Source of the DNA: Sphaerolaimus hirsutus
Taxonomy: Eukaryota > Nematoda > Chromadorea > Monhysterida > Sphaerolaimidae
NCBI GenBank assembly: GCA_964036195.1
Contig: OZ038459.1
Location: 18,535,206-18,599,205, forward strand
DNA length: 64,000 bases
Direction: 5' to 3'
Below are positions 1 through 64,000 of this stretch, one piece after another. The number at the start of each line of letters is the position of its first letter. Positions within the stretch are counted from its first letter, which is position 1. Below the pieces are notes generated by a model that made no database searches, had not been told where the DNA came from, and saw only the letters and a list, made by a program, of their open reading frames with translations. The position numbers and the translations under genes are program-made.

Positions 1-892
1 TAGGTCCACTGAAAAGTAATTAGGAAATTACATGTGCATACTGTGAAATGTAAAAAAAAGTCGTTTTGATAATTGAACACATTGGTATTCCGCCGTGGCG
101 TATTTCCAATGTCAATTTTTACGGTCTGCATTCACGGCGGACATCCATAATGACAACAGTAATGTCATGTTTTACCATAATTGTCGCTGTCTTAGTACTT
201 AATTACAAAATACGACATTTCTTTTTCCGTCGCTGTATCTCAATTCTTACAGTATGTTATAGGTATATATTTTTCTAGTGTACATCATTCCCCAGACATT
301 TTTGTACATATATTTATTGCTTTTTTGCATCCTCAAAGAGTCACTTTTGCTCACTTTTATTATTTTTCTCGAGTATTATTAGATTTTTCCGTGGCAGCTT
401 AGTTTATTCAGGGGATTTTCAGCATTTTTCCGCTTGCCAATATCATGAAATTGGGGAAATCCATGGATAAAATGAGCGGTCACCCGGTATGTGCATATTT
501 CGAAAATTATCGGTTGTGAACTATTTATTTGCATGGATTGGAAATTCAATTTCATTACATTGTGCTGTTTTTTTTTGTAAATTTGAATTGTTTTCTTTGT
601 AATTGCTGTGCGTGAACTGAACTAAAATGAACTAAAAAAAACTTGAAAAATGCTGAAAATCTTCGTTCGAAGCTTCAATGGCAAATTATTAGATGGTCGT
701 CCGAGATAAAAATAGACGTTCATATTTACGTCAAACTTTATTGACCGCAACAGGCGCACTCCCGGCTGGTTGATGAGAAACATTAGATGAAAAATTATGA
801 TGAGTCGTCCCTTTTCATTCTTTCCCTTTAAAACGCCGGGAGATGTGACGATCGTGTGCAATTTGCATTCAACCACCATTTATCCTCGAATG

Positions 893-1275
893 AGTTCCCC
901 TCAAATAACTCCCTCGAATAACCCCCCTGAATAACTAACCCCTCGAATAACCCACCTCGAATAACCCCCCTCGAATATCTCCCCTCAAATAACACCCCCT
1001 TGTAGGCTGGGTGAGGAGAAATACCCCCTCGAAAAAAAACCTCTCTGGAAGCAACATAACGTTTTGTCTTATGGAAAAACCGTTGATAAAACGAATGTAG
1101 GCTGATTCAAGCAATATATTGATCATCAATTTTACTCAATATTCTGATGACGAAATAATTGCTCCCCTCGAATAACCCAGCCACCTAGAATAACCCAGCC
1201 CCCTAGAATAACTTCCCCTCAAAAACTCTGACGAAAAAATAACTCCCCGGGCGACTTATTCGAGGATATACGGCA
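893..1275. repeat. CGAATAA-type low-complexity repeat element
   Basis: A run of loosely repeated units of the form CCCCTCGAATAAC, ending in a cggcat/TATTCGAGG-like edge. The same unit and edge recur at about 6035-6225, 8280-8490, 8566-8995, 16640-16680, 19218-19555, 22556-22905, 24850-24930, 33508-33925 and 60610-60690. The better copies end in TACCGTATTTCCTCGAA or its complement, so this is a dispersed element and not just a satellite. Confidence 0.6.
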
Positions 1276-1319
1276 TTTTCGAAACATATTTAAACATATT
1301 TCGAAACAGGTATATTCAC

Positions 1320-1493
1320 CAATATTTGCGGTCGCAACAATTTCTCATACAATTCCATCCGTCTACTAGTTTGATCAACTTCAAATTGACACCGCCTAGC
1401 GGCACGGGCTTTTGCTCTAACTTTCGGAGTTGACAAAGTGTTTTTCTCAATCTCATAAATCAGACCACGCGGCGCTGGTGCTGACGTATTTAA
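1320..1493 (-). CDS. Internal exon of an unidentified minus-strand gene
   Basis: On the minus strand a 58-codon open segment is bounded by a CAG acceptor (complement of 1494-1496) and a GTGAAT donor (complement of 1314-1319), with both ends in phase 0. The peptide is rich in charged residues and Arg/Lys, with a run around TPKVRAKARAARR and a C-terminal part near MELYEKLLRPQIL that looks helical. It reads like real coding sequence, while the neighbourhood is repeat DNA. No signal peptide or membrane segment is visible. I recognise no family. Flanking exons were not found: the next one should lie below position 1300 or outside the window, where only the CGAATAA-type repeat is seen. The boundaries are inferred from splice consensus only. 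Confidence 0.5.
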
Positions 1494-2033
1494 CTGAAGT
1501 TTCAACTGGGATTTTTAGCCCACTCAGAAATTTGAATGCAGCTCACTCATTTTGCCGCCTAGACAATGGGGCGAATTGTTTGTGAAGCTTTTTCCCACGT
1601 AGAAATCACTGGAGTTTATTTGTGGGATGGTAGAAACCCGCTGTGTGCTGATCGAAAATCTTCATTGAAATTGGCAACGCTCCAAAAAAGGGGCCTGGCG
1701 CCAGCGGCGTATTTTGGACAGTTTTTACAAATGGCGCTGGCGCCATTTCGCCACTGAATTCATAAGACAAAATGGCACTTTTAATAGAAGTGTCATCAGC
1801 CTAAACTGAAGTTTCGTTCTCCGTCTCACCGGACACAATTTTCCGTCTGTGTAGTCGAAAAATCGGTCTGCATTATTTTCACGCTAGCGAGGCAAGTTTT
1901 TGTCGCGTCGCGATGCTAACTAAAGAATTCTAGATCTGCGCTAGTAGCTAGAGATTCAATTCAGCGGTCTATTGACGTCATGTCCGAGTGTATTTGTGTT
2001 GCGTAATGCTCTATAGGTCACCATGCGTCGTTG

Positions 2034-2250
2034 GGTTTACACACGCGGGTTGACATCGCAAATTCATGTCAACTCAATGTCAACTAAATAACACAATAAC
2101 TTTTTAAAGCATCACACTTAAGAGAAACGATGAAAATTACGTGTCATGTTGTGAAATTAACTATGCTTTATCAGATAGCGATGTTGAATTCACATAATTC
2201 ACTAAAATTTAGTTGACACGAATTCAGTTGACATCCAGTCTGTTTGGCGC
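2034..2250. repeat. TTGACA-type inverted-repeat element (diverged)
   Basis: Begins near ACACGCGGGTTGACATCGC and ends near the TTGACATCCAG motif, with several GTCAACT blocks inside. Its interior (ACTAAATAAC, then AAACGATGAAAATTA) matches the copy at 40391-40627, so the two are the same subfamily. There is no coding content. Confidence 0.5.
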
Positions 2251-2707
2251 CATTGAGCCCCTTTAACGATATTTATAGACACTTTTATTTTGACAAAAGT
2301 TCCAGATAGTCTTTGTTTTCCAGCCCTATCTGTAGTTGTTTTTCTGCGTTTTTGCCGCTGAACCCTTGAATTAAAAATATTGTGAATTTGTAGTTGCTAT
2401 AGCACTGTGCTAGTCGTTAGCTTTTTCTGATAAACATGATCTAAGTCGCTTAATATTGTTTGTATTTAGCTTAGCTAAAATTCAAAAGCATTTTCGCCGG
2501 GTAAATTTTTGACAAAAATCCCTCCGCGTGAAACACTTAGATCACTTATCCTTTGAATCGCCATTCAATACTTTTAATTTGCTAATCGATGGTAATCCCT
2601 GGGAATGTAAACACTTGATTTAACTTGGCGTGATGATTCCGAAGCGATTCCCTGTGGTTCTTAAGTAATCTGATAAGCCGTAGTTAATGAAAAACTTGTG
2701 TGCATAC

Positions 2708-3202
2708 CATAGTTATTAAAACGTATTTACGTTTACTCGATAAATACGTATACTCGCGTACTGCGTAAATACGTTTACGTTTCCTCCCGCAGAAATACCG
2801 GTACTCAAATACTCGCATAGTTTTTGAAAGTACGCGAGTACAGAAAACATATTTTAAGAGGACATAAATGTCATTTTGTCGGACTGAACTTGACAAACAT
2901 AGGACATTTTCCTCAGAAATATTTATCTGGAGAGAAAAACACACATCTTTGATGTATTTCAGAGTTATAATTTAAAAACAACACCCAATTCTTACGTTAT
3001 TTTTGTGAGAAAAATACCCACTTTAACGTTTTCCCTGGAAAAATACTAATTTTTACGTTTTCTTTTGAAAAAAGTATTTTACTCACCTTTTACGCAGTGT
3101 AAAAGTAAAAATAAAATACTTTACGTTTTCTGTACTGACGTGTGAGTAAAAAAAATACTTTACGTTTACTTTTTAAAAAGTTCAGTACTTTGAACAACTC
3201 TG
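2708..3202. mobile_element. hAT-like non-autonomous element, CAGAGTTGTT family, with 8-bp TSD
   Basis: Flanked by an exact 8-bp direct repeat GTGCATAC (2700-2707 and 3203-3210). The right end is the complement of CAGAGTTGTT; the left end is a mutated version. The interior is rich in ACGTTTACTCG and TACGTTTT motifs and has no long ORF. An 8-bp duplication and a CAG-starting end are typical of hAT elements. Related copies are at 7930-8025, 25465-25936, 42357-43166, about 51893-52359 (COP1 intron 2) and a worn one at 31835-31990. Confidence 0.75.
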
Positions 3203-3661
3203 GTGCATACGATACGACGTGCCATGACAGCTAGTTAAAGATTAAATATTATTTGATCATTCTTAAGCGGCGATTAAAGCTCAACGTAAAATGCATGTCA
3301 TGAAAATGTAAAATTTCGCCGCAAAGTTAATTACATAAAAGTGGGTGATCTGATAATATGTTTACGTCCCCAATTTGGGAACCTCTATCCAAAACAAATT
3401 TGTGTTCAAAACTCTGCGTCAATGGTCCACCGTTCCTGAAGATATCAATTTTTCAGTTATGTCAGTCTGTGACGTCAAACGTTTTTACGTAAAATTGTGT
3501 GAAGTCATTAAAATATCGACATCTCCAGAGGCAGCCCACGGGGCACAATTAAAGCATTGGATAGTACTGAGTACATTCGAAGCCTGTAAATATCATTATA
3601 CTCATTAATTAATACGCGTAATAAATTTTGCGGTAAACTTAACGTTTTTATATGACGCATG

Positions 3662-4099
3662 CAGGGACGTATCCAGGATTTTTGAGCGGGGGGGGGCTGC
3701 TTGTTTACGGAGGCCGGCGAACGGGGGGGGGGGCTCAGCCCCCCCTCAAATTTTAGCTACAGAGTGGCGGGGCGGAATAGCGCCACGGCGCTGGCGCCAT
3801 TAGTAGGCGCCACGCCATGGCGCCATTGGCGTTGGCGCCAGTGCCATGGAACGCTGTATATGTATATAAATATACATACAAAAACAGCAAAAAGCACAAC
3901 ATTGAGTGTATTTAGAATGATTTGCGGCCACAGGAGCGAATCTGATGATAATACCGTAGTGGGGTGAAAAATGCGCGCTTGCGCGCAAAAATTTTTACGC
4001 TGACACCGAAAAAGTCACATTTTCCGGTCACTTTCTGGTCTCACCCCGGGAAGGGGGGGGGGGCTGCAGCCCTCCCGCCCCCCCCTGGATACGGCCCTG
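3662..4099. mobile_element. hAT-like MITE with CAGGGACGTATCCAGG ends and perfect TSD
   Basis: The left end CAGGGACGTATCCAGG and right end CCTGGATACGGCCCTG are inverted repeats. An exact 8-bp duplication GACGCATG flanks the element (3654-3661 and 4100-4107). The interior carries poly-G/poly-C tracts and a GGCGCC-rich block. CAGGG...TATCCAGG termini with 8-bp TSDs are a known hAT hallmark. The same family is at 58869-59368. Confidence 0.85.
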
Positions 4100-4369
4100 G
4101 ACGCATGGGTTCATCACAGCTGTAATCGCAGCTTAATTATCCTCATTTTTAATTGGAAATCCACGCGGCAAGTGGACTCCCATCGAAATGTCTCTAGGTA
4201 TATATTATTATATTAGGTTACCGTTGTTTCATTTGCCCATCCGGGCTGATAACTCACAAGACCAGGAAATTCGTCCGAAAGCCATCATCCGCTTGTATTT
4301 GAAATGATGGAAAATTAATCTAGACCCGTGTGACTCGTTAATACGTAGGCGCGCTTGGCATGTAAACCC

Positions 4370-4660
4370 GCTTGACATGTAGACCCGTTGCGGGGGGTCT
4401 CGTGGGGGAGGGCTGCTCAGCTATTGTTCTATCCCGAAGCTACTATCCTGTGAATCCTCACAAATCGCTCAACCATCTAGATATCTATGTTGAGCAAACT
4501 TTGAGATTTTCACTCAAAATCCATTTCTCCATTTGTCCATTTTGCCATATAAATATATCATATATATTTTAGCCCCAGCGAGCCCCCAGAATAATTTCCT
4601 CCGGAGGGATTTGCTATCTATCAAACCCACGCTAGGGTCAAAACCTTGGAAAACTCTGAT
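4370..4660. repeat. Partial copy of the ATCTATC / CCGGAGG element
   Basis: Contains GATATCTATG, CTCAAAATCC, GCGAGCCCCC and a CTCCGGAGGGATTTGCTATC block, in the same order as the full elements at 45027-45541 and 32237-32758. It is truncated and diverged and its ends are unclear. Confidence 0.5.
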
Positions 4661-5011
4661 CTATTGTCTAGATGCCAAATGGGCTTACATGCGGACAGGC
4701 ACAGGGCCGTCATCAATATGCCGTACTTCCGTGAAATACTCCGAGGGGTGTCACATTCGTACATTCAAAAACCTTGCATTGATTCACGTTTATCTGTATT
4801 CAAATTTTATGTTCTTTCATTCCCCCGCAATGAAAACCTTATGTGGACCACAAAAAATTATGTAAGTGGTTCGAATAAATAAGCCCTCTTGATGTTTCTG
4901 ACACCATGCCTACGTATACAAAATTAAAGCGTAAGGTTACAATTTATTGTTCCTACTATCGTGTCGTTCCGTTACATATTTACGTCCTACGTTCAAATTG
5001 CGTTTACGGTC

Positions 5012-5195
5012 TGGTGCTAATCCCAGACCCTGTAAAATGCCCTGTCAAATGTCAAATGTCGTGTAAAGTGTCAAAAGTCGTGTAAAATGCCCTGGAAAAT
5101 AGCAAACGTACGTTTGTCGTTTCCCAGGGCATCTTACGTGACTTTTGACTCATTGCATGACATTTTACATTTTACAGGGTCCGAGACTACCTCCT
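5012..5195 (+). mobile_element. Introner-family hairpin element, copy A
   Basis: The left end GGTGCTAATCCCAGACCCTG is followed by ATGTCAAATGTC-type units. After a central turn near GCAAACGTACGTTTG comes the complementary arm, ending CAGGGTCCGAGACTACCTCC. The arms are diverged. It lies upstream of the exon at 5291 and is not an exact intron here: no exon sequence abuts it. Confidence 0.75.
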
Positions 5196-5290
5196 GAAAC
5201 CATGCTAAACACTCTACCCTACCATCTCTACTCAACTATGAACAGCACCCTAAACTGTCACCCTGCAAAACCCATTGTCACCCTTCACAG

Positions 5291-7616
5291 GGCTCGGCGG
5301 TCGGGGGCTCCACTTCCAGGGCGCACAGCAACATGCCGGCCACGTCGCAGACCGTACTGGTCGCCCAGCCGCCCTCCAAGTGGCCCGCTAAGGTGAACAA
5401 GGTGGGTTGGGGTACCATTGGACTGGTGCCAATGCGAGACCCTGTGAAATGTAAAATGTCATGCAAAGTGTCAAAAGTAATGGAAAATGCCCTGCAAAAT
5501 GGCAACCGAGTTGCCATTTTGCAGGGCATTTTCCATTACTTTTGACATTTTACATTTTACAGGGCTTTTTACAGGGTCTGGGAGTGCCCCAAGGGGGTGA
5601 CAATTTAAAGCGTTTTTTATATTTTGATAGACATTTTACAAATTTGAATGACATGTTACATGACATTTGAAAATAAAATTTACACTTAAAGGATGTGGGA
5701 CTGCCACCAGATAAAAGGTCATGTTTTACGAGCAAAAATCGTTCATGAAATACAAAATGATATGCCTAGTCCTTATCAATAAATCTTAATTAAGTAGGCA
5801 CGTGACACTAAAAAACTTTTCTGAACGGACGTTTCAAAATTTTTGAAAACACTTCATCAATTCTTCATTCAAGTTTTTTTTGCAGCACCTTCACGGCATG
5901 TTACGAATAACTTAACGGAGGCACAATTGGGCACAATTCACAGTGTCTGTGAGCATGTCTGTAAACAAAACATAACTTAATACAGTTTTGGCTCGATTAA
6001 TGTCGACAAAACACACTTTCAAATTCAAACCTAAATACCGCATATCCTTGAATTAGACTCCCTTGAATAACCTCCTTGAATATCCCCCCCACTTGAACCC
6101 CCCCCCCCCCCCTCTGTGATGGGTGGAAGAGGCATTCTGAGTAAAACAGGACTCCCCTTGAATAACTCCCCCTTCAAAAACTCTGACGGAAAAAACTCCT
6201 CTGGAATCTTATTCGACGATACACAGTATATCGACACCAAACCCCAAATACCCCCTCCACCCACCCAACCCCCAACCCCCAGACATCCCTGGCCGGTTCG
6301 ATGCAGCCGCGCCCTTCCAGCTGCGCCACGCTGCACAGCGACACCACGGACACGACGGCGGGCACGGGCTACACGCGCGGCACCGGATTTAGTAGCAGCA
6401 CCACTGGCAGTAGTGCTGCTGGGGGTTGGGCTTGGGGTTGGTTGGGGGGGGGATGGAGCTCTTTCTGCAAGTAAGCTCGCTGTGCACGTAGTGGCGGCCT
6501 GCAAGTTATGGTGGCTGCTGCGCAAGTGTGCTCGCTAAGCAAGTAATCACCTCAGTTAGCTTTTAAAAATGGTGATTTTGAGAAAATGTAATTCAATATA
6601 AGCTCAGAAAATATCTCAAAATGTATGTATAGCCGGGGTAGCAGTCAAAAATTCAGGAGATTTAGATGTTGAAAATTATTAGAAAATATTTTAAAAAAAT
6701 CTTATATTAATTTACATTTTCTGCCGATTTTTCCACTATGAGAAGAAAATATAAAAAAATTCTCATAAATATTTTCTTGTACTTTCTCTGCCACCTACAT
6801 TTCATTTTGGAAGAGTTCATTTGCTGTGACCAAATCCCACGGACCCAAACGCAACTACTCCCAATCACCCCCAGGCCAAAAATCGTCCTGCAACGGGCAC
6901 CAACTGTTGCCGCCCAGCTCAACCAACGTGCAGCACTCTTCAAACAAGCGACTATTAAACGCCCTTTTAGCCCGGTCGCCCTTTGGCGGGCGGAAAATGC
7001 GCACCGCATTTTCTGTGGATCAAAGCGACCAACATATTGGAGCCGGGTCTTCAGGCAATGTTACCAGTTTTGGGAGGGGCGGGGCCAGGGCCCGTGGTGC
7101 ACCGGTTCTGCAGCGACAGGTGGGTTTGAGAAGGGTTTTTGGGAGGGTTTAGGGTTTCATAATTGTCCGCTTGGGGCATTCGTGTGTTGGTTTTTTAGGA
7201 GTTTTTGCTTTTTAGTTAATTCTAATGTGTCTGCGTGTAATAATGCCTGCGAAAACCAGTTGACGGTCGATTAGCAGTCAACTGAAATATGTTTTAAGCG
7301 CGTCCGTCAGGCTTACCTGTGATCGCGTTTCACAATACTCATCTTAACTGTGGCAGTTCGCGGAAGGATATTCTCGGTAAATGAATAGGTATTTAGAATA
7401 AACATGCTTGTAAATAGCAATAAACCATTAATTAACTTACTAACATGCCCTTAGGTAATCCTTTTTTCTAGGTAATCCTATGGTATTTTTCCTTTATTAT
7501 AACGCCATGGAAAATTTTCAATAATATGGCAGTCGGCGGTGGGCCGGCCCTCCAGCTGTTTACCCGAACGCCGGAATATCAACATGGCCGAATTCCATTT
7601 TCCATCCGATGCCCAG
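5291..7616 (+). CDS. Four exons of an unidentified Ser/Thr/Gly-rich protein gene (partial)
   Basis: Exons proposed from acceptor/donor signals and frame: 5291-5401 (CTTCACAG acceptor, 37 codons), 6283-6470 or 6283-6424 (Ser/Thr/Gly-rich, donor GTAAGC at 6471 or GTTGGG at 6425), 6814- or 6816-7119 (about 102 codons, with SNKRLLNALLARSPFGGRK and an Arg/Gly-rich tail, donor GTGGGT) and 7533-7616 (28 codons). The 6283-6470 / 6816 pair joins in phase 2, and 7119 / 7533 in phase 0. The peptide is low in hydrophobic residues and rich in Ser, Thr, Pro, Gly and Arg, so probably disordered. GC content is well above the surrounding DNA. The start codon and first exons are not identified. No domain is recognised. 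The model continues into the exons at 13632 and 23009. Confidence 0.5.
5426..5590 (+). mobile_element. Introner-family hairpin element, copy B
   Basis: The left end is GGTGCCAATGCGAGACCCTG and the right end CAGGGTCTGGGAGTGCCCC. The arms meet at GCAACCGAGTTGC around 5503-5515. It sits about 24 bases into the intron after the exon 5291-5401, so here it is an insertion within an intron and not the whole intron. Confidence 0.8.
6035..6225. repeat. CGAATAA-type repeat element
   Basis: Starts at TACCGCATATCCTTGAAT and runs through CTTGAATAACC units and a poly-C tract to GAATCTTATTCGACGATACAC, the edge motif of this family. It lies directly upstream of the exon at 6283. Confidence 0.55.
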
Positions 7617-7929
7617 GTTTTTTTTCCTTTTTTTATTAAAAAGAAAGTTTTGGATAATATTAACTGCTTTTATGTGCATATTCATGTGCATTTCAAACTT
7701 TCAATGTGTGTGTTTTTTTGTTGCGCATGATGCATTTTTCTATTAATTTTAATGGTAACGCGCTTTTATGGAGGAATGGTTATTTAGGAGAACACTCTAA
7801 TTTAAGCAGAACACCGACAAACCAGCGCCAGACCAATTTAGCTCACTGAGGAATTTATGTCGACTAATATCGTAAAATGTCGACGAGATAACCCTTACTC
7901 AACATGAACCTGTTGATGAGGTTGCTAAC

Positions 7930-8025
7930 CAGAGTTGTTAAAATACTGGTATTTTTGATAAGCGTAAACGTGAGTATAAATACCCGGGTATTTCGGGTAA
8001 ACGTAAATACGCTTTCGCAACTCTG
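7930..8025. mobile_element. Short hAT-like element, CAGAGTTGTT family
   Basis: The ends CAGAGTTGTTAAAATAC and CGCTTTCGCAACTCTG are inverted repeats. Flanks TTGCTAAC (7922-7929) and TTGCTCAC (8026-8033) match at 7 of 8 positions, as expected for an old 8-bp TSD. The interior is AAGCGTAAACG-type sequence, as in 42357-43166. Confidence 0.75.
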
Positions 8026-8565
8026 TTGCTCACTAACCTCTGGAAAATTATCGTTTTTTTATGTAAATATACCCGGACTCTTATTTACTTTCCATTTGCC
8101 GTGTGTAAAATTATCCGAACAAACGTGGAATAATTGTCTTGTCATATGGGTATGCTTATTTAGTTTTCTTGGAATTTGACGTGTGATCATGGAATCTGAC
8201 ATGTTCAGCCAACGAAAAATCTGACGAAAATAGGTAGGTAAACACCGTATGATTAACTTAATTTGTACCCCGCTTAACATTTCACCGTATAAGACTGGAG
8301 CATTTGAGGGTACCGTTTTTCCCTGAACTATTGCCCCACCTTGAAAAATCCCCCCTTTTGAATAATATTAAATGGGTTGATAAAAACATGCGTGAAAATC
8401 TTGAGTATATAATGATTTCCCCGATGAATAGCAAAAAAGTCTGAAGAAAACACAATTCCCCAAAGGGATTATTCGAGCAAATACGGTATCTATAACAAAT
8501 CATTTAATTAAGGTTGTGCTAAAAATATACATAACTGAAACGAGCCCTGCAATTTCTCTTTTTTG

Positions 8566-8995
8566 ATGTACCGTATTACCTCGCATTATCCCCCCTTGAA
8601 TTAACCCCCCCTCGAAATACCCCCCCCCCCTAAAATTCGGCTGAGGAAATAATAACCCCCCCCTCGAAATACCCCCCTAAAATTGAGTGTAAAGAGAACG
8701 TACATGACAAATACCGCAGTTTGTGATCTGTACAATGCAGAACACACGTTAAAAGTGATGGCTAAGTGACGTTAGGGAAGGGTTTACGTGTATATACAGT
8801 TATATATGCCCATAAACACATATACATCTACGTAATTGTTCGATTTTTCCACGTCTGCGTATGGGGAATTTCCGAAAATTTCTGGCGAAATAATAGACCA
8901 CCCCCCTCGAATAACCCCCCCCTCGAATAATCCCCCCCTCAAATTTTGCTGGCGAAATAATAAACCCCCTGGGGGTATTTCGAAGTAATACGGTA
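8566..8995. repeat. CGAAATA-type repeat element
   Basis: The left edge is TACCGTATTACCTCGCATTA and the right edge AGTAATACGGTA, with many CCCCCTCGAAATA units between. The inverted ends TACCGTATT / AATACGGTA suggest a MITE with low-complexity content. Confidence 0.6.
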
Positions 8996-9931
8996 GGTAG
9001 ATTTCTAGATTTCTCTTCTGGGTTTGTCATATCTATGAGCAGCAAACGGCATGTTTCCTACTCAAATGAATTTTCAAATGGAATATCATATTTACTGATC
9101 GCACAGCATGTGTTGCGGAAATATTTTATGGCAATTTTGCTCGGCGACCAGTTGTAAATGATCGACAAAACATTGCTAAGGGTACAGTAAAATGTCTCTT
9201 ACTTGGATGGGGAATTTTGTGCATCTTTTTGAAGACTTTTTTGCAAAATTCACTTTTCACACTTTATTGTCATGCACCCAACACGATTTTGATGCCAGTG
9301 GCTTTTTCTGCCAATGAAAACAGTGGGCAAATGGCTTCTGCAATGCGATCCATCCCACTTATTTCGCACCATCTTTACCGTCGTTTCTTGACCGCAGGGG
9401 CGGGAAATTTTTAAAAAATCTTTTTCGTAGTTAACACAAGTATTTTATTCACTTTTTCAGCTGTTTTCTTAAGAACCCCAGAAACATTTCCCTCCACTGA
9501 AAATGCAATTGCTTCTTAAAAAGTTTGGCCCGGTTTTCAAGCTTCACATTCGCCGCGTGATTTCCGCACAGGCCAATTTCTCAAACATCCGGAAAAGTTC
9601 TCGCTGAAGAGGGCACCTTTCCGATCCGATCGCATCTCATTATCCATCTTTTTTCCGCGGAAAAAACGTCCAACAATTTCCCATGGGCCCGGTGCAGCGC
9701 GAAAATGCATTGTTGCGCAAAATGGGTTTAAGTTTTTTTGCACTTTTGAAAGTGCGAAGATATTATCATGTAAATTGTCTCGCGGTGTTCCCACGCGACG
9801 CGATTAGGCACGCCGTTCCAAACTTTAAAGTGCGCGAATGGTTTGAAATATTTTAGAGCGCCCCCGATCCGCACCTTTTCAGAAGTTGACAGAAAAAACT
9901 GTTCCATAATCGTTTCTTATCACTTTCGACT

Positions 9932-10401
9932 TACCGTATTACCTCCAATTGTAGGTATACCTTCTTTTGATGTGATCCTTTTTTTCTGTACGTTCATTGA
10001 GAGGGTACCTTTTATTAGAGGGTGCCTTTTATTAAAAGATACCTTTTATTAGAGGGTACCTTTTATTTAAGGGTGCCTTTAATTAGAAGGATCCTTTCAT
10101 TAGAGGGTACCATTTATGGGAAGGTACCTAACATTAGAGGGTGCCTTCTATTGTTTTCGTTGATTTTTCAAACATTTAACCAACAACTACGCAAATAATT
10201 TTTTTATCAAACTGGAATGTGACAAAATGGTGAATCGGGCCGGATACAAATTGACACAGAGTTGTCTGGGGACCCCTTTAGCACCATTTTCATCGTTGTC
10301 CGACATGTTTGGATACCGTTTTTTACGATTTTACGCGTTTTGGCACGCAGCCAGCTGTGCCCTTTATTGGAGGTATACCTTATTTTGGACGTAATACGGT
10401 A
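9932..10401. repeat. Inverted-repeat element holding a GGTACC-type tandem array
   Basis: The ends TACCGTATTACCTCCAAT and ACGTAATACGGTA are inverted, and the GTAGGTATACCTT / GGAGGTATACCTTATT blocks next to them also pair. Between about 9995 and 10155 there is a tandem array of ~18-base units of the form AGAGGGTACCTTTTATT, each slightly different. No ORF of note. Confidence 0.7.
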
Positions 10402-10904
10402 TTTTGTATAAGGTAACTTTTCTTGTCACAATGCACTTTTTTGGCTCCCGTCCAACTTCTCAAATGATACATATTTGTTCTGTCGCTCCACCTAGGTGGC
10501 GCATGCCATTAATATCGACACGTAGTGGGTGGCAAGAAATGTCATCTAACAAATTACCACACTGCGTTCATCGCTGGGGCGGATTCAATCTATTGCGCAT
10601 GATCAAAGATATATGGTCGTTACGCCGGCGGTGGGCACTTGTTTACATGCATTTTATGCATTTTTTCATGGAAATATGGCGCTTTTATGGCACATGGCGG
10701 GTAGGTTAAGCAGCTTGAAAGACCATTCGTTCCCCGTTTTTATTAGCGTATGTTTGTACGTTCCACTACATACTGTGAGAAAAAATTCTGGATAACCGCG
10801 GGGGCGGGGGTGGCGCCACATGCCAACTTTGTAAACCCACAATTTTTCTGGGCGACCGGTGTCCTACGATCGTATTTTTTCGAAATCATCCGCTCTTCGA
10901 TTCA

Positions 10905-11655
10905 ATCAGGGTATCTTGAATTTTGACCCTGCGGGGGCATATAAATATCTTAAATCGGCCCAAAGGCATTCCGGGTTTTTAACCCTCCGGGGGGTTGGCT
11001 AGCTGAATTTTTAGGGGGGGGGTGGAGGGGGGTGCAATATAGATAGGTGGGCGATTGATGGTGGGGGGTTCAGTGAATAGTAGCCAAAAAAAGTTCCCCC
11101 CGGGATAGATAGATATCTGGGCGGTTGGGGGTGTAAACCAGGGTATTTGTAGATTTGGACCCCCGCGGGGGTTCATATAGATAGCAAATCGCTCCTCCGG
11201 AGGGATAGAAAGCTGGAAAAAAATTTGGGGGGGGGGGGGTTCGCGGGGGTTCAATATATAGGGTTTTCCGAGGTAAAGAAGGAAGAAAAGGGGAAGAAAT
11301 GGCTAAAAGTAGGTGAAAAATGGCTAAAAATAAGTATATAAGCACATATATAGCCAAAATAGGCGATAATGAACATGAACTAGCGATTTTGGAGGCGAAA
11401 AACTTTAAAAAGGTACGCAAATTTGCAATTTTGAGTGAAAATTGGCGAAAAATTTTCAAAAATCGCTCCAGATAGATAGATAGCTGGACGATTTGGGGGG
11501 GGGGTTAGGGTATAGTAGCCAAAAAATTTGCCTCCGGGATAGATAGATAGCTGGCGGATTTGGGGGTGTAACCCCCCCCCCCCCCACCAACCCCCCCCCC
11601 TACTAAACCCCTGGTGTAAACCCCAACCCCCATTCGAGACCCCTAAATTCAATGT
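10905..11655 (-). repeat. ATCTATC / CCGGAGG element, minus orientation (probably two overlapping copies)
   Basis: Contains GATAGATAGATAGCTGG blocks, CTCCGGAGGGATAG and ccCGCGGGGG, plus long G tracts, all as the complement of the elements at 32237 and 45027. The order of blocks indicates a second partial copy nested in or joined to the first. Confidence 0.6.
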
Positions 11656-12736
11656 TGTTCTTATTGGCGGCAAAATGTGAATGCCCCGGCATTTTCGCAT
11701 CACTGGGCTACTGCCGAAAAGGCTTCTACTTGATAAATTGATGCGTCCGGTCCGGACTACGCAGTTATGGAAAAGCGCCAGAAACAAAGGCGCCAAGCGC
11801 CAATAACTTCGTGGCGCCATTCGGAAACAATGGGCCAGGCGCCCTGGCGCCCTCAAATGGCGCCAGCGCCATGGCATGGCGCCATCCCATCACCAATCCG
11901 TCCGACTTTTTCTCCCGGCTCACATGCTTCGAAACTAAAATTCTATTGACACTGCAGGATGTACATACTAGCGGCGGTCATTTCTGCGCGCTTTGCGATT
12001 TGTGCGTCGGGACATTTGTGTTTGTGTAGTAAGAGTAGGAGCAATTTGCATAGCGGATGCCACCTTTATGCGGATGCCCGCTGCGGCTGGATGTTGGGAT
12101 TGCGCTAGCTACGGGGTGGCTGAGAGTTTTGGCCGCGAGAGATGGTTTTTTAAACTGTTGTTTTTTAAATAGGGGTTTTACTAGGTGTTTTTTTTTCGTT
12201 TCCCAAATCACAAATATTGGATAGTTTTGCTCAATCGATTACTGCATTCATTTTATCAAATTAATAAATTTCTATAAAAATATTCAGTGTACTGAAACGT
12301 TTCTGCGGCTCCGATTAGCCAGTATCACAGAAACTACATTGTTTCAGTTCAGGTTTCAACCATTTTAAGCTTTATCCATGCATTTTAATGCGGCTATAGG
12401 AACCTGATAGCGAACCGTGGTAGCTAATCAAATCCATGCATTCCACCCTTTTTCCACATTGCCATGGATGATGATTCAAACAGATTTTCATCCATTGATA
12501 TTTTTATGCTTTTGCGTGCTGAACTTGAGCACGGTCTTTTTCACAAACATTTAAATGTGCGCCCAGATATTGCACAAAAAACATCTGCCTGAATGTTCAG
12601 ATATAGGTAATTTGCATTCGTTCTTTTTTCTCATCTCCGTCTCACAGGACTGCCTTGTCTTGATGCACCAACGATTTTCCATTGGTTGCCCACCCAGTGT
12701 TTTCTTCCGTGAAGTCAGCGCATGTGCTCAGCTTGA

Positions 12737-12876
12737 GGCAGTCCCTGTAAAATGTCAAGTGTCATGCGGAGTGTCAAAAGTTATGTCAAATGCCCTGGTG
12801 CCATTTTCCATGGCATTTTACATGATTTCGACACTGCATGACATTTGACAAATTACAGGGTCTGGAAGTGGCGCCT
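12737..12876 (-). mobile_element. Introner-family hairpin element, copy C, reversed
   Basis: The left end GAGGCAGTCCC matches the complement of the family right end, and the right end CAGGGTCTGGAAGTGGCGCC matches the complement of the family left end, so this copy is in the opposite orientation. The TGTCAAGTGTCATGC and GCATGACATTTGACA arms pair. Confidence 0.6.
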
Positions 12877-13631
12877 GGCTTTTCTCAACCGTGTCTTTGT
12901 GATTTATATTTATTTACAACTATTTATTGCCCCAATATTTTACCAAGTTCTGCACTTCTGCACTTCTGCACTTACAAATACTTCAATTTCAACCTTCCGC
13001 CTGTACAAATCACGCTTTTGTTTTTCACATTGTTTGTTAGCCGCCACGAAAAGTGCGGTAAAAAAGGAATTGAACTTGGCACTTGGTTGATGCGCAGCAT
13101 GGAAAAAGATAAGCGCATGCTTTTTTCAAGCGAAAATCGGATATGCGTGTGCTCGTAGGTAGAATTTTGCTGCAGACACACAGGTGTCTACAGAAACTGT
13201 GCGCTTAACAGCATCAGAAATTTCCATTGATACTTTCATCGGATATGGTCTGACAGTTATTTTCTATGTAAATTTACTAGCGAGGCTTTTGTTATTTGTT
13301 TAATATACTGTCTGCTTCGATAATAGGAATCGTATATCTATTTTCTGCAGAATTTCCGTTTTTCTTAACAATATCAGCGCGATTATGTCCCACTAGTAAT
13401 GTAAAATCGCCAGAAACAATAACGCCATGGTGACACCCAAAAATACTTCTAGGCGCCAATGGCGCCACTCAAAAGGCGCCATGCCATCACTACTCCCCAC
13501 TCGTAAATATCCTTCGCAAAAAACCACCATTCCTTCACATTTTTTTTCACATTTTTTTCACATTGACCGAGAATTGCGTTTCTTTTATGCCGCCAAAAAA
13601 AATAAAAAAATAAAAAATTCACTTTTTTCAG

Positions 13632-13717
13632 GCCGTCGACCAACTAGCCGGCACATCATCAGAAGAGGACGAGAATGAAATCAGAGACCAATTTGATGTG
13701 AATTTGCCCATTTCCAG
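13632..13717 (+). CDS. Internal exon of the disordered-protein gene
   Basis: A strong pyrimidine tract plus CAG acceptor ends at 13631, and the exon ends CCAG before a GTGAGC donor at 13718. It encodes 28 full codons plus two bases; the peptide is acidic in the middle (TSSEEDENEIRDQFDV). It enters in phase 0, matching the phase-0 end of the exon at 7533-7616, and leaves in phase 2, which matches the acceptor phase of the exon at 23009. The frame agreement on both sides supports one gene, although the introns would be 6 and 9.3 kb. Family not recognised. Confidence 0.55.
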
Positions 13718-14208
13718 GTGAGCACGTTTTTTTATTGCGAAAATGGGATTGATTTCTCATCTTGTGATGACTTTGCTCTGGATGTTATATGATCTAAGAA
13801 TGTATGTGTATTCCCAGCGGGAAATTTATGCCCTTTTTTACCGGCAATGTGTTTCGCTCTAAAAAGCCAGATTCACATAGGCCAAGCTGAAAAAAACCGC
13901 CTCGCATTGACGTTCGAAAGATTTGTCGCGGTTCCGTATTAAAAAAATCACTATTCTCTCAGTTTATTAGCGGCACCCGTTTTTGGTTTTGGGCGAAAAT
14001 TGACATTTTCTAGAAATATACATTCGCGAGCCCGTCTAGAAACCTAAAGCTCTGTGGGCAACTGCTACCTAGATTGCTTGTGACCGCCAGTCATAAAATT
14101 GTAGGTGTGCATTGCTTTTGCATAAATAGCTGTGGGAAAAGGCGCTGGCGCCATACATTGGCGCTGAGTAATGGCGCGATCAGTGGGCTATCCCTGTGAA
14201 ATTGTCAA

Positions 14209-14652
14209 CTTTAGGCGGGGTTTACTGGAGAAATAGTGATGACAACAATTTTTTAAAGCTTCATATTTCAAGGAAAAAAGTTCTGTATTTGTGAGAAAAG
14301 TAGTGAAGTATACATACTACTTGAGTGTATACACATGCTAAGGATCAGATAATCTGTGCTTTTGGTTCATACGTTATAGGCGTTAAAAGAAATGCTTTTG
14401 TAGCAGCTCAGTCGCAGCCGCGACAACGCTGCTACAAAATAATTGTTTTCTTCAAAATGCCCATAACTTTTACCCATGCCGGACAAGCACAATTTATCTC
14501 ACTTTTATCTAACCTGACAAGCGTGTACACTCAGTAGATGTATACTTCACTGCTTTTTCTCACAAATACACACCAAACTTTTCCTTGACATATAAAACCT
14601 TTAAAAAGTTTTTTTGTCATCACTAATTTTTCCAATAAAACACCGCCTTAGA
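14209..14652. mobile_element. Palindromic MITE, AGGCGG-GTTTAC family
   Basis: The left end TTAGGCGGGGTTTACTGG pairs with the right end CCAATAAAACACCGCCTTA. Long internal arms include GAAGTATACATACTACTTGA on the left and TGTATACTTCACTGC on the right. A related copy is in COP1 intron 16 (58151-58505). The ends plus TTA-like flanks could mean a PIF/Harbinger-type MITE, but this is inference. Confidence 0.7.
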
Positions 14653-15514
14653 AGTTTAGATGGTCCTATCAAGTAGCAAGGAACGATACATGTTTTACAT
14701 GGTTGATTTTCATGCTTTTTACCTGACATCGACTGTGTATTAACGTGCCTGTTAGGAAATTTACTTGTCATGTCACTTGTCACGGAGGTTTAACGGTGAA
14801 TCCTTGTTCGCAATGTGTCAGAATTGCGAAATCTAGCAGGAGAAAATTGAATTTGGTAGGACGCTCAGCGCTAAAGTGGCCGAATTTACCGTAACGTACA
14901 GTACCGTCTTTTTGGAAAATTTACCGTACCGTGCTGTTTACCGCAAAATTGAAGATTTACCGTACCGTTTACCGCAAGGCCGTACCGTCTGCAACCTTAC
15001 TAATTAGAGTGCTGAATTAGCACTGAAACACCTCAAGCCACCTGAAAGCCTGGTGATATTTCCATCGCTATTCCCATCACAAATGAAGTGCAAATATGAC
15101 TGCAGGCAAAGCGAATAATTATGACGACATATTTTTATCGTGTGATTTGAAGTTTTCGCTGCCGAAATTGTGGCCAAAGTTGAGTTCATTTAGAAAAATC
15201 CTACTCAAAGCGTAAATACCACTTATCTTGTGTTTTGTTTTCTGTTTCTTTTTGTATTTACATATAGTTTAAGTGCTGGAACATTTTCTTTAGTATTTAG
15301 TGTCTTCAGTCTGTCAGTTTGACAGTCGGTTGACGGCTTAGTGCTAAGTGTGAGTAAACATTCCTTGCTTTCTGTGACACCGAATTTATAAGATATTACT
15401 TTTTTTCTTTATATTTATAACCAGTGACGATACGCGGCGAGATAATCAAACTTTACTTAAATTGAATGTGCAAGTAGACTTTATAAAAGGCAATTTTAGT
15501 GGAATTCGAAGGCT

Positions 15515-15975
15515 CAGTGCGGGGGTATTCTAGATTTTGACCCTAAATATGGGGGGTTTGATAGATAGCTAATCGCTTCTCCGTGGGGATAGATAGCTGA
15601 AAAGTATTTTATTGGGGATTGCGGCTGCGGGGGTGCGATATTTAGGCTTTTTCAAGGAGTATAAGGAAGATAAGGGAGAAAAATCGCTAAAAGTGGGTGA
15701 AAAATTGCAATAGCTGAAAATAGGCAGTTATACACATGAACTAGTGACTTTTGGGGTAGAAAACTATAAAAATGTATAGAAAGTAGCGATTTTGAGCAAA
15801 AATTGGGGTATAATATCTCAAAAATCACTCCAGATAGCTAGATAGCTGGGGGTGGGGGGGGGGGTGAGGGGATAGTAGCTATAAATTTTGCCTCTGGGAT
15901 AGATAGATAGATAAATGAGCGGTTTGGGGGGGGGGGGGGTTACCCGCCCCAACCCTCACCCCATTATAGACCCCT
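15515..15975 (-). repeat. ATCTATC / CCGGAGG element, minus orientation
   Basis: Runs from GGGGGTATTCTAGATTTTGA to ATTATAGACCCCTAG, with GATAGATAGATAG blocks and two G tracts. It is the complement of the family seen at 32237-32758. Confidence 0.65.
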
Positions 15976-17237
15976 AGCCACGTGTTAATTTGGAGCGGGA
16001 TAACCAAACCAGTGAAGCTTAACATTTTTGTCCTTCATGTCTGTTCCAACTACACGGTTCGCTGTGTCATTCTGAAATACCCCAGACATAATTATTTTTA
16101 TTGACATTCGGATACGCCGTACTGCGGGAACGGTGGTTCTGTTTGTCCCAGTTTTGTTGTTTGTAGCTGTTTTTTAGATGATATTTTTCTATGCCTTGTT
16201 TTTAACGTCGCAAAATTTCAGAAATTATGTTTTTCAAGTGACTGAAATAGGTAATTTGGAATAACATTACCTGTTTTCTTTTGGTTACACAAGTAGACCA
16301 CATGGAATTATGTTTTGAGTCCATTAAGCGCTTTCATGAAAACCAAATATCCGGGCTTACAATTATTTACAAAATATTCGGATGACAGCGAAATCATAAT
16401 AAATATAATAATCTATACGACATGCACGAAAAAGTTGTCTATCCTGTGTTTTGGACTTCACTAGAAAAAAAAACCGGTCATGTGCTTGTATGGATTCACA
16501 TGTAAAAAAGCCCATCTACATGGGTTTATACTAGGTATTTGCTTATACTTTACCTACATACTTATATAAGTGTATAGACTCTTATGCATGGCAGTTATTG
16601 TTGCATTTTTTCACTTTTACGCCCCAATGATTGCACTCTTAAACAATCACCCCCGGGGGGTATTTCGAGGAAATACGGTACATAAATCTACACCCACTCA
16701 CCAATTTTCCGTGCGTAGCAAAATAATTACATTTGAAAACCACGTGAAAAAGCCAGTTAAACTTTCATGACTGCTAAATGAGCTCAGCAATTAGACTTTT
16801 GGATAATGTTGGAACCATAAAAGTCTATCCAAGCGTGGCAAACATTCGGATATCGAATAGCGTAGTTTGCAATTTTTCATGCAATACTTCTACCCGTCTC
16901 AAATTTGGCACCGGGTTCATGTTAGCGTGAAGCGAAACGAATATCCCCATGCTATTTATTTTGCGGGATTGACGTAAGCAAAATGTTCATATGGTCTGCG
17001 TTTTGGACCCATGTGTTTCTCTGGATTTTTTGGGTTCTGGTCCTTCGAAACTTCTTCTTAATTTTTGGAAGTTTCGTTTTGTTTGGAAAACATGTAAGAG
17101 CTTAGATATTTACGGTGAAATGCTGGCAATAAGTAAATTTTGCCACGTAAAATCAGTTAAAATGGTAATCAATTCATAATCGCGTAGTTATCAAACTTCA
17201 ATTTCTGGGCACATCCGCAGTATTTTAACACAAAATA

Positions 17238-18890
17238 CGGGGGTGCACTGATACGCACATCTGCCCGATACGCACATTTGCCCGTTTTTTTCACTTGACA
17301 CTTTTTCAAGTGATTTTCAGATATGAGTAAAGTGAAAAAAAGTTGCGCAATGACATTAGTGAACTTTTTTCACTTCACTCATATCTGAAAATCACTTGAA
17401 TAAGTGTCAAGTGAAAAAAACGGGGAATGGCGGATTCCCCATAACCGCGTATTGCACATTTGTAATAAACCTCCCATAAGTGCCGCACATTCCACAAATT
17501 AATAAGTTGCACATGGGGACATAATATTCCCCATGGCGGGCAAAGATTCAACGCCAAAATGGGTATCCATTTGCCATAACACAAAGTATGCACAGCCCTC
17601 ATGTGCAATCTTCTGTGTCCATGTGCAATTTGTGCATATGTGAAGGGTCCAAATTCACAGTATTTAAATACAATAATGCAAGTTAATGCAAAAACACAGC
17701 TGCCCTTCAATGCATAATAGTGTCAAGTATACAGATTAGCCTAATATTACTGGCCATTGGCACTATCTGTCACTGTTGTATTTGGGGTTGATTAAAATCT
17801 ATGAATTTAAGCTGGCTGATTATTTAGCCAATATTGAAAATCGATTTGTTTTTTTTGCTTGAATGAAACTGTCTCATTTTTCTTCAAAATTCTCTGAAGG
17901 GAATTTAAATAGATCACTAGAATCTATTCCAAATGATAACCAGTAGTAGCCATATTCAGCAAATATATGGCCCTAGACATACTTTTTAGTTGACAACTGA
18001 AAATTCCAATGCTGATAAATCTGTTTTAAATACATTTCAGTTTGCCAGAATAAATAAGTTGATGAAGATTAAAAATCTAATATTGACTAATACTGTTCAC
18101 AGAGATTAAAAATCATTCACTATGGTAAACTCAAATGTATTCAAAATAGATTTATCAGTTTTGGAAATTTCAGTTGTCAACTAGTGTGTGCCAACAGTAT
18201 ATACAATAATGCAAGTTAATGCAAAAACACAGCTGCCCTTCATTGCATAATAGTGTCAAGTATACAGATTATGCACATATTTATGGCCATTGGCACTTTC
18301 TGTCACCATTGTATTTGGGGTTGATTAAAAATACAATTTTTAAGCTGGCTGATTTGTCTGCCATTATTGAAAATAGATTTTTTAATTGCTTGAGTCAAAC
18401 TTAGTCTAATTTTTCAGTGAATAAGTTGATGCTGATAAAAATCTAATATTGAGTAATACTGTTGACAGAGATCAAAAATCAGTCAGTATGGTAAACTCAA
18501 ATGTGTTCAAAACAGATTTATCAGTTTGGGAAATTTCAGTTGTCAACTAGTGTGTGTAGGCACAGTCACATACATTTACTTGCACCTGTTTGCACATTCA
18601 GCTCAATACTCACTAATCCCTTTGATTTCACTGCTGCATACTTTGCATTATGGGGAATTTACTGGTGCCATGTGCAATTTTTGCCACTTGAGACTCGCCA
18701 TAAATGTGCAATCTTTGTTCTGCCATGTGCAACTGACGGCACTCATGTGCAATGTTAGGTTTGTGCAATACAGGAGAAAAATTGTGCAACGTATTTGCAT
18801 GTGGAATACGCCGTATGGGAAATGCGTATGGTCTCAAAAAAACGGGCAAATGTGCGTATCGGGCAGATGTGCGGTATCAGGCCTGCCCCC
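17238..18890. mobile_element. 1.65 kb palindromic DNA element, GATACGCACAT ends
   Basis: The left arm GATACGCACATCTGCCCGAT followed by ACGCACATTTGCCCG is matched at the right by CGGGCAAATGTGCGT then ATCGGGCAGATGTGCGG. Inner arms also pair (CCGCACATTCCACAAATTA against the TGCATGTGGAATACGCCG region). Inside, a block of about 350-450 bases is duplicated in direct orientation: the string AATGCAAGTTAATGCAAAAA recurs near 17672 and 18210. A smaller hairpin sits at about 17290-17425. No transposase-length ORF, so non-autonomous. Confidence 0.8.
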
Positions 18891-19217
18891 AAAATACACC
18901 GCAATGTGTCTGAGCACGCAAATTTTCAACCTTGATTTATGAAACCCATAAATTAGGTTTGAGCGCACTTTTTGAACACATGTTTTCTAGAACGAGTTGA
19001 TTTTAATCTTCGTCAACTGTAGTTGACGGACACCTCATTCTAGAAAACTAAAATACGTTCAAAGCTGATTTATGAGTTTTCGAAATTTCGGTTGAAAACT
19101 TATGTGCGCAGGCACAATGTGCGGTCATGTCAATTCGTTGTAAATTTCAAAACCGAATTGTACGACAAAGTTGGAAATAAAAAATATTAGCTAAAATACT
19201 ATGGTAGTGTTCAAACA

Positions 19218-19555
19218 TACCGTATATCCTCAAATTACCCCGGGGGAAGCGTATTTTTTCAGAGTGGAAATTTTGAGGGGGTTTACATGAGGGGGTCGAT
19301 TATTATTTTGCCAGAAATTTTTCTGAAATCCCTGTATTAAATTGTTGTTTGTAACGTACACAGACGTTGAAACATGCAACAACCTGTTCTAACATAACAC
19401 AGTCAGTGTTTTTAACGTGTGTTCTGCGTTTCCCGGATCACAAACATTTTGTCATTTATGTTCTCAATACACTATAGGTATTTTGGGGGGTATTTCGAGG
19501 GGTGGGTTATAAATTCATAGTGTCCATTTTAAGGGGTATTCGAGGAAATACGGTA
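19218..19555. repeat. CGAATA-type repeat element
   Basis: Starts TACCGTATATCCTCAAATTA and ends CGAGGAAATACGGTA, which pair as inverted ends. The interior holds TTTTGAGGGGGT and TATTTCGAGGGG blocks. Confidence 0.6.
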
Positions 19556-19659
19556 AATACTTGTCGAAAACTGCTTTTTTATATACTGCTTTTTATCAAA
19601 ACATACACTACATCCGCTTACAATATTTGATAATTTATGCACATGTCATGGATTTCACG

Positions 19660-21580
19660 ACTAGGGTTCCAAAAATGGGTGTTTTTTTAAAAATACAATA
19701 AAATAAAATCTCTCAAAATACAATTACAACTCTCAAAATACAAATACAATTAAAACGTGGAGAAAATATCTTTCTTAAAAACGTGGAGAAAATAAAAAAT
19801 ATATAAATGAGAGATGCTCTTCTATTGTTTTCTCTTGTGATAACATAAATATAATAAAATCTCCCGGGAAAACCCTGTAGAAATACAAATAAGTATAAAA
19901 TTTTCTCATAAAAAGAAAAAAATCTCCCAACATTTTTGACCGCTATTCATGACGTAATACCAAAGTGCCTTTTGCCATGTAGATCACATGCTTTTATTCA
20001 CTTTCATGGGCTCACACACCAGTCAGTGCAGCTACAAAAGTTGTGTAAGCTAAACTTGGCTTCAAAAACTCCAACAAAGGCCCTGCTTGATTTGCGTTGA
20101 TTCGGTTTATTTGACGGTTTTTGGCTTGCGCCAAGTTTGCGCTGATTTTGCGCGTTTTCGCTTGCAACTGTGTTTTTTGTGGTGGATTTTCGAAATTGAT
20201 CGACTTCTGGTGTAAGTCCAACGAGTGATTGAACTTGTTGTTTGATTTTTTTATCAATATCAATTTTTTGTGGTTATTTTTATGTGGCAAAACACTAGAT
20301 TTTGCCCATTGTAAGGATGAGTATATTCCGATTGACTGCACGATTTGCATTTTTATGAAGAAGTTAATGAATCAAAACTGTTTAAAACAATTTAAAAAAC
20401 GTTTTTAGAAAAAAGACATTTCGTTTGTACACGCCTCCGCTTTTTTGAAATATTTTTTTGTGTGAAAGTGCGTGCATAAGTATCCTGCTCGGGTGTTATC
20501 GAATAAGACATAAGTAATTTTAGACGCATACTTTACCGTCCGCCGAGTATTATCACTTCCGTGACTGTGTGTAATTATCCAAGCCAAGTCGCCGGAACTA
20601 TGCCCCTTGCGAGGGAAAGTGACAAGTGACAAAAAATGTCAAGTGACAAAAAAGTTACACGTTATAATTACGGCGCCGCGCACACTAGTACCCCGGCGAC
20701 ATTTGGGTAGGTCATAAATCTGTTTTGAAGACATTTGAGTTTACCAGATCGAGGAGTCGGTCAACTACTGTTGACGGCGATCAAAAATAATTCATTCTGG
20801 TAAACTTAACTGTGTTCAAAATGGGTTGATGAGTTTCCAAATTTCAGGCGAGAAAGGATACGAGTGACCAAATTATTATAAATAGAAATATTGATTTCGA
20901 AGAAACATCATCCTCACAAGAACAACATCAATATTTCATGTCACTTTAGAATTAGATGGCAAAGTGCCAAATTGAATCTTTTGTCTTTAATACTCAAAAA
21001 TTCATGTCTGAGTCTTTTATGTTTGAGTTTACCCGCCTTTTATCAATGCTGCGAGATTCATGCTGCACAATTCATGTTGCATTAGGTTCATGAAAAATTA
21101 ATGTCGCAGTATTAGGTGAAAGGAATGAGCTTTGGAAATTCCATGGAGGCTAGGTAATATGACTAAGTAATTCCCACAGATACACTCCTCGAAAAATGTC
21201 TTCAATTGTCTGAATGGAAGTAAAAGTTTTATCTGTTTCACCCATTTTAAATGTTTTCTCATTGTTTTTCACATGTTTTATTAATGGTCGCCAAAAAAAC
21301 AAAGACTTTTTTCATTGGAAATTTGATTTGGATATCCATTAAATGAGCAGTAATGCGCCTAGAAATCTGAAAATGAACACGTGGCAAAAACGCACCTTAC
21401 TCTACAAAAATTCACAGACAGGGATTCCATGTTAACCGGGAGAATATTGAATATTACGACTTTTTCCAGGAGTGTAGACAACGTGAGTCACTCACGCGTC
21501 AGAGTTAATTGAACATGGAAACTGACATCGATCCCTCGCGCTTAAAAAATCTGTACAAATGTGTAAAATGTCATTTGTCT
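19660..21580. other. AT-rich stretch without a supported gene
   Basis: About 19670-19935 is an AAAATACAATT-rich low-complexity stretch. The rest contains short open frames on both strands with no splice-bounded, protein-like segment. A pair of diverged inverted blocks with TGTTGACGG / CAAAATGGGTTGATGAG is seen at 20700-20850. I see no RNA gene. Confidence 0.4.
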
Positions 21581-21693
21581 AACGACATGTAAATTGATAT
21601 GGCATAGTAATTTGTTGAATGTCAAGTAAAAGTTCACATCAATTTACTAATGTACAAATTCGTAAAATCTCATTTGTCTAACGTCATGTAAAT

Positions 21694-22394
21694 GAAGGGT
21701 GTGCTTCTAAAAGTACCGATCTACAAAAAATCGATTTTGAGATAATCGCGATTGAAAGTTTGGAGCATGCAATACCCATACATGGGTATTGGGTATGGGA
21801 ATTTAGGGTAAGGGTATTTCGGCCATATTGTTGGGTATCCACATGCATGGGTATAATCATTGATTATACACATAACACTAGCTATATAAAATTTAGGGAA
21901 TTGTATTTTTGTAGTACAGTACATTTTGAAGGAACAAATTGGTAATAGCTTGTAGATCGGTATTTTTTTAAGCACAAAATCAGAAAGCTGTAGATTGGTA
22001 CTTTTACCCATAATAAAAAAGCACAACATGAGTTTTTGCGCAACTGGACACCGATCTGACATCGGTACTTTTAGAAGCACAAAAAATCAGTACATCAGCA
22101 GATCAGCAGATCAGTACATTTAAAAGAAAACAATTTTGAAAAAAGTGTGTACATCGGTACTTTTAAAGACACAAAAGCTGAAAAAGCTTGTAGATCGGTA
22201 CTTTTAAAATTTCAAAAACTGTATTTTGCGATTTTTCTGCTTTTTTCGACCCCCCATATCTCAAAATTGAATTTCGCACCCCCCACATACATATTATATA
22301 TATTTTTGAAGCGCATTTTTATAGGGACCCCAAGAATGGTCCTAACTCAAATTTGAAAAATTTGTAGGTCGGTACTGTTAGAAGCACACCCTTC
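21694..22394. mobile_element. Palindromic element, GAAGGGTGTGCTTC ends, nested in another repeat
   Basis: The left end GAAGGGTGTGCTTCTAAAAG and right end GTTAGAAGCACACCCTTC are inverted, each followed inward by TACCGATC / GGTCGGTAC. The flanks (GTCATGTAAAT on the left, AAATTGATATGGCAT on the right) belong to an older repeat spanning about 21580-22540, so this is a nested insertion. Confidence 0.75.
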
Positions 22395-22555
22395 AAATTG
22401 ATATGGCATTTTGGCATTGTCATTGGTCGAATGTGAAGTAGTAGTTCACATTATCAAATGTCATGTAAAAATGCATGCCTTGTTTGTTAAGCAATTTTTT
22501 TATTTAATTCACACCTTATATGACATTTCACAGGGATCAACTGCAATCCAAATAT

Positions 22556-22905
22556 ACCGTATTTCCTCGAAATACCCCCAGGGGGTATATTTTTTCAGAG
22601 TGGAAATTTTGAAGGGGATATTTCGAGGGGGGTGGGCTTATTCGAGAGAGGTTGATTATTTCGCCAGAACTTTTTGTAAATATTGTAGTAAAGAATGGGC
22701 TTTTACGTACCCAAAACTGGTAATAAACGTCACCAAACGGGGGGTATCTCAATGTACATTGTATACATGATGCGCCTCATTCAAGACGGGGGGTATTTCA
22801 AGGGGGGAGGGGGTGATTTTTTCCCAGCTCGAAAGCTTTTTCCCACCTGGGGGTATTTCGAGGGTGGTAATTCAAGGGGGGTATTTCGAAGAAATACCGT
22901 ATTTA
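22556..22905. repeat. CGAAATA-type repeat element (double)
   Basis: Starts TACCGTATTTCCTCGAAATA and ends TTTCGAAGAAATACCGTA, with TATTTCGAGGGGGG units between. It lies about 100 bases upstream of the exon at 23009. Confidence 0.65.
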
Positions 22906-23008
22906 TTTTTAATTCACTCGGCCCAACAAATTTTCAAGATTTTCCCAAAACACATAGTAAAACATTCACTCAACCAAACCCCCCTACAACCCCCCCCCCC
23001 CCTTGCAG

Positions 23009-23252
23009 CCAGCGGCCCCTACCCCCTCCACTACGTCGCCAAGTCGACAGCCTCACGCTGGCTTCGCATTCGATCGACATCGACACCGGCGGGGCGGCCA
23101 GCATGCGGCGCGTGCGCAGCTTCGTCGACCCCGCCAGCGCGGCCGTCAGTGTCGACGCCGGGGTCGGTGTCGCACCCGGACTAGGGCTGCAGCTTGGATT
23201 GAGGACCCATAGTAGCGCGGCGGGGACTAGTTCGGTGGGGAGTAGACAGAAG
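23009..23252 (+). CDS. Internal exon of the disordered-protein gene
   Basis: A poly-C tract and CCTTGCAG acceptor precede it and a GTGGGT donor follows. Using the phase-2 end of the exon at 13632-13717, the first base completes a Ser codon and 81 codons follow, ending in phase 0. The peptide starts with QRPLPPPLRRQ, continues through DSLTLASHSIDIDTGG and RRVRSFVDP, then becomes Gly/Ala/Val-rich and Ser-rich. High GC and low complexity suggest a disordered linker. No domain is recognised. No following exon could be placed before the RGS gene. Confidence 0.5.
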
Positions 23253-23335
23253 GTGGGTGGTTGGGGGGGCCCTGTGCCGGTGCTCATCTTTATCCGGTGC
23301 TCATCCTGCGCTACCCAGTGCTCATGTTAATTCAG

Positions 23336-23548
23336 TGCCGGGGGTATCCTAGATTTTGACCCTCCGGGGGTTGGGTAGATAACAAATCTTTCCTCCGGAG
23401 GTATAGATATCTGAAAAACTATCTATAAGGCGATTTGGGGGGGGGGTTCAGGGGATAGTAACCAAAAAATTCCCCTCTGGCATAGATAGATAGCTGAGGT
23501 GGTTTGGGGGTGTGGGGTTACCCCCCCCCCCCCTTGGAGACCTCTGCG
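23336..23548 (-). repeat. ATCTATC / CCGGAGG element, short minus copy
   Basis: GGGGGTATCCTAGATTTTGA, a CTCCGGAGGTATAGATATC block and a final poly-C tract with GGAGACCTCTG match the family ends. Most of the interior is missing. Confidence 0.6.
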
Positions 23549-24249
23549 CGGTGCTTATCGCGCCCCCTCAGACGATGAGTACAGTGCGATTGCCTTTAAT
23601 GAGCAGTAATGAGTTGAGTACCGAGTTAAGATGAGCACAGGTCCTTGGCCGTTTGGTTGCGAGGCGACTTTTTTTGGGGGTGGGGCTTTTTTGGTGATTT
23701 TCTGTCAGTTCTTAGAGGTGTTCAAGGTCATGTGTTTGGGAGCTTCGAGGGAATGGGAAATCATTGTATTTACGGCGTTGATTGTGTTAGAAATTTGTCA
23801 TACAAATTGGATCTTTACACATATTAAAAGTTTCATGATCTGTACCGGAAAATACCTATCGGCAACGGGTTTTCCGAATCGGTCCCGAACCCATTTGATG
23901 CGTTCTCAAATCACATCTCCTTACTCTATAATCGCAGGATGGCATGATACAAACGCGCAAGATCTCAGCCATTGAGCCCCGATCCAGGAACAAATTATTG
24001 TGAGTCGTTTACATTTTTATCTGCTTTTGCGACGTTTATTTCAGGTTTAATAGGGTTGCTTTTGAAATTGCCGTTCATGAAAATTGGATAGTGCGTGGGC
24101 GGAACGCATGCAAAATGTCCTAACATTAAGTGCTTTTCCTTTTGTCTGATAGTAGGGCGTGCCCCAATAAAACGACACCTTAAATGTGTCTGCACTTTCA
24201 AGAATTTTCTGTAAAACAATCAGGAAAAAAGATTACCATCGTGGTTTTA

Positions 24250-24600
24250 TCACCGCGGCTTTGTAATATTATGACCACATCCTTAGTAAAAAATAGCAAA
24301 GGGCTAGGCAATAAACCGAATTAGAACAAATTGAAGACGTTCTCTCGGAGCCAGAAGAAAGAGCCGGGGCGCTTTTCCATCCGAACGAACACTTTTCGCA
24401 CACCCGAATGCGCATTTTTATTCGCCCATTTTCTATCATATCCCGGTCGGGCGAGCATTTCGATGCGCGCCGCGCGTTTTCTGTCGGCCGTAAGAATTTG
24501 TGCGGGCGTCGTGCAGTCGATGATAAACACGGAATAGCTGCCAGCCGCCCCCCCCCCCCGCAGTGTCCATAAATGTGCCTATCATGCCTCAATCATGCGC
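24250..24600. other. GC-rich, possibly coding segment of unknown strand
   Basis: Between about 24310 and 24535 several frames are open on both strands and base composition is like that of the exons at 6283 and 23009. Splice signals are weak in every frame and no frame gives a recognisable peptide. It might be an unplaced exon or a fragment of a mobile element. Confidence 0.25.
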
Positions 24601-25464
24601 CCCGACCGGGGGGTCTCCAAGGGGTGCTTGGGGTGCTCAGCTACTTGTATACTATTTGTTTACATGTATGTGTGACCCCCCCCCCACTAGCCGATCTCCC
24701 TATACGAAGGCGAACATTTTAGCTACCTTACCCTACTCATTGGTTTGACACCCCCTGGCTATCTACAAATATTTATAAATATAGGGCTATGTTTTTCACA
24801 AGTCCAGTTCAGTCAATATCGCCTACTCTTTTTCATTTTGTCCATTTTTGAATTCCATATTTCCTCGAAATACCCCGGGGGGGTATTTTTCTCAGTGAAA
24901 ATTTTGAGGGGGTATTTCGAGGAAACATGGTCTCTGCAACTGTTTACCACGGGTCTCCATTGAGGGTATCCCTTTTTCTGCCTTCCAAACCATGGAAAAA
25001 CATATCATATATATTGAACACCCGCGAGCACCCCCCCCCCCAAAAAATTCAGCTATCTACCCTCATATTTAGGGAATTCTAACTTTTATTTTTGTTTCTC
25101 AAAGAAGGCATAGCAAACCCCATTCGATATTTTCCCGAAACCCCCAACCACCCCACGACCGGCCCGAATTTCTCTCAGCTAGTTACATAAACCTACGCGC
25201 CATTTACTATCGCTCAAATCTACGACCCCCCAGGGAAGTTTGGAGCAAACCTCGGAGACCCCCCCGAGTCCGGAGCCCAAGTGTTTACGTAGAAACAGTG
25301 CTTGTTTCCGTGCGCGCCGCGCACCGTTAGCATTTCTCGTTTTGTGACTGCGCTCGTGTAACTCTCGCTGTAAGTCATGCGTGCCCGACTGCGGAATGTA
25401 CAATTTTAATACATTCATCTGTATGTTATAGGCGCGCGTCTGAAATGAACGCCACCTTGTGTTA

Positions 25465-25936
25465 CGTGCATTGTTGTTAAAACGTATTTACGTTTACTCG
25501 AGAAATACGTATACTCGAGTACTGAGTAAATACGTTTACGTTTCCTCTATAAAAAGTACCCGTACTCGCTTTTACGTTTACTTTTTGAAAGTACTCGCGT
25601 ACAGAAAACGTATTTCAGGAAGGCTGTTTTAGGCATTGAAGGGGAGAAAGTGAGAAAAAGCGAAAAATAGCTGAAAGAAAGCAAAAAGCACGTGAACTAG
25701 TTAACTTGAAGGTGAAAATGGGCAAATGAAAATTAGGATTTTGAGTGTAAATTGGGGCAACTTTTTTCAAAAATGCTCACTTTTACGTTTTCTGGGGAAA
25801 AAGTGTTTGACCCATGTGTACTCATGAGTAAAAGTAAAAAAATTTACTCGTTTACTGTACTCAGCATGGTAGTACAAAATGCAAACTTCACATTTACGTA
25901 TACTTTAAAAAAACTTCAGTACCTTTAACACCATTG
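25465..25936. mobile_element. hAT-like element, TTGTT-AAAACG family, with 8-bp TSD
   Basis: TTGTGTTA is duplicated exactly at 25457-25464 and 25937-25944. The interior starts with TTGTTGTTAAAACGTATTTAC and is full of ACGTTTACTCG-type units like those at 2708-3202. No ORF. Confidence 0.75.
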
Positions 25937-26000
25937 TTGTGTTAAGGGCGGCGCGCGGCCGAGTTCGCGAGGACTCTGCCCTCGGTCTGCACGTGGACCT

Positions 26001-26186
26001 GGGGCCAGTTCCGCAAAATGAGAAGTGAGAAGTGAAATGGTAAAGGCGAAGTGAAATGGCAAGTGAAGTGAAAACAATAAAAATAAAGAGTAATTTACAT
26101 TCGCTTTTGCCAATTTCCTTCTCAATTCACTTGCCATTTCACTTCGCATTTGCCATTTCACTTCTCATTTAGCGGAACTGGCCCCC
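26001..26186. mobile_element. Hairpin MITE, GGCCAGTTCCGC ends
   Basis: The left end GGGGCCAGTTCCGCAAAATG and right end AGCGGAACTGGCCCC are inverted. Arms built from GAGAAGTGAAATGGC and GCCATTTCACTTC units pair almost completely. A second member is nested at 37045-37212. Its architecture (short units, one hairpin) resembles the introner family, but the ends differ and no exon abuts it. Confidence 0.75.
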
Positions 26187-26574
26187 GACTCGATCAGTGC
26201 ACCAAGTCGAGCCACCTTTAAGTCATCAAGTTCGCTCGGCTCGAATGTGCAGCGGGGTTGCCCCGCGGACCAATTTTGCCCCCATCATCATAGTTACGTA
26301 TGCACCGTTGCGCCATTTCGACATTCCGCATTTTTCCCTTCCGCTTTGCGTTTCGGCCCCCCCCCCCCCCGCATTTCGCGAGCTACATTTTGGATCGAGA
26401 TTGTACACTTTAAAATATGACGGTTATTTTCTTATGATCGTGTTTATGTTGTGTTTTGATTTTGTTTGGACACTTGCAGATCGAAGTTGATTGATTTTTT
26501 TCCTGTTTTTGAACGTTGCCATCTCGAGCAAAAATGCTGATCACTTTCGTTGCTGGGCACATGTGCAAGTCAGG

Positions 26575-26960
26575 GGTCTCCAATGAGGGGTCCCCCCTTA
26601 ATTGCCCAGCTATCTAGCTGTCTGGAGCGATTTTTTATAACTTTCGACCAAATTTTTGGTCAATATCACTTATTTTTACAACTTTTCTTTTTTTAACCCT
26701 TAAAATCACTAGTTCATTTGCATTTGCCTATTTTCAGCTCTTTTTGGTTTGTATACCTATTTTTAGCTATATTTCCCTTTATTTTGAGAGATTTCTTTCC
26801 ATTTTCTTCCTTCAATACTTTCAATAGCCCAAAATATTGAGCCCACGCAACCCCCTCCCCCCTCAAACAATCCACACCCTCAAAAAAAAGAATTGCACCA
26901 TCTATCCGTCCGACGGAGCGATTTGCTATCAACCCCCGGAGGGTCAAAATCTAGGATGTG
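26575..26960 (+). repeat. ATCTATC / CCGGAGG element (diverged)
   Basis: Starts CAGGGGTCTCCAATGAGGGG, keeps the AGCTATCTAGCTGTCTGGAG and GACGGAGCGATTTGCTATC blocks and ends GGGTCAAAATCTAGGAT. Confidence 0.6.
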
Positions 26961-26964
26961 TGAA

Positions 26965-28690
26965 GTGACAAACTTCTGAAACTTTCAAGTGCGAGTGTCA
27001 GTGAAGGGTTAGGTCAAATATGACGGGGCATTTTACAGAATTTTGAAAATTATAAATAGTAAATATGTGTATTTTAGCTGAATCGAATTTTCCACCTCCA
27101 TTGGCAACACAATCGCAAATATGTCAGAAACGTTACAAATCGCCCGTCAAATGTCACTTTTGACCGACACTTGACATGCTATTTGTCACTTGAAAGTTGC
27201 AGGGCGCACCGGTTCACAGCGATTTGTCCAGTTTCAGGATTGGAGTACACATTGGCCTGATTTGATTAGTCTGGCTGCTGCCAGCAAGGATCGTATTTTA
27301 TTTATCATTTGCGAGTCAAGCTTCTAATCTGATTTTGTGGTCTGGTGATGTTGACCACGTATACATGCGTAGCATAAATACATAGCCCTACATTGCATAC
27401 ATTTTTACTCTGCATGCACACTTCGTTTGCATTCAGATCCTGTACTATTTTGCATGCTGGGATTGTCTAGACATTTCCAGCAATTTCGCAGATAGCATCC
27501 ATGGAAGTACTGTTTGAGAATGCCCTTGAATTTATGATAAGTATTCAAGTGGGTATCCCGCGGCCGGCCAATTCCGTTGACAATAGACGAAATTAACTTT
27601 CAGAGTTCATAATCACTTTACACTTTGGGCACTTTTTTTTGCACACCTTACTTTCTGGTCACTTTGTTTTTGCTCACTTTAAATTACATAGTGCTCAACT
27701 GCTCAATATGATCTAGGTATTCATATTTTACTGCTCGACTTCACATTGTGTAGAAAATGTAGCATCCACTTTTTAAATTCTGCACATTTTACATTTCATA
27801 AGAGAGTCAATTTAATTGGGACACCAAAAAAAAAACATTTTTCCACAAAATGTAACACAAATGCGGCACAACAGAAAGAAATCTGAAACTGAACTTTTTG
27901 TGGGCATGTAAACTGGCCAGAATGTAAACTGTCCTCCAGTAAAATGCCATGGAAAATTGTGAAAACCTCGTCAGGTGAATGGTGACACAGATAAAGTAGA
28001 TGTCTTGTGAACATTTGACTGGAACTCCGAGTAACATTTGTTTGTAAATACTTGATCGGTAACTTTTTCCAAAAAGAAACCCCAAACTGTTCTCTCAACC
28101 ATTTTTCATTCCATTTCTATATTTTTAAAATCCAGTTCATTCCATCTAATGGCCAGTAAGGATGGCATTTTGTATTATTAGCCCACATCTGGATAGGAGT
28201 CGTTTCGCTTCCCACTAGCCAAATAGCACATTTCCAGACAATTTCCGTCACACAGTCCGTTTCCCTTTCCTCTGCATCTCCAGACTCCGGGACCCACTTT
28301 CTTAGCGAGTTGTGGGAAATTTTGAGTGCACATGGTGGCCGATTAAAGTGTCCACTTTTTGTAGGTTCTAACGGACTTTTGTCTGGTACCTATCACTGTT
28401 ATTTGAATGCTTATCTTATTTGAGCAGTAAAGCGGCGACGCAATTTTTTTGCGAAAAAAGAGACCCCCCTCGAAATTTCCTCCTCCAGAAATCAATCACA
28501 CATTTCGGGCACGTTTTGCCGCTGGCCACGCCTTCTCCGAGCTACAACCACCACTCCCCTTTATTCGTGATATCATGCGCTGGTTGCATGCATCACCACG
28601 GCCGCCTGGCATCGCTGCCATCTAATAGCTGCTGGTGTGGTCCGCAATTAAAGGGACAGTGGCTTTTGGTGTCTGACGGGATTATTTTCA
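26965..28690. other. No supported gene
   Basis: Ordinary intergenic-like sequence. It includes a TGTCACTTTTGAC / CTTGACATGC patch (27130-27200) and two overlapping minus-strand open frames at 27796-28098 without splice or family support. Nothing convincing on either strand. Confidence 0.35.
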
Positions 28691-28699
28691 TGCTTGGGT

Positions 28700-29151
28700 C
28701 AGGGGTTTAGTAGGGGGTTGGGGGTTACCCCTTCCCCCATAATCCGCACAGCTATCCCCGTAGGCAAATTTTTGGCTATCTATCCCCCAAATCAGCCAGC
28801 TATCTACCTATCTGGTGGGATTTTCAGAAATTTTGCCCTAATTTTCACTCAAAATCGCTAATTTTCATACTTTTTTAAATAATTTTTCACATTCCAAATC
28901 GTTATTTCATGTGTTTGACACCTACGTTCAGCTATTTGTGTATTTACCATGTATGCTTATATACCTATTTTTCACCAACTTTTTGCGATTTTTTCTCATT
29001 TCTTCTTTCTATACCTTTGGAAAGCCAATATATTGAACCCCCACGACCCCCCCCCCCCCCAAAAAAAATGCTTTAGCTATGTACCCCTCCGGAGGAGCGA
29101 TTTACTGTCCATATGATCCCCCGCGGGGGTCCAAAATCTACAAAACGCCTG
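28700..29151 (+). mobile_element. ATCTATC / CCGGAGG element with perfect 8-bp TSD
   Basis: GCTTGGGT is duplicated exactly at 28692-28699 and 29152-29159. The ends are CAGGGGTTTAG and AAAACGCCTG. The interior holds AGCTATCTACCTATCTGG, CTCAAAATCGCTAATTTTC, CTCCGGAGGAGCGATTTACT and CCCGCGGGGGTCC in the family order. Confidence 0.85.
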
Positions 29152-29337
29152 GCTTGGGTGGTTGGGGGGGGGGGGGGGGCTGGATCGTGCGATCTTACGA
29201 ATCTATCGATATTTATATTGAGGTGAATTTTGTTGAGGTCGAGGTTTACGAAAGCCCCAAATCAGATTACGACGACTTCTAGAAATTTTTTGGCAGTTTA
29301 GTGCCAATTTCCGCTCAAACTCGCGGACCGTCTTTGT

Positions 29338-29496
29338 CTAGGGTGTCAAAAACGCTTTTTTTACGGAAAACGGAAACGGACAATTTTTTCACTTGTCAGA
29401 AAACGGAAAATGTTTTGCACATGCCAGAAATTAGAAAACGAAGAAGGAAAAAAAAACAGAAACGGATATGGAAAGAAATGAGCCTTGACACCCTTA
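29338..29496. mobile_element. CTAGGGTGTC-ended element with ACGGAAA units
   Basis: The left end CTAGGGTGTCAAAAACG and right end TTGACACCCTTA are inverted. The interior is made of ACGGAAAACGGAAA units, the complement of the CCGTTTTCCG units in the larger relative at 62551-63207. Confidence 0.6.
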
Positions 29497-29514
29497 TAAC
29501 TTTAAGATCAATAT

Positions 29515-29720
29515 TATAATATTTACATTATAAATATCTACCTATTCACCTATCTATTTATAAATATTTATATTTATATTTATAAATATCAATATAAATA
29601 TTTACCAATTTAAATTGATATTTATAAATATATACATATATTTACCTATCCTGAATAAATATATTTTTCATCAAAAAAATATAGTTAATTACAATTAAAA
29701 TCGTTTACTTAATTCTAAAT
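29515..29720. repeat. AT-rich TATAAATAT low-complexity region
   Basis: Irregular repetition of TATAAATATTTATAT-like units, nearly free of G and C. Confidence 0.7.
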
Positions 29721-30512
29721 TTCAATTAAAATCGAATATTGATATCGTGCGACCAGAAATTTCTATCACATAAAAATAGACGTGTATTATAAATAGTTGA
29801 TTAGCTTCATTAACAACTCGCCGTTCCACAAATTGTCAAGCAAAGGAAAACCGCGCCGCGGCTAACTCGAGTGTTTTGCCAGCCCACATTTTCTGCGCTA
29901 CTTTTCTACATATATTTATGTATTCGCGTATACTCGGCGGAACGTAACGTATGCGCTCAAAATAAGTTATGTCTCGGTCGATGACGCGCGAGCTGGATAC
30001 TTATGTATGCACTTCCACAAAAAGAAAAATATTTTTTTTGAAGGCGGAGTCGCGTACAAACGAGGAATGTTTTTTCCCCATCATATTTTTTTTCTTTTTT
30101 TAGTGGAATTACTTTTTTAATTAATGATGACGTCATGATGGAGTGTTTCCTTCACCGGTCCGCTGAGTATACATACGAAGCCAGCCCGTTTTGAGTGTAT
30201 TTGTGTTGTGCAGCGGCGACAAAAAGCCGCGCCGCATCGCACTGCGTATGGACGACGCGCGCCCGCGCAGCGCACTGCGTTTTCCACGTTTGTCAACTTG
30301 ATAGGCATGGTGGCCCGCGGAAATGTGCCGCCGAGTCTGGTCGACCCGACGATATTTTATGGGCTGTCGATTTTTTGTGGCCACTGTGGCTTCGGTTGTA
30401 TTTATTTATGCCTTAAATATATGAATATTTACGATTAATCGAGCTGCCCAAATTGTTTGCCGTGCTAAACAAGTTTCGCCCCTGCGGCGATCCAGATAGC
30501 ATTTGTTTTTCC

Positions 30513-30972
30513 AGGGGTCTCCAATGGGGGGGTGGGGGGAGTAACCCCCCCAAATCGCTGAGCTATCTATCTATCCGGTAAGCAAATTTTTTGGTTACTG
30601 TCCCTCACCCCCCCCCCCCCAAATGGGCTCGCTATCATCTACCTAGAACGATTGTTCAGAAATGTTGCCCCCATTTTTGCTAAAAATCACCAATTTTGAC
30701 TTTTTGTTTATTTTCACATTCAAAATCACTATTTTGTTCATGTGCGTTATGTTCTAATTTTGGCTATGTGCTTGTATACCCATTTCTAGCTATATTTCTC
30801 CTATTTTTAGCGATTTTGCCCACTTTTATTCCTTCTACTAGTGGAAAAAGCTACATTGGACCCCCGCGAACCCTCCAACCCCCCCCCCCCCGCAGCTATC
30901 TATCCCTCCGTAGGACCGATTTGCCACCTATCCAACCCCCGTGCGAGTCAAAATCCAGGATACCCCCGGTTT
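30513..30972 (+). repeat. ATCTATC / CCGGAGG element
   Basis: CAGGGGTCTCCAATGGGGGG at the left, then AGCTATCTATCTATCCGG, the AAAATCACCAATTTTGAC part, CTCCGTAGGACCGATTTGCC and CAGGATACCCCCGG at the right. Mutated but complete in layout. Confidence 0.7.
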
Positions 30973-31128
30973 CCGCGCTGCGGCACATTACCATGCGATA
31001 ACGCGACGACGCCAAATTCTCAATGCACATGGATTTTCCGTCGCATTCAATGGAATATTTGTGAATGGATGAGCGAAAAAGACGGCACAAAACACTATGC
31101 TCGGCGCTACTCGGGCGCGCGGCAGCTG

Positions 31129-31319
31129 GGCGCTAATCCCAGACCCTGAAAATGCCCTGTAAAATGTCAAATGTGATGCAAAGTGTTAAAAGTCATGTAA
31201 AATGCCCTACAAAATGGCAAACGTTTACCATTTTGCAGGGCATTTTACATGACTTTTGACAGTTTGCATGACACTTGACATTTTACAGGGCATTTTACAG
31301 GGTCTGGGACTGCCCCCAG
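31129..31319 (+). mobile_element. Introner-family hairpin element, copy D, near-intact
   Basis: The left end is GGCGCTAATCCCAGACCCTG and the right end CAGGGTCTGGGACTGCCCCC then AG. The arms pair almost completely, with the turn at GGCAAACGTTTACC. GGGCGCTAA occurs on both sides (31128-31136 and 31319-31327), possibly a target duplication. It is very similar to COP1 intron 15, hence a young copy. No recognised gene surrounds it; if spliced it would need a GC donor. Confidence 0.85.
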
Positions 31320-32236
31320 GGCGCTAACAGCGCACAAAGCTGCTTCATGCACAAAGCTTTGAAATGCCTCCGCGCAGTAGTCTGTTGCCATGCACAGATT
31401 CAATGGCATGCGCGGTCGCTTTTGAAGATTATTTCTCGGCTTTGCGATTTTTTCCGGCCATTTTTTTTGTCGAAACTTTTTTGTGCGGAGTGTGACACTT
31501 TGTTTCTAAGTTGGTAGAAACTTTGTGGCTAAGATGCAAGCAAACTACTTGGTGAACCGAACATCTGCCGTACTAAATATATCAATGTTTGAACTGCAAA
31601 AAGGCATCTTATTTCTGATCATTTTTCTAGCCTGAACATTCAAGGGAAGGAATCTATTTTCTTGTTTCATATATATTTACATAAATACATATGTAATTTA
31701 ATAACATCTGCTCATTTAAATAGTCTATAAATAGTCTGTAAATAACTGTAAAGCAGTAGGAAAATCCCCACTTTTGCAATGAATATAATCCGGCTTATTC
31801 CATTTCAAAATTCATTTATACTTTTCATCTAGAGACAATTATTGATAAAATGTATTTACATATACTCGAGAAATACATATATTCGAGTACTGAGTAATAC
31901 AATTACATTACCTCAGAAAAAAGTATCTGTACTCACCTGTATGTTTTTTGTCATACTCCATTTGTGACATTTATCATCTGTAAACACGCGATATACTTAA
32001 GCGTTTTAGGGTAGAAAATTAAAAAGAAAACTTCTGCAAAACATCGTAACTGAAAATGCAGATGATTAGACGTGGCACACGAGATTTTTTAGACTGTAGG
32101 TATGTCGGGTAAAGTTTTAATTATGTAAACAAAATGTCAGTAATGATCCAAATATTTCTCCATATGAGATCACGGCTAAATGCAAATTAAATGTAGCGTC
32201 TCTGATTAAAAGTTAAGCAAATTGGAAAAATGAACT

Positions 32237-32758
32237 CAGGGGTTCAGTAGCGGGGGGGGGGGGGGGTTGGCCCCTCAAATCCGCCTGCTATCTATCTATC
32301 CCAGAGGCCCGCTCAGCTATCTATCTATCCCGGAGGCAAAATTTTGGGCTACTATCCCCTAACCCCCCCCCCCCCCAGATCGGCCAGCTATCTATCTATC
32401 TGGAGCGATTTTTGAGAAACTACACCCCAGTTTTCGCTCAAAATCGCTTTTTTTCATACCTTTATATAGTATTTCACCTCCAAAATCACTAGTTCATGTG
32501 TCTAATTGCCTATTTTCAGCTATTTTTGGTACTAATGTCCTTATATACCCATTTTTAGCCATTTTTCGCCTACTTTTAGCCATTTTTCTACTCTTCCTCC
32601 CTTCTATGCCTATATTTTGAACCCCCGCGAACCCCTCCCCGCGAACCCCTCCCCCCCCCCAAGCCCCCCCCCAGAAAATTTCTGCTATCTATCCCTCCGG
32701 AGGAGCGATTTGCTATCTATATGAACCCCCGCGGGGGTCCAAATCTACAAAACCCCTG
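32237..32758 (+). mobile_element. ATCTATC / CCGGAGG element with perfect 8-bp TSD
   Basis: AATGAACT is duplicated exactly at 32229-32236 and 32759-32766. The ends are CAGGGGTTCAG and AAAACCCCTG. The layout is full: two CAGCTATCTATCTATC blocks, the central tract with CTCAAAATCGC, the CTCCGGAGGAGCGATTTGCT block and CCCGCGGGGGTCC. There is no ORF, so it must be mobilised in trans. Confidence 0.9.
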
Positions 32759-33507
32759 AATGAACTTATTAGTGTTGCGCTAATTAATTATGTGTTTGCG
32801 TGTGGAGCTATTTGCTATCTATCCAACCTCCGGAGTGTCAAAATTCAAGATACCCCTGATTTAAACTTTTAAAAAAATTAGGCTCATACTGGCGTTGAGG
32901 GCATACATGAGTAAATAACTCAATCACTCACTGAACATAAGCGCGCACTAATACAATCTTGATGCTGATTAGGTAGATCTACCTTATGATTGGGCGTCTT
33001 TTTCCTGCAAACAGTTTTATATACGCGAATATACTTTCATATTTAGGTATACGCTGTACTTTTATGGCGTACCTGAAAGACATTGATTGGCTGAATGCAC
33101 TATAACATACTCTCTACTCTGACATAACGTGAAATTGGCCTACCCTCTCCATTGGATGCCCAGATGATATGACTTTCTGATTTTGATATTCCATATTACA
33201 TATTTCCTCTAATTGAGACTTCTTGACTTAACCCAAGTTCTGGTGGACTTTGTGGAAAAATTGTTTGGGTGAATTTTCACGTACAACATGGGAATGTCGC
33301 TTTCATGCTGTGCATGCCAATTTCATCCGTGGGCATGTCAGATTCACCTTATGTGAATGTCCCATGTGCCACATGTTAATTTCACTTTATGCCAAGTAGA
33401 CCGGAGAGTATGTCAGAATGATCACACTCTATTTCTGTTCGCCCGTGAATTTCGTCTATTTTTTATCGAATGTCGACGCTTGTAAAGTTGATGGTGCAAA
33501 TCATACT

Positions 33508-33925
33508 TACCGTATTTCCTCGATTTACCCCCCCCCTTGAATTAACCCCCCCTCGAAATACCTCCAAGTGTTTTCGAGCTGAGGAAAAAATAACCCCCCC
33601 TCAAAATACCCCCCGTCTGGAATGATGTACATCATGTATGCAATGTACATCATGTATTTACCTATTAGTGTCAGTTTCCATCGCAAATACACATATACGT
33701 CAATTTGTGTACAGATGTACGTCTATATGCCCAGAAATGTCCCATATTGTCACGTTTTTTACCGGTTTTGTGTATGAAAAGCGTATTCTTTACTATGAAT
33801 TTCATGAAAATTTCTGACGAAAAAATACCCCCCTCGAATAAGCCCCCCCCCCTCGAAATACCCCCCTCAAAATTTCCACTCTGGCAAAATAAACCCCCTG
33901 GGGGTATTTCGAGGAAATATGGTAT
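33508..33925. repeat. CGAAATA-type repeat element
   Basis: TACCGTATTTCCTCGATTTA at the left and ATTTCGAGGAAATATGGTA at the right are inverted ends. CCCCCTCGAAATACC units fill both flanks, and about 160 bases of unique sequence lie between. Confidence 0.65.
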
Positions 33926-34221
33926 TTATTTACATCATCACCTCGCGCCGTATATTGTTGCTAACGATGCGGGTCTGTTTTAGAATTAATTGATTTTCAG
34001 ATTGGGCCAATCAGATGTTGATATATGTTGTTTTTCCATGTGGCCGCAATTTTTGCTGATAATTTTCCCAAATTAGAATAGAATACCTATCCGTAGAATA
34101 TCACTTTTTCACCAAGCATGATCCTCGTCTCGTGCCCATGCAAAATGGCAGATAATATGTATCTAGTTCAATTAAATGATAAAAAGCCCCCATGGGCCGC
34201 GTCACTACTCACAACACGTTG

Positions 34222-34648
34222 CTAACGATGGCAAACCCTCTGGAAAAAAGTATTTAAATTTTGAAGTGTTTTTATCGAAAATGAATTTTCGAATATCGAA
34301 TTTTTCCGAAAATGGTTTTCTAATTTTCGAATCTTTTTGACTATTTTTCGAATTTTAGAATATTTTTGGCTACTTTTAGAATTTTGTTCTTTTAAGTATT
34401 GCATTTTCGAATTTTTCGGCTGAATTTTGAATGCATTTTTACGTTTCGTGGCCTTTCAGACTGTTACCGACAACACTGTTGCACATTCATGTTCTGCCGA
34501 TATGAATATCCATGTGAAATTGATGTTCTGAACTTCTGATTTGCATTTCTGCATTTTATATATATTTAATTGCAACAAAAAATACTGGAAAAAAAACGAA
34601 AATTCTCAAACATTTTCGAATTTTCGAACTTCTGTTTGCCATCGTTAC
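34222..34648. mobile_element. Inverted-repeat element, TAACGATGGCAAAC ends
   Basis: TAACGATGGCAAACC at the left pairs with GTTTGCCATCGTTA at the right. The interior repeats TTTTCGAATTTTCG-like units on both arms. Flanks share GTCACT and CACAAC (34201-34215 and 34651-34665), a possible but irregular target duplication. Confidence 0.7.
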
Positions 34649-35544
34649 CCGTCACTCACAACTCCAAAAGTTAGGCATGCATTCATGCGTGATCGTGCCA
34701 ATGTGTCCACGCGTCAGTGCTCGTCGTCGAATGTGCAGCTTCATAATGAATGATGAAAGCGTATTAAATATTTGAAGTAGCTTCAATTCCAAAATGGACC
34801 ACAATGTGGGCTTTTTTAGTCATTTGTATCCTAAACGGTAAACACAATCCATTTTTTGGTAATTTTGTGTGAGATTTTTCATTGAATCTATTGAATTGCC
34901 TTCAAACTGGATGATCTAGTTTCATGTATTTAATTTGGATATGATGGTGTCATTATGATGTCATTATGAAGGTGCATTGCATCCACAGTAAAGGGTACCA
35001 TGTTGGTGCTGAACTTGATGTGGACAGCAAAAATTGCACCAAAAAGTTGTATTTATGTATCACCCTTCTATACCTTCTCCACAACTGGAGATATGGCACC
35101 CATGAGAAAATAGTGTCAAACTTGTCAAACTGTTATAAAAAATAGTGTCAAACTTGATGTGGAAGCAGTTTACACAATTATATTCATGTATTGACAGGTC
35201 ACCCTGTGGAGCATCCTCAAGCTTGTGGAACATGTTTTAATTGCTGTGTATTAATGGTGTGTTTTCTAGGATATGTATTTTAATGATGTTAAATTGTTTC
35301 ACTAACGACAACAAGAGCATTTTGTGAGCATCAGTTCGTTTGAAAATATACCCATAAAGGTAGTGTCGCGTGTTTTTACCCATTTAACATCTGCGCGCCA
35401 CCATTTTAGAGCCAAATACAACCTGCCGGCCGTACTTTTCATCAGCACTACAATACTACAAAAATTAAATCGCCATGGCTCCGCCTATTTCATAGTCCAT
35501 TAAGACAAAAAAATTGATCTAAATTTTCCGCCCCCGACACTTCA

Positions 35545-38500
35545 ATGGCCGGCGAAAGTAGCAGCGCTGGGAACTTATCCGCTCTGAGCGCTCTTGCTGC
35601 CAGTACAGCGCCCGGAGTGTAAGTATCTACGTTGATTGGCACGTCACATTCGAAATTAGAAACGAGTGTGGTTAGAATAAGTTTGGATGGATTTTTAGAG
35701 GATGGAAAAACTAGATGGCAATTTCGGCGGCAAATTCCGCACTTTGTCAAGTAGCGGGGAGAATTTCTGTCTATAAATGTTAGAAATTTGCTGTCCGGTG
35801 CAAGTGCAAGAGGACCAAAGTCCTCGTTCAAGACATCAAATTTGTAACTTTTCTGTCTCTTGACATATTTCTGTAACTTGACAAAGTACGCAATTTTAAC
35901 TAAATGTTTAAAAAAAATTTAACCGTTAAAATTGAAATGAATTTTAACCAGGGCTCTAAAAAATCTAAACAACCACCTAACCAATCCTTTCCGCTCACAG
36001 CAATGTCGCGATACCGAAAAAGTTCTCATTCGGTGGCCTGCGCAAAAAGTCTGGCGGCACGGAATCGAATGGATCCTCGAGTACGAACGATGTTAACAAT
36101 GGAAAAATTCCGCCCAGAGAAGAGGTGGAGAAATGGGCGAAAAGTTTTGAGAATCTCGTCAGAAATGATCGTTAGTTTCTCGTTTTGATTATGAGTGTTT
36201 GCTAGTTCGCTTTTGAAGTACCAGGGAATCTGTAGCGCAAAGTAAATTAGCTCTAAGTAAGCAGCGATGGCAAAACCTGGGGTAATTTTCCACATTGTCA
36301 GGTTATACCAGTCAACAAGCATTGCCGATTTTTTAAATAAATGTTTGAGCCTACAAAAATCAGTCTACATAATTGGAACTTTTGTATACGTATTGAAACT
36401 ACGTTTTGAAAATTTTGTCACTTAAACACACTTATCAACAATTTTTGATGTGTCGTTCAACTACACTTGACCAGGATGAATAATAACTCATTGGAGTCCG
36501 ATTCATAAGTTTCCGAAATTTTGGTGGCTGAAAAAAAGTTGAAACTGGTGGTCCGAACACCAGTTGACATTTGTGTGTCAACTGGTATATGTCAACTCAT
36601 ATTTCGGCTACACGAGTCGCAGAGCGATCTCCAAATGCACATGCGGCAAGGCTAAAATGAATATTACAGCAAGTGCATTGGATATCGCTCTGCGACACGT
36701 GAAACCGAAATACGAGTTGACACAGACCAGTTGACATACATGTGTCAACTAGTGTGTGAACCGCCAATCTAAACAATTATACACAGCGCCCACCCCCCTC
36801 GCAGACGGCGTGACCCTGTTCCGCTCGTTCCTGCAGCGTGAGTTCTCCGAAGAGAACATCGACTTTTGGATCGCCGTGCAGGAGTTTCGCGCGGCCGCCG
36901 CCGCCGGCGACAGCGACGCCGAATTGGCGAGAAGAGCGCACGCGATTCATGATGAATTTGTCATGGTGCAGGCGCCCAAAGAGGTCGGTCAAGGGGGGCT
37001 GGCGCGATGGTGGCCGCGCACTAGTTGACACTGGTGTGTCAACTGGTGCCAGTTCCGCAAATTGAGAAGTGATAAGTGAAATGGCAAATGCGAAGTAATT
37101 GAGAAGAAAATTGGCAAAAGCGAAGTGATATGGCAAGTAAATTGGCAAAAGCCAAGTAAAAAAGTAATTTCCCTTCGCTTTTGCCGATTTCCTTCTCAAT
37201 TCACTTCTCACTATTTTTCAACATTGCCGCATGTGCATTTCGAGATCGCTCTCCGACACGTGGGCTAAAATCTCGAGTTGACACAAACCAGTTGACACGC
37301 AAATGTCAACTAGCGTGCGGGCCGCCAATCTCGCACCAGTCTCAGATGAGATTTGTCAAAATGTTATGTGAGATTCACGTCGATACACGAAAGGAAATTT
37401 TACGGGGCGCTTTACAAGTTGGCGACAGTCCAGCGGATTTAGAGTCAGTTACTGAAAGCATGCTGTTTGCTTGTTTGTGTGTGGCACTCACTTACAGGAA
37501 AAGAAACGTTTTTCAGTTACCTAGATAAAGTTTACTAGATCCTCCCATTTTCACAAATACCTGATGAATCAATAATAAAATTAGACTGGCATTGATTGTC
37601 TCGAAAAAAGCAGTCCTTGCCCCATATACAATTAGACATCAACCTGCCTCCCTAATTTAATCTGCTTGAATAAATTAAAATTAATTTAAGCATATTAAAT
37701 TAGGTAGGCAGGTGCCCGGCATTCCCGCGTCGTGTAAAGTGTAAAGTCAAATGTCAAATTCCATAAATGCAAACTGTCAAACGTCGGGTAATAAAATCAT
37801 TTATTTTTATCTTAATTGACATTTTACATGACATTTGACTTTACAGGGTTAACAGGGTAAGTTAACAGGGTGCGGGACTGCCCCCTCCCCGCTCGTTCTT
37901 ATATGCCCAGCGGACATGAATGAATATCGAATCAATGAACACAGCTCAGCGATGATTGAATTTTTTGCACAATAATTAAATTGGTCACTGCCCACCCACA
38001 CACACACACACAAACACACACATGCGTCATTTCCTGGCTTCAATATCCTACATAATTAATGTTTGGAGTAACTTCGTACATAAAAGTCATTAGTAAAAGT
38101 GATTCGCATCCGTAAATAAATGTATGGGAATTACATAATTACATACCTATTTGCAGTAACACATGTCGCATATTTTATAATTTACATAAGCGCAATTTTT
38201 TAATTAATTAATCTTGCCAGTGAAGATTGAAACCCTCCCAAACACATTCTGCCATTCAAGCAGCCATCTCCTGGATTGGCGCCAATGATAAATATGTCTT
38301 ACTAGTGATGTAAATAAAAAGCGCCAAAGTTTGGCGCCAAGCCACGGCGCTTTTCTGCATCCCAGCACCAAGTGCAAATTACGCCAGAGCAAAATTTCGT
38401 CGAAAGCGCCAACATTTCTCCTTTGGCGCCAGCGCCATGGCGCCATTACATCACTACTCCCTACCCTTAAATCATAACAATATTAGGCTCCTTATATCAC

Positions 38501-38770
38501 CACCACAAACGCCATAAATCTCACTCAAACAAAACTAGGCTAAACCTAATCACAGCAACAAACAACAACCCTCAAACACAAACTACCGTAATCCAGGTGA
38601 ATTTAGACGCGGACACTCGTTCTGCGACAGAGGCAGCGTTACGGTCTCCACACGTATCGATGTTCGATGGAGCCCTGGTGAAAATCGAACATTTAATGGA
38701 AAAGGACTCTTTTCCCAGATTTCTCAAATCTGAGCTGTACGCCGACGTGTTGGCCGCGTGCAAAAAGTGA
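35545..38770 (+). CDS. Small RGS (regulator of G-protein signalling) protein, complete, 4 exons
   Basis: Exons 35545-35618, 36001-36170, 36805-36983, 38597-38770; phases close at every junction, giving 198 residues. The N-terminus is a short Ser/Ala-rich leader followed by a basic stretch (KKFSFGGLRKKSGG). The RGS domain runs from about residue 70 (REEVEKWAKSFENLV) to the end, with the hallmark FLQREFSEENIDFW and the last-helix motif LMEKDSFPRFLKSELY. RGS domains speed GTP hydrolysis by G-alpha subunits in the cytosol or at the plasma membrane. The length, the start of the box with EEV-KWA and the VNLD motif fit the small R4-type RGS group, which has little outside the box. The start is chosen as the first ATG of an exon with a GTAAGT donor. 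Exon 3 is flanked closely by two transposon copies. Upstream alternative exons are possible. Confidence 0.9.
36551..36760. repeat. TTGACA-type inverted-repeat element before RGS exon 3
   Basis: CCAGTTGACATTTGTGTGTC at the left and TGTGTCAACTAGTGTGTG at the right, with paired inner arms (TCGCAGAGCGATCTCC against ATATCGCTCTGCGAC). It ends about 45 bases before RGS exon 3 and close to its acceptor tract. Confidence 0.65.
37018..37324. repeat. TTGACA-type inverted-repeat element after RGS exon 3, carrying a nested MITE
   Basis: ACTAGTTGACACTGGTGTGT at the left and TGTCAACTAGCGTGCGGGCC at the right, with GATCGCTCTCCGACAC inside as in the copy at 36551. The GAGAAGTGA-type hairpin (37045-37212) has inserted into its left arm. 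Confidence 0.65.
37045..37212. mobile_element. Nested hairpin MITE, GCCAGTTCCGC family
   Basis: Starts GGTGCCAGTTCCGCAAATTG and shares with 26001-26186 the GAGAAGTGA / GTGAAATGGCAA units and the complementary TTGCCGATTTCC / CACTTCTCA arm. Its right terminus is eroded. Confidence 0.65.
37373..37440 (+). pseudogene. Possible duplicate or alternative RGS exon (weak)
   Basis: In RGS intron 3, after the AG at 37371-37372, the frame that would follow exon 3 in phase 0 reads IHVDTRKEILRGAL, resembling the start of the true exon 4 (VNLDADTRSATEAAL): hydrophobic-x-hydrophobic-Asp, then Thr-Arg, then Ala-Leu, with two residues missing. The frame stays open to 37527 but the rest does not match an RGS box. 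It may be a decayed exon duplicate, an alternative 3' end, or chance. Confidence 0.25.
37727..37888 (+). mobile_element. Introner-family element, degenerate copy L
   Basis: GCGTCGTGTAAAGTG units on the left, TTTACATGACATTTGAC on the right and a final ACAGGGTGCGGGACTGCCCCC that matches the family right end. The left terminus is altered and the centre AT-rich. It lies inside RGS intron 3. Confidence 0.55.
37997..38022. repeat. CA microsatellite
   Basis: A short (CA)n run with one AA interruption, inside RGS intron 3. Confidence 0.85.
38300..38458. repeat. GGCGCC-rich MITE (TAGTGATG ends)
   Basis: Begins CTAGTGATGTAAATAAAAAG and ends ATGGCGCCATTACATCACTA, which pair. The interior is rich in GGCGCCA. 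Relatives are at 11762-11890, 13395-13497, 43192-43270, 50552-50790 and 52803-53090. Confidence 0.7.
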
Positions 38771-38774
38771 GAAA

Positions 38775-40385
38775 AAAATTTTTGTGTTTTTTTTTGAAAA
38801 ATGGTCGTTGGGTGATCGTTTTTTTTTGAAAGTTTTTTTATTTTATTTGGCGCGTTTCGGAACATTGTTTTGGTATTTTTTCACGTCGCGGTTTATGGAA
38901 TTTTGGAAAGGCGCCAAGTAAATGCGGTGAATTGATGTTATTCCTTACATTTTTGTGATATTTATATGTTTTAGAGGTTGATAATCGTTGAGCTCGTATT
39001 TAGTCATAAAATTACTGTATATAATTACTTATATGCATACAGTGTACTCATGTGTATCAATTTGCAGCCATGCTAAGTTTTTTTGCTGTCCGGTCAACAG
39101 AAATGCTCTCTCTTTTTTTTTGTAAATGAACGTTGCATGCAGTGATGGGGGTGTCCTGGCACAGGTTTTATACACTGCTCTATTGCAAAGCAATAAGTCT
39201 TGCAACCCGTTAATAATCTGTATGGCGTTCATAATACAACTTATCAGTATTTTTGTACATTTGTATGATTGTTTTTTTCGGAGCCAAACATTGATTGATT
39301 AGGTAGCTCTTTTGTCAATTGTTGTTTTAAGATTTTGGTTAGCATCAACCGTATAGTATTTACCACATAACTGCAAATTTCGAGTTTCAAAAGTTAGAAT
39401 ACGCTTAGTTCGTACATGAATAGCACATTAGGAATCTTGGCCTCTGTAGTTCGACCAAATTGGCACAATCATAAATAGCTATTTATACTCGGCGGACAGC
39501 ACATTTAGTGGGAAACTACCATAATTTAATGAATAAAATCTTGTGGAAAATATCGTAATAAATTATTCCATAGTGAAAACGAAATATTATGATGAAAAAT
39601 CTGTAAAAAATTGGTTCATTATTCGGATGGGTTATGGTAGGTTTTCATACTAAGTGTGATGTCCGCCCAGTATATGTGATGTAGATGTTGGTTTATAGCA
39701 TCCTTGCAACTAAAAAACACAAGTAATTATTGTCGAAAGCAGGTATTGATGTAGTGTACTTCAATTAAAAGTGTGCGATTGTATTTAATCGTTTTGCTGG
39801 TTTGATTTCAAACTATATTCAGGCACTCCACAGCTAAACTGCTTGAATTTGCCAGAATTCTCAATACAGTGCAAAGAATTCTTGTTGTGTTTCAGTAAAT
39901 ATAATGTATTTATATCATTGTTGATGATTTTTTTAGTTCTGTTCAATTTATAATACTATATTTTCGTCATGGCTTTATTCCAAATTTTTAATTATTGTAC
40001 ACGGCTACATTTGCTTGCTTTGTTATGGTGCATCTACCAAATTGCACTTGTGGAAATTATTTATCTCTATTTTGTTCATGATATTGGAAATTGTATAGCT
40101 TGTTCTCCTATGTATTTGAATTTGTGATCTATAAATACATATTTTATTATTTAGCAGCAACTTTTGTGCATGTGCACTGCGTGTGCGCATTTTAACATGA
40201 AGACAACAAAAGCCTTTTATGAAATTGAAGTAAATTGGGAAAAGCGGACAGATATTTTCAATTCAACGCATTGGTAAAGTCAACACGACATGGCATACTG
40301 ATCACTGTGTGGGCTTTTGCGTAGTTTTTGTTTCAGGAATATTCTAAATAGTTGAATAGTTGGCCGGTTGCCAACCTCCCGCCAT
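38775..40385. other. AT-rich intergenic stretch
   Basis: Follows the RGS stop codon and probably includes its 3' UTR at the left. A small inverted element around 39480-39675 (CGGCGGACAGCACATTTAGT against AGTGTGATGTCCGCCC) is related to 41098-41302. No coding segment is supported. Confidence 0.4.
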
Positions 40386-40390
40386 AGATA

Positions 40391-40627
40391 GGGCCCACAC
40401 ACTAGTTGACATCGCAAATTAGTGTCAACGGAATGTCAACTAAATAACTCCAAAATCTTGAAACATCTCACTTGTAAATGAAACGATAAAAATTAAGTGT
40501 CACAATATAACATTCACTAAGCGCTATGACATACATAGAATAGGTAGTTGAAATAGGTAACATATATAACGAAAATTTGTTTGAATTCAGTTGACACGAA
40601 TTTTGCTGTCAACTAGTGTGTGTATGC
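40391..40627. mobile_element. TTGACA-type MITE, GGGCCCACACAC ends
   Basis: GGGCCCACACACTAGTTGAC at the left; GTCAACTAGTGTGTGTATGC at the right. Interior as in 2034-2250. Other members end cleanly in GGCC on both sides (45765-45939, 58951-59112, 60733-60895). GGGCC-type ends with short A/T flank repeats could be PIF/Harbinger, by inference. Confidence 0.7.
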
Positions 40628-40977
40628 ACTTATTGATGTATTCAGTTGATTGGATGTAATAGTTTTTGTCGTAAATACGTTCAATCAACTATTACACAAC
40701 AATATTTTCCACATGGCGGGATCTGAAAACAACTGCAGGGTTCACATGTTCACACAAAAAAATATCCCAAATGTTTCACTCTCCAACCAAAAAGTGTTTT
40801 GTGTGGTGGGCGAGAGTGCCCAAATTCAATTAGAACGTAAGGAGCGCGCATGCCCCTACAAGGCGCACATTAAATTCCATTCAGTTGACATTTATTTGCG
40901 ATGTCAACTAGTCTGTGTGGACCCATGGCGCCTTACCTGCGCCTTACGTTCTAATTGAATTTGTGTCCTGAGCGAAC

Positions 40978-41935
40978 TCAGCCAAAACGGAGCTTGGTTT
41001 TCATGCTGCCCTTGCGCTGGCGCACCATGGGCACCGAGTTGACCAGGGACGATCTGCATTGATCGAATGTTGAATCGTGATGGGAGATATGGTGAATTCT
41101 GTAGACTCGGTGGACATCACACTTTGACTGTGTGTGGAAACCTACCGTAACCCATCTGAATAATGAACTGAGATTTGTACTGTTTTTCATCATAATATTA
41201 CGGCTTTATTATGGAATAATTAATTGGGAAATTTATCACAAGATTTTATTCATTGAATTATTGTGGATTCTGCGCATACTTTGCGGTCCGCTGAGTATAC
41301 AGGTGCCAAGTATACCCTATAAAATGCCCTGTAAAATGTCATGCAAAGTGTCAAATGTCGTGTAAAATGCCATGCAAAATGGCAAACGTGTTATCGTGGC
41401 AAAATAGCAAACGTGGCAACATGGGAACGTGGCCTAACACGACAACGACAACAAATGTCAAATGGTTTCAATCTCAATTCAAAGTTTGCTGACGACCCGA
41501 CGAAAGACTTTCAAATGCAGAGGCAATGTTGAATGGTGTTGATGTTGATGATGTTGCAAAAGAAAAAAATACCTGTAGAAAAAATGTTGCGGTTACAAGC
41601 CCGGCATGAAGTTTGTCCGTATACAATAATGCATAGTGTTATTTTACTCAACTCACCAACAAACTTTAAATTGGGTTCGGGACCAGTTGACATTTGGTGT
41701 CGTTGCCAATGAAATTCATGAAAATAAAAAAATTAGCCCCTCAAAACCAACGGAAACCCTCGTCCCAACAGATCCATCATATAGTCATAACGCGCATCAG
41801 ATCGCTTCTGCGCGTCAACGTCCCGCCCATCATCAAACGAATCGATGTTTCCCAATTGGGACTGGTACTTGCCCAACATGAGCGCGGGAATATCCGCACC
41901 GTATAAGCCCATTTTGTATGGACTTTTGGGGGAGC
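40978..41935 (-). CDS. Last two exons of an unidentified minus-strand gene
   Basis: Minus strand: exon 41935-41758 (acceptor CACCTCCAG, donor AGG/GTTTCC) and terminal exon 41053-40978 (acceptor AATGCAG, stop TGA). The phase-2 end of the first and phase of the second agree, so the tail reads through for about 83 residues. The first exon encodes SPYKMGLYGADIPALMLGKY, then an Asp-rich stretch (NIDSFDDGRDVDAQKRSD) and YDYMMDLLGRG; the last exon is basic and ends KGSMKTKLRFG at the stop. GC content is exon-like. I do not recognise the family. The terminal LRFG might suggest an amidated RF peptide, but no dibasic-cleaved precursor layout is seen. Upstream exons should lie above 41936 and were not found. 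Confidence 0.6.
41098..41302. repeat. Inverted-repeat element, ACTCGGTGGACATCAC ends
   Basis: TGTAGACTCGGTGGACATCA on the left pairs loosely with TGCGGTCCGCTGAGTATACA on the right. The same family is at about 39480-39675. It sits in the intron of the minus-strand gene. Confidence 0.55.
41303..41395 (+). mobile_element. Introner-family element, truncated copy E
   Basis: GGTGCCAAGTATACCCTATA, then AAATGCCCTGTAAAATGTC and ATGCAAAGTGTCAAATGTC: a left arm only. The right arm is absent. It lies in the intron between the two exons of the minus-strand gene, antisense to it. Confidence 0.6.
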
Positions 41936-42356
41936 CTGGAGGTGTGGATGAAGGGTGCAGGGTAGGTTATGGGGCAAGATATTTACTTGCATGAGTATTT
42001 GCATGAAAATGTGTTCATGAAACCAACCTAGTACCATTTGAGAGAACATGGCTAAAAATAGAAAAATTGTCGATAATCGGTTGAGAATCATAGTAGATAT
42101 CTATCTACGTAATAGCGAATTATCTTATAGAAGTGCTATCGCTATTTTCCGCCGTAATAAGGGCATGCAAATATACCTTGTTAAACTAAATGACCATAAA
42201 CTCGAAGTACGATTCTAGCTCAAAATCCAATCAAAGTTGATCATGTGGTCAATAAGATACTTATTGAGATATAATAAAGTTCACACTTGACTTGATATAA
42301 CTTGGGTGATGAATGAATATTTCATATCCTTTATTTCCGTAATTTAGGGTAGGTAT

Positions 42357-43166
42357 CAGAGTTGTTAAAATACCGGTATTTTTGGAAAGCGTAAGCGTAA
42401 GCGTAAATACACTTTCCAAATTTTGAGTATGGATACTAAAAGCGTAAGGTATTTTTAAAATACCTAGGAAAGCGTAAAATAAAGCGTAAGCGTAAATTTT
42501 TTCTTAGAAAGTGATCTTGCTGTTGAGGATCAAAAAACAACTTTGCGTTCACTTTTAGATAAGTTCATACGTTGTTTCCATTCATTTTCACATTTTTTTA
42601 TCAACACAATTAAAGATCACGATCAACGTAACAAATAAACATTGTTCAACACCAGGGGTCTAGTAGGACACCCACTTGGTAGTCTGCTCTAGGATGTTAT
42701 GGCATTTCAAAGGCAGCGGCACTCTGATCTGCGTTATCTTCTAACTGAGACTTAGTGCTGTCAATGGTGACAACATCGTCGTCAGAATCAATTATGGCAC
42801 CAAAATTCCGAATTCAGAAGCCGCAAAATTTCTAGACTCTATATTTAGCCAGTAGGTACATTGTGCTCATATTTTCACAGGATTTGTACATGTGACGCTA
42901 TTTTCAGAGCGTTTCTACACACACGCAGTTACTTTTTATCTCTACACGTTCTACTTAACTTTCTGTTTTTTTAGTTTTATGCTTTTTCAAAAGCATTAAA
43001 ATTGGCTATGTGAATAGTTTTTTACGCTTTCGGTACCCGGGTATTTCGACCGGGAAAGCGTAATGAAGCGTACGGGTATTTAATGAAAGCGTAAGCGTAA
43101 GCGTAAATATAAATACCCATTTACCCGGGTATTTCGGGTAAGCGTAAATACGCTTTCGCAACTCTG
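42357..43166. mobile_element. hAT-like element with exact TSD and a decayed ORF end
   Basis: CAGAGTTGTTAAAATACCGG at the left, CGCTTTCGCAACTCTG at the right, and the exact 8-bp duplication GTAGGTAT at 42349-42356 and 43167-43174. The outer parts are built of AAGCGTAAGCG units. On the minus strand near 42815-42710 there is an acidic reading frame (DSDDDVVTIDS, then QLEDNADQSAAAFEMP, stop) that looks like the C-terminal tail of a former protein, possibly the transposase. Confidence 0.85.
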
Positions 43167-43674
43167 GTAGGTATGATGATGACTACACTGCACTAGTGAT
43201 GGAATGGCGCCATGGCGCTGGCGCCAGTTGAATAGCTGAATGCTAGTTGAATAGCGTGGCGTGGCGCCATGGCGCTCTTTTTGGAATGGCGTAGAATGCA
43301 TAGCATGCGGTCCGCCAAGTTACCTGGCCCCAACAAGTTTGCTTTATGGACAATTTATGCACTTATCGACTTTAAGAAGTCGGTGTCCCACATGGACTTG
43401 CACATTTCTTGCTGTTTTTTCCCACAAAAAGAATGTGGTTGTCGACTTTTTGCGGATGCAGCATGGAGTTATCAACTTCTTGCCGGTATTAAAAAAACTG
43501 TTCTCGATTGTCCCAAACGTGTCAAAAGTTGACACTTTGAAAAGGGTCAAGAAATGTTGAAAAACATTTGTAAATAAAAAATGTGCTGGACCAAGTCTTG
43601 AAGCCGGTTCCGTGCTTAACTCAATTTTCGAAATTTTGGGGATATCGACATTGAGAAGTGGACGCCACATCTGA

Positions 43675-46600
43675 ATGCTTTTGCCCATGGTTGACGAGCA
43701 AGAACCCTCATCTCAAGCCGTTTTGAAAGCGTTCCTGATTGTCAATGCCGCATCGCCAGAAATATTTCATGATTGTTTGGAATTGGAACTGCGCCAAAAC
43801 TGTGATGAAACTGAAAATCGAGGCACTGAAATGAGCGCTGGGAAAGTGTGGGCTGTCGCGGAAGCAAAACAATGGCTGAAATCAAGCGTCCGCATTTTAG
43901 ACGGCGGTATGGCCACGGAATTGGAATCATTGGGGCTAAACTTCACTGTAAGTGTTCATTATTACCATTTTGGAAAAGTGCCAAATTTTACATAAGATCG
44001 TTTTTGCAGGGTGATACTTTATGGAGTGCCAGGGCACTTCTGCAGAATCAGTCTGACGTTTTAAAGGCGCATTTGAGGCCAGTGCTAATTTTGTGCTTCT
44101 TTCTAGCGGGCGACTTAATGTTTTCTTAAGTTTTTGTGATGTCGGCTCAGACACGTGGGAAAGTTTTTCTTCATCTACGCATGTCGCATGGTGTTATTGA
44201 GTCGTGATTCAAGTGGATAAATAGAAAATGGTTGCATATTTGGTTTGTCTTACAAGTGTGTTACTGTGTTTTTACAAATGATCATTTTTGCACGATAAAT
44301 ACAAATGCGAAATTTAGAAAACTCGACAAACAAAATATCAAATTGCACGAATGACCCAAATTCCGAAAAAAAATTCCTTTGATGGGTGTCCCTTCATTCC
44401 AAAAATTATTACTTCTGTGAATTACAATTACAAATCTGTCGAAAATCCGCCAACAAATACCCAACACTGCAGATTCATGCAGTCCGGTTGTAATATAATT
44501 ACCACAAACACTTACCAAGCCACGTTGAGCGCTTTACAAAGGGTGTGCAATCAAAGTTTTGAGGATGCCTGCCGAACTGTGGCTTCTGGTGCCAGTCCCA
44601 GATACTGTAAAAGACCCTGTAAAATGTAAAATGCTGTGTAAATTGTAAAATGTCACGCAAAGTGTCAAAAGTCATTTAGAATGTCCCGGAATGAATTCTG
44701 ATACTTTGAATGACATTTGACATTTTACGCGATCTTTTTCATGACTTTGACATTTTACAGGGTCTTTTACATGTCTGGTACTGGCCCCTGGTGTTTCAGT
44801 CGCTTGCCAAGCCAGAGAGCAATTTGTCACTGAAAATTCATTTTCTGATGTTGCAAATGTTGGTTATACCCAGGGTTTCAAATTCTGAAATGTTTCAAAT
44901 TCTGAAATGTTTCAAATTCTGAAATGTTTTAAATTTGATACTCTTCAAAATTGATCTTGCAAGATAAAGTGCTAAATGATAGATACTGACTGCACATTTT
45001 TCACTGAGATCTACCATACCCATATGCAGGGGTCTCCTAGGGGGGGGGCTGGGGGGGGGCTGCCCCCCCCAAATCGGCCAGCTATCTATCTATCCCGGAG
45101 GCCGCTCAGCTATCTATCTATCCCGAGGCAAAATTTTTGGCTACTATCCCCAAAGACCCCCCCCCAAATCGCTCAGCTATCTATCTATCTGGAGTGGTTT
45201 TTGAGAAATTTTGCCCCAATTTTCGCTCAAAATCACCAATTTTCGCACCTTTTTATAGTTTTTCACCTTCAAAATCGTGCTTTCCGGCTATATACATGGT
45301 TATATACCTATTTTTAGCCATTTTATACCTACTTTTGGCTACTTTTAACTGATTCTTAGCGATTTTTTCCCCTTTCTGCCTTCTTAACCTTGAAAAAGCC
45401 TATATATTGTGCCCCCGCCAGCCCCCCCCCAAGCCCCCCCCCAGCCCCCCCCCAGAAAAATTTTTCAGCTATCTATCCCTCCGGAGGAGCGATTTGCTAT
45501 CTATCCAGCCCCCGCGAGGGCCAAAATCCTGGAGACCCCTGCCCATATGAAAATAAAACAATTTTTTAACTTTAAAAACGTAAATATTCACTTTCACTGA
45601 AATAATGTGGCTTCATTTCTCACTTAATTTATGGGTGCTCCAGCTTTTTTGCAGATAAAAATTGCTGCATCCATTGGTCCGTACGCCTGCGAATTGTGTG
45701 ATGCTTCCGAATACTCCGGTCAATACATCGATAAAGTTGACCCTAAGGTTTGTGAGATAATGCTGGCCAACACACTAGTTGACACATGTGTCAACTCATC
45801 TGATTTTCAAATGCACTTGCCGAAACATTTATTTTTCAACACTGCCGCATTTGCATTTGTAGATCGCTCTGTGACGCATGAAGCCGAAATCTGAGTTGAC
45901 ACGGACCAGTTGACACATCTGTAAACTAGTGTGTGGGCCGCCATTACTTCTATATTTAATGGAGGCTTTGCAATTACAATTTTTTTGCAGTTGTTACATG
46001 AACATCACCGATTCCAATTGGAAGCAGTATTGTCTGCGAAAATAAATTTTGGCGTTTTGCCAGATTTCATCGCATTTGAGACAGTGCCGGCTCTACGAGA
46101 AGCGATTTGTGTTATGGAAGTGTGTGAGAGATTCGCAAGAAAAATGGAGTTGCCGCCTGTGTGGATAAGCTTCAGCTGCAAAGTAAGTTTTGTTATTTCA
46201 CAGTTCTATTAGAGAGTATAAAATATTTATTATGATGGAAAAGTGCCAAACAACTAGCCGCTAACACTTTTGGTGCCACCTGAAAAGGACTGCACCGGGT
46301 AAATAGGCTGGTTCTATGGTACAACAGGTGACAGTCTGTTAATTGTAAACTGTCATGTAAAGTGTTATACAAATTTGTCAAATGTCATACAAAATGTCAA
46401 AATGATGTATTTTTATATATTTTAACATTTTACACTTTTTGACACTTTACATTTCACAAGGTGCGGAACTGCACCCATAAATAGGGTGCCAAACCCAATT
46501 GCGCCGTGGAATGGTGCTCTCAAACGTGCCAGCTTCAAAGGCTTCATGGCACCGTCCTACTGTCACTGGGTTAATTTTTTCTGCCCACAATCTCAGGATT

Positions 46601-48142
46601 CTTCAGAGACAAGCCATGGTGAAAAATTTTCTGACTGTGTCAGGTCTTTGTATCAGTTGAATGCGGAATCACCTCACAAGTTTCTGTGTGGCATTGGCAT
46701 CAATTGTACTGATCCACAGTATGTCAGTGGGCTGCTGGAAACTGTCATTGTGGAGGATGTCAACAATAATTTGCCTATTTTGGTTTATCCAAATAGGGGT
46801 GTAAAGTATCTTGCGGACACAGGGTTGGTTATCACATTTCTAGTGTTTGGTTGTAAGAGCTAGGCTTATGTTTTTCTGCTTTTTGATGTTTTGGAATTGT
46901 ATCCTGATTGTAAAGGGGACATGCATTGGCATGATGCCAATTATAAAGTATTTTTGGTATTATATGCTTATACACATGGTTGATTTTCAAACACTAATTC
47001 CATTTTATGATGTCGATTCAAAATGTAAAGCACAGGAGCAAAATCATGAGTGGTGTTATTTTCCCTTTTTACTTACAGTGCCATGATTTTTATACTGCGC
47101 AACTGTTCTGAAACTAATTTCTTAAACTAATTGAGGCGTCCAATTCTAAAAGTCGACAAGTCCAAAATATGAAAATTTCGAGTTAGGCCCGGAAACGTCA
47201 TCTGGGGCTACTTCTGCACATTTTTCATCATTTTCCATAAATTTTTTGACCTCACATGCCCATATGGCAAAGTGCCAAATTCGACATTTTTGGGGGAAAA
47301 TGCAAAAATTTTGGGCAAGAAGTCGTCAAGTCCACTTAGTTTTGGGCTAAAAGGCGACAAGTCCATCCTCCGATTCTTTTTTTGATGGGAAAAAAACGCA
47401 AGAAATGTGATAAGTCCACTATGGGCACCGATTTCTAAAAGGCGACAAGTGCATAATTTTCCCATAAGGCAGCCCATATTTTCCCATGAACAAAACTGTT
47501 CTCGCGTGCAAGAAGGCGACAAGTCCATTTCCCTCCCAAAAACAGTTTTGCTCTGACCGAATGGAATTTTATGGACACCCCATTTTTCACATATACGTTG
47601 AGATTAGGGGCTGAAAATTTGACACTTTATTGTCAACATATGGAACTTTATGAAAAGCATGAGAGAGCCAAATTGGACATGCACCACGGGCCTGGAATTG
47701 GCTCGGAAACTTAAAATGCTATTTACTCGAAATCACATTTTGTGGACTTGTCGACTTTTAGAATTAGACGCCTCAATTGCATAATCACTAAAAACTGCAG
47801 TCATAAACATGACATTCAACACAATGTTGAGGTAATCTAGCAAACACAAATACTAGGTACTTTTTATATATGTACTAGGGTTGGGAAATTGACACTTTCC
47901 TAAGGTAAATCCTTAGACTGATAATAACTTGCTGTTCACACCCACTCAGCTGGGATGCATGCAAATCAGGTGCCAAATTCACTAATTGCACTCAAGAGTG
48001 GATTGAAAATGGTTGGGTTGATAAGTGGGTCAAAGATTACAAGTGCAGTGTGATAGGTGGATGCTGCGCTGTTTTTTCAAGTGATGTGAAATTGTTGGCG
48101 GAATTTGTCAATTCTTCGGTTCCTTCAGGTAGCTGCCGCTGA
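43675..48142 (+). CDS. Homocysteine S-methyltransferase family protein, 8 exons
   Basis: Exons 43675-43947, 44010-44077, 44473-44588, 44800-44858, 45655-45747, 45991-46182, 46597-46823, 47950-48142; all phases close, 406 residues. The MmuM/plant HMT-like fold methylates homocysteine to methionine, using S-methylmethionine or S-adenosylmethionine, in the cytosol. Visible motifs: ILDGGMATELE, GCNIITTNTYQAT, ASIGPYACEL, FIAFETVPALREA, the first Zn ligand in GIGINC, YPNRG, and the paired Zn cysteines in VIGGCC. The core is about 350 residues; an ATG at 43831 (MSAGKVW) would give 354 residues, closer to the family length, so the start is uncertain between 43675, 43687 and 43831. Intron 2 appears to use a GC donor. 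Intron 3 is essentially one introner element. Intron 5 carries a TTGACA element and intron 7 a palindrome. Confidence 0.9.
44589..44799 (+). mobile_element. Introner-family element, copy F = HMT intron 3
   Basis: The intron starts exactly at the element left end, GTGCCAGTCCCAGATACTG. The right end reads GTCTGGTACTGGCCCCTG, then GTGTTTCAG supplies the acceptor nine bases further on. CTGGTG occurs at both edges (44586-44591 and 44788-44793). The joined exons keep the HMT frame in phase 1. Confidence 0.85.
44878..44935. repeat. Short tandem repeat, 17-base unit
   Basis: About three copies of CAAATTCTGAAATGTTT in HMT intron 4. Confidence 0.8.
45027..45541 (+). mobile_element. ATCTATC / CCGGAGG element with perfect 8-bp TSD, in HMT intron 4
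   Basis: CCCATATG is duplicated at 45019-45026 and 45542-45549. The terminal inverted repeats are CAGGGGTCTCC and GGAGACCCCTG. The inner layout is the same as in 32237-32758. This is the clearest member for defining the family ends. Confidence 0.92.
45765..45939. mobile_element. TTGACA-type MITE in HMT intron 5
   Basis: GGCCAACACACTAGTTGACA on the left and AACTAGTGTGTGGGCC on the right. Inner arms with GCCGCATTTGCATTTGTAG as in 37018-37324. Confidence 0.7.
46312..46475 (+). mobile_element. Introner-like element, degenerate copy M, in HMT intron 6
   Basis: The TGTCATGTAAAGTGTTATAC arm and the TTTGACACTTTACATTTCAC arm pair; the right end AAGGTGCGGAACTGCACCC is a mutated family end. It is embedded in a larger intron (46183-46596). 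Confidence 0.5.
47131..47776. mobile_element. Palindromic element, TTGAGGCGTC ends, in HMT intron 7
   Basis: TTGAGGCGTCCAATTCTAAA at the left and TTTTAGAATTAGACGCCTCAA at the right, with AGTCGACAAGTCC and GGACTTGTCGACT next to them. Further GCGACAAGTCC units recur inside. Diverged relatives with CGACTTTTTGC / GTGGACTT units are at about 43330-43690 and 61960-62530. Confidence 0.8.
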
Positions 48143-48327
48143 TGCTGAGGAATTTTGTTTCTGTTTTTATCGTTGAATCAGTAAAAGCTGGTGCCAATTC
48201 CGCACTCCACGTAATTTTGATTGACGGGTACAGCTATCAGTGGTAAGCGGAGTCACAAAGTGGCCACTCAAAGCTCGTTTTCATAATACTAACTTTTGGA
48301 GAATTCAATAATAGTGGAAATTTCTTC

Positions 48328-48788
48328 TAAAGCGGCGTTTACACTGACACGTGTGACGACAAAAACTTTTTGGGCTTTCAACTTTCTTTATGTCACGAAA
48401 ATTGAATAATTGTTGTGTCAGACACCTAGATCTCGATCACTCTTTCTGCCTAGGACAAACATAAATTTTTATATATGACGTTATCATACACAATAAAACG
48501 AAACAAAATTTTTGTCGTCACAGGTTGTCGGTTCGAGTTGTTCCCGGGAGCCTCGTTAACGAGGCTCCCGGGAACAACTCGAACCGACAACTTGTGACGA
48601 CAAATTTTCTTGTTTGTTTTATTGTGTATGATCACGTCATATATAAAAATTTATGTTTGTCCTAGGCAAAACGAGTGATCAAGATCTAGGTATCTGACAC
48701 AACAAATATTCAATTTTCGTCACATAACGAAAGTTGAAAGCCCAAAAAAATTTTGTCGTCACACGTGCCAGTGTAAACGCAGCTTAAA
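48328..48788. mobile_element. Near-perfect 460 bp palindrome
   Basis: The left end AAAGCGGCGTTTACACTG and right end CAGTGTAAACGCAGCTT. The two arms pair along their whole length and meet at GCCTCGTTAACGAGGC around 48550-48565, with GGTTCGAGTTGTTCCCGGGA in the left arm and its complement in the right. TAA lies at both outer edges, a possible 3-bp duplication. No ORF. It lies between HMT and MRPL55. Confidence 0.85.
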
Positions 48789-49223
48789 GTAACTTGGCTT
48801 GCCAGTTCCCATTCAAATTTCCACGTCTTACCACTTGTGTTATTCGCCTCTCATCGTCGTTCACTGTAATTTGCTGCGGCTGCTGAGGGTAGTTTGCGTG
48901 TTTCCGTTTCTGATTTCGTTCTTTTAAACAGTTTTTGTGGGCTGTTCGGGTCTAAGTATCCAATTCTTGTGCTTCATTGAAAAAAGAAGGAAGGGAAGGG
49001 CGTACTTGTCCCAAGTCTGAATTATCCATCAAGACTTTTAGCTGTACGTGAATCCTCATAATTGTCTGTTATATCAAGCGAAAGAGACTCGAAACAAACA
49101 AACTTTTTTGTCAATGTTTCTTTATCGCCGAGCTGAAGACAGTGCAATCGTAGCGATCTGTGGGCTTTGCACAGCGATCCAAAACCACTTCCCGGACTAT
49201 CCGCACGAATGTAGCCGTTGAAA

Positions 49224-50544
49224 ATGTCCGTGCGCCCGCTTCTCCGCGGGTCAGCTTCAATTTCCAATTGCTGCCTCCGCTTCAATCGCCACAACAGGTG
49301 ATTGTTTTTCCATTAAAATTCATTTTGTCGATTTTGTCCATTAAATCCGATTAAACCCAATTTTAGCAATCGCGCGGCACTGGGTCGCGTTCGAAGGACA
49401 GATCAGTTGCGGCAATACCGTACTTTGATAGTTCAGCCGGATGGGTCGACTATTGTGGCCAGGTATAAGGAACCTGTGAAGATTATTACTGTAAGCTTTT
49501 GGGGTGACTGTTTGTTGGTTTTGGATTTGGTTGATTTTGAAAAGCCATGAAATTTTCTTTTTCGGGTTTGACGCTTCGTAGGCAGACGTATTTATTCACG
49601 AGTCTTCGAAATCATCAATATCGCACCACATGTCGCAAATTTTGGTTATACAGTCGAACGTCTTTTCGGAAGTTCATCAAAAAGTTTTTGGATGAATAAG
49701 GCCCACCAAAAGGTTTAAAATTCTATTTCTTTTAGAAGGACATACAAGGGGGGAGGCATGTAACCCGTTTGGCATGTAGACAATATATCAGTTGTTTCCA
49801 GGTTTTCGACATTCCGGAGGGATAGCCAACTGAAAATTATTCTCGGGGCCTCGGTGCGGCTAAAGTATATATGGCAAAATGGAGCAAAATTTAGCGATTT
49901 TGAGTAAAAATTGGGGAACAATTGCTCAAAGTTTGCTCCACATAGATACCTAGGTAGTTGAGTGATTTGTGAGGGGATCGGCGTAGTAGCCTCGGGATGG
50001 ATAGATGGCTGAGCACCCTCCCCCATGGGACCCCCGCAACGAGACTAGATGCCAAGCGATTTACATGCCAAGCGAGCCTAGGTCGATGGCGGACACCTTT
50101 TACCAATCCCCCTTACACGTGACTGCATTATTTCCATCACAATGGGGCCGCGCACACTGAAACCGAATATTACGGCATACGCACGTTTTTGACAAATGCC
50201 GAATTAAATGCTGAATAGAAAAAAACTTGCTGAACCAAAATCGTCCAGACGTTTTCAAAATTCAATATGAAATGCCTAAAATGCTGAACTAAAACCGTCT
50301 GAACGGCAATTTTTCAATTCAGATTCGGCAGATGAAAAGTGCGTATGCCGAAATATTCGGTTTCAGTGTGCGCGGCCCCAATGTTTATGCCGCATTTTTT
50401 CAGTTACCGCTGGACATCGACCAATTATCAGAGCAGGACCGACGGTCACATTTAGCCATGCGCAAGCCCCAGATTCGCAGAGCGCAAACGGAGAACATCA
50501 AAGTCGATTTTGACCACGATTCTTATTTAAACATGTTCAAGTAG
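49224..50544 (+). CDS. MRPL55: Mitochondrial ribosomal protein L55, 3 exons, complete
   Basis: Exons 49224-49297, 49367-49490, 50404-50544 join in frame to 112 residues. This subunit of the large mitochondrial ribosome is imported into the matrix. The first ~25 residues (MSVRPLLRGSASISN) are basic and lack acidic residues, as in a mitochondrial presequence. The core carries the L55 signatures: TLIVQPDGSTIVARYKEP and LPLDIDQLSEQDRRSHLAMR, then a charged C-terminus ending HDSYLNMFK. Human L55 is slightly longer, mainly at the N-terminus. The start is the first ATG in the frame leading into exon 2. Intron 1 is only 69 bases. An AATAAA lies at 50915-50920 beyond a GGCGCC MITE. Confidence 0.92.
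49745..50040 (-). repeat. ATCTATC / CCGGAGG-related element in MRPL55 intron 2
   Basis: GGAGGGATAGCCAACTGAAA, GCGATTTTGAGTAAAAATTG and GGATGGATAGATGGCTGAGC blocks, matching the minus orientation of the family. Its ends differ and resemble the copy at 4370. Confidence 0.5.
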
Positions 50545-50551
50545 ACTATAT

Positions 50552-50790
50552 TAGTGATTGAAAAGCGCCAGAGAAAAGGGCGCCAGGCGCCAATGACGCC
50601 ATGGCGCTATTCGTAAACTGGGTACCACAGAAAAAGGGCGCCATGGGAATGTATGCGCCAGGCGGCACAGAAAGAGGGTGCCTTTCAGAAAGTTGGCGCC
50701 AGGGGTGGGGCGCCACAGAAAAAGGCGCCAATTGCGCCATGGCGCGGCGTCCTTAAATGGCGCCAGCGCCATGGCGCTATTCCATCACTA
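50552..50790. mobile_element. GGCGCC-rich MITE with AGTGATTG / CCATCACTA ends
   Basis: Starts TTAGTGATTGAAAAGCGCCA and ends TGGCGCTATTCCATCACTA. Dense GGCGCCA / ATGGCGC content. It directly follows the MRPL55 stop codon, so it is probably inside that gene's 3' UTR. Confidence 0.75.
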
Positions 50791-50914
50791 GATTATATGT
50801 TCGGTCGTAAAAATGTAGAGTTTTAATAGTCTGTTTTGTTAGCATAAATTGTCGCCATTTCGCTGCCCGTTTTTTTCCTTGGTGGAAATTTCCACTCGGT
50901 GATTTGGAATAAGA

Positions 50915-50920
50915 AATAAA
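50915..50920 (+). terminator. Candidate poly(A) signal for MRPL55
   Basis: AATAAA about 370 bases after the stop codon and beyond the inserted GGCGCC element. Confidence 0.4.
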
Positions 50921-51507
50921 CGCATGAAACGGGAGACTAGCGTAGTGATGGAAAAACGATTTTTTCAACGACCCTATTTTAGAACATTACAATTTTTTCA
51001 AATTCCATTGGATAGTGCTTGAATAATGGTATAAATACATAGAAGGTTAATATACATTGAGAATGATGTTTCCCACTGAAAGTGTGTAGAAGTACATTGG
51101 CTGGGTATTATATACTATACTAACATATCACGGCTTTTTATTACATGGTAGCGTGCAGGGATAGAATCGTTGACACTTTAAATGCCACAAAACCAATGAA
51201 AACAACCACCAATGTCAATTTGTATGTGAAACTGCACAAAATTTTGCAAAGCACCTTGTGAATGAGTGCTTAATTTCAACTGCGGTAAAAAAGACCGGTT
51301 TCGATGCATGCTGAAAAACCCACCGACCATCCAATACTAGAATATCATCATATCGAACGGCTAATCATTTTGCCAAGCCCACAATGTCGCATTACCGTAA
51401 AATTACCAATGTATTGCCAATTGCAGCTATATAAACATGTCCACAGAACAACGTCTGCTATCTGATACAGTTTTTTAACCCACGTGTGTCAAGTTTCGCA
51501 TGATAGA

Positions 51508-54500
51508 ATGAAGCGTGCTAGCGACGATCAGGTGCCAGTCTCATACTGTGTAAAATGTCATGTAAAATGTAAAATGTCATGCAAAGTGTCAAAAGTCATG
51601 TGAAATGCCCTGCAAGGTGGCAACCGAGTTGCCATTTTGCAGGGTATTTTACATGACCTTTGACACTTCGAATGACATTTGATATTTTGAATGGCATTTT
51701 ACAGGGTCTGGGACTGCCCCCAGTATGCGCCCACGCCCAAATACCCTGCGCGCCATGGCGCCAGTTTGGTGACCTCCGATCAAGTTGCAGTCAGATCCGG
51801 GGAACACGGTACCGGTGCACCACAGTTTTCTTCCGGTATGGCAATTGCGGTGCGGGGTTTGAAGTGGTTCGTTTGTCATTTTCAGGTTGTGTGTGTATTT
51901 GTTAAAACGTATATGTTTATCGAAAAATACCTATACTCGTGTACTGGGTATGTACGTTGACGTTACCTCTACAAAAATTCCCGTACTCTCTTTACGCACA
52001 CTTTAAAAGTACGTTAGTGCAGAAAGCGGAAAATTAATGGGGTGCATAAAAAGATAGAATGACCCTAAACGGATTGAGACTGCTGCAAAAATGGCAGCGG
52101 AAATGCTTTAACTTGCAATGGGTAGGACATGCGATGACCGTCATTTTTATTTTTCCTCATTTTTAAGTTTTACTGAGTATGAAATCGAAAAATTTTTCCA
52201 TTTTACGTTTTCCCTGAGTAAAAATATGTGTAATTACGTTTACTCACCTTTACGCAGTGTAAAAGCAAAAAAATTACGTTTTCTGTACTCAGACGTGAGT
52301 AAAAATAAAATACTTTCACGTTTACTTCCAAGAAGTACAGTACTTTGAACAACTCTGATTGTGTTTTCCCTCATTTTTCAGTCCGATCTGCTGGCAACTG
52401 CCGAATGATCCGTACATGACCGCTTGCGGCCACAGTTTTTGGTTAGCACTTGAAAGCTCTGGTAAGATATGGGGATCGGTGAAACTGCGCAATACTAAGC
52501 TTCACAGGAGCCGTCAATTTCATGGTTGCTGCCGCCCGTGCCTTGGTTAAGTGAATTTGCTCCCGTCCGGGGTAGTGATGTAAAAGGGCCTGAACCCGAT
52601 GCACAAGTTTACCCGGTGCACAAGCAATATCCGGTGCCAAAGTAGAACCGGACCCGGTTACCTCTCAAACGCTCCAGCTATCTACATATTTATCTGACGA
52701 TTTTTCTCACGTGTTTCCTTCTAAAGCTTGAAAAATCTTATTTATTGGGCCATATTGAACCCCTGTGAACCCCCCCCCCCCAAAAACGACAAGTATACAC
52801 ATGATTAGCGATGGAATGGCGCCATTTGAGGGCATCAAAGTACTCCGCACCATGGCATCCTTTTACTATCTTTGCTACTTGTGCACCGGCACAGTGCCAT
52901 GTAAAAGAACCATGGCGCTGGGGTTTGGAAAAGCTCCATGGCGCTTTTCTGGAGCTATTTATTCATGGCGCCGGGAACAAAACGCTTGGCGCTAAAGCAA
53001 AGGGTGCTTTTGGTGCTTGCCGCTGAAGTTCGGAAAAGCGTCATGGCGCGCTTGACGCCAAAGTTTTGGCGCTTTTAATATCACTACTCCAGGTTTCTAG
53101 ATAGTAACTCGCTCCTAAGTAGGGATAGATAGCTTAAAAAATTTGGGGAGGTTTCGTGGGGACGTAGCACAGCATAGTTAGGGTTACCCCCCAACCCCTA
53201 ATCCCTGCGCCCACGTATTACTTTCAGATGTCGCGCATATATACTCGTTTAACAACTACGTTTTCAAAATCACAGCCACTCGTGCATTTCGAGAAGTTTC
53301 GAGACTTCACCGCGGTGCCCCCAATGCAAAACAGAAAGTTCTGTGACTAATTTCGAGCAGTACGCATTTCCAAACACTGCCTTGAAATCGGTTGTCGACT
53401 GCGCCAGAATTAAAAAGGAGCCGCGCAGTGAGCAGTTAGATGGTGGAGATGTGAGTTTTTCATGATGGGATAAATTTGAGTAGTAAGTTCTGTAAGCAAT
53501 TTGATTTAATGGCAAAAAATGCGAGAAATAATAAAAAAGATTCCAAAATTCGAAAAGTTGAAATAAAGGTTCCAAAATTCGAAAACTATTTTACAGAAAA
53601 AAATTCGAAAAGTCGTTTTAGAACAACACTTTAAAAAACACAAAAATAAAAGAACTTTTCCAGGGGGTTTGCCATTATTAACAGTTTGTCAACCCCCATA
53701 CGCAGAATATCTCCAAAATCCTGTCACTGCTCAACTCACTGTCAGAATCGGAAATAGATTCCCTTTCATCTGAACTGTTGCGGCTCAAAAAATCCAGAGA
53801 GCAAAAACATGAAGATCACAAGTTGAACCGCGCTTTGACACTCTTTTTGTTGAATGAAATGATAAAAAGAAAAAATTGCGAAATGGATGATATGAAAAGA
53901 CAGTTGCAAACTATGCAGAAAGATAAGGAAATTCTGTTGGTCCGTAATTCTGGCATTCTTTGTTGGCATTCTGCCAATTTATTATCTGTCCATTCTTCGC
54001 TATTTCAGACTGAAGCGTCGAAATGCGCAGCACATACAACCGAAAGTTCTGAGGTCGGTTTAGTTTGTAATACTGAAAATAATGAGAGAAAAATTTCAAA
54101 TAAAAAAAAACGTTAAAAAATATTTTGAAATTACGCAGGTATATGTTCCGCATGCTGCGACTGCTTTTTCCAGTGAAAAATACCAGAGGGGTTGCTCTAT
54201 CTTGGACAAACATTTTGATGAGTTGTACAGAGAGTATTTGGACAAAAATGATAGAATTTCTGATGGTGTGATGAATTTTTGAATCCTATTCTCGCTTTGT
54301 TCCCCCGGGTTTCGAAAAAACGTTTTCTGAACAAAACTAATTCACTGAAAAAATGTTTTTGGTCCTTATCAACACTTTCAATTTAACCTGACATTCAAAA
54401 TCGACAGCCGATCTTCACTTGAATATTTTCTACCTGCGCCACACTTTTTTCTAATTTTTCATTTTCCCCACCTTTGCAGCCGCCAGCAGCCAATCAACAT

Positions 54501-57500
54501 TGAGCGATTTCGAATCAGTTGTGGCTTCGGTCACCAGCGTGGCGAACGGCCGCACCGTGGCCCGGCTCAATTTTAATGAACAATTCACTGCGACTAGAGG
54601 AGCTTCTGTTAACATCCTGTCCGGGTGTGTGTTTTTGCGTGTGTATTTCAAATAATTTTTTTTTTTTTTTTTGAAGTGAAATCTTTATTGTTTAGTTCTT
54701 TTCTGAATAGAAAAGTTGAAAAATATGAAAGTTCACGGGGAAAAGGCGAATGCCAGAACACCATGATTTTAAATATCCCTGAAACACCCCCACCTACCTA
54801 CCCAGAAAAAAGTGACGCCAAATTTTTACAAATTCAAACTCTCCCAACAGCATCGAATTCGACAAGGACGCCGAGTACTTCGTGTTGGCGGGCGTGAGCA
54901 AAAAGATCAAACTGTACAACTTCGAGCAGGTGATGCGCCAGGCAAATCTGCGACAGTCGCAAGTCGGCAGTGCGTCAGATGCGGATGTTGAGAGTAATAG
55001 CAATGATTCCGCTGGTGGGTGGACCTATTGTACGATCGGGATTGACTTTTCGGGATCAGAATCGTGATCGAGATTGTTTTTTTTTAGTTTTTGGGATCGG
55101 GACTGTTTTTTAGATTTTGGGATCGGTGTTTTGGACAAGGTTTTGATGTTAACGAGTTTTTTTTAATTTACCGCAAAAATGATCTAAAACACACTTGGAT
55201 GCCACGCTGGAGTGGTTGCTGGAGGTTTACGTTCACAGTTCTTGTGCAAAAATGTCATTTTACAAATTCGGCAATTTTCGGTATCTGAATCGGGACCGAA
55301 AACCCGGAAAATCTCGGGATCGGGACCGCGTTTGAACCATAGGTTTTTTAACAAGACATTCAAAAAAAACACCGGTCATCCCCAAACAAGTACTACAAAT
55401 ATCTGCCGCCACATTTACACAAACAGACACTTATGTACCTAGATCTGCGCACCTACAACGGGTACGAAAGTGAGGCGGACCCGTCGCAGCGGCACTACCC
55501 GCTCAGCGAGATGCAGTGCAGCGCGAAGATATCCTGCTGCAGCTTCAATTATCACTGCAAGCATCTACTCGCTAGCAGTGACTATGAAGGCACTGTGCAG
55601 CTGTGGGACGTTAATTCGGCCACTGCGCTGCGGCAGTACACTGTGGGTGGGACTTGTGGTTGGCTGTGGGGATGGGTGGAAAGTCTGAAAACGCTTTGAT
55701 GTCGGAGAAGTTTTTGAAATGATTCATGAAATTTTTTTTAATAGTTTTCTTTCGAGTCAGAATTGGGATGAACTCTATCCCAGAATTGGGATGAACCCAA
55801 GCGTTGTCCACGGGTATTCTAGATTTTGACCATCCGGTTGGGTTGGGTAGCTAGCAGATCGCTCCTCTGGAGGGATACATAATTATTAAAGTGAAAAAAC
55901 TATGAAAACTAGCGATTTATGTGTAAATTTGTGTAAAAGTTCTCAAAAATGGCTCCGGATAGCTAGATAGCTGACCGATTTTTTTTTGGGGGGGGGTGTC
56001 AGGCGTAGTAGCCAAAAAATTTGCCTCCGTGATAGATAGCTGAGCGGTGTGGGAGGTGGATTAACAGCCCAAACCCCCCCCCCTTCTCACCTTTTGCAAG
56101 CGCAGAACTCACAAATTGCCCCCCTCCCACAGGAGCACACGACCCGCTCCTGGACTGTGCACTTCCACGCGGGCCAGCCGCGCTGCCTGGCTTCCGGCGC
56201 CGACGACGGCACCATCAAGCTGTGGGACACCAACTCGCAGCACTCTGTGTGCACCCTCAACGCCAGGTGCCAGTCCCAGAACCCTGTTAAAGACACTAAA
56301 ATGGCATGTGTCATAAAGACCTTATGATGTGTCATGTGTATCCAAACCCTATTCTACATCATCCAAGTCGTATGCTTTTGTATCCAAATCTTACATTTTA
56401 CAACTAAATATTACATGATTTGGATTCAAAGAATAGAATAAGGTTTGGAACCAATAGAAAAAGATTTGGATACACATGACACTTTACTGGGTCTTTTACA
56501 CGACACATGACATTTTCCACGGTCAATTACAGGGTCTGGGACTGCCCCCAGGGTGAACGTGTGCTGCGTGCATTTCAACCCCGTCAGGCAGGACCTGTTG
56601 GCGGCCGGTTTGAGCAACCACGCCACGCATGTGTATGATATTAGAGCGCCCAGTAAACCAGTGAAGGTGCTCACTGGACATGCGAAGGCGGTGGGTTCTG
56701 GGGAGGGGGGATGTTTTTGAGGTAGACTACGCGGACTCCATGCCTGGCAATTTTCTGAAATTTTTCCAAAAAAAAATGAAATTATAGAAAGTAGGGAAAG
56801 GAAAAAAAGGTTAAAAGTAGCCATGATAGGTGTATTGCCGAAAATAGCTATTTTTAATGTGGAACTGGAGCAAAATTTAGCTATTTTGAGTAAAGATGCT
56901 CGCTAAGTAAAGTAGAGTAAAGTAAAGTTGCTTCACGTAGATATGTAGATAGCTGAACGCGGCATAGATAGATAGCTGATCGGCTTTTGGGGTAGATAGA
57001 TAGCTCTGGCCTATTTAGGGGAGGCAGCCCTCCCCCCGCTTGGAGACCCTTGTCGCAGCGTGATTTGCACGCTATTGGCACCTTCAAAAGGCAGTGTATT
57101 TTCACAGGTGTCCTACGTGCGTTTTCTATCCGACGGCGACCACTTGATATCGGCTAGCACCGACAGCTCGCTGCGGCTGTGGCAATTGGGCCGCGACTTA
57201 GTTGGCGATGATCAGGTGCCAGTCCCATACCCTGTGAAATGTCAAATGTCATGCAAAATGTCAAAGATCATATAAAATGTCCTGAAAAATGGCAAACGTA
57301 CGTTTGTCATTTTACAAGGCATTTTACATGACACTGAGTTTTGACACTGCATGACATTTTGCACGGCATTTTACAGGGTCTGGGACTGCCTCCAGGGTGA
57401 CCAGGCGGATGGAGTTGTCAAACGTGTGTTCACTGGACATGTGAATGAGAAGAACTTCGTCGGATTGTCTGTGGAAGGCGATATGGTGGTTTGCGGTCGG

Positions 57501-58651
57501 TGTTGAATCGGGTCGGGGTATAACGTTTGGGAATTGTTCGAAATTACAAAAATAAAACGAAAAACGGCGTAGCGTAAAAAAAATTATCATTGAAGTTCCC
57601 GGTTCGAGTCTCGGCGATTTTCTATCTAAATATATGAACTCCCGGTGGGGCCCAAATTAGCTAAACCCTAATTGGGAGTAGACTACTTGCGCTGAGAGTT
57701 TACTTGCGCTGCGGCACACCCCCGTTTAATCCCTATTTAGAATCACAAATAAATCTTTCGCCATGCCCCTTGCACCACATACACCATCACAGGCAGCGAG
57801 AGCAACTCGGTGCACGTGTACAACACGGGCGTGCGCTCGCCCCTGCTCAGGTGCTAATCCCAGACCCTGCAAAATGCCCTGTAAAATGTCAAATGTCATG
57901 CAAAGTGTCAAAAGTCATGTAAAATGCCCTGCAAAATGGCAAACGGACGTTTGCCATTTTGCAGGGCATTTTACATGACTTTTGACACTTTGCATGACAT
58001 TTGACATTTTACAGGGCATTTCACAGTGTCTGGGACTGCTCCCAGGTACGACCTGACGGCGCTGCGACGGCCGCACCCCGCGCCCGTGAACACGCCCAAT
58101 GCGCATTCGCCGTTTGTCAGCGCGGTCACGTGGAAAAAGGTTGGTTGGGATTTAGGAGCAAGGTGTTTACGGGAAATATTGGTGACGACGAGAATGTCTT
58201 TTTTAAAGTTTCATTTGTCAAGGAAAAAGTTGCGTATTTGTGTGAAAAGTCAGTGAAGTATACATACTACTTGAGTGTACACACATGCCAGGTTCAAGAT
58301 AATTTGTGCTTGTTGAGCAAAAGTTGATGGATTTTGGAAAAAGTTATTTTTCTCATCGTTATCGTGGCTGCGTGTATACACTCAAGTATATTGTGTATAA
58401 ATACTTCACTATTCTAGCAAATACACAGCGTTTTCCTTGAAATATGAAGCTTCACAGAAAATTGTTGTCGTCGCTAATTTTTTCCTTGTGAACACAGCCT
58501 TAAAAATTGTAGAATTTCATTCTTTTTAAATTTATTTTTGGTTGAGTTACCCCACACGATGTTAATTTCTTTTTCTGTGTCCCTGCAGGGTTCCAGAGTG
58601 ATCGTGGCCGCGAACAGCGTGGGAAACGCGGAAATTATTCAACTTTATTAA
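51508..58651 (+). CDS. COP1: COP1-type E3 ubiquitin ligase, 17 exons, complete
   Basis: Exons 51508-51531, 51724-51866, 52382-52441, 53276-53450, 53706-53939, 54008-54052, 54139-54265, 54480-54624, 54851-55014, 55443-55642, 56133-56266, 56552-56690, 57108-57215, 57396-57495, 57793-57850, 58046-58139, 58589-58651; all phases close, 670 residues (animal and plant COP1 about 675-730). A C3HC4 RING ([20 protein letters not shown], then RCPQC; residues ~55-100) is followed by a coiled coil (~135-215) and seven WD40 blades (~315-670) with [28 protein letters not shown] and [15 protein letters not shown]1 targets transcription factors such as c-Jun and ETS for degradation, binding VP-motif substrates with its propeller. 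The first RING Cys codon is split by intron 2. Introns 1, 11, 13 and 15 are each exactly one introner element. The start is the ATG of the first exon; a further upstream exon cannot be excluded. Confidence 0.95.
51532..51723 (+). mobile_element. Introner element, copy G = COP1 intron 1 (192 bp)
   Basis: The first intron base is the first base of GTGCCAGTCTCATACTGTG, and the last intron bases are CTGGGACTGCCCCCAG. Arms with GTCATGCAAAGTGTCAAAAG and TGACCTTTGACACTTCG pair around GCAACCGAGTTGC. The intron is phase 0 and lies eight codons after the start. Confidence 0.9.
52803..53090. repeat. GGCGCC-rich MITE in COP1 intron 3
   Basis: TTAGCGATGGAATGGCGCC at the left and GCGCTTTTAATATCACTACT at the right are imperfect inverted ends. 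ATGGCGC units are scattered inside. Flanked by fragments of the ATCTATC element. Confidence 0.6.
55811..56085 (-). repeat. ATCTATC / CCGGAGG element in COP1 intron 10
   Basis: GGGTATTCTAGATTTTGACC, CTCCTCTGGAGGGATACAT and GATAGCTAGATAGCTGACC in minus orientation. Confidence 0.6.
56267..56551 (+). mobile_element. Introner element, copy H = COP1 intron 11 (285 bp, composite)
   Basis: Begins GTGCCAGTCCCAGAACCCTG at the exon edge and ends ACAGGGTCTGGGACTGCCCC then CAG at the next exon. The middle (about 56330-56480) is a different palindrome (GTATCCAAACCCTATTC against GAATAAGGTTTGG and TTTGGATACACATGACAC), so this copy is longer and carries a replaced or inserted core. Phase 2 intron. Confidence 0.9.
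56695..57056 (-). repeat. ATCTATC-type element in COP1 intron 12
   Basis: GAAAGTAGGGAAAGG, AGCAAAATTTAGCTATTTTG, GATAGATAGCTGATCGGC and a terminal GGAGACCCTTG match the family in minus orientation. The right edge ends about 50 bases before exon 13. Confidence 0.5.
57216..57395 (+). mobile_element. Introner element, copy I = COP1 intron 13 (180 bp)
   Basis: GTGCCAGTCCCATACCCTG follows exon 13 directly, and GGGTCTGGGACTGCCTCCAG abuts exon 14. The turn is at GGCAAACGTACGTTTGTC. Phase 0. It is the shortest copy among the exact introns. Confidence 0.93.
57851..58045 (+). mobile_element. Introner element, copy J = COP1 intron 15 (195 bp)
   Basis: GTGCTAATCCCAGACCCTGC begins at the exon edge, and TGTCTGGGACTGCTCCCAG abuts exon 16. 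The two ~88-base arms are almost perfectly complementary, meeting at GCAAACGGACGTTTGC. Phase 2. Very close in sequence to copy D at 31129-31319. Confidence 0.95.
58151..58505. mobile_element. Palindromic MITE in COP1 intron 16
   Basis: TTTAGGAGCAAGGTGTTTAC on the left and CCTTGTGAACACAGCCTTAA on the right, with AGTGAAGTATACATACTACT inside. Same family as 14209-14652. Confidence 0.75.
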
Positions 58652-58811
58652 GTCGTTTTTATCTAATCGAGCCGTGTGTGCGCCGCTCAAAAGTAGTTCA
58701 GTAAGTGGTTTGCCAGTTCTTTCTGGAATATGTAGGAAACTTCTAGAAAGTTTGTGTACAGATTTGTAGAGTTTTAGATCTTCCCGCGTTAGTTTTCTAT
58801 ATTATTTTGTG

Positions 58812-58817
58812 AATAAA
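58812..58817 (+). terminator. Candidate poly(A) signal for COP1
   Basis: AATAAA in GAATAAATAAG, about 160 bases after the stop codon, before the hAT-like element at 58869. Confidence 0.55.
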
Positions 58818-58868
58818 TAAGTGAGGAATAATTTGCGATTTTTCATTTCCTATTTTTGTGATATTAGT

Positions 58869-59368
58869 CAGGGACTTATCCAGGATTAAGGGGGGGGGGA
58901 GTAAATTTAGCCTACATTGTCGGAATTCCGCAATGGTGCTGGCGCCATTGGGCCCACACCCGCTAGTTGACATCGACACCAAATGTCAACTGGTGCCGAT
59001 CCAGATTTAAAGCTTGCTGACGATATGACGAATAATGTTTAAACGCAAGTTTTGAATTGGGAATGGAACCAGTTGACATCTGGTGTCGATGTCAACTAGC
59101 GTGTGCGGGGCCATTGGCGTTGGCGCTAGCACCGTGAATCGCGTATGTGTATGTTTATATACATACAGATACAGCGACAAGCACAAAGATCGAGTGTTTT
59201 TTTAAGGATTTGCATTTATAAACCGCGCTCTGAGATGATATAATGCGTATAATATGTGGTATAGAAATGTGTGCTAGCGCGCAAATTTTTTACACAAATG
59301 TAGGGAAATTCATAGTGAAAGTTGCATTTTCGTGAATTTTCCTTCTCTCTCACCCCGCCACCCCCTGG
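58869..59368. mobile_element. hAT-like MITE (CAGGGACTTATCCAGG) with nested insertion
   Basis: ATATTAGT is duplicated at 58861-58868 and 59369-59376. The left end is CAGGGACTTATCCAGG and the right end CCCCCTGG, missing the last bases of the usual terminus. A GGCC-ended TTGACA MITE (58951-59112) is inserted into its GGCGCC block, with ATT on both sides. Confidence 0.8.
58951..59112. mobile_element. Nested TTGACA-type MITE
   Basis: GGCCCACACCCGCTAGTTGA on the left and TCAACTAGCGTGTGCGGGGCC on the right (ends of the GGCC...GGCC family). The inner arms AATGTCAACTGGTGCCGATC and GGAACCAGTTGACATCTGG pair. Confidence 0.75.
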
Positions 59369-59987
59369 ATATTAGTGGTTTGTGGTGCTACCAAAGATAG
59401 CCTTGATTGAGGTAATGAATGACAGCCGATATTTCACGTGGCGGCAGTCACTAAATATTTATTATATTCTGCGGTTTACGGACTCAGGGTATCCGAGAGT
59501 CTGTGCATGGAAATCGTGATAGTTTTTTAGACTGTTTAGTGACTATTTTTTCGTAAATATATCGACACCGTAAATAATTTACTATTGGTGCCTTCAATTT
59601 ACTCTAGTTCTCTATATTTCGATAACTTTACCCATTAGCCTATAGAAAGCAATAATGTAACCGCAGAAATTGTGATTAGTGTTGCTAAGGTGATTGTTGT
59701 ATTTATGTATTTACCTATGTTTGTCGCCTATGATTGTAAATTTAATTAATTTGGGATGTCATCAATATAATACGAGTTGAAATATAAAATTTATATATCA
59801 CACTTGATGTACTCTCATGTGTTAATAACTGTATAAGTATATTGTAACGTTATGACAATATATCTAACGGTTTTGTTAGCATTATTTTTGTCAATATTCG
59901 ACAACGTTCTATCATGAAAAAAAACGTGGAGAAAGAAACAAAAGCAGACATAACTTTGCAGCTCGGTTGTGAATCTGGACCAGAACT

Positions 59988-62900
59988 ATGCTCGATGATC
60001 AATGGAAACCCTTCTCGCTCACTTACGTCGCTTACAAACAAGGTATGTCGTGAAACTTCGTGCCACTCCCAGATCCTGTCGAATGTGCAGTGTCAGAGTC
60101 ATGTACAATGCCCGGTGATATGGCAAATGTACGTTTGACATTTTGCAGAGCATTTTACAGGGTCTGGGACTGTCCCTTGGTGTACTTTGTTCTCTCTTTT
60201 TTTTGGGAGGGGGGGATGGTGCGGGTTTTTTTAGGGCGTGGCATGAAATGCCTCCCTGGGCGTACACATTTCTCGGTGTGAAAGTCAATTGGCAAATTTG
60301 AAGAAAAAATTTCTTTCTGGATTTGATTTCAAACTGTTTCCGGGTCGGGATCGATAAATCTCGGAATTTTTTGGGATTCGGTGTTTGCACCCCAGCTATG
60401 TAAATATTTGGGCTACCATCATCGCCAATCGCCTTTTCACATTCGATTTGCTTGTGTCCATTCTCAGATGATGCATTGTCATTCCTATTGGCTGTGGCTG
60501 GTTTGTCTCCGCTCGTCATAGTTGTGGTCGTTTGCACGCTGGTGCTTTCCCGCAGAGATTTGCACACCGTGAGTTGCTGTTCCAGTGTGTATTTAGTTGA
60601 TAGCAGGAGGAAGGATTTGGGGGGGGGGGGTATTTTTTCGCCAGACTTTTTAGACTGGGGTTATTCGAGGGGAGGTGTGATTTTTGCGTAAGAACTTTGC
60701 ATCAGGGGTCTCGAATGGGGGGGGGGGGGTTAGGGCCCACACACGCTAGTTGACATCGACACCAAAGGTCAACTGGTGGCGATCCCGATTCAAAGCTTGC
60801 TGACGAGTGGACGAACGACGTTCAAACGCAACCTTTGAATTGGGAACGGAACCAGTTGACATTTGGTCTCGATGTCAACTAGCGTGTGTGGGGCCATACC
60901 CCCCCCAAACCGCCCAGCTATCTATCTATCCCGGAGGCAATTTTTTTGGCTACTATCCCCTAACCCCCCCTCCAAATCGTCCAGCTATCTATCTATCTGG
61001 AGCGATTTTTGAGAAACTATAGCCCAATTCTTGCATCAAATCGCTTTTTTTCATACCTTTTTATAGATTTTTACTTCCAAAATCATAATTCTGGTTCCTA
61101 TTTGCCTATTTAGTACTATATGTTCTTGTATACCCATTTTGAGCTATTTTACACCTACTTTTAGCGATTTTTCTCACTTTTCTTCCTTCTACGTCCCGAA
61201 AAAGCCTATATATCGAACCACCACACCCCCCCCCCCAAACCCCCCCCAACCCCCGCCCAGAAATTTTTTCAGCTATCTATCCCACCGGAGGAGCGATTTG
61301 CTATCTATTTTGCTTTGCATTTAATGCATAATCAATTCACTGTAAATGGGGCTAAATTTGTTCCATACATCATGATTTAGAATAAAAATTCCCTGATTGA
61401 AGCAATAAACTCATTGCTAACCGATTTTTTCCAAGGGTCGAGGGCTTTTTCAGTTTTCGCGTTCAGTTTAAGCTAGTGTAACGACCGTTCTACCTTTTCC
61501 GCGCAGATCAGCGTTCTCGCGTTGCAAGCGTGCAATGAGCTGATAAACTTCGCGCTGAAACGCTGGTTCGCTCAAGACCGGCCCAAAAGCGTTTTACCCG
61601 CCGCTCACTTTGGCCGTTTCGGTTTCCCCTCGCAACACGCCCAATTCATGGGCTTTTTCGCCGCCTATTTTACGCTTTTTGTATTCGTCAGGTCGGTTTT
61701 TTTTATTTTTACACAATTGTTTTCGATTCTGATGTGTGGTGCCGTACAGATTGAAATTGAGTGCGACAGTGGTGACGTCGGCGCTCAAGTTGCTGCTCGC
61801 TGCCTCGTTGTGGACGCTCACGGCTCTGGTCGCATATGGCAGGTGAGATGTTTTGATGGTTAGATGGCACTTTGAGCCCGCAACTTTTCTAAATTCATTT
61901 TTTTACTTTACGAGATAAGGTCACTGCAGCTCTAGACTGCCCATTCCGCGGTATTTCACTAAACGTCGATAAGCCAAAAAATTTTTATTTTGAACATTTT
62001 AGTTTCCGATTCAGTGCCAGTGATGCATGTCCAATGGTCCAATTGACTGAAAATGCTTAAGTTCCAAATATTTTTGCAAAAGTGTAAAATTTCCCACCTC
62101 TGCTTTCAACAAGAATGCGAGCAATGAGCTTTGTACAAAACGCGTACAACGATGTTACAAGTCGTCGATTAAGCAGGTGGACTTCTTGTCCGCGACTATG
62201 TTTTTGTTCCTGGCTTCATTAACTTTGCTTAGTGGGCACTTTAATGACTTTTCGTCTTTTACAATTCAGTGTTCACAATGGACTGATTGACTTTCTTGGA
62301 CTTTCTGATTGGCTATCTTTCCCCAAAAAAAATCGTGGCATGGGTGGACTCAACGACTTGTATATTTTTTTAAAAATTCATAAAAAAACGTTCAAAATGT
62401 GACACTTGAAGATGGGGCAAGTGACGTCAAAAAAATTTGTTGAAAATCTTGACAAATGTCTTGACTTGTTCAACCTTAGACACCAATTATGGACATAACT
62501 CAATTTTCGAAATTATGGACTTATCGACATTTAAAAGTGGTCAGTGCAAACTAGGGTGTCAAATTTCCGTTTTCCGTTTTCCGTTTCCGTTTTCCGCAGG
62601 CAAATTTTTTCCGTTTTCCGTTCCGTTTTCCGGCTGCTGAAATTTTTTTTCCGTTTTCCGTTCCGTTTTCCGGCAACTTTTTTTTCCGTTTCCGTTTTTC
62701 TGGCTCATTTTCCGTTTTCCGGCTAAATTTTCAGTTTTTCCGCCTTTTTTCCGTTTTCCGCCTCAATTTCCAGTTTTTCTGCCTTTTTTTCCATTTTCCG
62801 CCTCAATTTTCCATTTTTCCGCCTCATTTTACCTTTTTCTGGCCCAACTTTTTGTTTTCTGATCAGCCAAACTGGTAAAAATTCATGCAGATTGTCAATG

Positions 62901-63705
62901 ACGTGAAAAATTTCCTGTTTCCAGCAAAATTACTGCAAATTTTTTCCACTTCCAGCAAAATTTCAGCAAATTTTATCCATTTTCCAGCAAAACTTCAGCA
63001 AGTTTTTCCATTTCCGTGCTAATTTGATTTTTCCGTTTCCGTTTTTCCGGCCTCTTTTTCCGTTTTCCGGCCGCTGAAAATTTTTTTCCGTTTCCGTTTC
63101 CGTTTTCCGCCAAGTGCAAATTTTTTTCCGTTTTCCGTTCCGTTTTCCGGCCGCTGAAAAATTTTTTCCGTTTCCGTTTTCCGTAGAAAATTTTTTTGAC
63201 ACCCTAGTGCAAACCCTTCACAAATTGTGACAACATCGCAGGGTTTCCCTGGGCCATCACACGTGGTCTCAGGTCCTATGGGGTTTGTTTATCGGCTGTA
63301 TATTGGGAATAGTTGCATTTGCCATAGTTCAGCTTGTGCTCACGCCGCTGTTTCCCAGAGTTGTCGCGTGGTTCGTTTGTTTTATTGTGACGTTTTTGCT
63401 GTTTAATGGTTGTGATGGTTGTTGAAAAAATTTCAGTGTGGTATACGAGCTTTTTCGAATACTTATGTTGCATATTGTGTGAACTGTCTGAAAGAAAACT
63501 AAGTCTTCACAATTTCTCTAATAATCGCTATTTTTAACTAAATGTTTTCCCACCGACTTTCAGGAAAGTCTGCGAGTGGCTGATGATCCGCGATTCCACC
63601 CCAATTCCAAACATAATTTTTTATGAGTACATGTGCACCCGGTCGGAGGCCAGGAACCGCGCCAGGAGACAACACAATTCTTGGAACAATGCCAAAATGC
63701 ATTGA
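59988..63705 (+). CDS. DOLPP1: Dolichyldiphosphatase, 6 exons, complete
   Basis: Exons 59988-60042, 60468-60568, 61507-61691, 61750-61842, 63242-63370, 63564-63705 join in frame to 234 residues (human 238). The enzyme removes a phosphate from dolichyl diphosphate on the lumenal side of the ER membrane, recycling the N-glycosylation carrier. The PAP2 signature is complete: KRWFAQDRP (K-x6-RP) at ~66, GFPSQHAQF (PSxH) at ~88, and the RVSLGHHTWSQ block (R-x5-H) at ~145 with the catalytic His. Four hydrophobic segments are visible, including VAGLSPLVIVVVVCTLVL, FMGFFAAYFTLFVFV and IGCILGIVAFAIVQLV. The N-terminus WKPFSLTYVAY fits the family start. The terminal exon is basic. AATAAA is at 63924-63929. 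The gene lies 1.3 kb downstream of COP1 on the same strand. Confidence 0.95.
60060..60177 (+). mobile_element. Introner-family element, short copy K, in DOLPP1 intron 1
   Basis: Starts GTGCCACTCCCAGATCCTG and ends ACAGGGTCTGGGACTGTCCC. Most of the right arm is deleted. It sits 17 bases inside the intron, which has its own GTATGT donor, so the intron is older or the element landed beside the donor. Confidence 0.75.
60703..61312 (+). mobile_element. ATCTATC / CCGGAGG element in DOLPP1 intron 2, with TSD and nested MITE
   Basis: CTTTGCAT is duplicated exactly at 60695-60702 and 61313-61320. It starts CAGGGGTCTCGAATGGGG; the right terminus is cut short after GATTTGCTATCTATTTTG. A TTGACA-type MITE (60733-60895) is nested in its left poly-G tract. 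Confidence 0.85.
60733..60895. mobile_element. Nested TTGACA-type MITE in DOLPP1 intron 2
   Basis: GGGCCCACACACGCTAGTTG on the left and AACTAGCGTGTGTGGGGCC on the right, with paired inner arms. Very similar to 58951-59112, only 1.8 kb away. Confidence 0.8.
62551..63207. mobile_element. CTAGGGTGTC-ended element made of TTCCGTTTTCCG units, in DOLPP1 intron 4
   Basis: CTAGGGTGTCAAATTTCCG at the left and TTTTTTTGACACCCTAG at the right. TGCAAA (AGTGCAAA if two end bases are shared) flanks both sides. The interior is a strand-biased array of CCGTTTTCCG / CCAGCAAAATTTC units. A related short copy in the opposite orientation is at 29338-29496. Confidence 0.85.
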
Positions 63706-63923
63706 TAGGGCTCGAGAGACGACCGGTTATTCCTCACTCATTGTTGAAGTCATTCCTTGCATTTTTATAGGGCTTTAAGTAAAAGGTAGCTGCCTCTCCA
63801 AATGGAAGCTGTCTGTTTTTCCTGGAAACAGTTTCAGTATTTATTCTGATCCTAAATTAGAAATTTTCAGCTTTTTGTCCTAACACTACCGTATTCCTTA
63901 CAATATTAGTCCATATCCAATTC

Positions 63924-63929
63924 AATAAA
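63924..63929 (+). terminator. Candidate poly(A) signal for DOLPP1
   Basis: AATAAA about 220 bases after the DOLPP1 stop codon; nothing else is seen between 63706 and the window end. Confidence 0.5.
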
Positions 63930-64000
63930 AGTAGAAGGGCACAGCCCAATTTAAGAGCTTAGAAAAAATTTGGCATGAACTTTCATTGGAAGAACATGAA

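Follow-up and report, generated by a model that had tools for sequence, protein, structure and literature searches.

A hairpin transposon family flanked by CAG or CTG duplications as a probable source of introns in the nematode Sphaerolaimus hirsutus

The origin of spliceosomal introns is a long-standing question. In the genome of the nematode Sphaerolaimus hirsutus, a family of short hairpin elements probably generates introns, with the donor carried by the element and, at CAG sites, the acceptor provided by the duplicated target. The family, its target-site duplications, its orientation in genes, the keeping of reading frames and the ungapped homologous joins are observed directly. New here is that about a third (9/27) of the copies in coding-like DNA seem, from their sequence, to need a TG rather than an AG acceptor. 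A single transposon family in a single animal offers many insertions of similar elements that differ by one acceptor base (CAG or CTG), together with CTG..CAG intermediates, a natural experiment on the splice signals required at intron birth and on their later improvement.

The window, a 64,000-nt stretch of contig OZ038459.1, contains a COP1/RFWD2 gene (phmmer 2.3e-80 against the PDB chain of a solved COP1) whose introns 1, 11, 13 and 15 each consist of one hairpin element with mutually inverted arms, as the preliminary description had it, with all four sets of coordinates exact to the base. The introns are 192 (intron 1, 51532-51723), 285 (intron 11, 56267-56551), 180 (intron 13, 57216-57395) and 195 bp long (intron 15, 57851-58045). 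Each starts with GTGCCAGTC/GTGCTAATC immediately after a CAG and closes with ...GGGACTGCCCC-type sequence followed by a second CAG. This final CAG had been read as the end of the element plus AG; the coordinates stand, and the CAG is the duplicated target, outside the element. The elements proper occupy 51532-51720, 56267-56548, 57216-57392 and 57851-58042; the left CAG copies lie at 51529-51531 (the end of a putative exon 1), 56264-56266, 57213-57215 and 57848-57850, and the right copies, the likely source of the AG acceptors, at 51721-51723, 56549-56551, 57393-57395 and 58043-58045, all on the + strand. It had also been said that the frames require removal of the whole element: retention is indeed ruled out by in-frame stops (2-4 per element, in intron 1 on an assumed phase), and not by length, all four introns being multiples of 3. 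The element in intron 15 is a near-perfect hairpin (57848-58045, -153.8 kcal/mol, z -25.6), and a second hairpin gave z -15.3. A folding comparison among copies covered all but one, which is longer than 420 bases. Against the solved COP1, the join of intron 11 aligns without gaps, intron 15 falls within a locally ungapped stretch and the site of intron 13 is within a segment that the PDB chain lacks; intron 1, after a proposed exon 1, is upstream of all conserved sequence and thus outside the homology comparison.

As the preliminary description anticipated, a genome-wide search reveals a family of several thousand dispersed copies: 3,574 left ends directly follow CAG or CTG, and there are 1,888 exact matches to the 19-base right end, a recurrence not due to chance since the reversed pattern occurs 0 times. 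The mitochondrial contig translates under genetic code 5 with AGA, by eye, as Ser, which fits an invertebrate and speaks against a tunicate. The consensus is 189 bp long, with a left end GTGCCAG and a right end GGGGCAG that differ at two positions (GTGCC vs GGGGC), and it has the traits of a DNA-transposon MITE: inverted terminal repeats, short length and a target-site duplication. Three further copies lie in the window, all on the + strand: 5011-5196 (with its CTG..CTG target-site copies; flanks without evidence of coding), 44586-44790 (likewise with CTG..CTG) and 31126-31319 (left CTG, right CAG, one extra left-end base). The joined flanks of the second of these (copy 44589-44790) had resembled an F-box exon by eye; Pfam gave no match.

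The coding context was scored in 77 copies with exact right ends. Of the 100 right ends listed (of 1,888), 79 lie in the first 10.6 Mb of contig C1; eight without a recognisable left end were dropped, and six of seven foreign loci were added (L007 dropped). A few left ends in this sample are doubtful (L093 and L107, with 4-5 mismatches), and selection by exact right end fixes that end's sequence in advance and may over-represent constrained copies. Scores came from a leave-one-out codon model in homology-fixed frames, trained on 12 loci plus COP1, which overlap the scored loci and were each omitted when scored themselves; longest-open-frame and GC views served only to select joins. By this measure, 27/77 copies have coding-like DNA on both flanks and 23/77 score low on both. 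Removing the element and one duplication keeps the frame in 22 of the 27 coding-like copies (chance 1/3) and does not in the other 5. Among the 37/77 copies that score above 15 for coding in at least one direction, the end with the donor is upstream in 24 and downstream in 1 at a margin above 5, and in 30 vs 7 when no margin is applied. CAG..CAG accounts for 10 of the 27 coding-like copies and CTG..CTG for 9, 8 of which keep the frame; CTG copies are no less represented in coding-like DNA than CAG copies (p 1.0), a surprise if the acceptor base is important.

Beyond COP1, joins are gapless in CNOT9, BCKDHA, AMPK gamma and SLC23A, all with CTG..CTG copies, and in Na,K-ATPase alpha, with a CTG..CAG copy; protein and Pfam-profile spans across the join are equal for the CTG..CTG copies in OSCP1, an Srx GPCR and again CNOT9, and for the CTG..CAG copy in an SLC12-like permease. 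Altogether, a protein-level match crosses the join in COP1 and nine other genes, and the similarity among the elements in these unrelated genes reaches the splice boundaries. The joins compared with the PDB were chosen by eye, since the protein was recognisable, and the alignments were built after removal of the whole element, so that they leave room for a protein with a few extra codons. The interrupted CNOT9 is the sole CNOT9 found in the genome, and one CTG..CTG copy is older than a GPCR duplication, both duplicates having an open reading frame once joined. Among 22 forward joins, Pfam matches above the cut-off span 5, sub-cut-off matches alone reach 4 and 13 have none; among ten reverse joins, mostly chosen for a higher reverse score, matches above the cut-off span none. 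In the reverse join L088, a UBM domain is confined to one side; in L067 the junction is crossed by a CcmB match that stays below the cut-off (E 0.008).

That the copies are spliced, at which bases, and with what help from the hairpin, we infer from these patterns. A CWG-targeting hairpin element would insert at CCAG/CTGG sites, exonic ones included, and the two-position difference at one end (GTGCC for GGGGC) would provide a GT donor. Where the donor end lies upstream, the element and one duplicated CWG would form an intron. The duplication of a CAG would give AG, and the result would be a GT-AG intron, as in COP1; at a CTG site, the only exact excision with the GT donor would be GT-TG; copies of this kind persist in conserved genes, their right CTG tending to mutate to CAG. 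Of the suggestion that this is an introner family with built-in splice sites, the transposon origin and the left-end GT donor stand; the AG would come from the CAG target-site duplication, leaving the element without a complete pair of splice sites. The GT donor is presumably weak by the usual consensus, and in most copies examined an AG lies 19 nt upstream of the right-end acceptor. An RNA hairpin that brings the intron ends close and masks internal AGs would probably allow a weak donor and an unusual acceptor to function.

At the duplications, CAG outnumbers CTG by 883 to 610 among the 1,493 right ends with CWG and by 1,907 to 1,667 (nearly half) among the 3,574 left ends, i.e., A makes up 59.1% on the right vs 53.4% on the left (p=1.6e-4). 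Copies that have lost the left CWG but retain the right one carry CAG there in 8/8 cases. An SLC12-like paralogue that lacks the element reads CTA at the site occupied by CTG..CAG in the filled gene, a single T-to-A change that would fit a maturation of TG acceptors into AG; its coding sequence is uninterrupted at the element position, indicating insertion into a previously continuous exon. This was the one empty site among 14 junctions searched for paralogues in the same genome; the remaining 13 gave none. Exact joining of the CTG..CTG copies requires GT-TG introns, an explanation that we hold slightly more probable than its negation. It is an even question whether the spliceosome of this animal takes TG as readily as AG in transposon-made introns because a hairpin intron holds both ends together, with TG introns later becoming AG and all stages of intron maturation visible in one genome; the acceptor would then be fixed by the target duplication, in hundreds of introns if the sample is representative (the scale is extrapolated from the coding-like fraction of the sample to all exact right ends). 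If GT-TG splicing is true, a gene annotation bound to GT-AG introns would overlook or disrupt many of this animal's genes. In humans, TG 3' splice sites are reported in 36 genes, only beside an AG and not constitutively (PMC2374985); they indicate that GT-TG is possible for the major spliceosome, but there TG is an alternative to a nearby AG, whereas here it is the only exact acceptor.

The undepleted CTG copies would be accounted for if the introns were spliced at internal sites, a few extra codons staying in the mRNA and the CAG or CTG at the duplication being irrelevant, which we consider unlikely. In one form, a GC donor two bases in (GT|GCCAGT) would pair with TTTTACAG near the right end and keep 21 nt, seven added codons (e.g., VVWDCPL/Q); in a second, GT and TTTTACAG would keep 18 nt where a copy is one C shorter; in a third, an AG 12 nt further in would keep 33 nt. 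All seven CTG copies inspected offer an in-frame alternative of this type that is free of stops, and five offer the 21-nt form; codon-adding introners are described for Aureococcus (PMC9860276). Yet internal splicing would add 6-11 residues to CNOT9, AMPK gamma, OSCP1 and the WD40 domain of COP1, at places where no aligned relative has any. L005 (that AG lost), L098 (GC lost) and L065, L069 and L087 (one base short) could not be spliced in the 21-nt form, so that the internal sites would have to vary from copy to copy; the predicted hairpin stem includes TTTTACAG; and neither the A excess at the right duplication nor the consistent right CAG of copies that lost the left CWG is predicted.

That last pattern, and the poor performance of TG as a human acceptor (PMC2374985), would fit exonic CTG..CTG copies that are damaging insertions, in one haplotype or in dying genes, with CAG copies the only real introns. 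This is a little less likely still: CTG..CTG is about as frequent as CAG..CAG in coding-like DNA and nearly always keeps the frame, its copies diverge 4-14% from the consensus, and they include the one in the sole CNOT9 found and the one that predates the GPCR duplication with both frames open. That a hairpin transposon moved at a later time into ordinary old introns is very improbable: the copies in non-coding DNA would agree with it, but in 4/4 COP1 copies the limits of the element match the splice boundaries exactly, with only a 3-bp duplication added, and the SLC12-like paralogue is continuous at the element position.

The proposed element-made introns share features with several known systems. 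Introners with terminal inverted repeats and/or target-site duplications are reported in two animal groups only (Gozashti et al., 2022, PMC9860276); like these, the present family consists of non-autonomous DNA elements that would make introns, and the Chrysochromulina case (Fig. 2C legend) likewise combines an element-borne donor with an acceptor from the duplication, but here the duplication is CWG, the hairpin spans the full length and TG stands at 610/1,493 CWG right ends. The introner elements of Amoebophrya (PMC7789003) also have hairpin inverted repeats, direct repeats at exon borders and non-canonical splice sites; those of this protist are very variable, whereas here one family has a fixed GT donor and an AG or putative TG acceptor. 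Recently gained non-canonical introns are common in another invertebrate genome, that of the copepod Eurytemora affinis (PMC5714493), where the unusual site is the donor (GA/GG), whereas here it is the acceptor, the donor being GT. A CWG-targeting or GT-TG introner was not found described in the excerpts of open-licence literature searched.

As to its affiliation, the family is probably a non-autonomous NuwaI-type, PIF/Harbinger-like element, judging by its 3-bp CWG (CAG/CTG) duplications. Both flanks are CAG or CTG in 61 of the 77 sampled copies, rather than the TWA of PIF/Harbinger proper, and the middle base agrees in 50 of these 61 (Fisher p 1.3e-7). The NuwaI group of PIF/Harbinger-like (PHIS) transposons is marked by CWG duplications, by termini that mostly begin with GGG and by autonomous members with a DDE transposase and a Myb/SANT protein (Han et al., 2015, PMC4482050). 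The CWG duplications and an animal host are shared; of the two ends here, the right one begins with GGG and the left one with GTG, a donor; no transposase was linked to the present family, and introns go unmentioned in the NuwaI passages of that paper. An active or recently active family, as first proposed, is not borne out: the best pairwise identity is 95%, the median of best matches is 88.7% (81 copies compared, 59 with a qualifying full-length match), and no autonomous partner was found among the 150 of 306 candidates scored and 31 loci read. Two DDE_Tnp_4 families are present, neither linked to the hairpin elements by its ends as far as these were read: the first (30 loci, one recent family) does not match in the part of its ends read, which stops short of its left end and target duplication, and for the second one copy was read, in a stretch that stops short of its ends. 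At one DDE_Tnp_4 locus, L029, only one end of a hairpin element lies nearby.

The predicted COP1 introns 1 (51532-51723), 11 (56267-56551), 13 (57216-57395) and 15 (57851-58045) are each filled by a single hairpin element, and direct reading of the sequence bore out the coordinates, ends and inverted-repeat arms in the preliminary description. In each stretch, GTGCCAGTC or a near variant lies immediately 3' of CAG, GGGACTGCCCC or a near variant precedes a second CAG, and the two arms repeat each other in inverted orientation. Across the 348-Mb genome the right-end 19-mer has 1,888 occurrences (backwards control, 0), and left ends follow CAG 1,907 times and CTG 1,667 times. Thirty-three sampled copies (178-197 bp) yield a 189-bp consensus; with the duplication it measures 192 bp, a multiple of three, and sampled lengths fall into all three classes (31/29/21; n = 81). 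Nine further copies, complete, partial or decayed and by eye mostly in one shared direction, lie in the window at 5014-5196, 5426-5593, about 12740-12877, 31130-31319, about 37712-37887, 41304-41392, 44589-44790, about 46328 and 60060-60179.

CWG (CAG or CTG) flanks both sides of the element in 61 of 77 sampled copies, with only the right intact in 8, only the left in 2 and neither in 6. Its middle base is the same left and right in 50 of the 61 (Fisher p = 1.3e-7; 26 A/A, 24 T/T, 9 T/A, 2 A/T); this agreement, with CWG on both sides, identifies CWG as the target-site duplication, external to the element. The available part of one survey describes such duplications as a hallmark of the NuwaI group of PIF/Harbinger-like transposons, whose termini usually begin with GGG and which that survey encountered only in animals (PMC4482050). 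The right end of the hairpin element starts GGGGC and the left is GTGCC; the two ends differ at two positions, one of which creates the GT donor. Among 19 coding-like copies of the matched classes, C precedes the duplication in 8/10 A/A and G follows it in 9/9 T/T copies, which suggests a single target motif, CCAG, entered from either direction.

A leave-one-out codon model scores both flanks as coding-like in 27 of the 77 copies, and in 22 of these the reading frame survives removal of the element with one CWG (9 expected, p = 3.8e-7); for T/T copies the figure is 8/9 (p = 9.7e-4). A second score, symmetric for both directions, finds 37/77 copies coding-like, the donor end lying upstream in 30 and downstream in 7, or in 24 and 1 at a margin over 5 (p = 1.5e-6). 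Pfam matches above the curated cut-off span 5/22 forward joins (Oscp1, Srx, AA_permease, An_peroxidase, Rcd1), only sub-cut-off matches reach 4 (cadherin, OmpH, C2H2 fingers by one residue, nec1 by two) and 13 are not reached by any; in the ten reverse joins, no match above the cut-off crosses the junction and a single sub-cut-off match (CcmB) does. Five forward joins chosen on recognition of the protein, among them CNOT9 (also the Rcd1 match), show no gap at the junction against PDB chains.

The joined COP1 exons match solved COP1/RFWD2 (2.3e-80), the intron 11 join (TLNA-R-VNVCCV) being gapless, intron 15 falling within a locally ungapped stretch and intron 13 inside an insertion relative to the solved chain. 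Intron 1 lies upstream of any conserved sequence, so that exon 1 and the intron numbering are putative. The earlier argument that the frame closes only without the elements stands in part: in-frame stops exclude retention, but length does not, since all four lengths are divisible by three.

In the predicted RNA fold of two copies, both splice ends are brought together and the TTTTACAG or TTTCACAG close to the right end is buried. Coding-like copies keep more end pairs (median 53/60, 27 copies) than non-coding ones (47/60, 23 copies; p = 8e-4), a difference that younger age could instead explain.

Exact exon joining in T/T copies is possible only as GT-TG or its shifts, none with a canonical pair. 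Their hosts include CNOT9 (111/111 residues aligned gap-free; a search for a second copy found none), BCKDHA, AMPK gamma and SLC23A (gapless PDB joins), OSCP1 (42 residues to 42 profile positions) and a duplicated Srx-type GPCR pair, both genes of which carry the insertion (97 to 97 positions in the one tested). Splicing at internal sites, with a short in-frame remnant left in the mRNA, is disfavoured. GC-AG excision would leave 21 nt in frame in 5/7 CTG copies examined and 33 nt at locus L005, GT-AG excision would leave 18 nt at L069, and the protein alignments, made after whole-element removal, are blind to extra codons and cannot tell this reading apart; however, it would insert residues into highly conserved proteins, needs differing sites across copies (L098, L005, L065, L069, L087) and does not account for an excess of A at the right duplication.

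That excess appears in a CAG share of 883/1,493 right ends against 1,907/3,574 left ends (p = 1.6e-4), the two sets not coinciding copy for copy. Mixed copies are 9 T/A to 2 A/T (two-sided p = 0.065), and all 8 copies that have lost the left CWG alone carry CAG on the right, against 35/61 with the left intact (p = 0.02). An element-free paralogue of an SLC12-like gene (CTG..CAG) has CTA at the insertion site, so the ancestral base there is probably T, with a later T-to-A change in the right copy. These sequence comparisons are consistent with, though no proof of, a duplication that would serve as acceptor, usable as TG and better as AG; CTG copies are not depleted, T/T and A/A occurring at equal frequency in coding-like DNA (9 vs 10) and elsewhere (p = 1.0).

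In the portions available, published accounts describe introners with inverted repeats and duplications supplying one splice site (PMC9860276), hairpin-forming introners of Amoebophrya whose splice sites are odd (PMC7789003), a copepod with many GA/GG donors (PMC5714493) and human TG acceptors found only adjoining an AG (PMC2374985). Among the open-licence papers searched, none describing a CWG-targeting introner or GT-TG introners came up.

Elsewhere in the genome, the duplicated GPCR genes L090 and L091 lie about 16 kb from each other in opposite orientation, with one CTG..CTG insertion common to both; aligned, their elements show 28 gap columns and 7 mismatches, the outermost 20 left and 16 right bases are identical, and the left flanks match at 448/455 positions, the right less closely. 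Two DDE_Tnp_4 families together give 163 matches. One, a Harbinger-type transposon (L010-L039), has 29 other loci that share 89-99.8% identity with L013 across as much as 2.6 kb, most above 98%, indicating recent activity; the portions of its ends that were read show no match to those of the hairpin element. The second (L060, read without reaching the ends) has a transposase that seems intron-split. Contig C762 (14,754 bases, 83% A+T, code 5) is the mitochondrial genome, with putative nad1 and nad2, placed by eye, on the strand opposite cox1.
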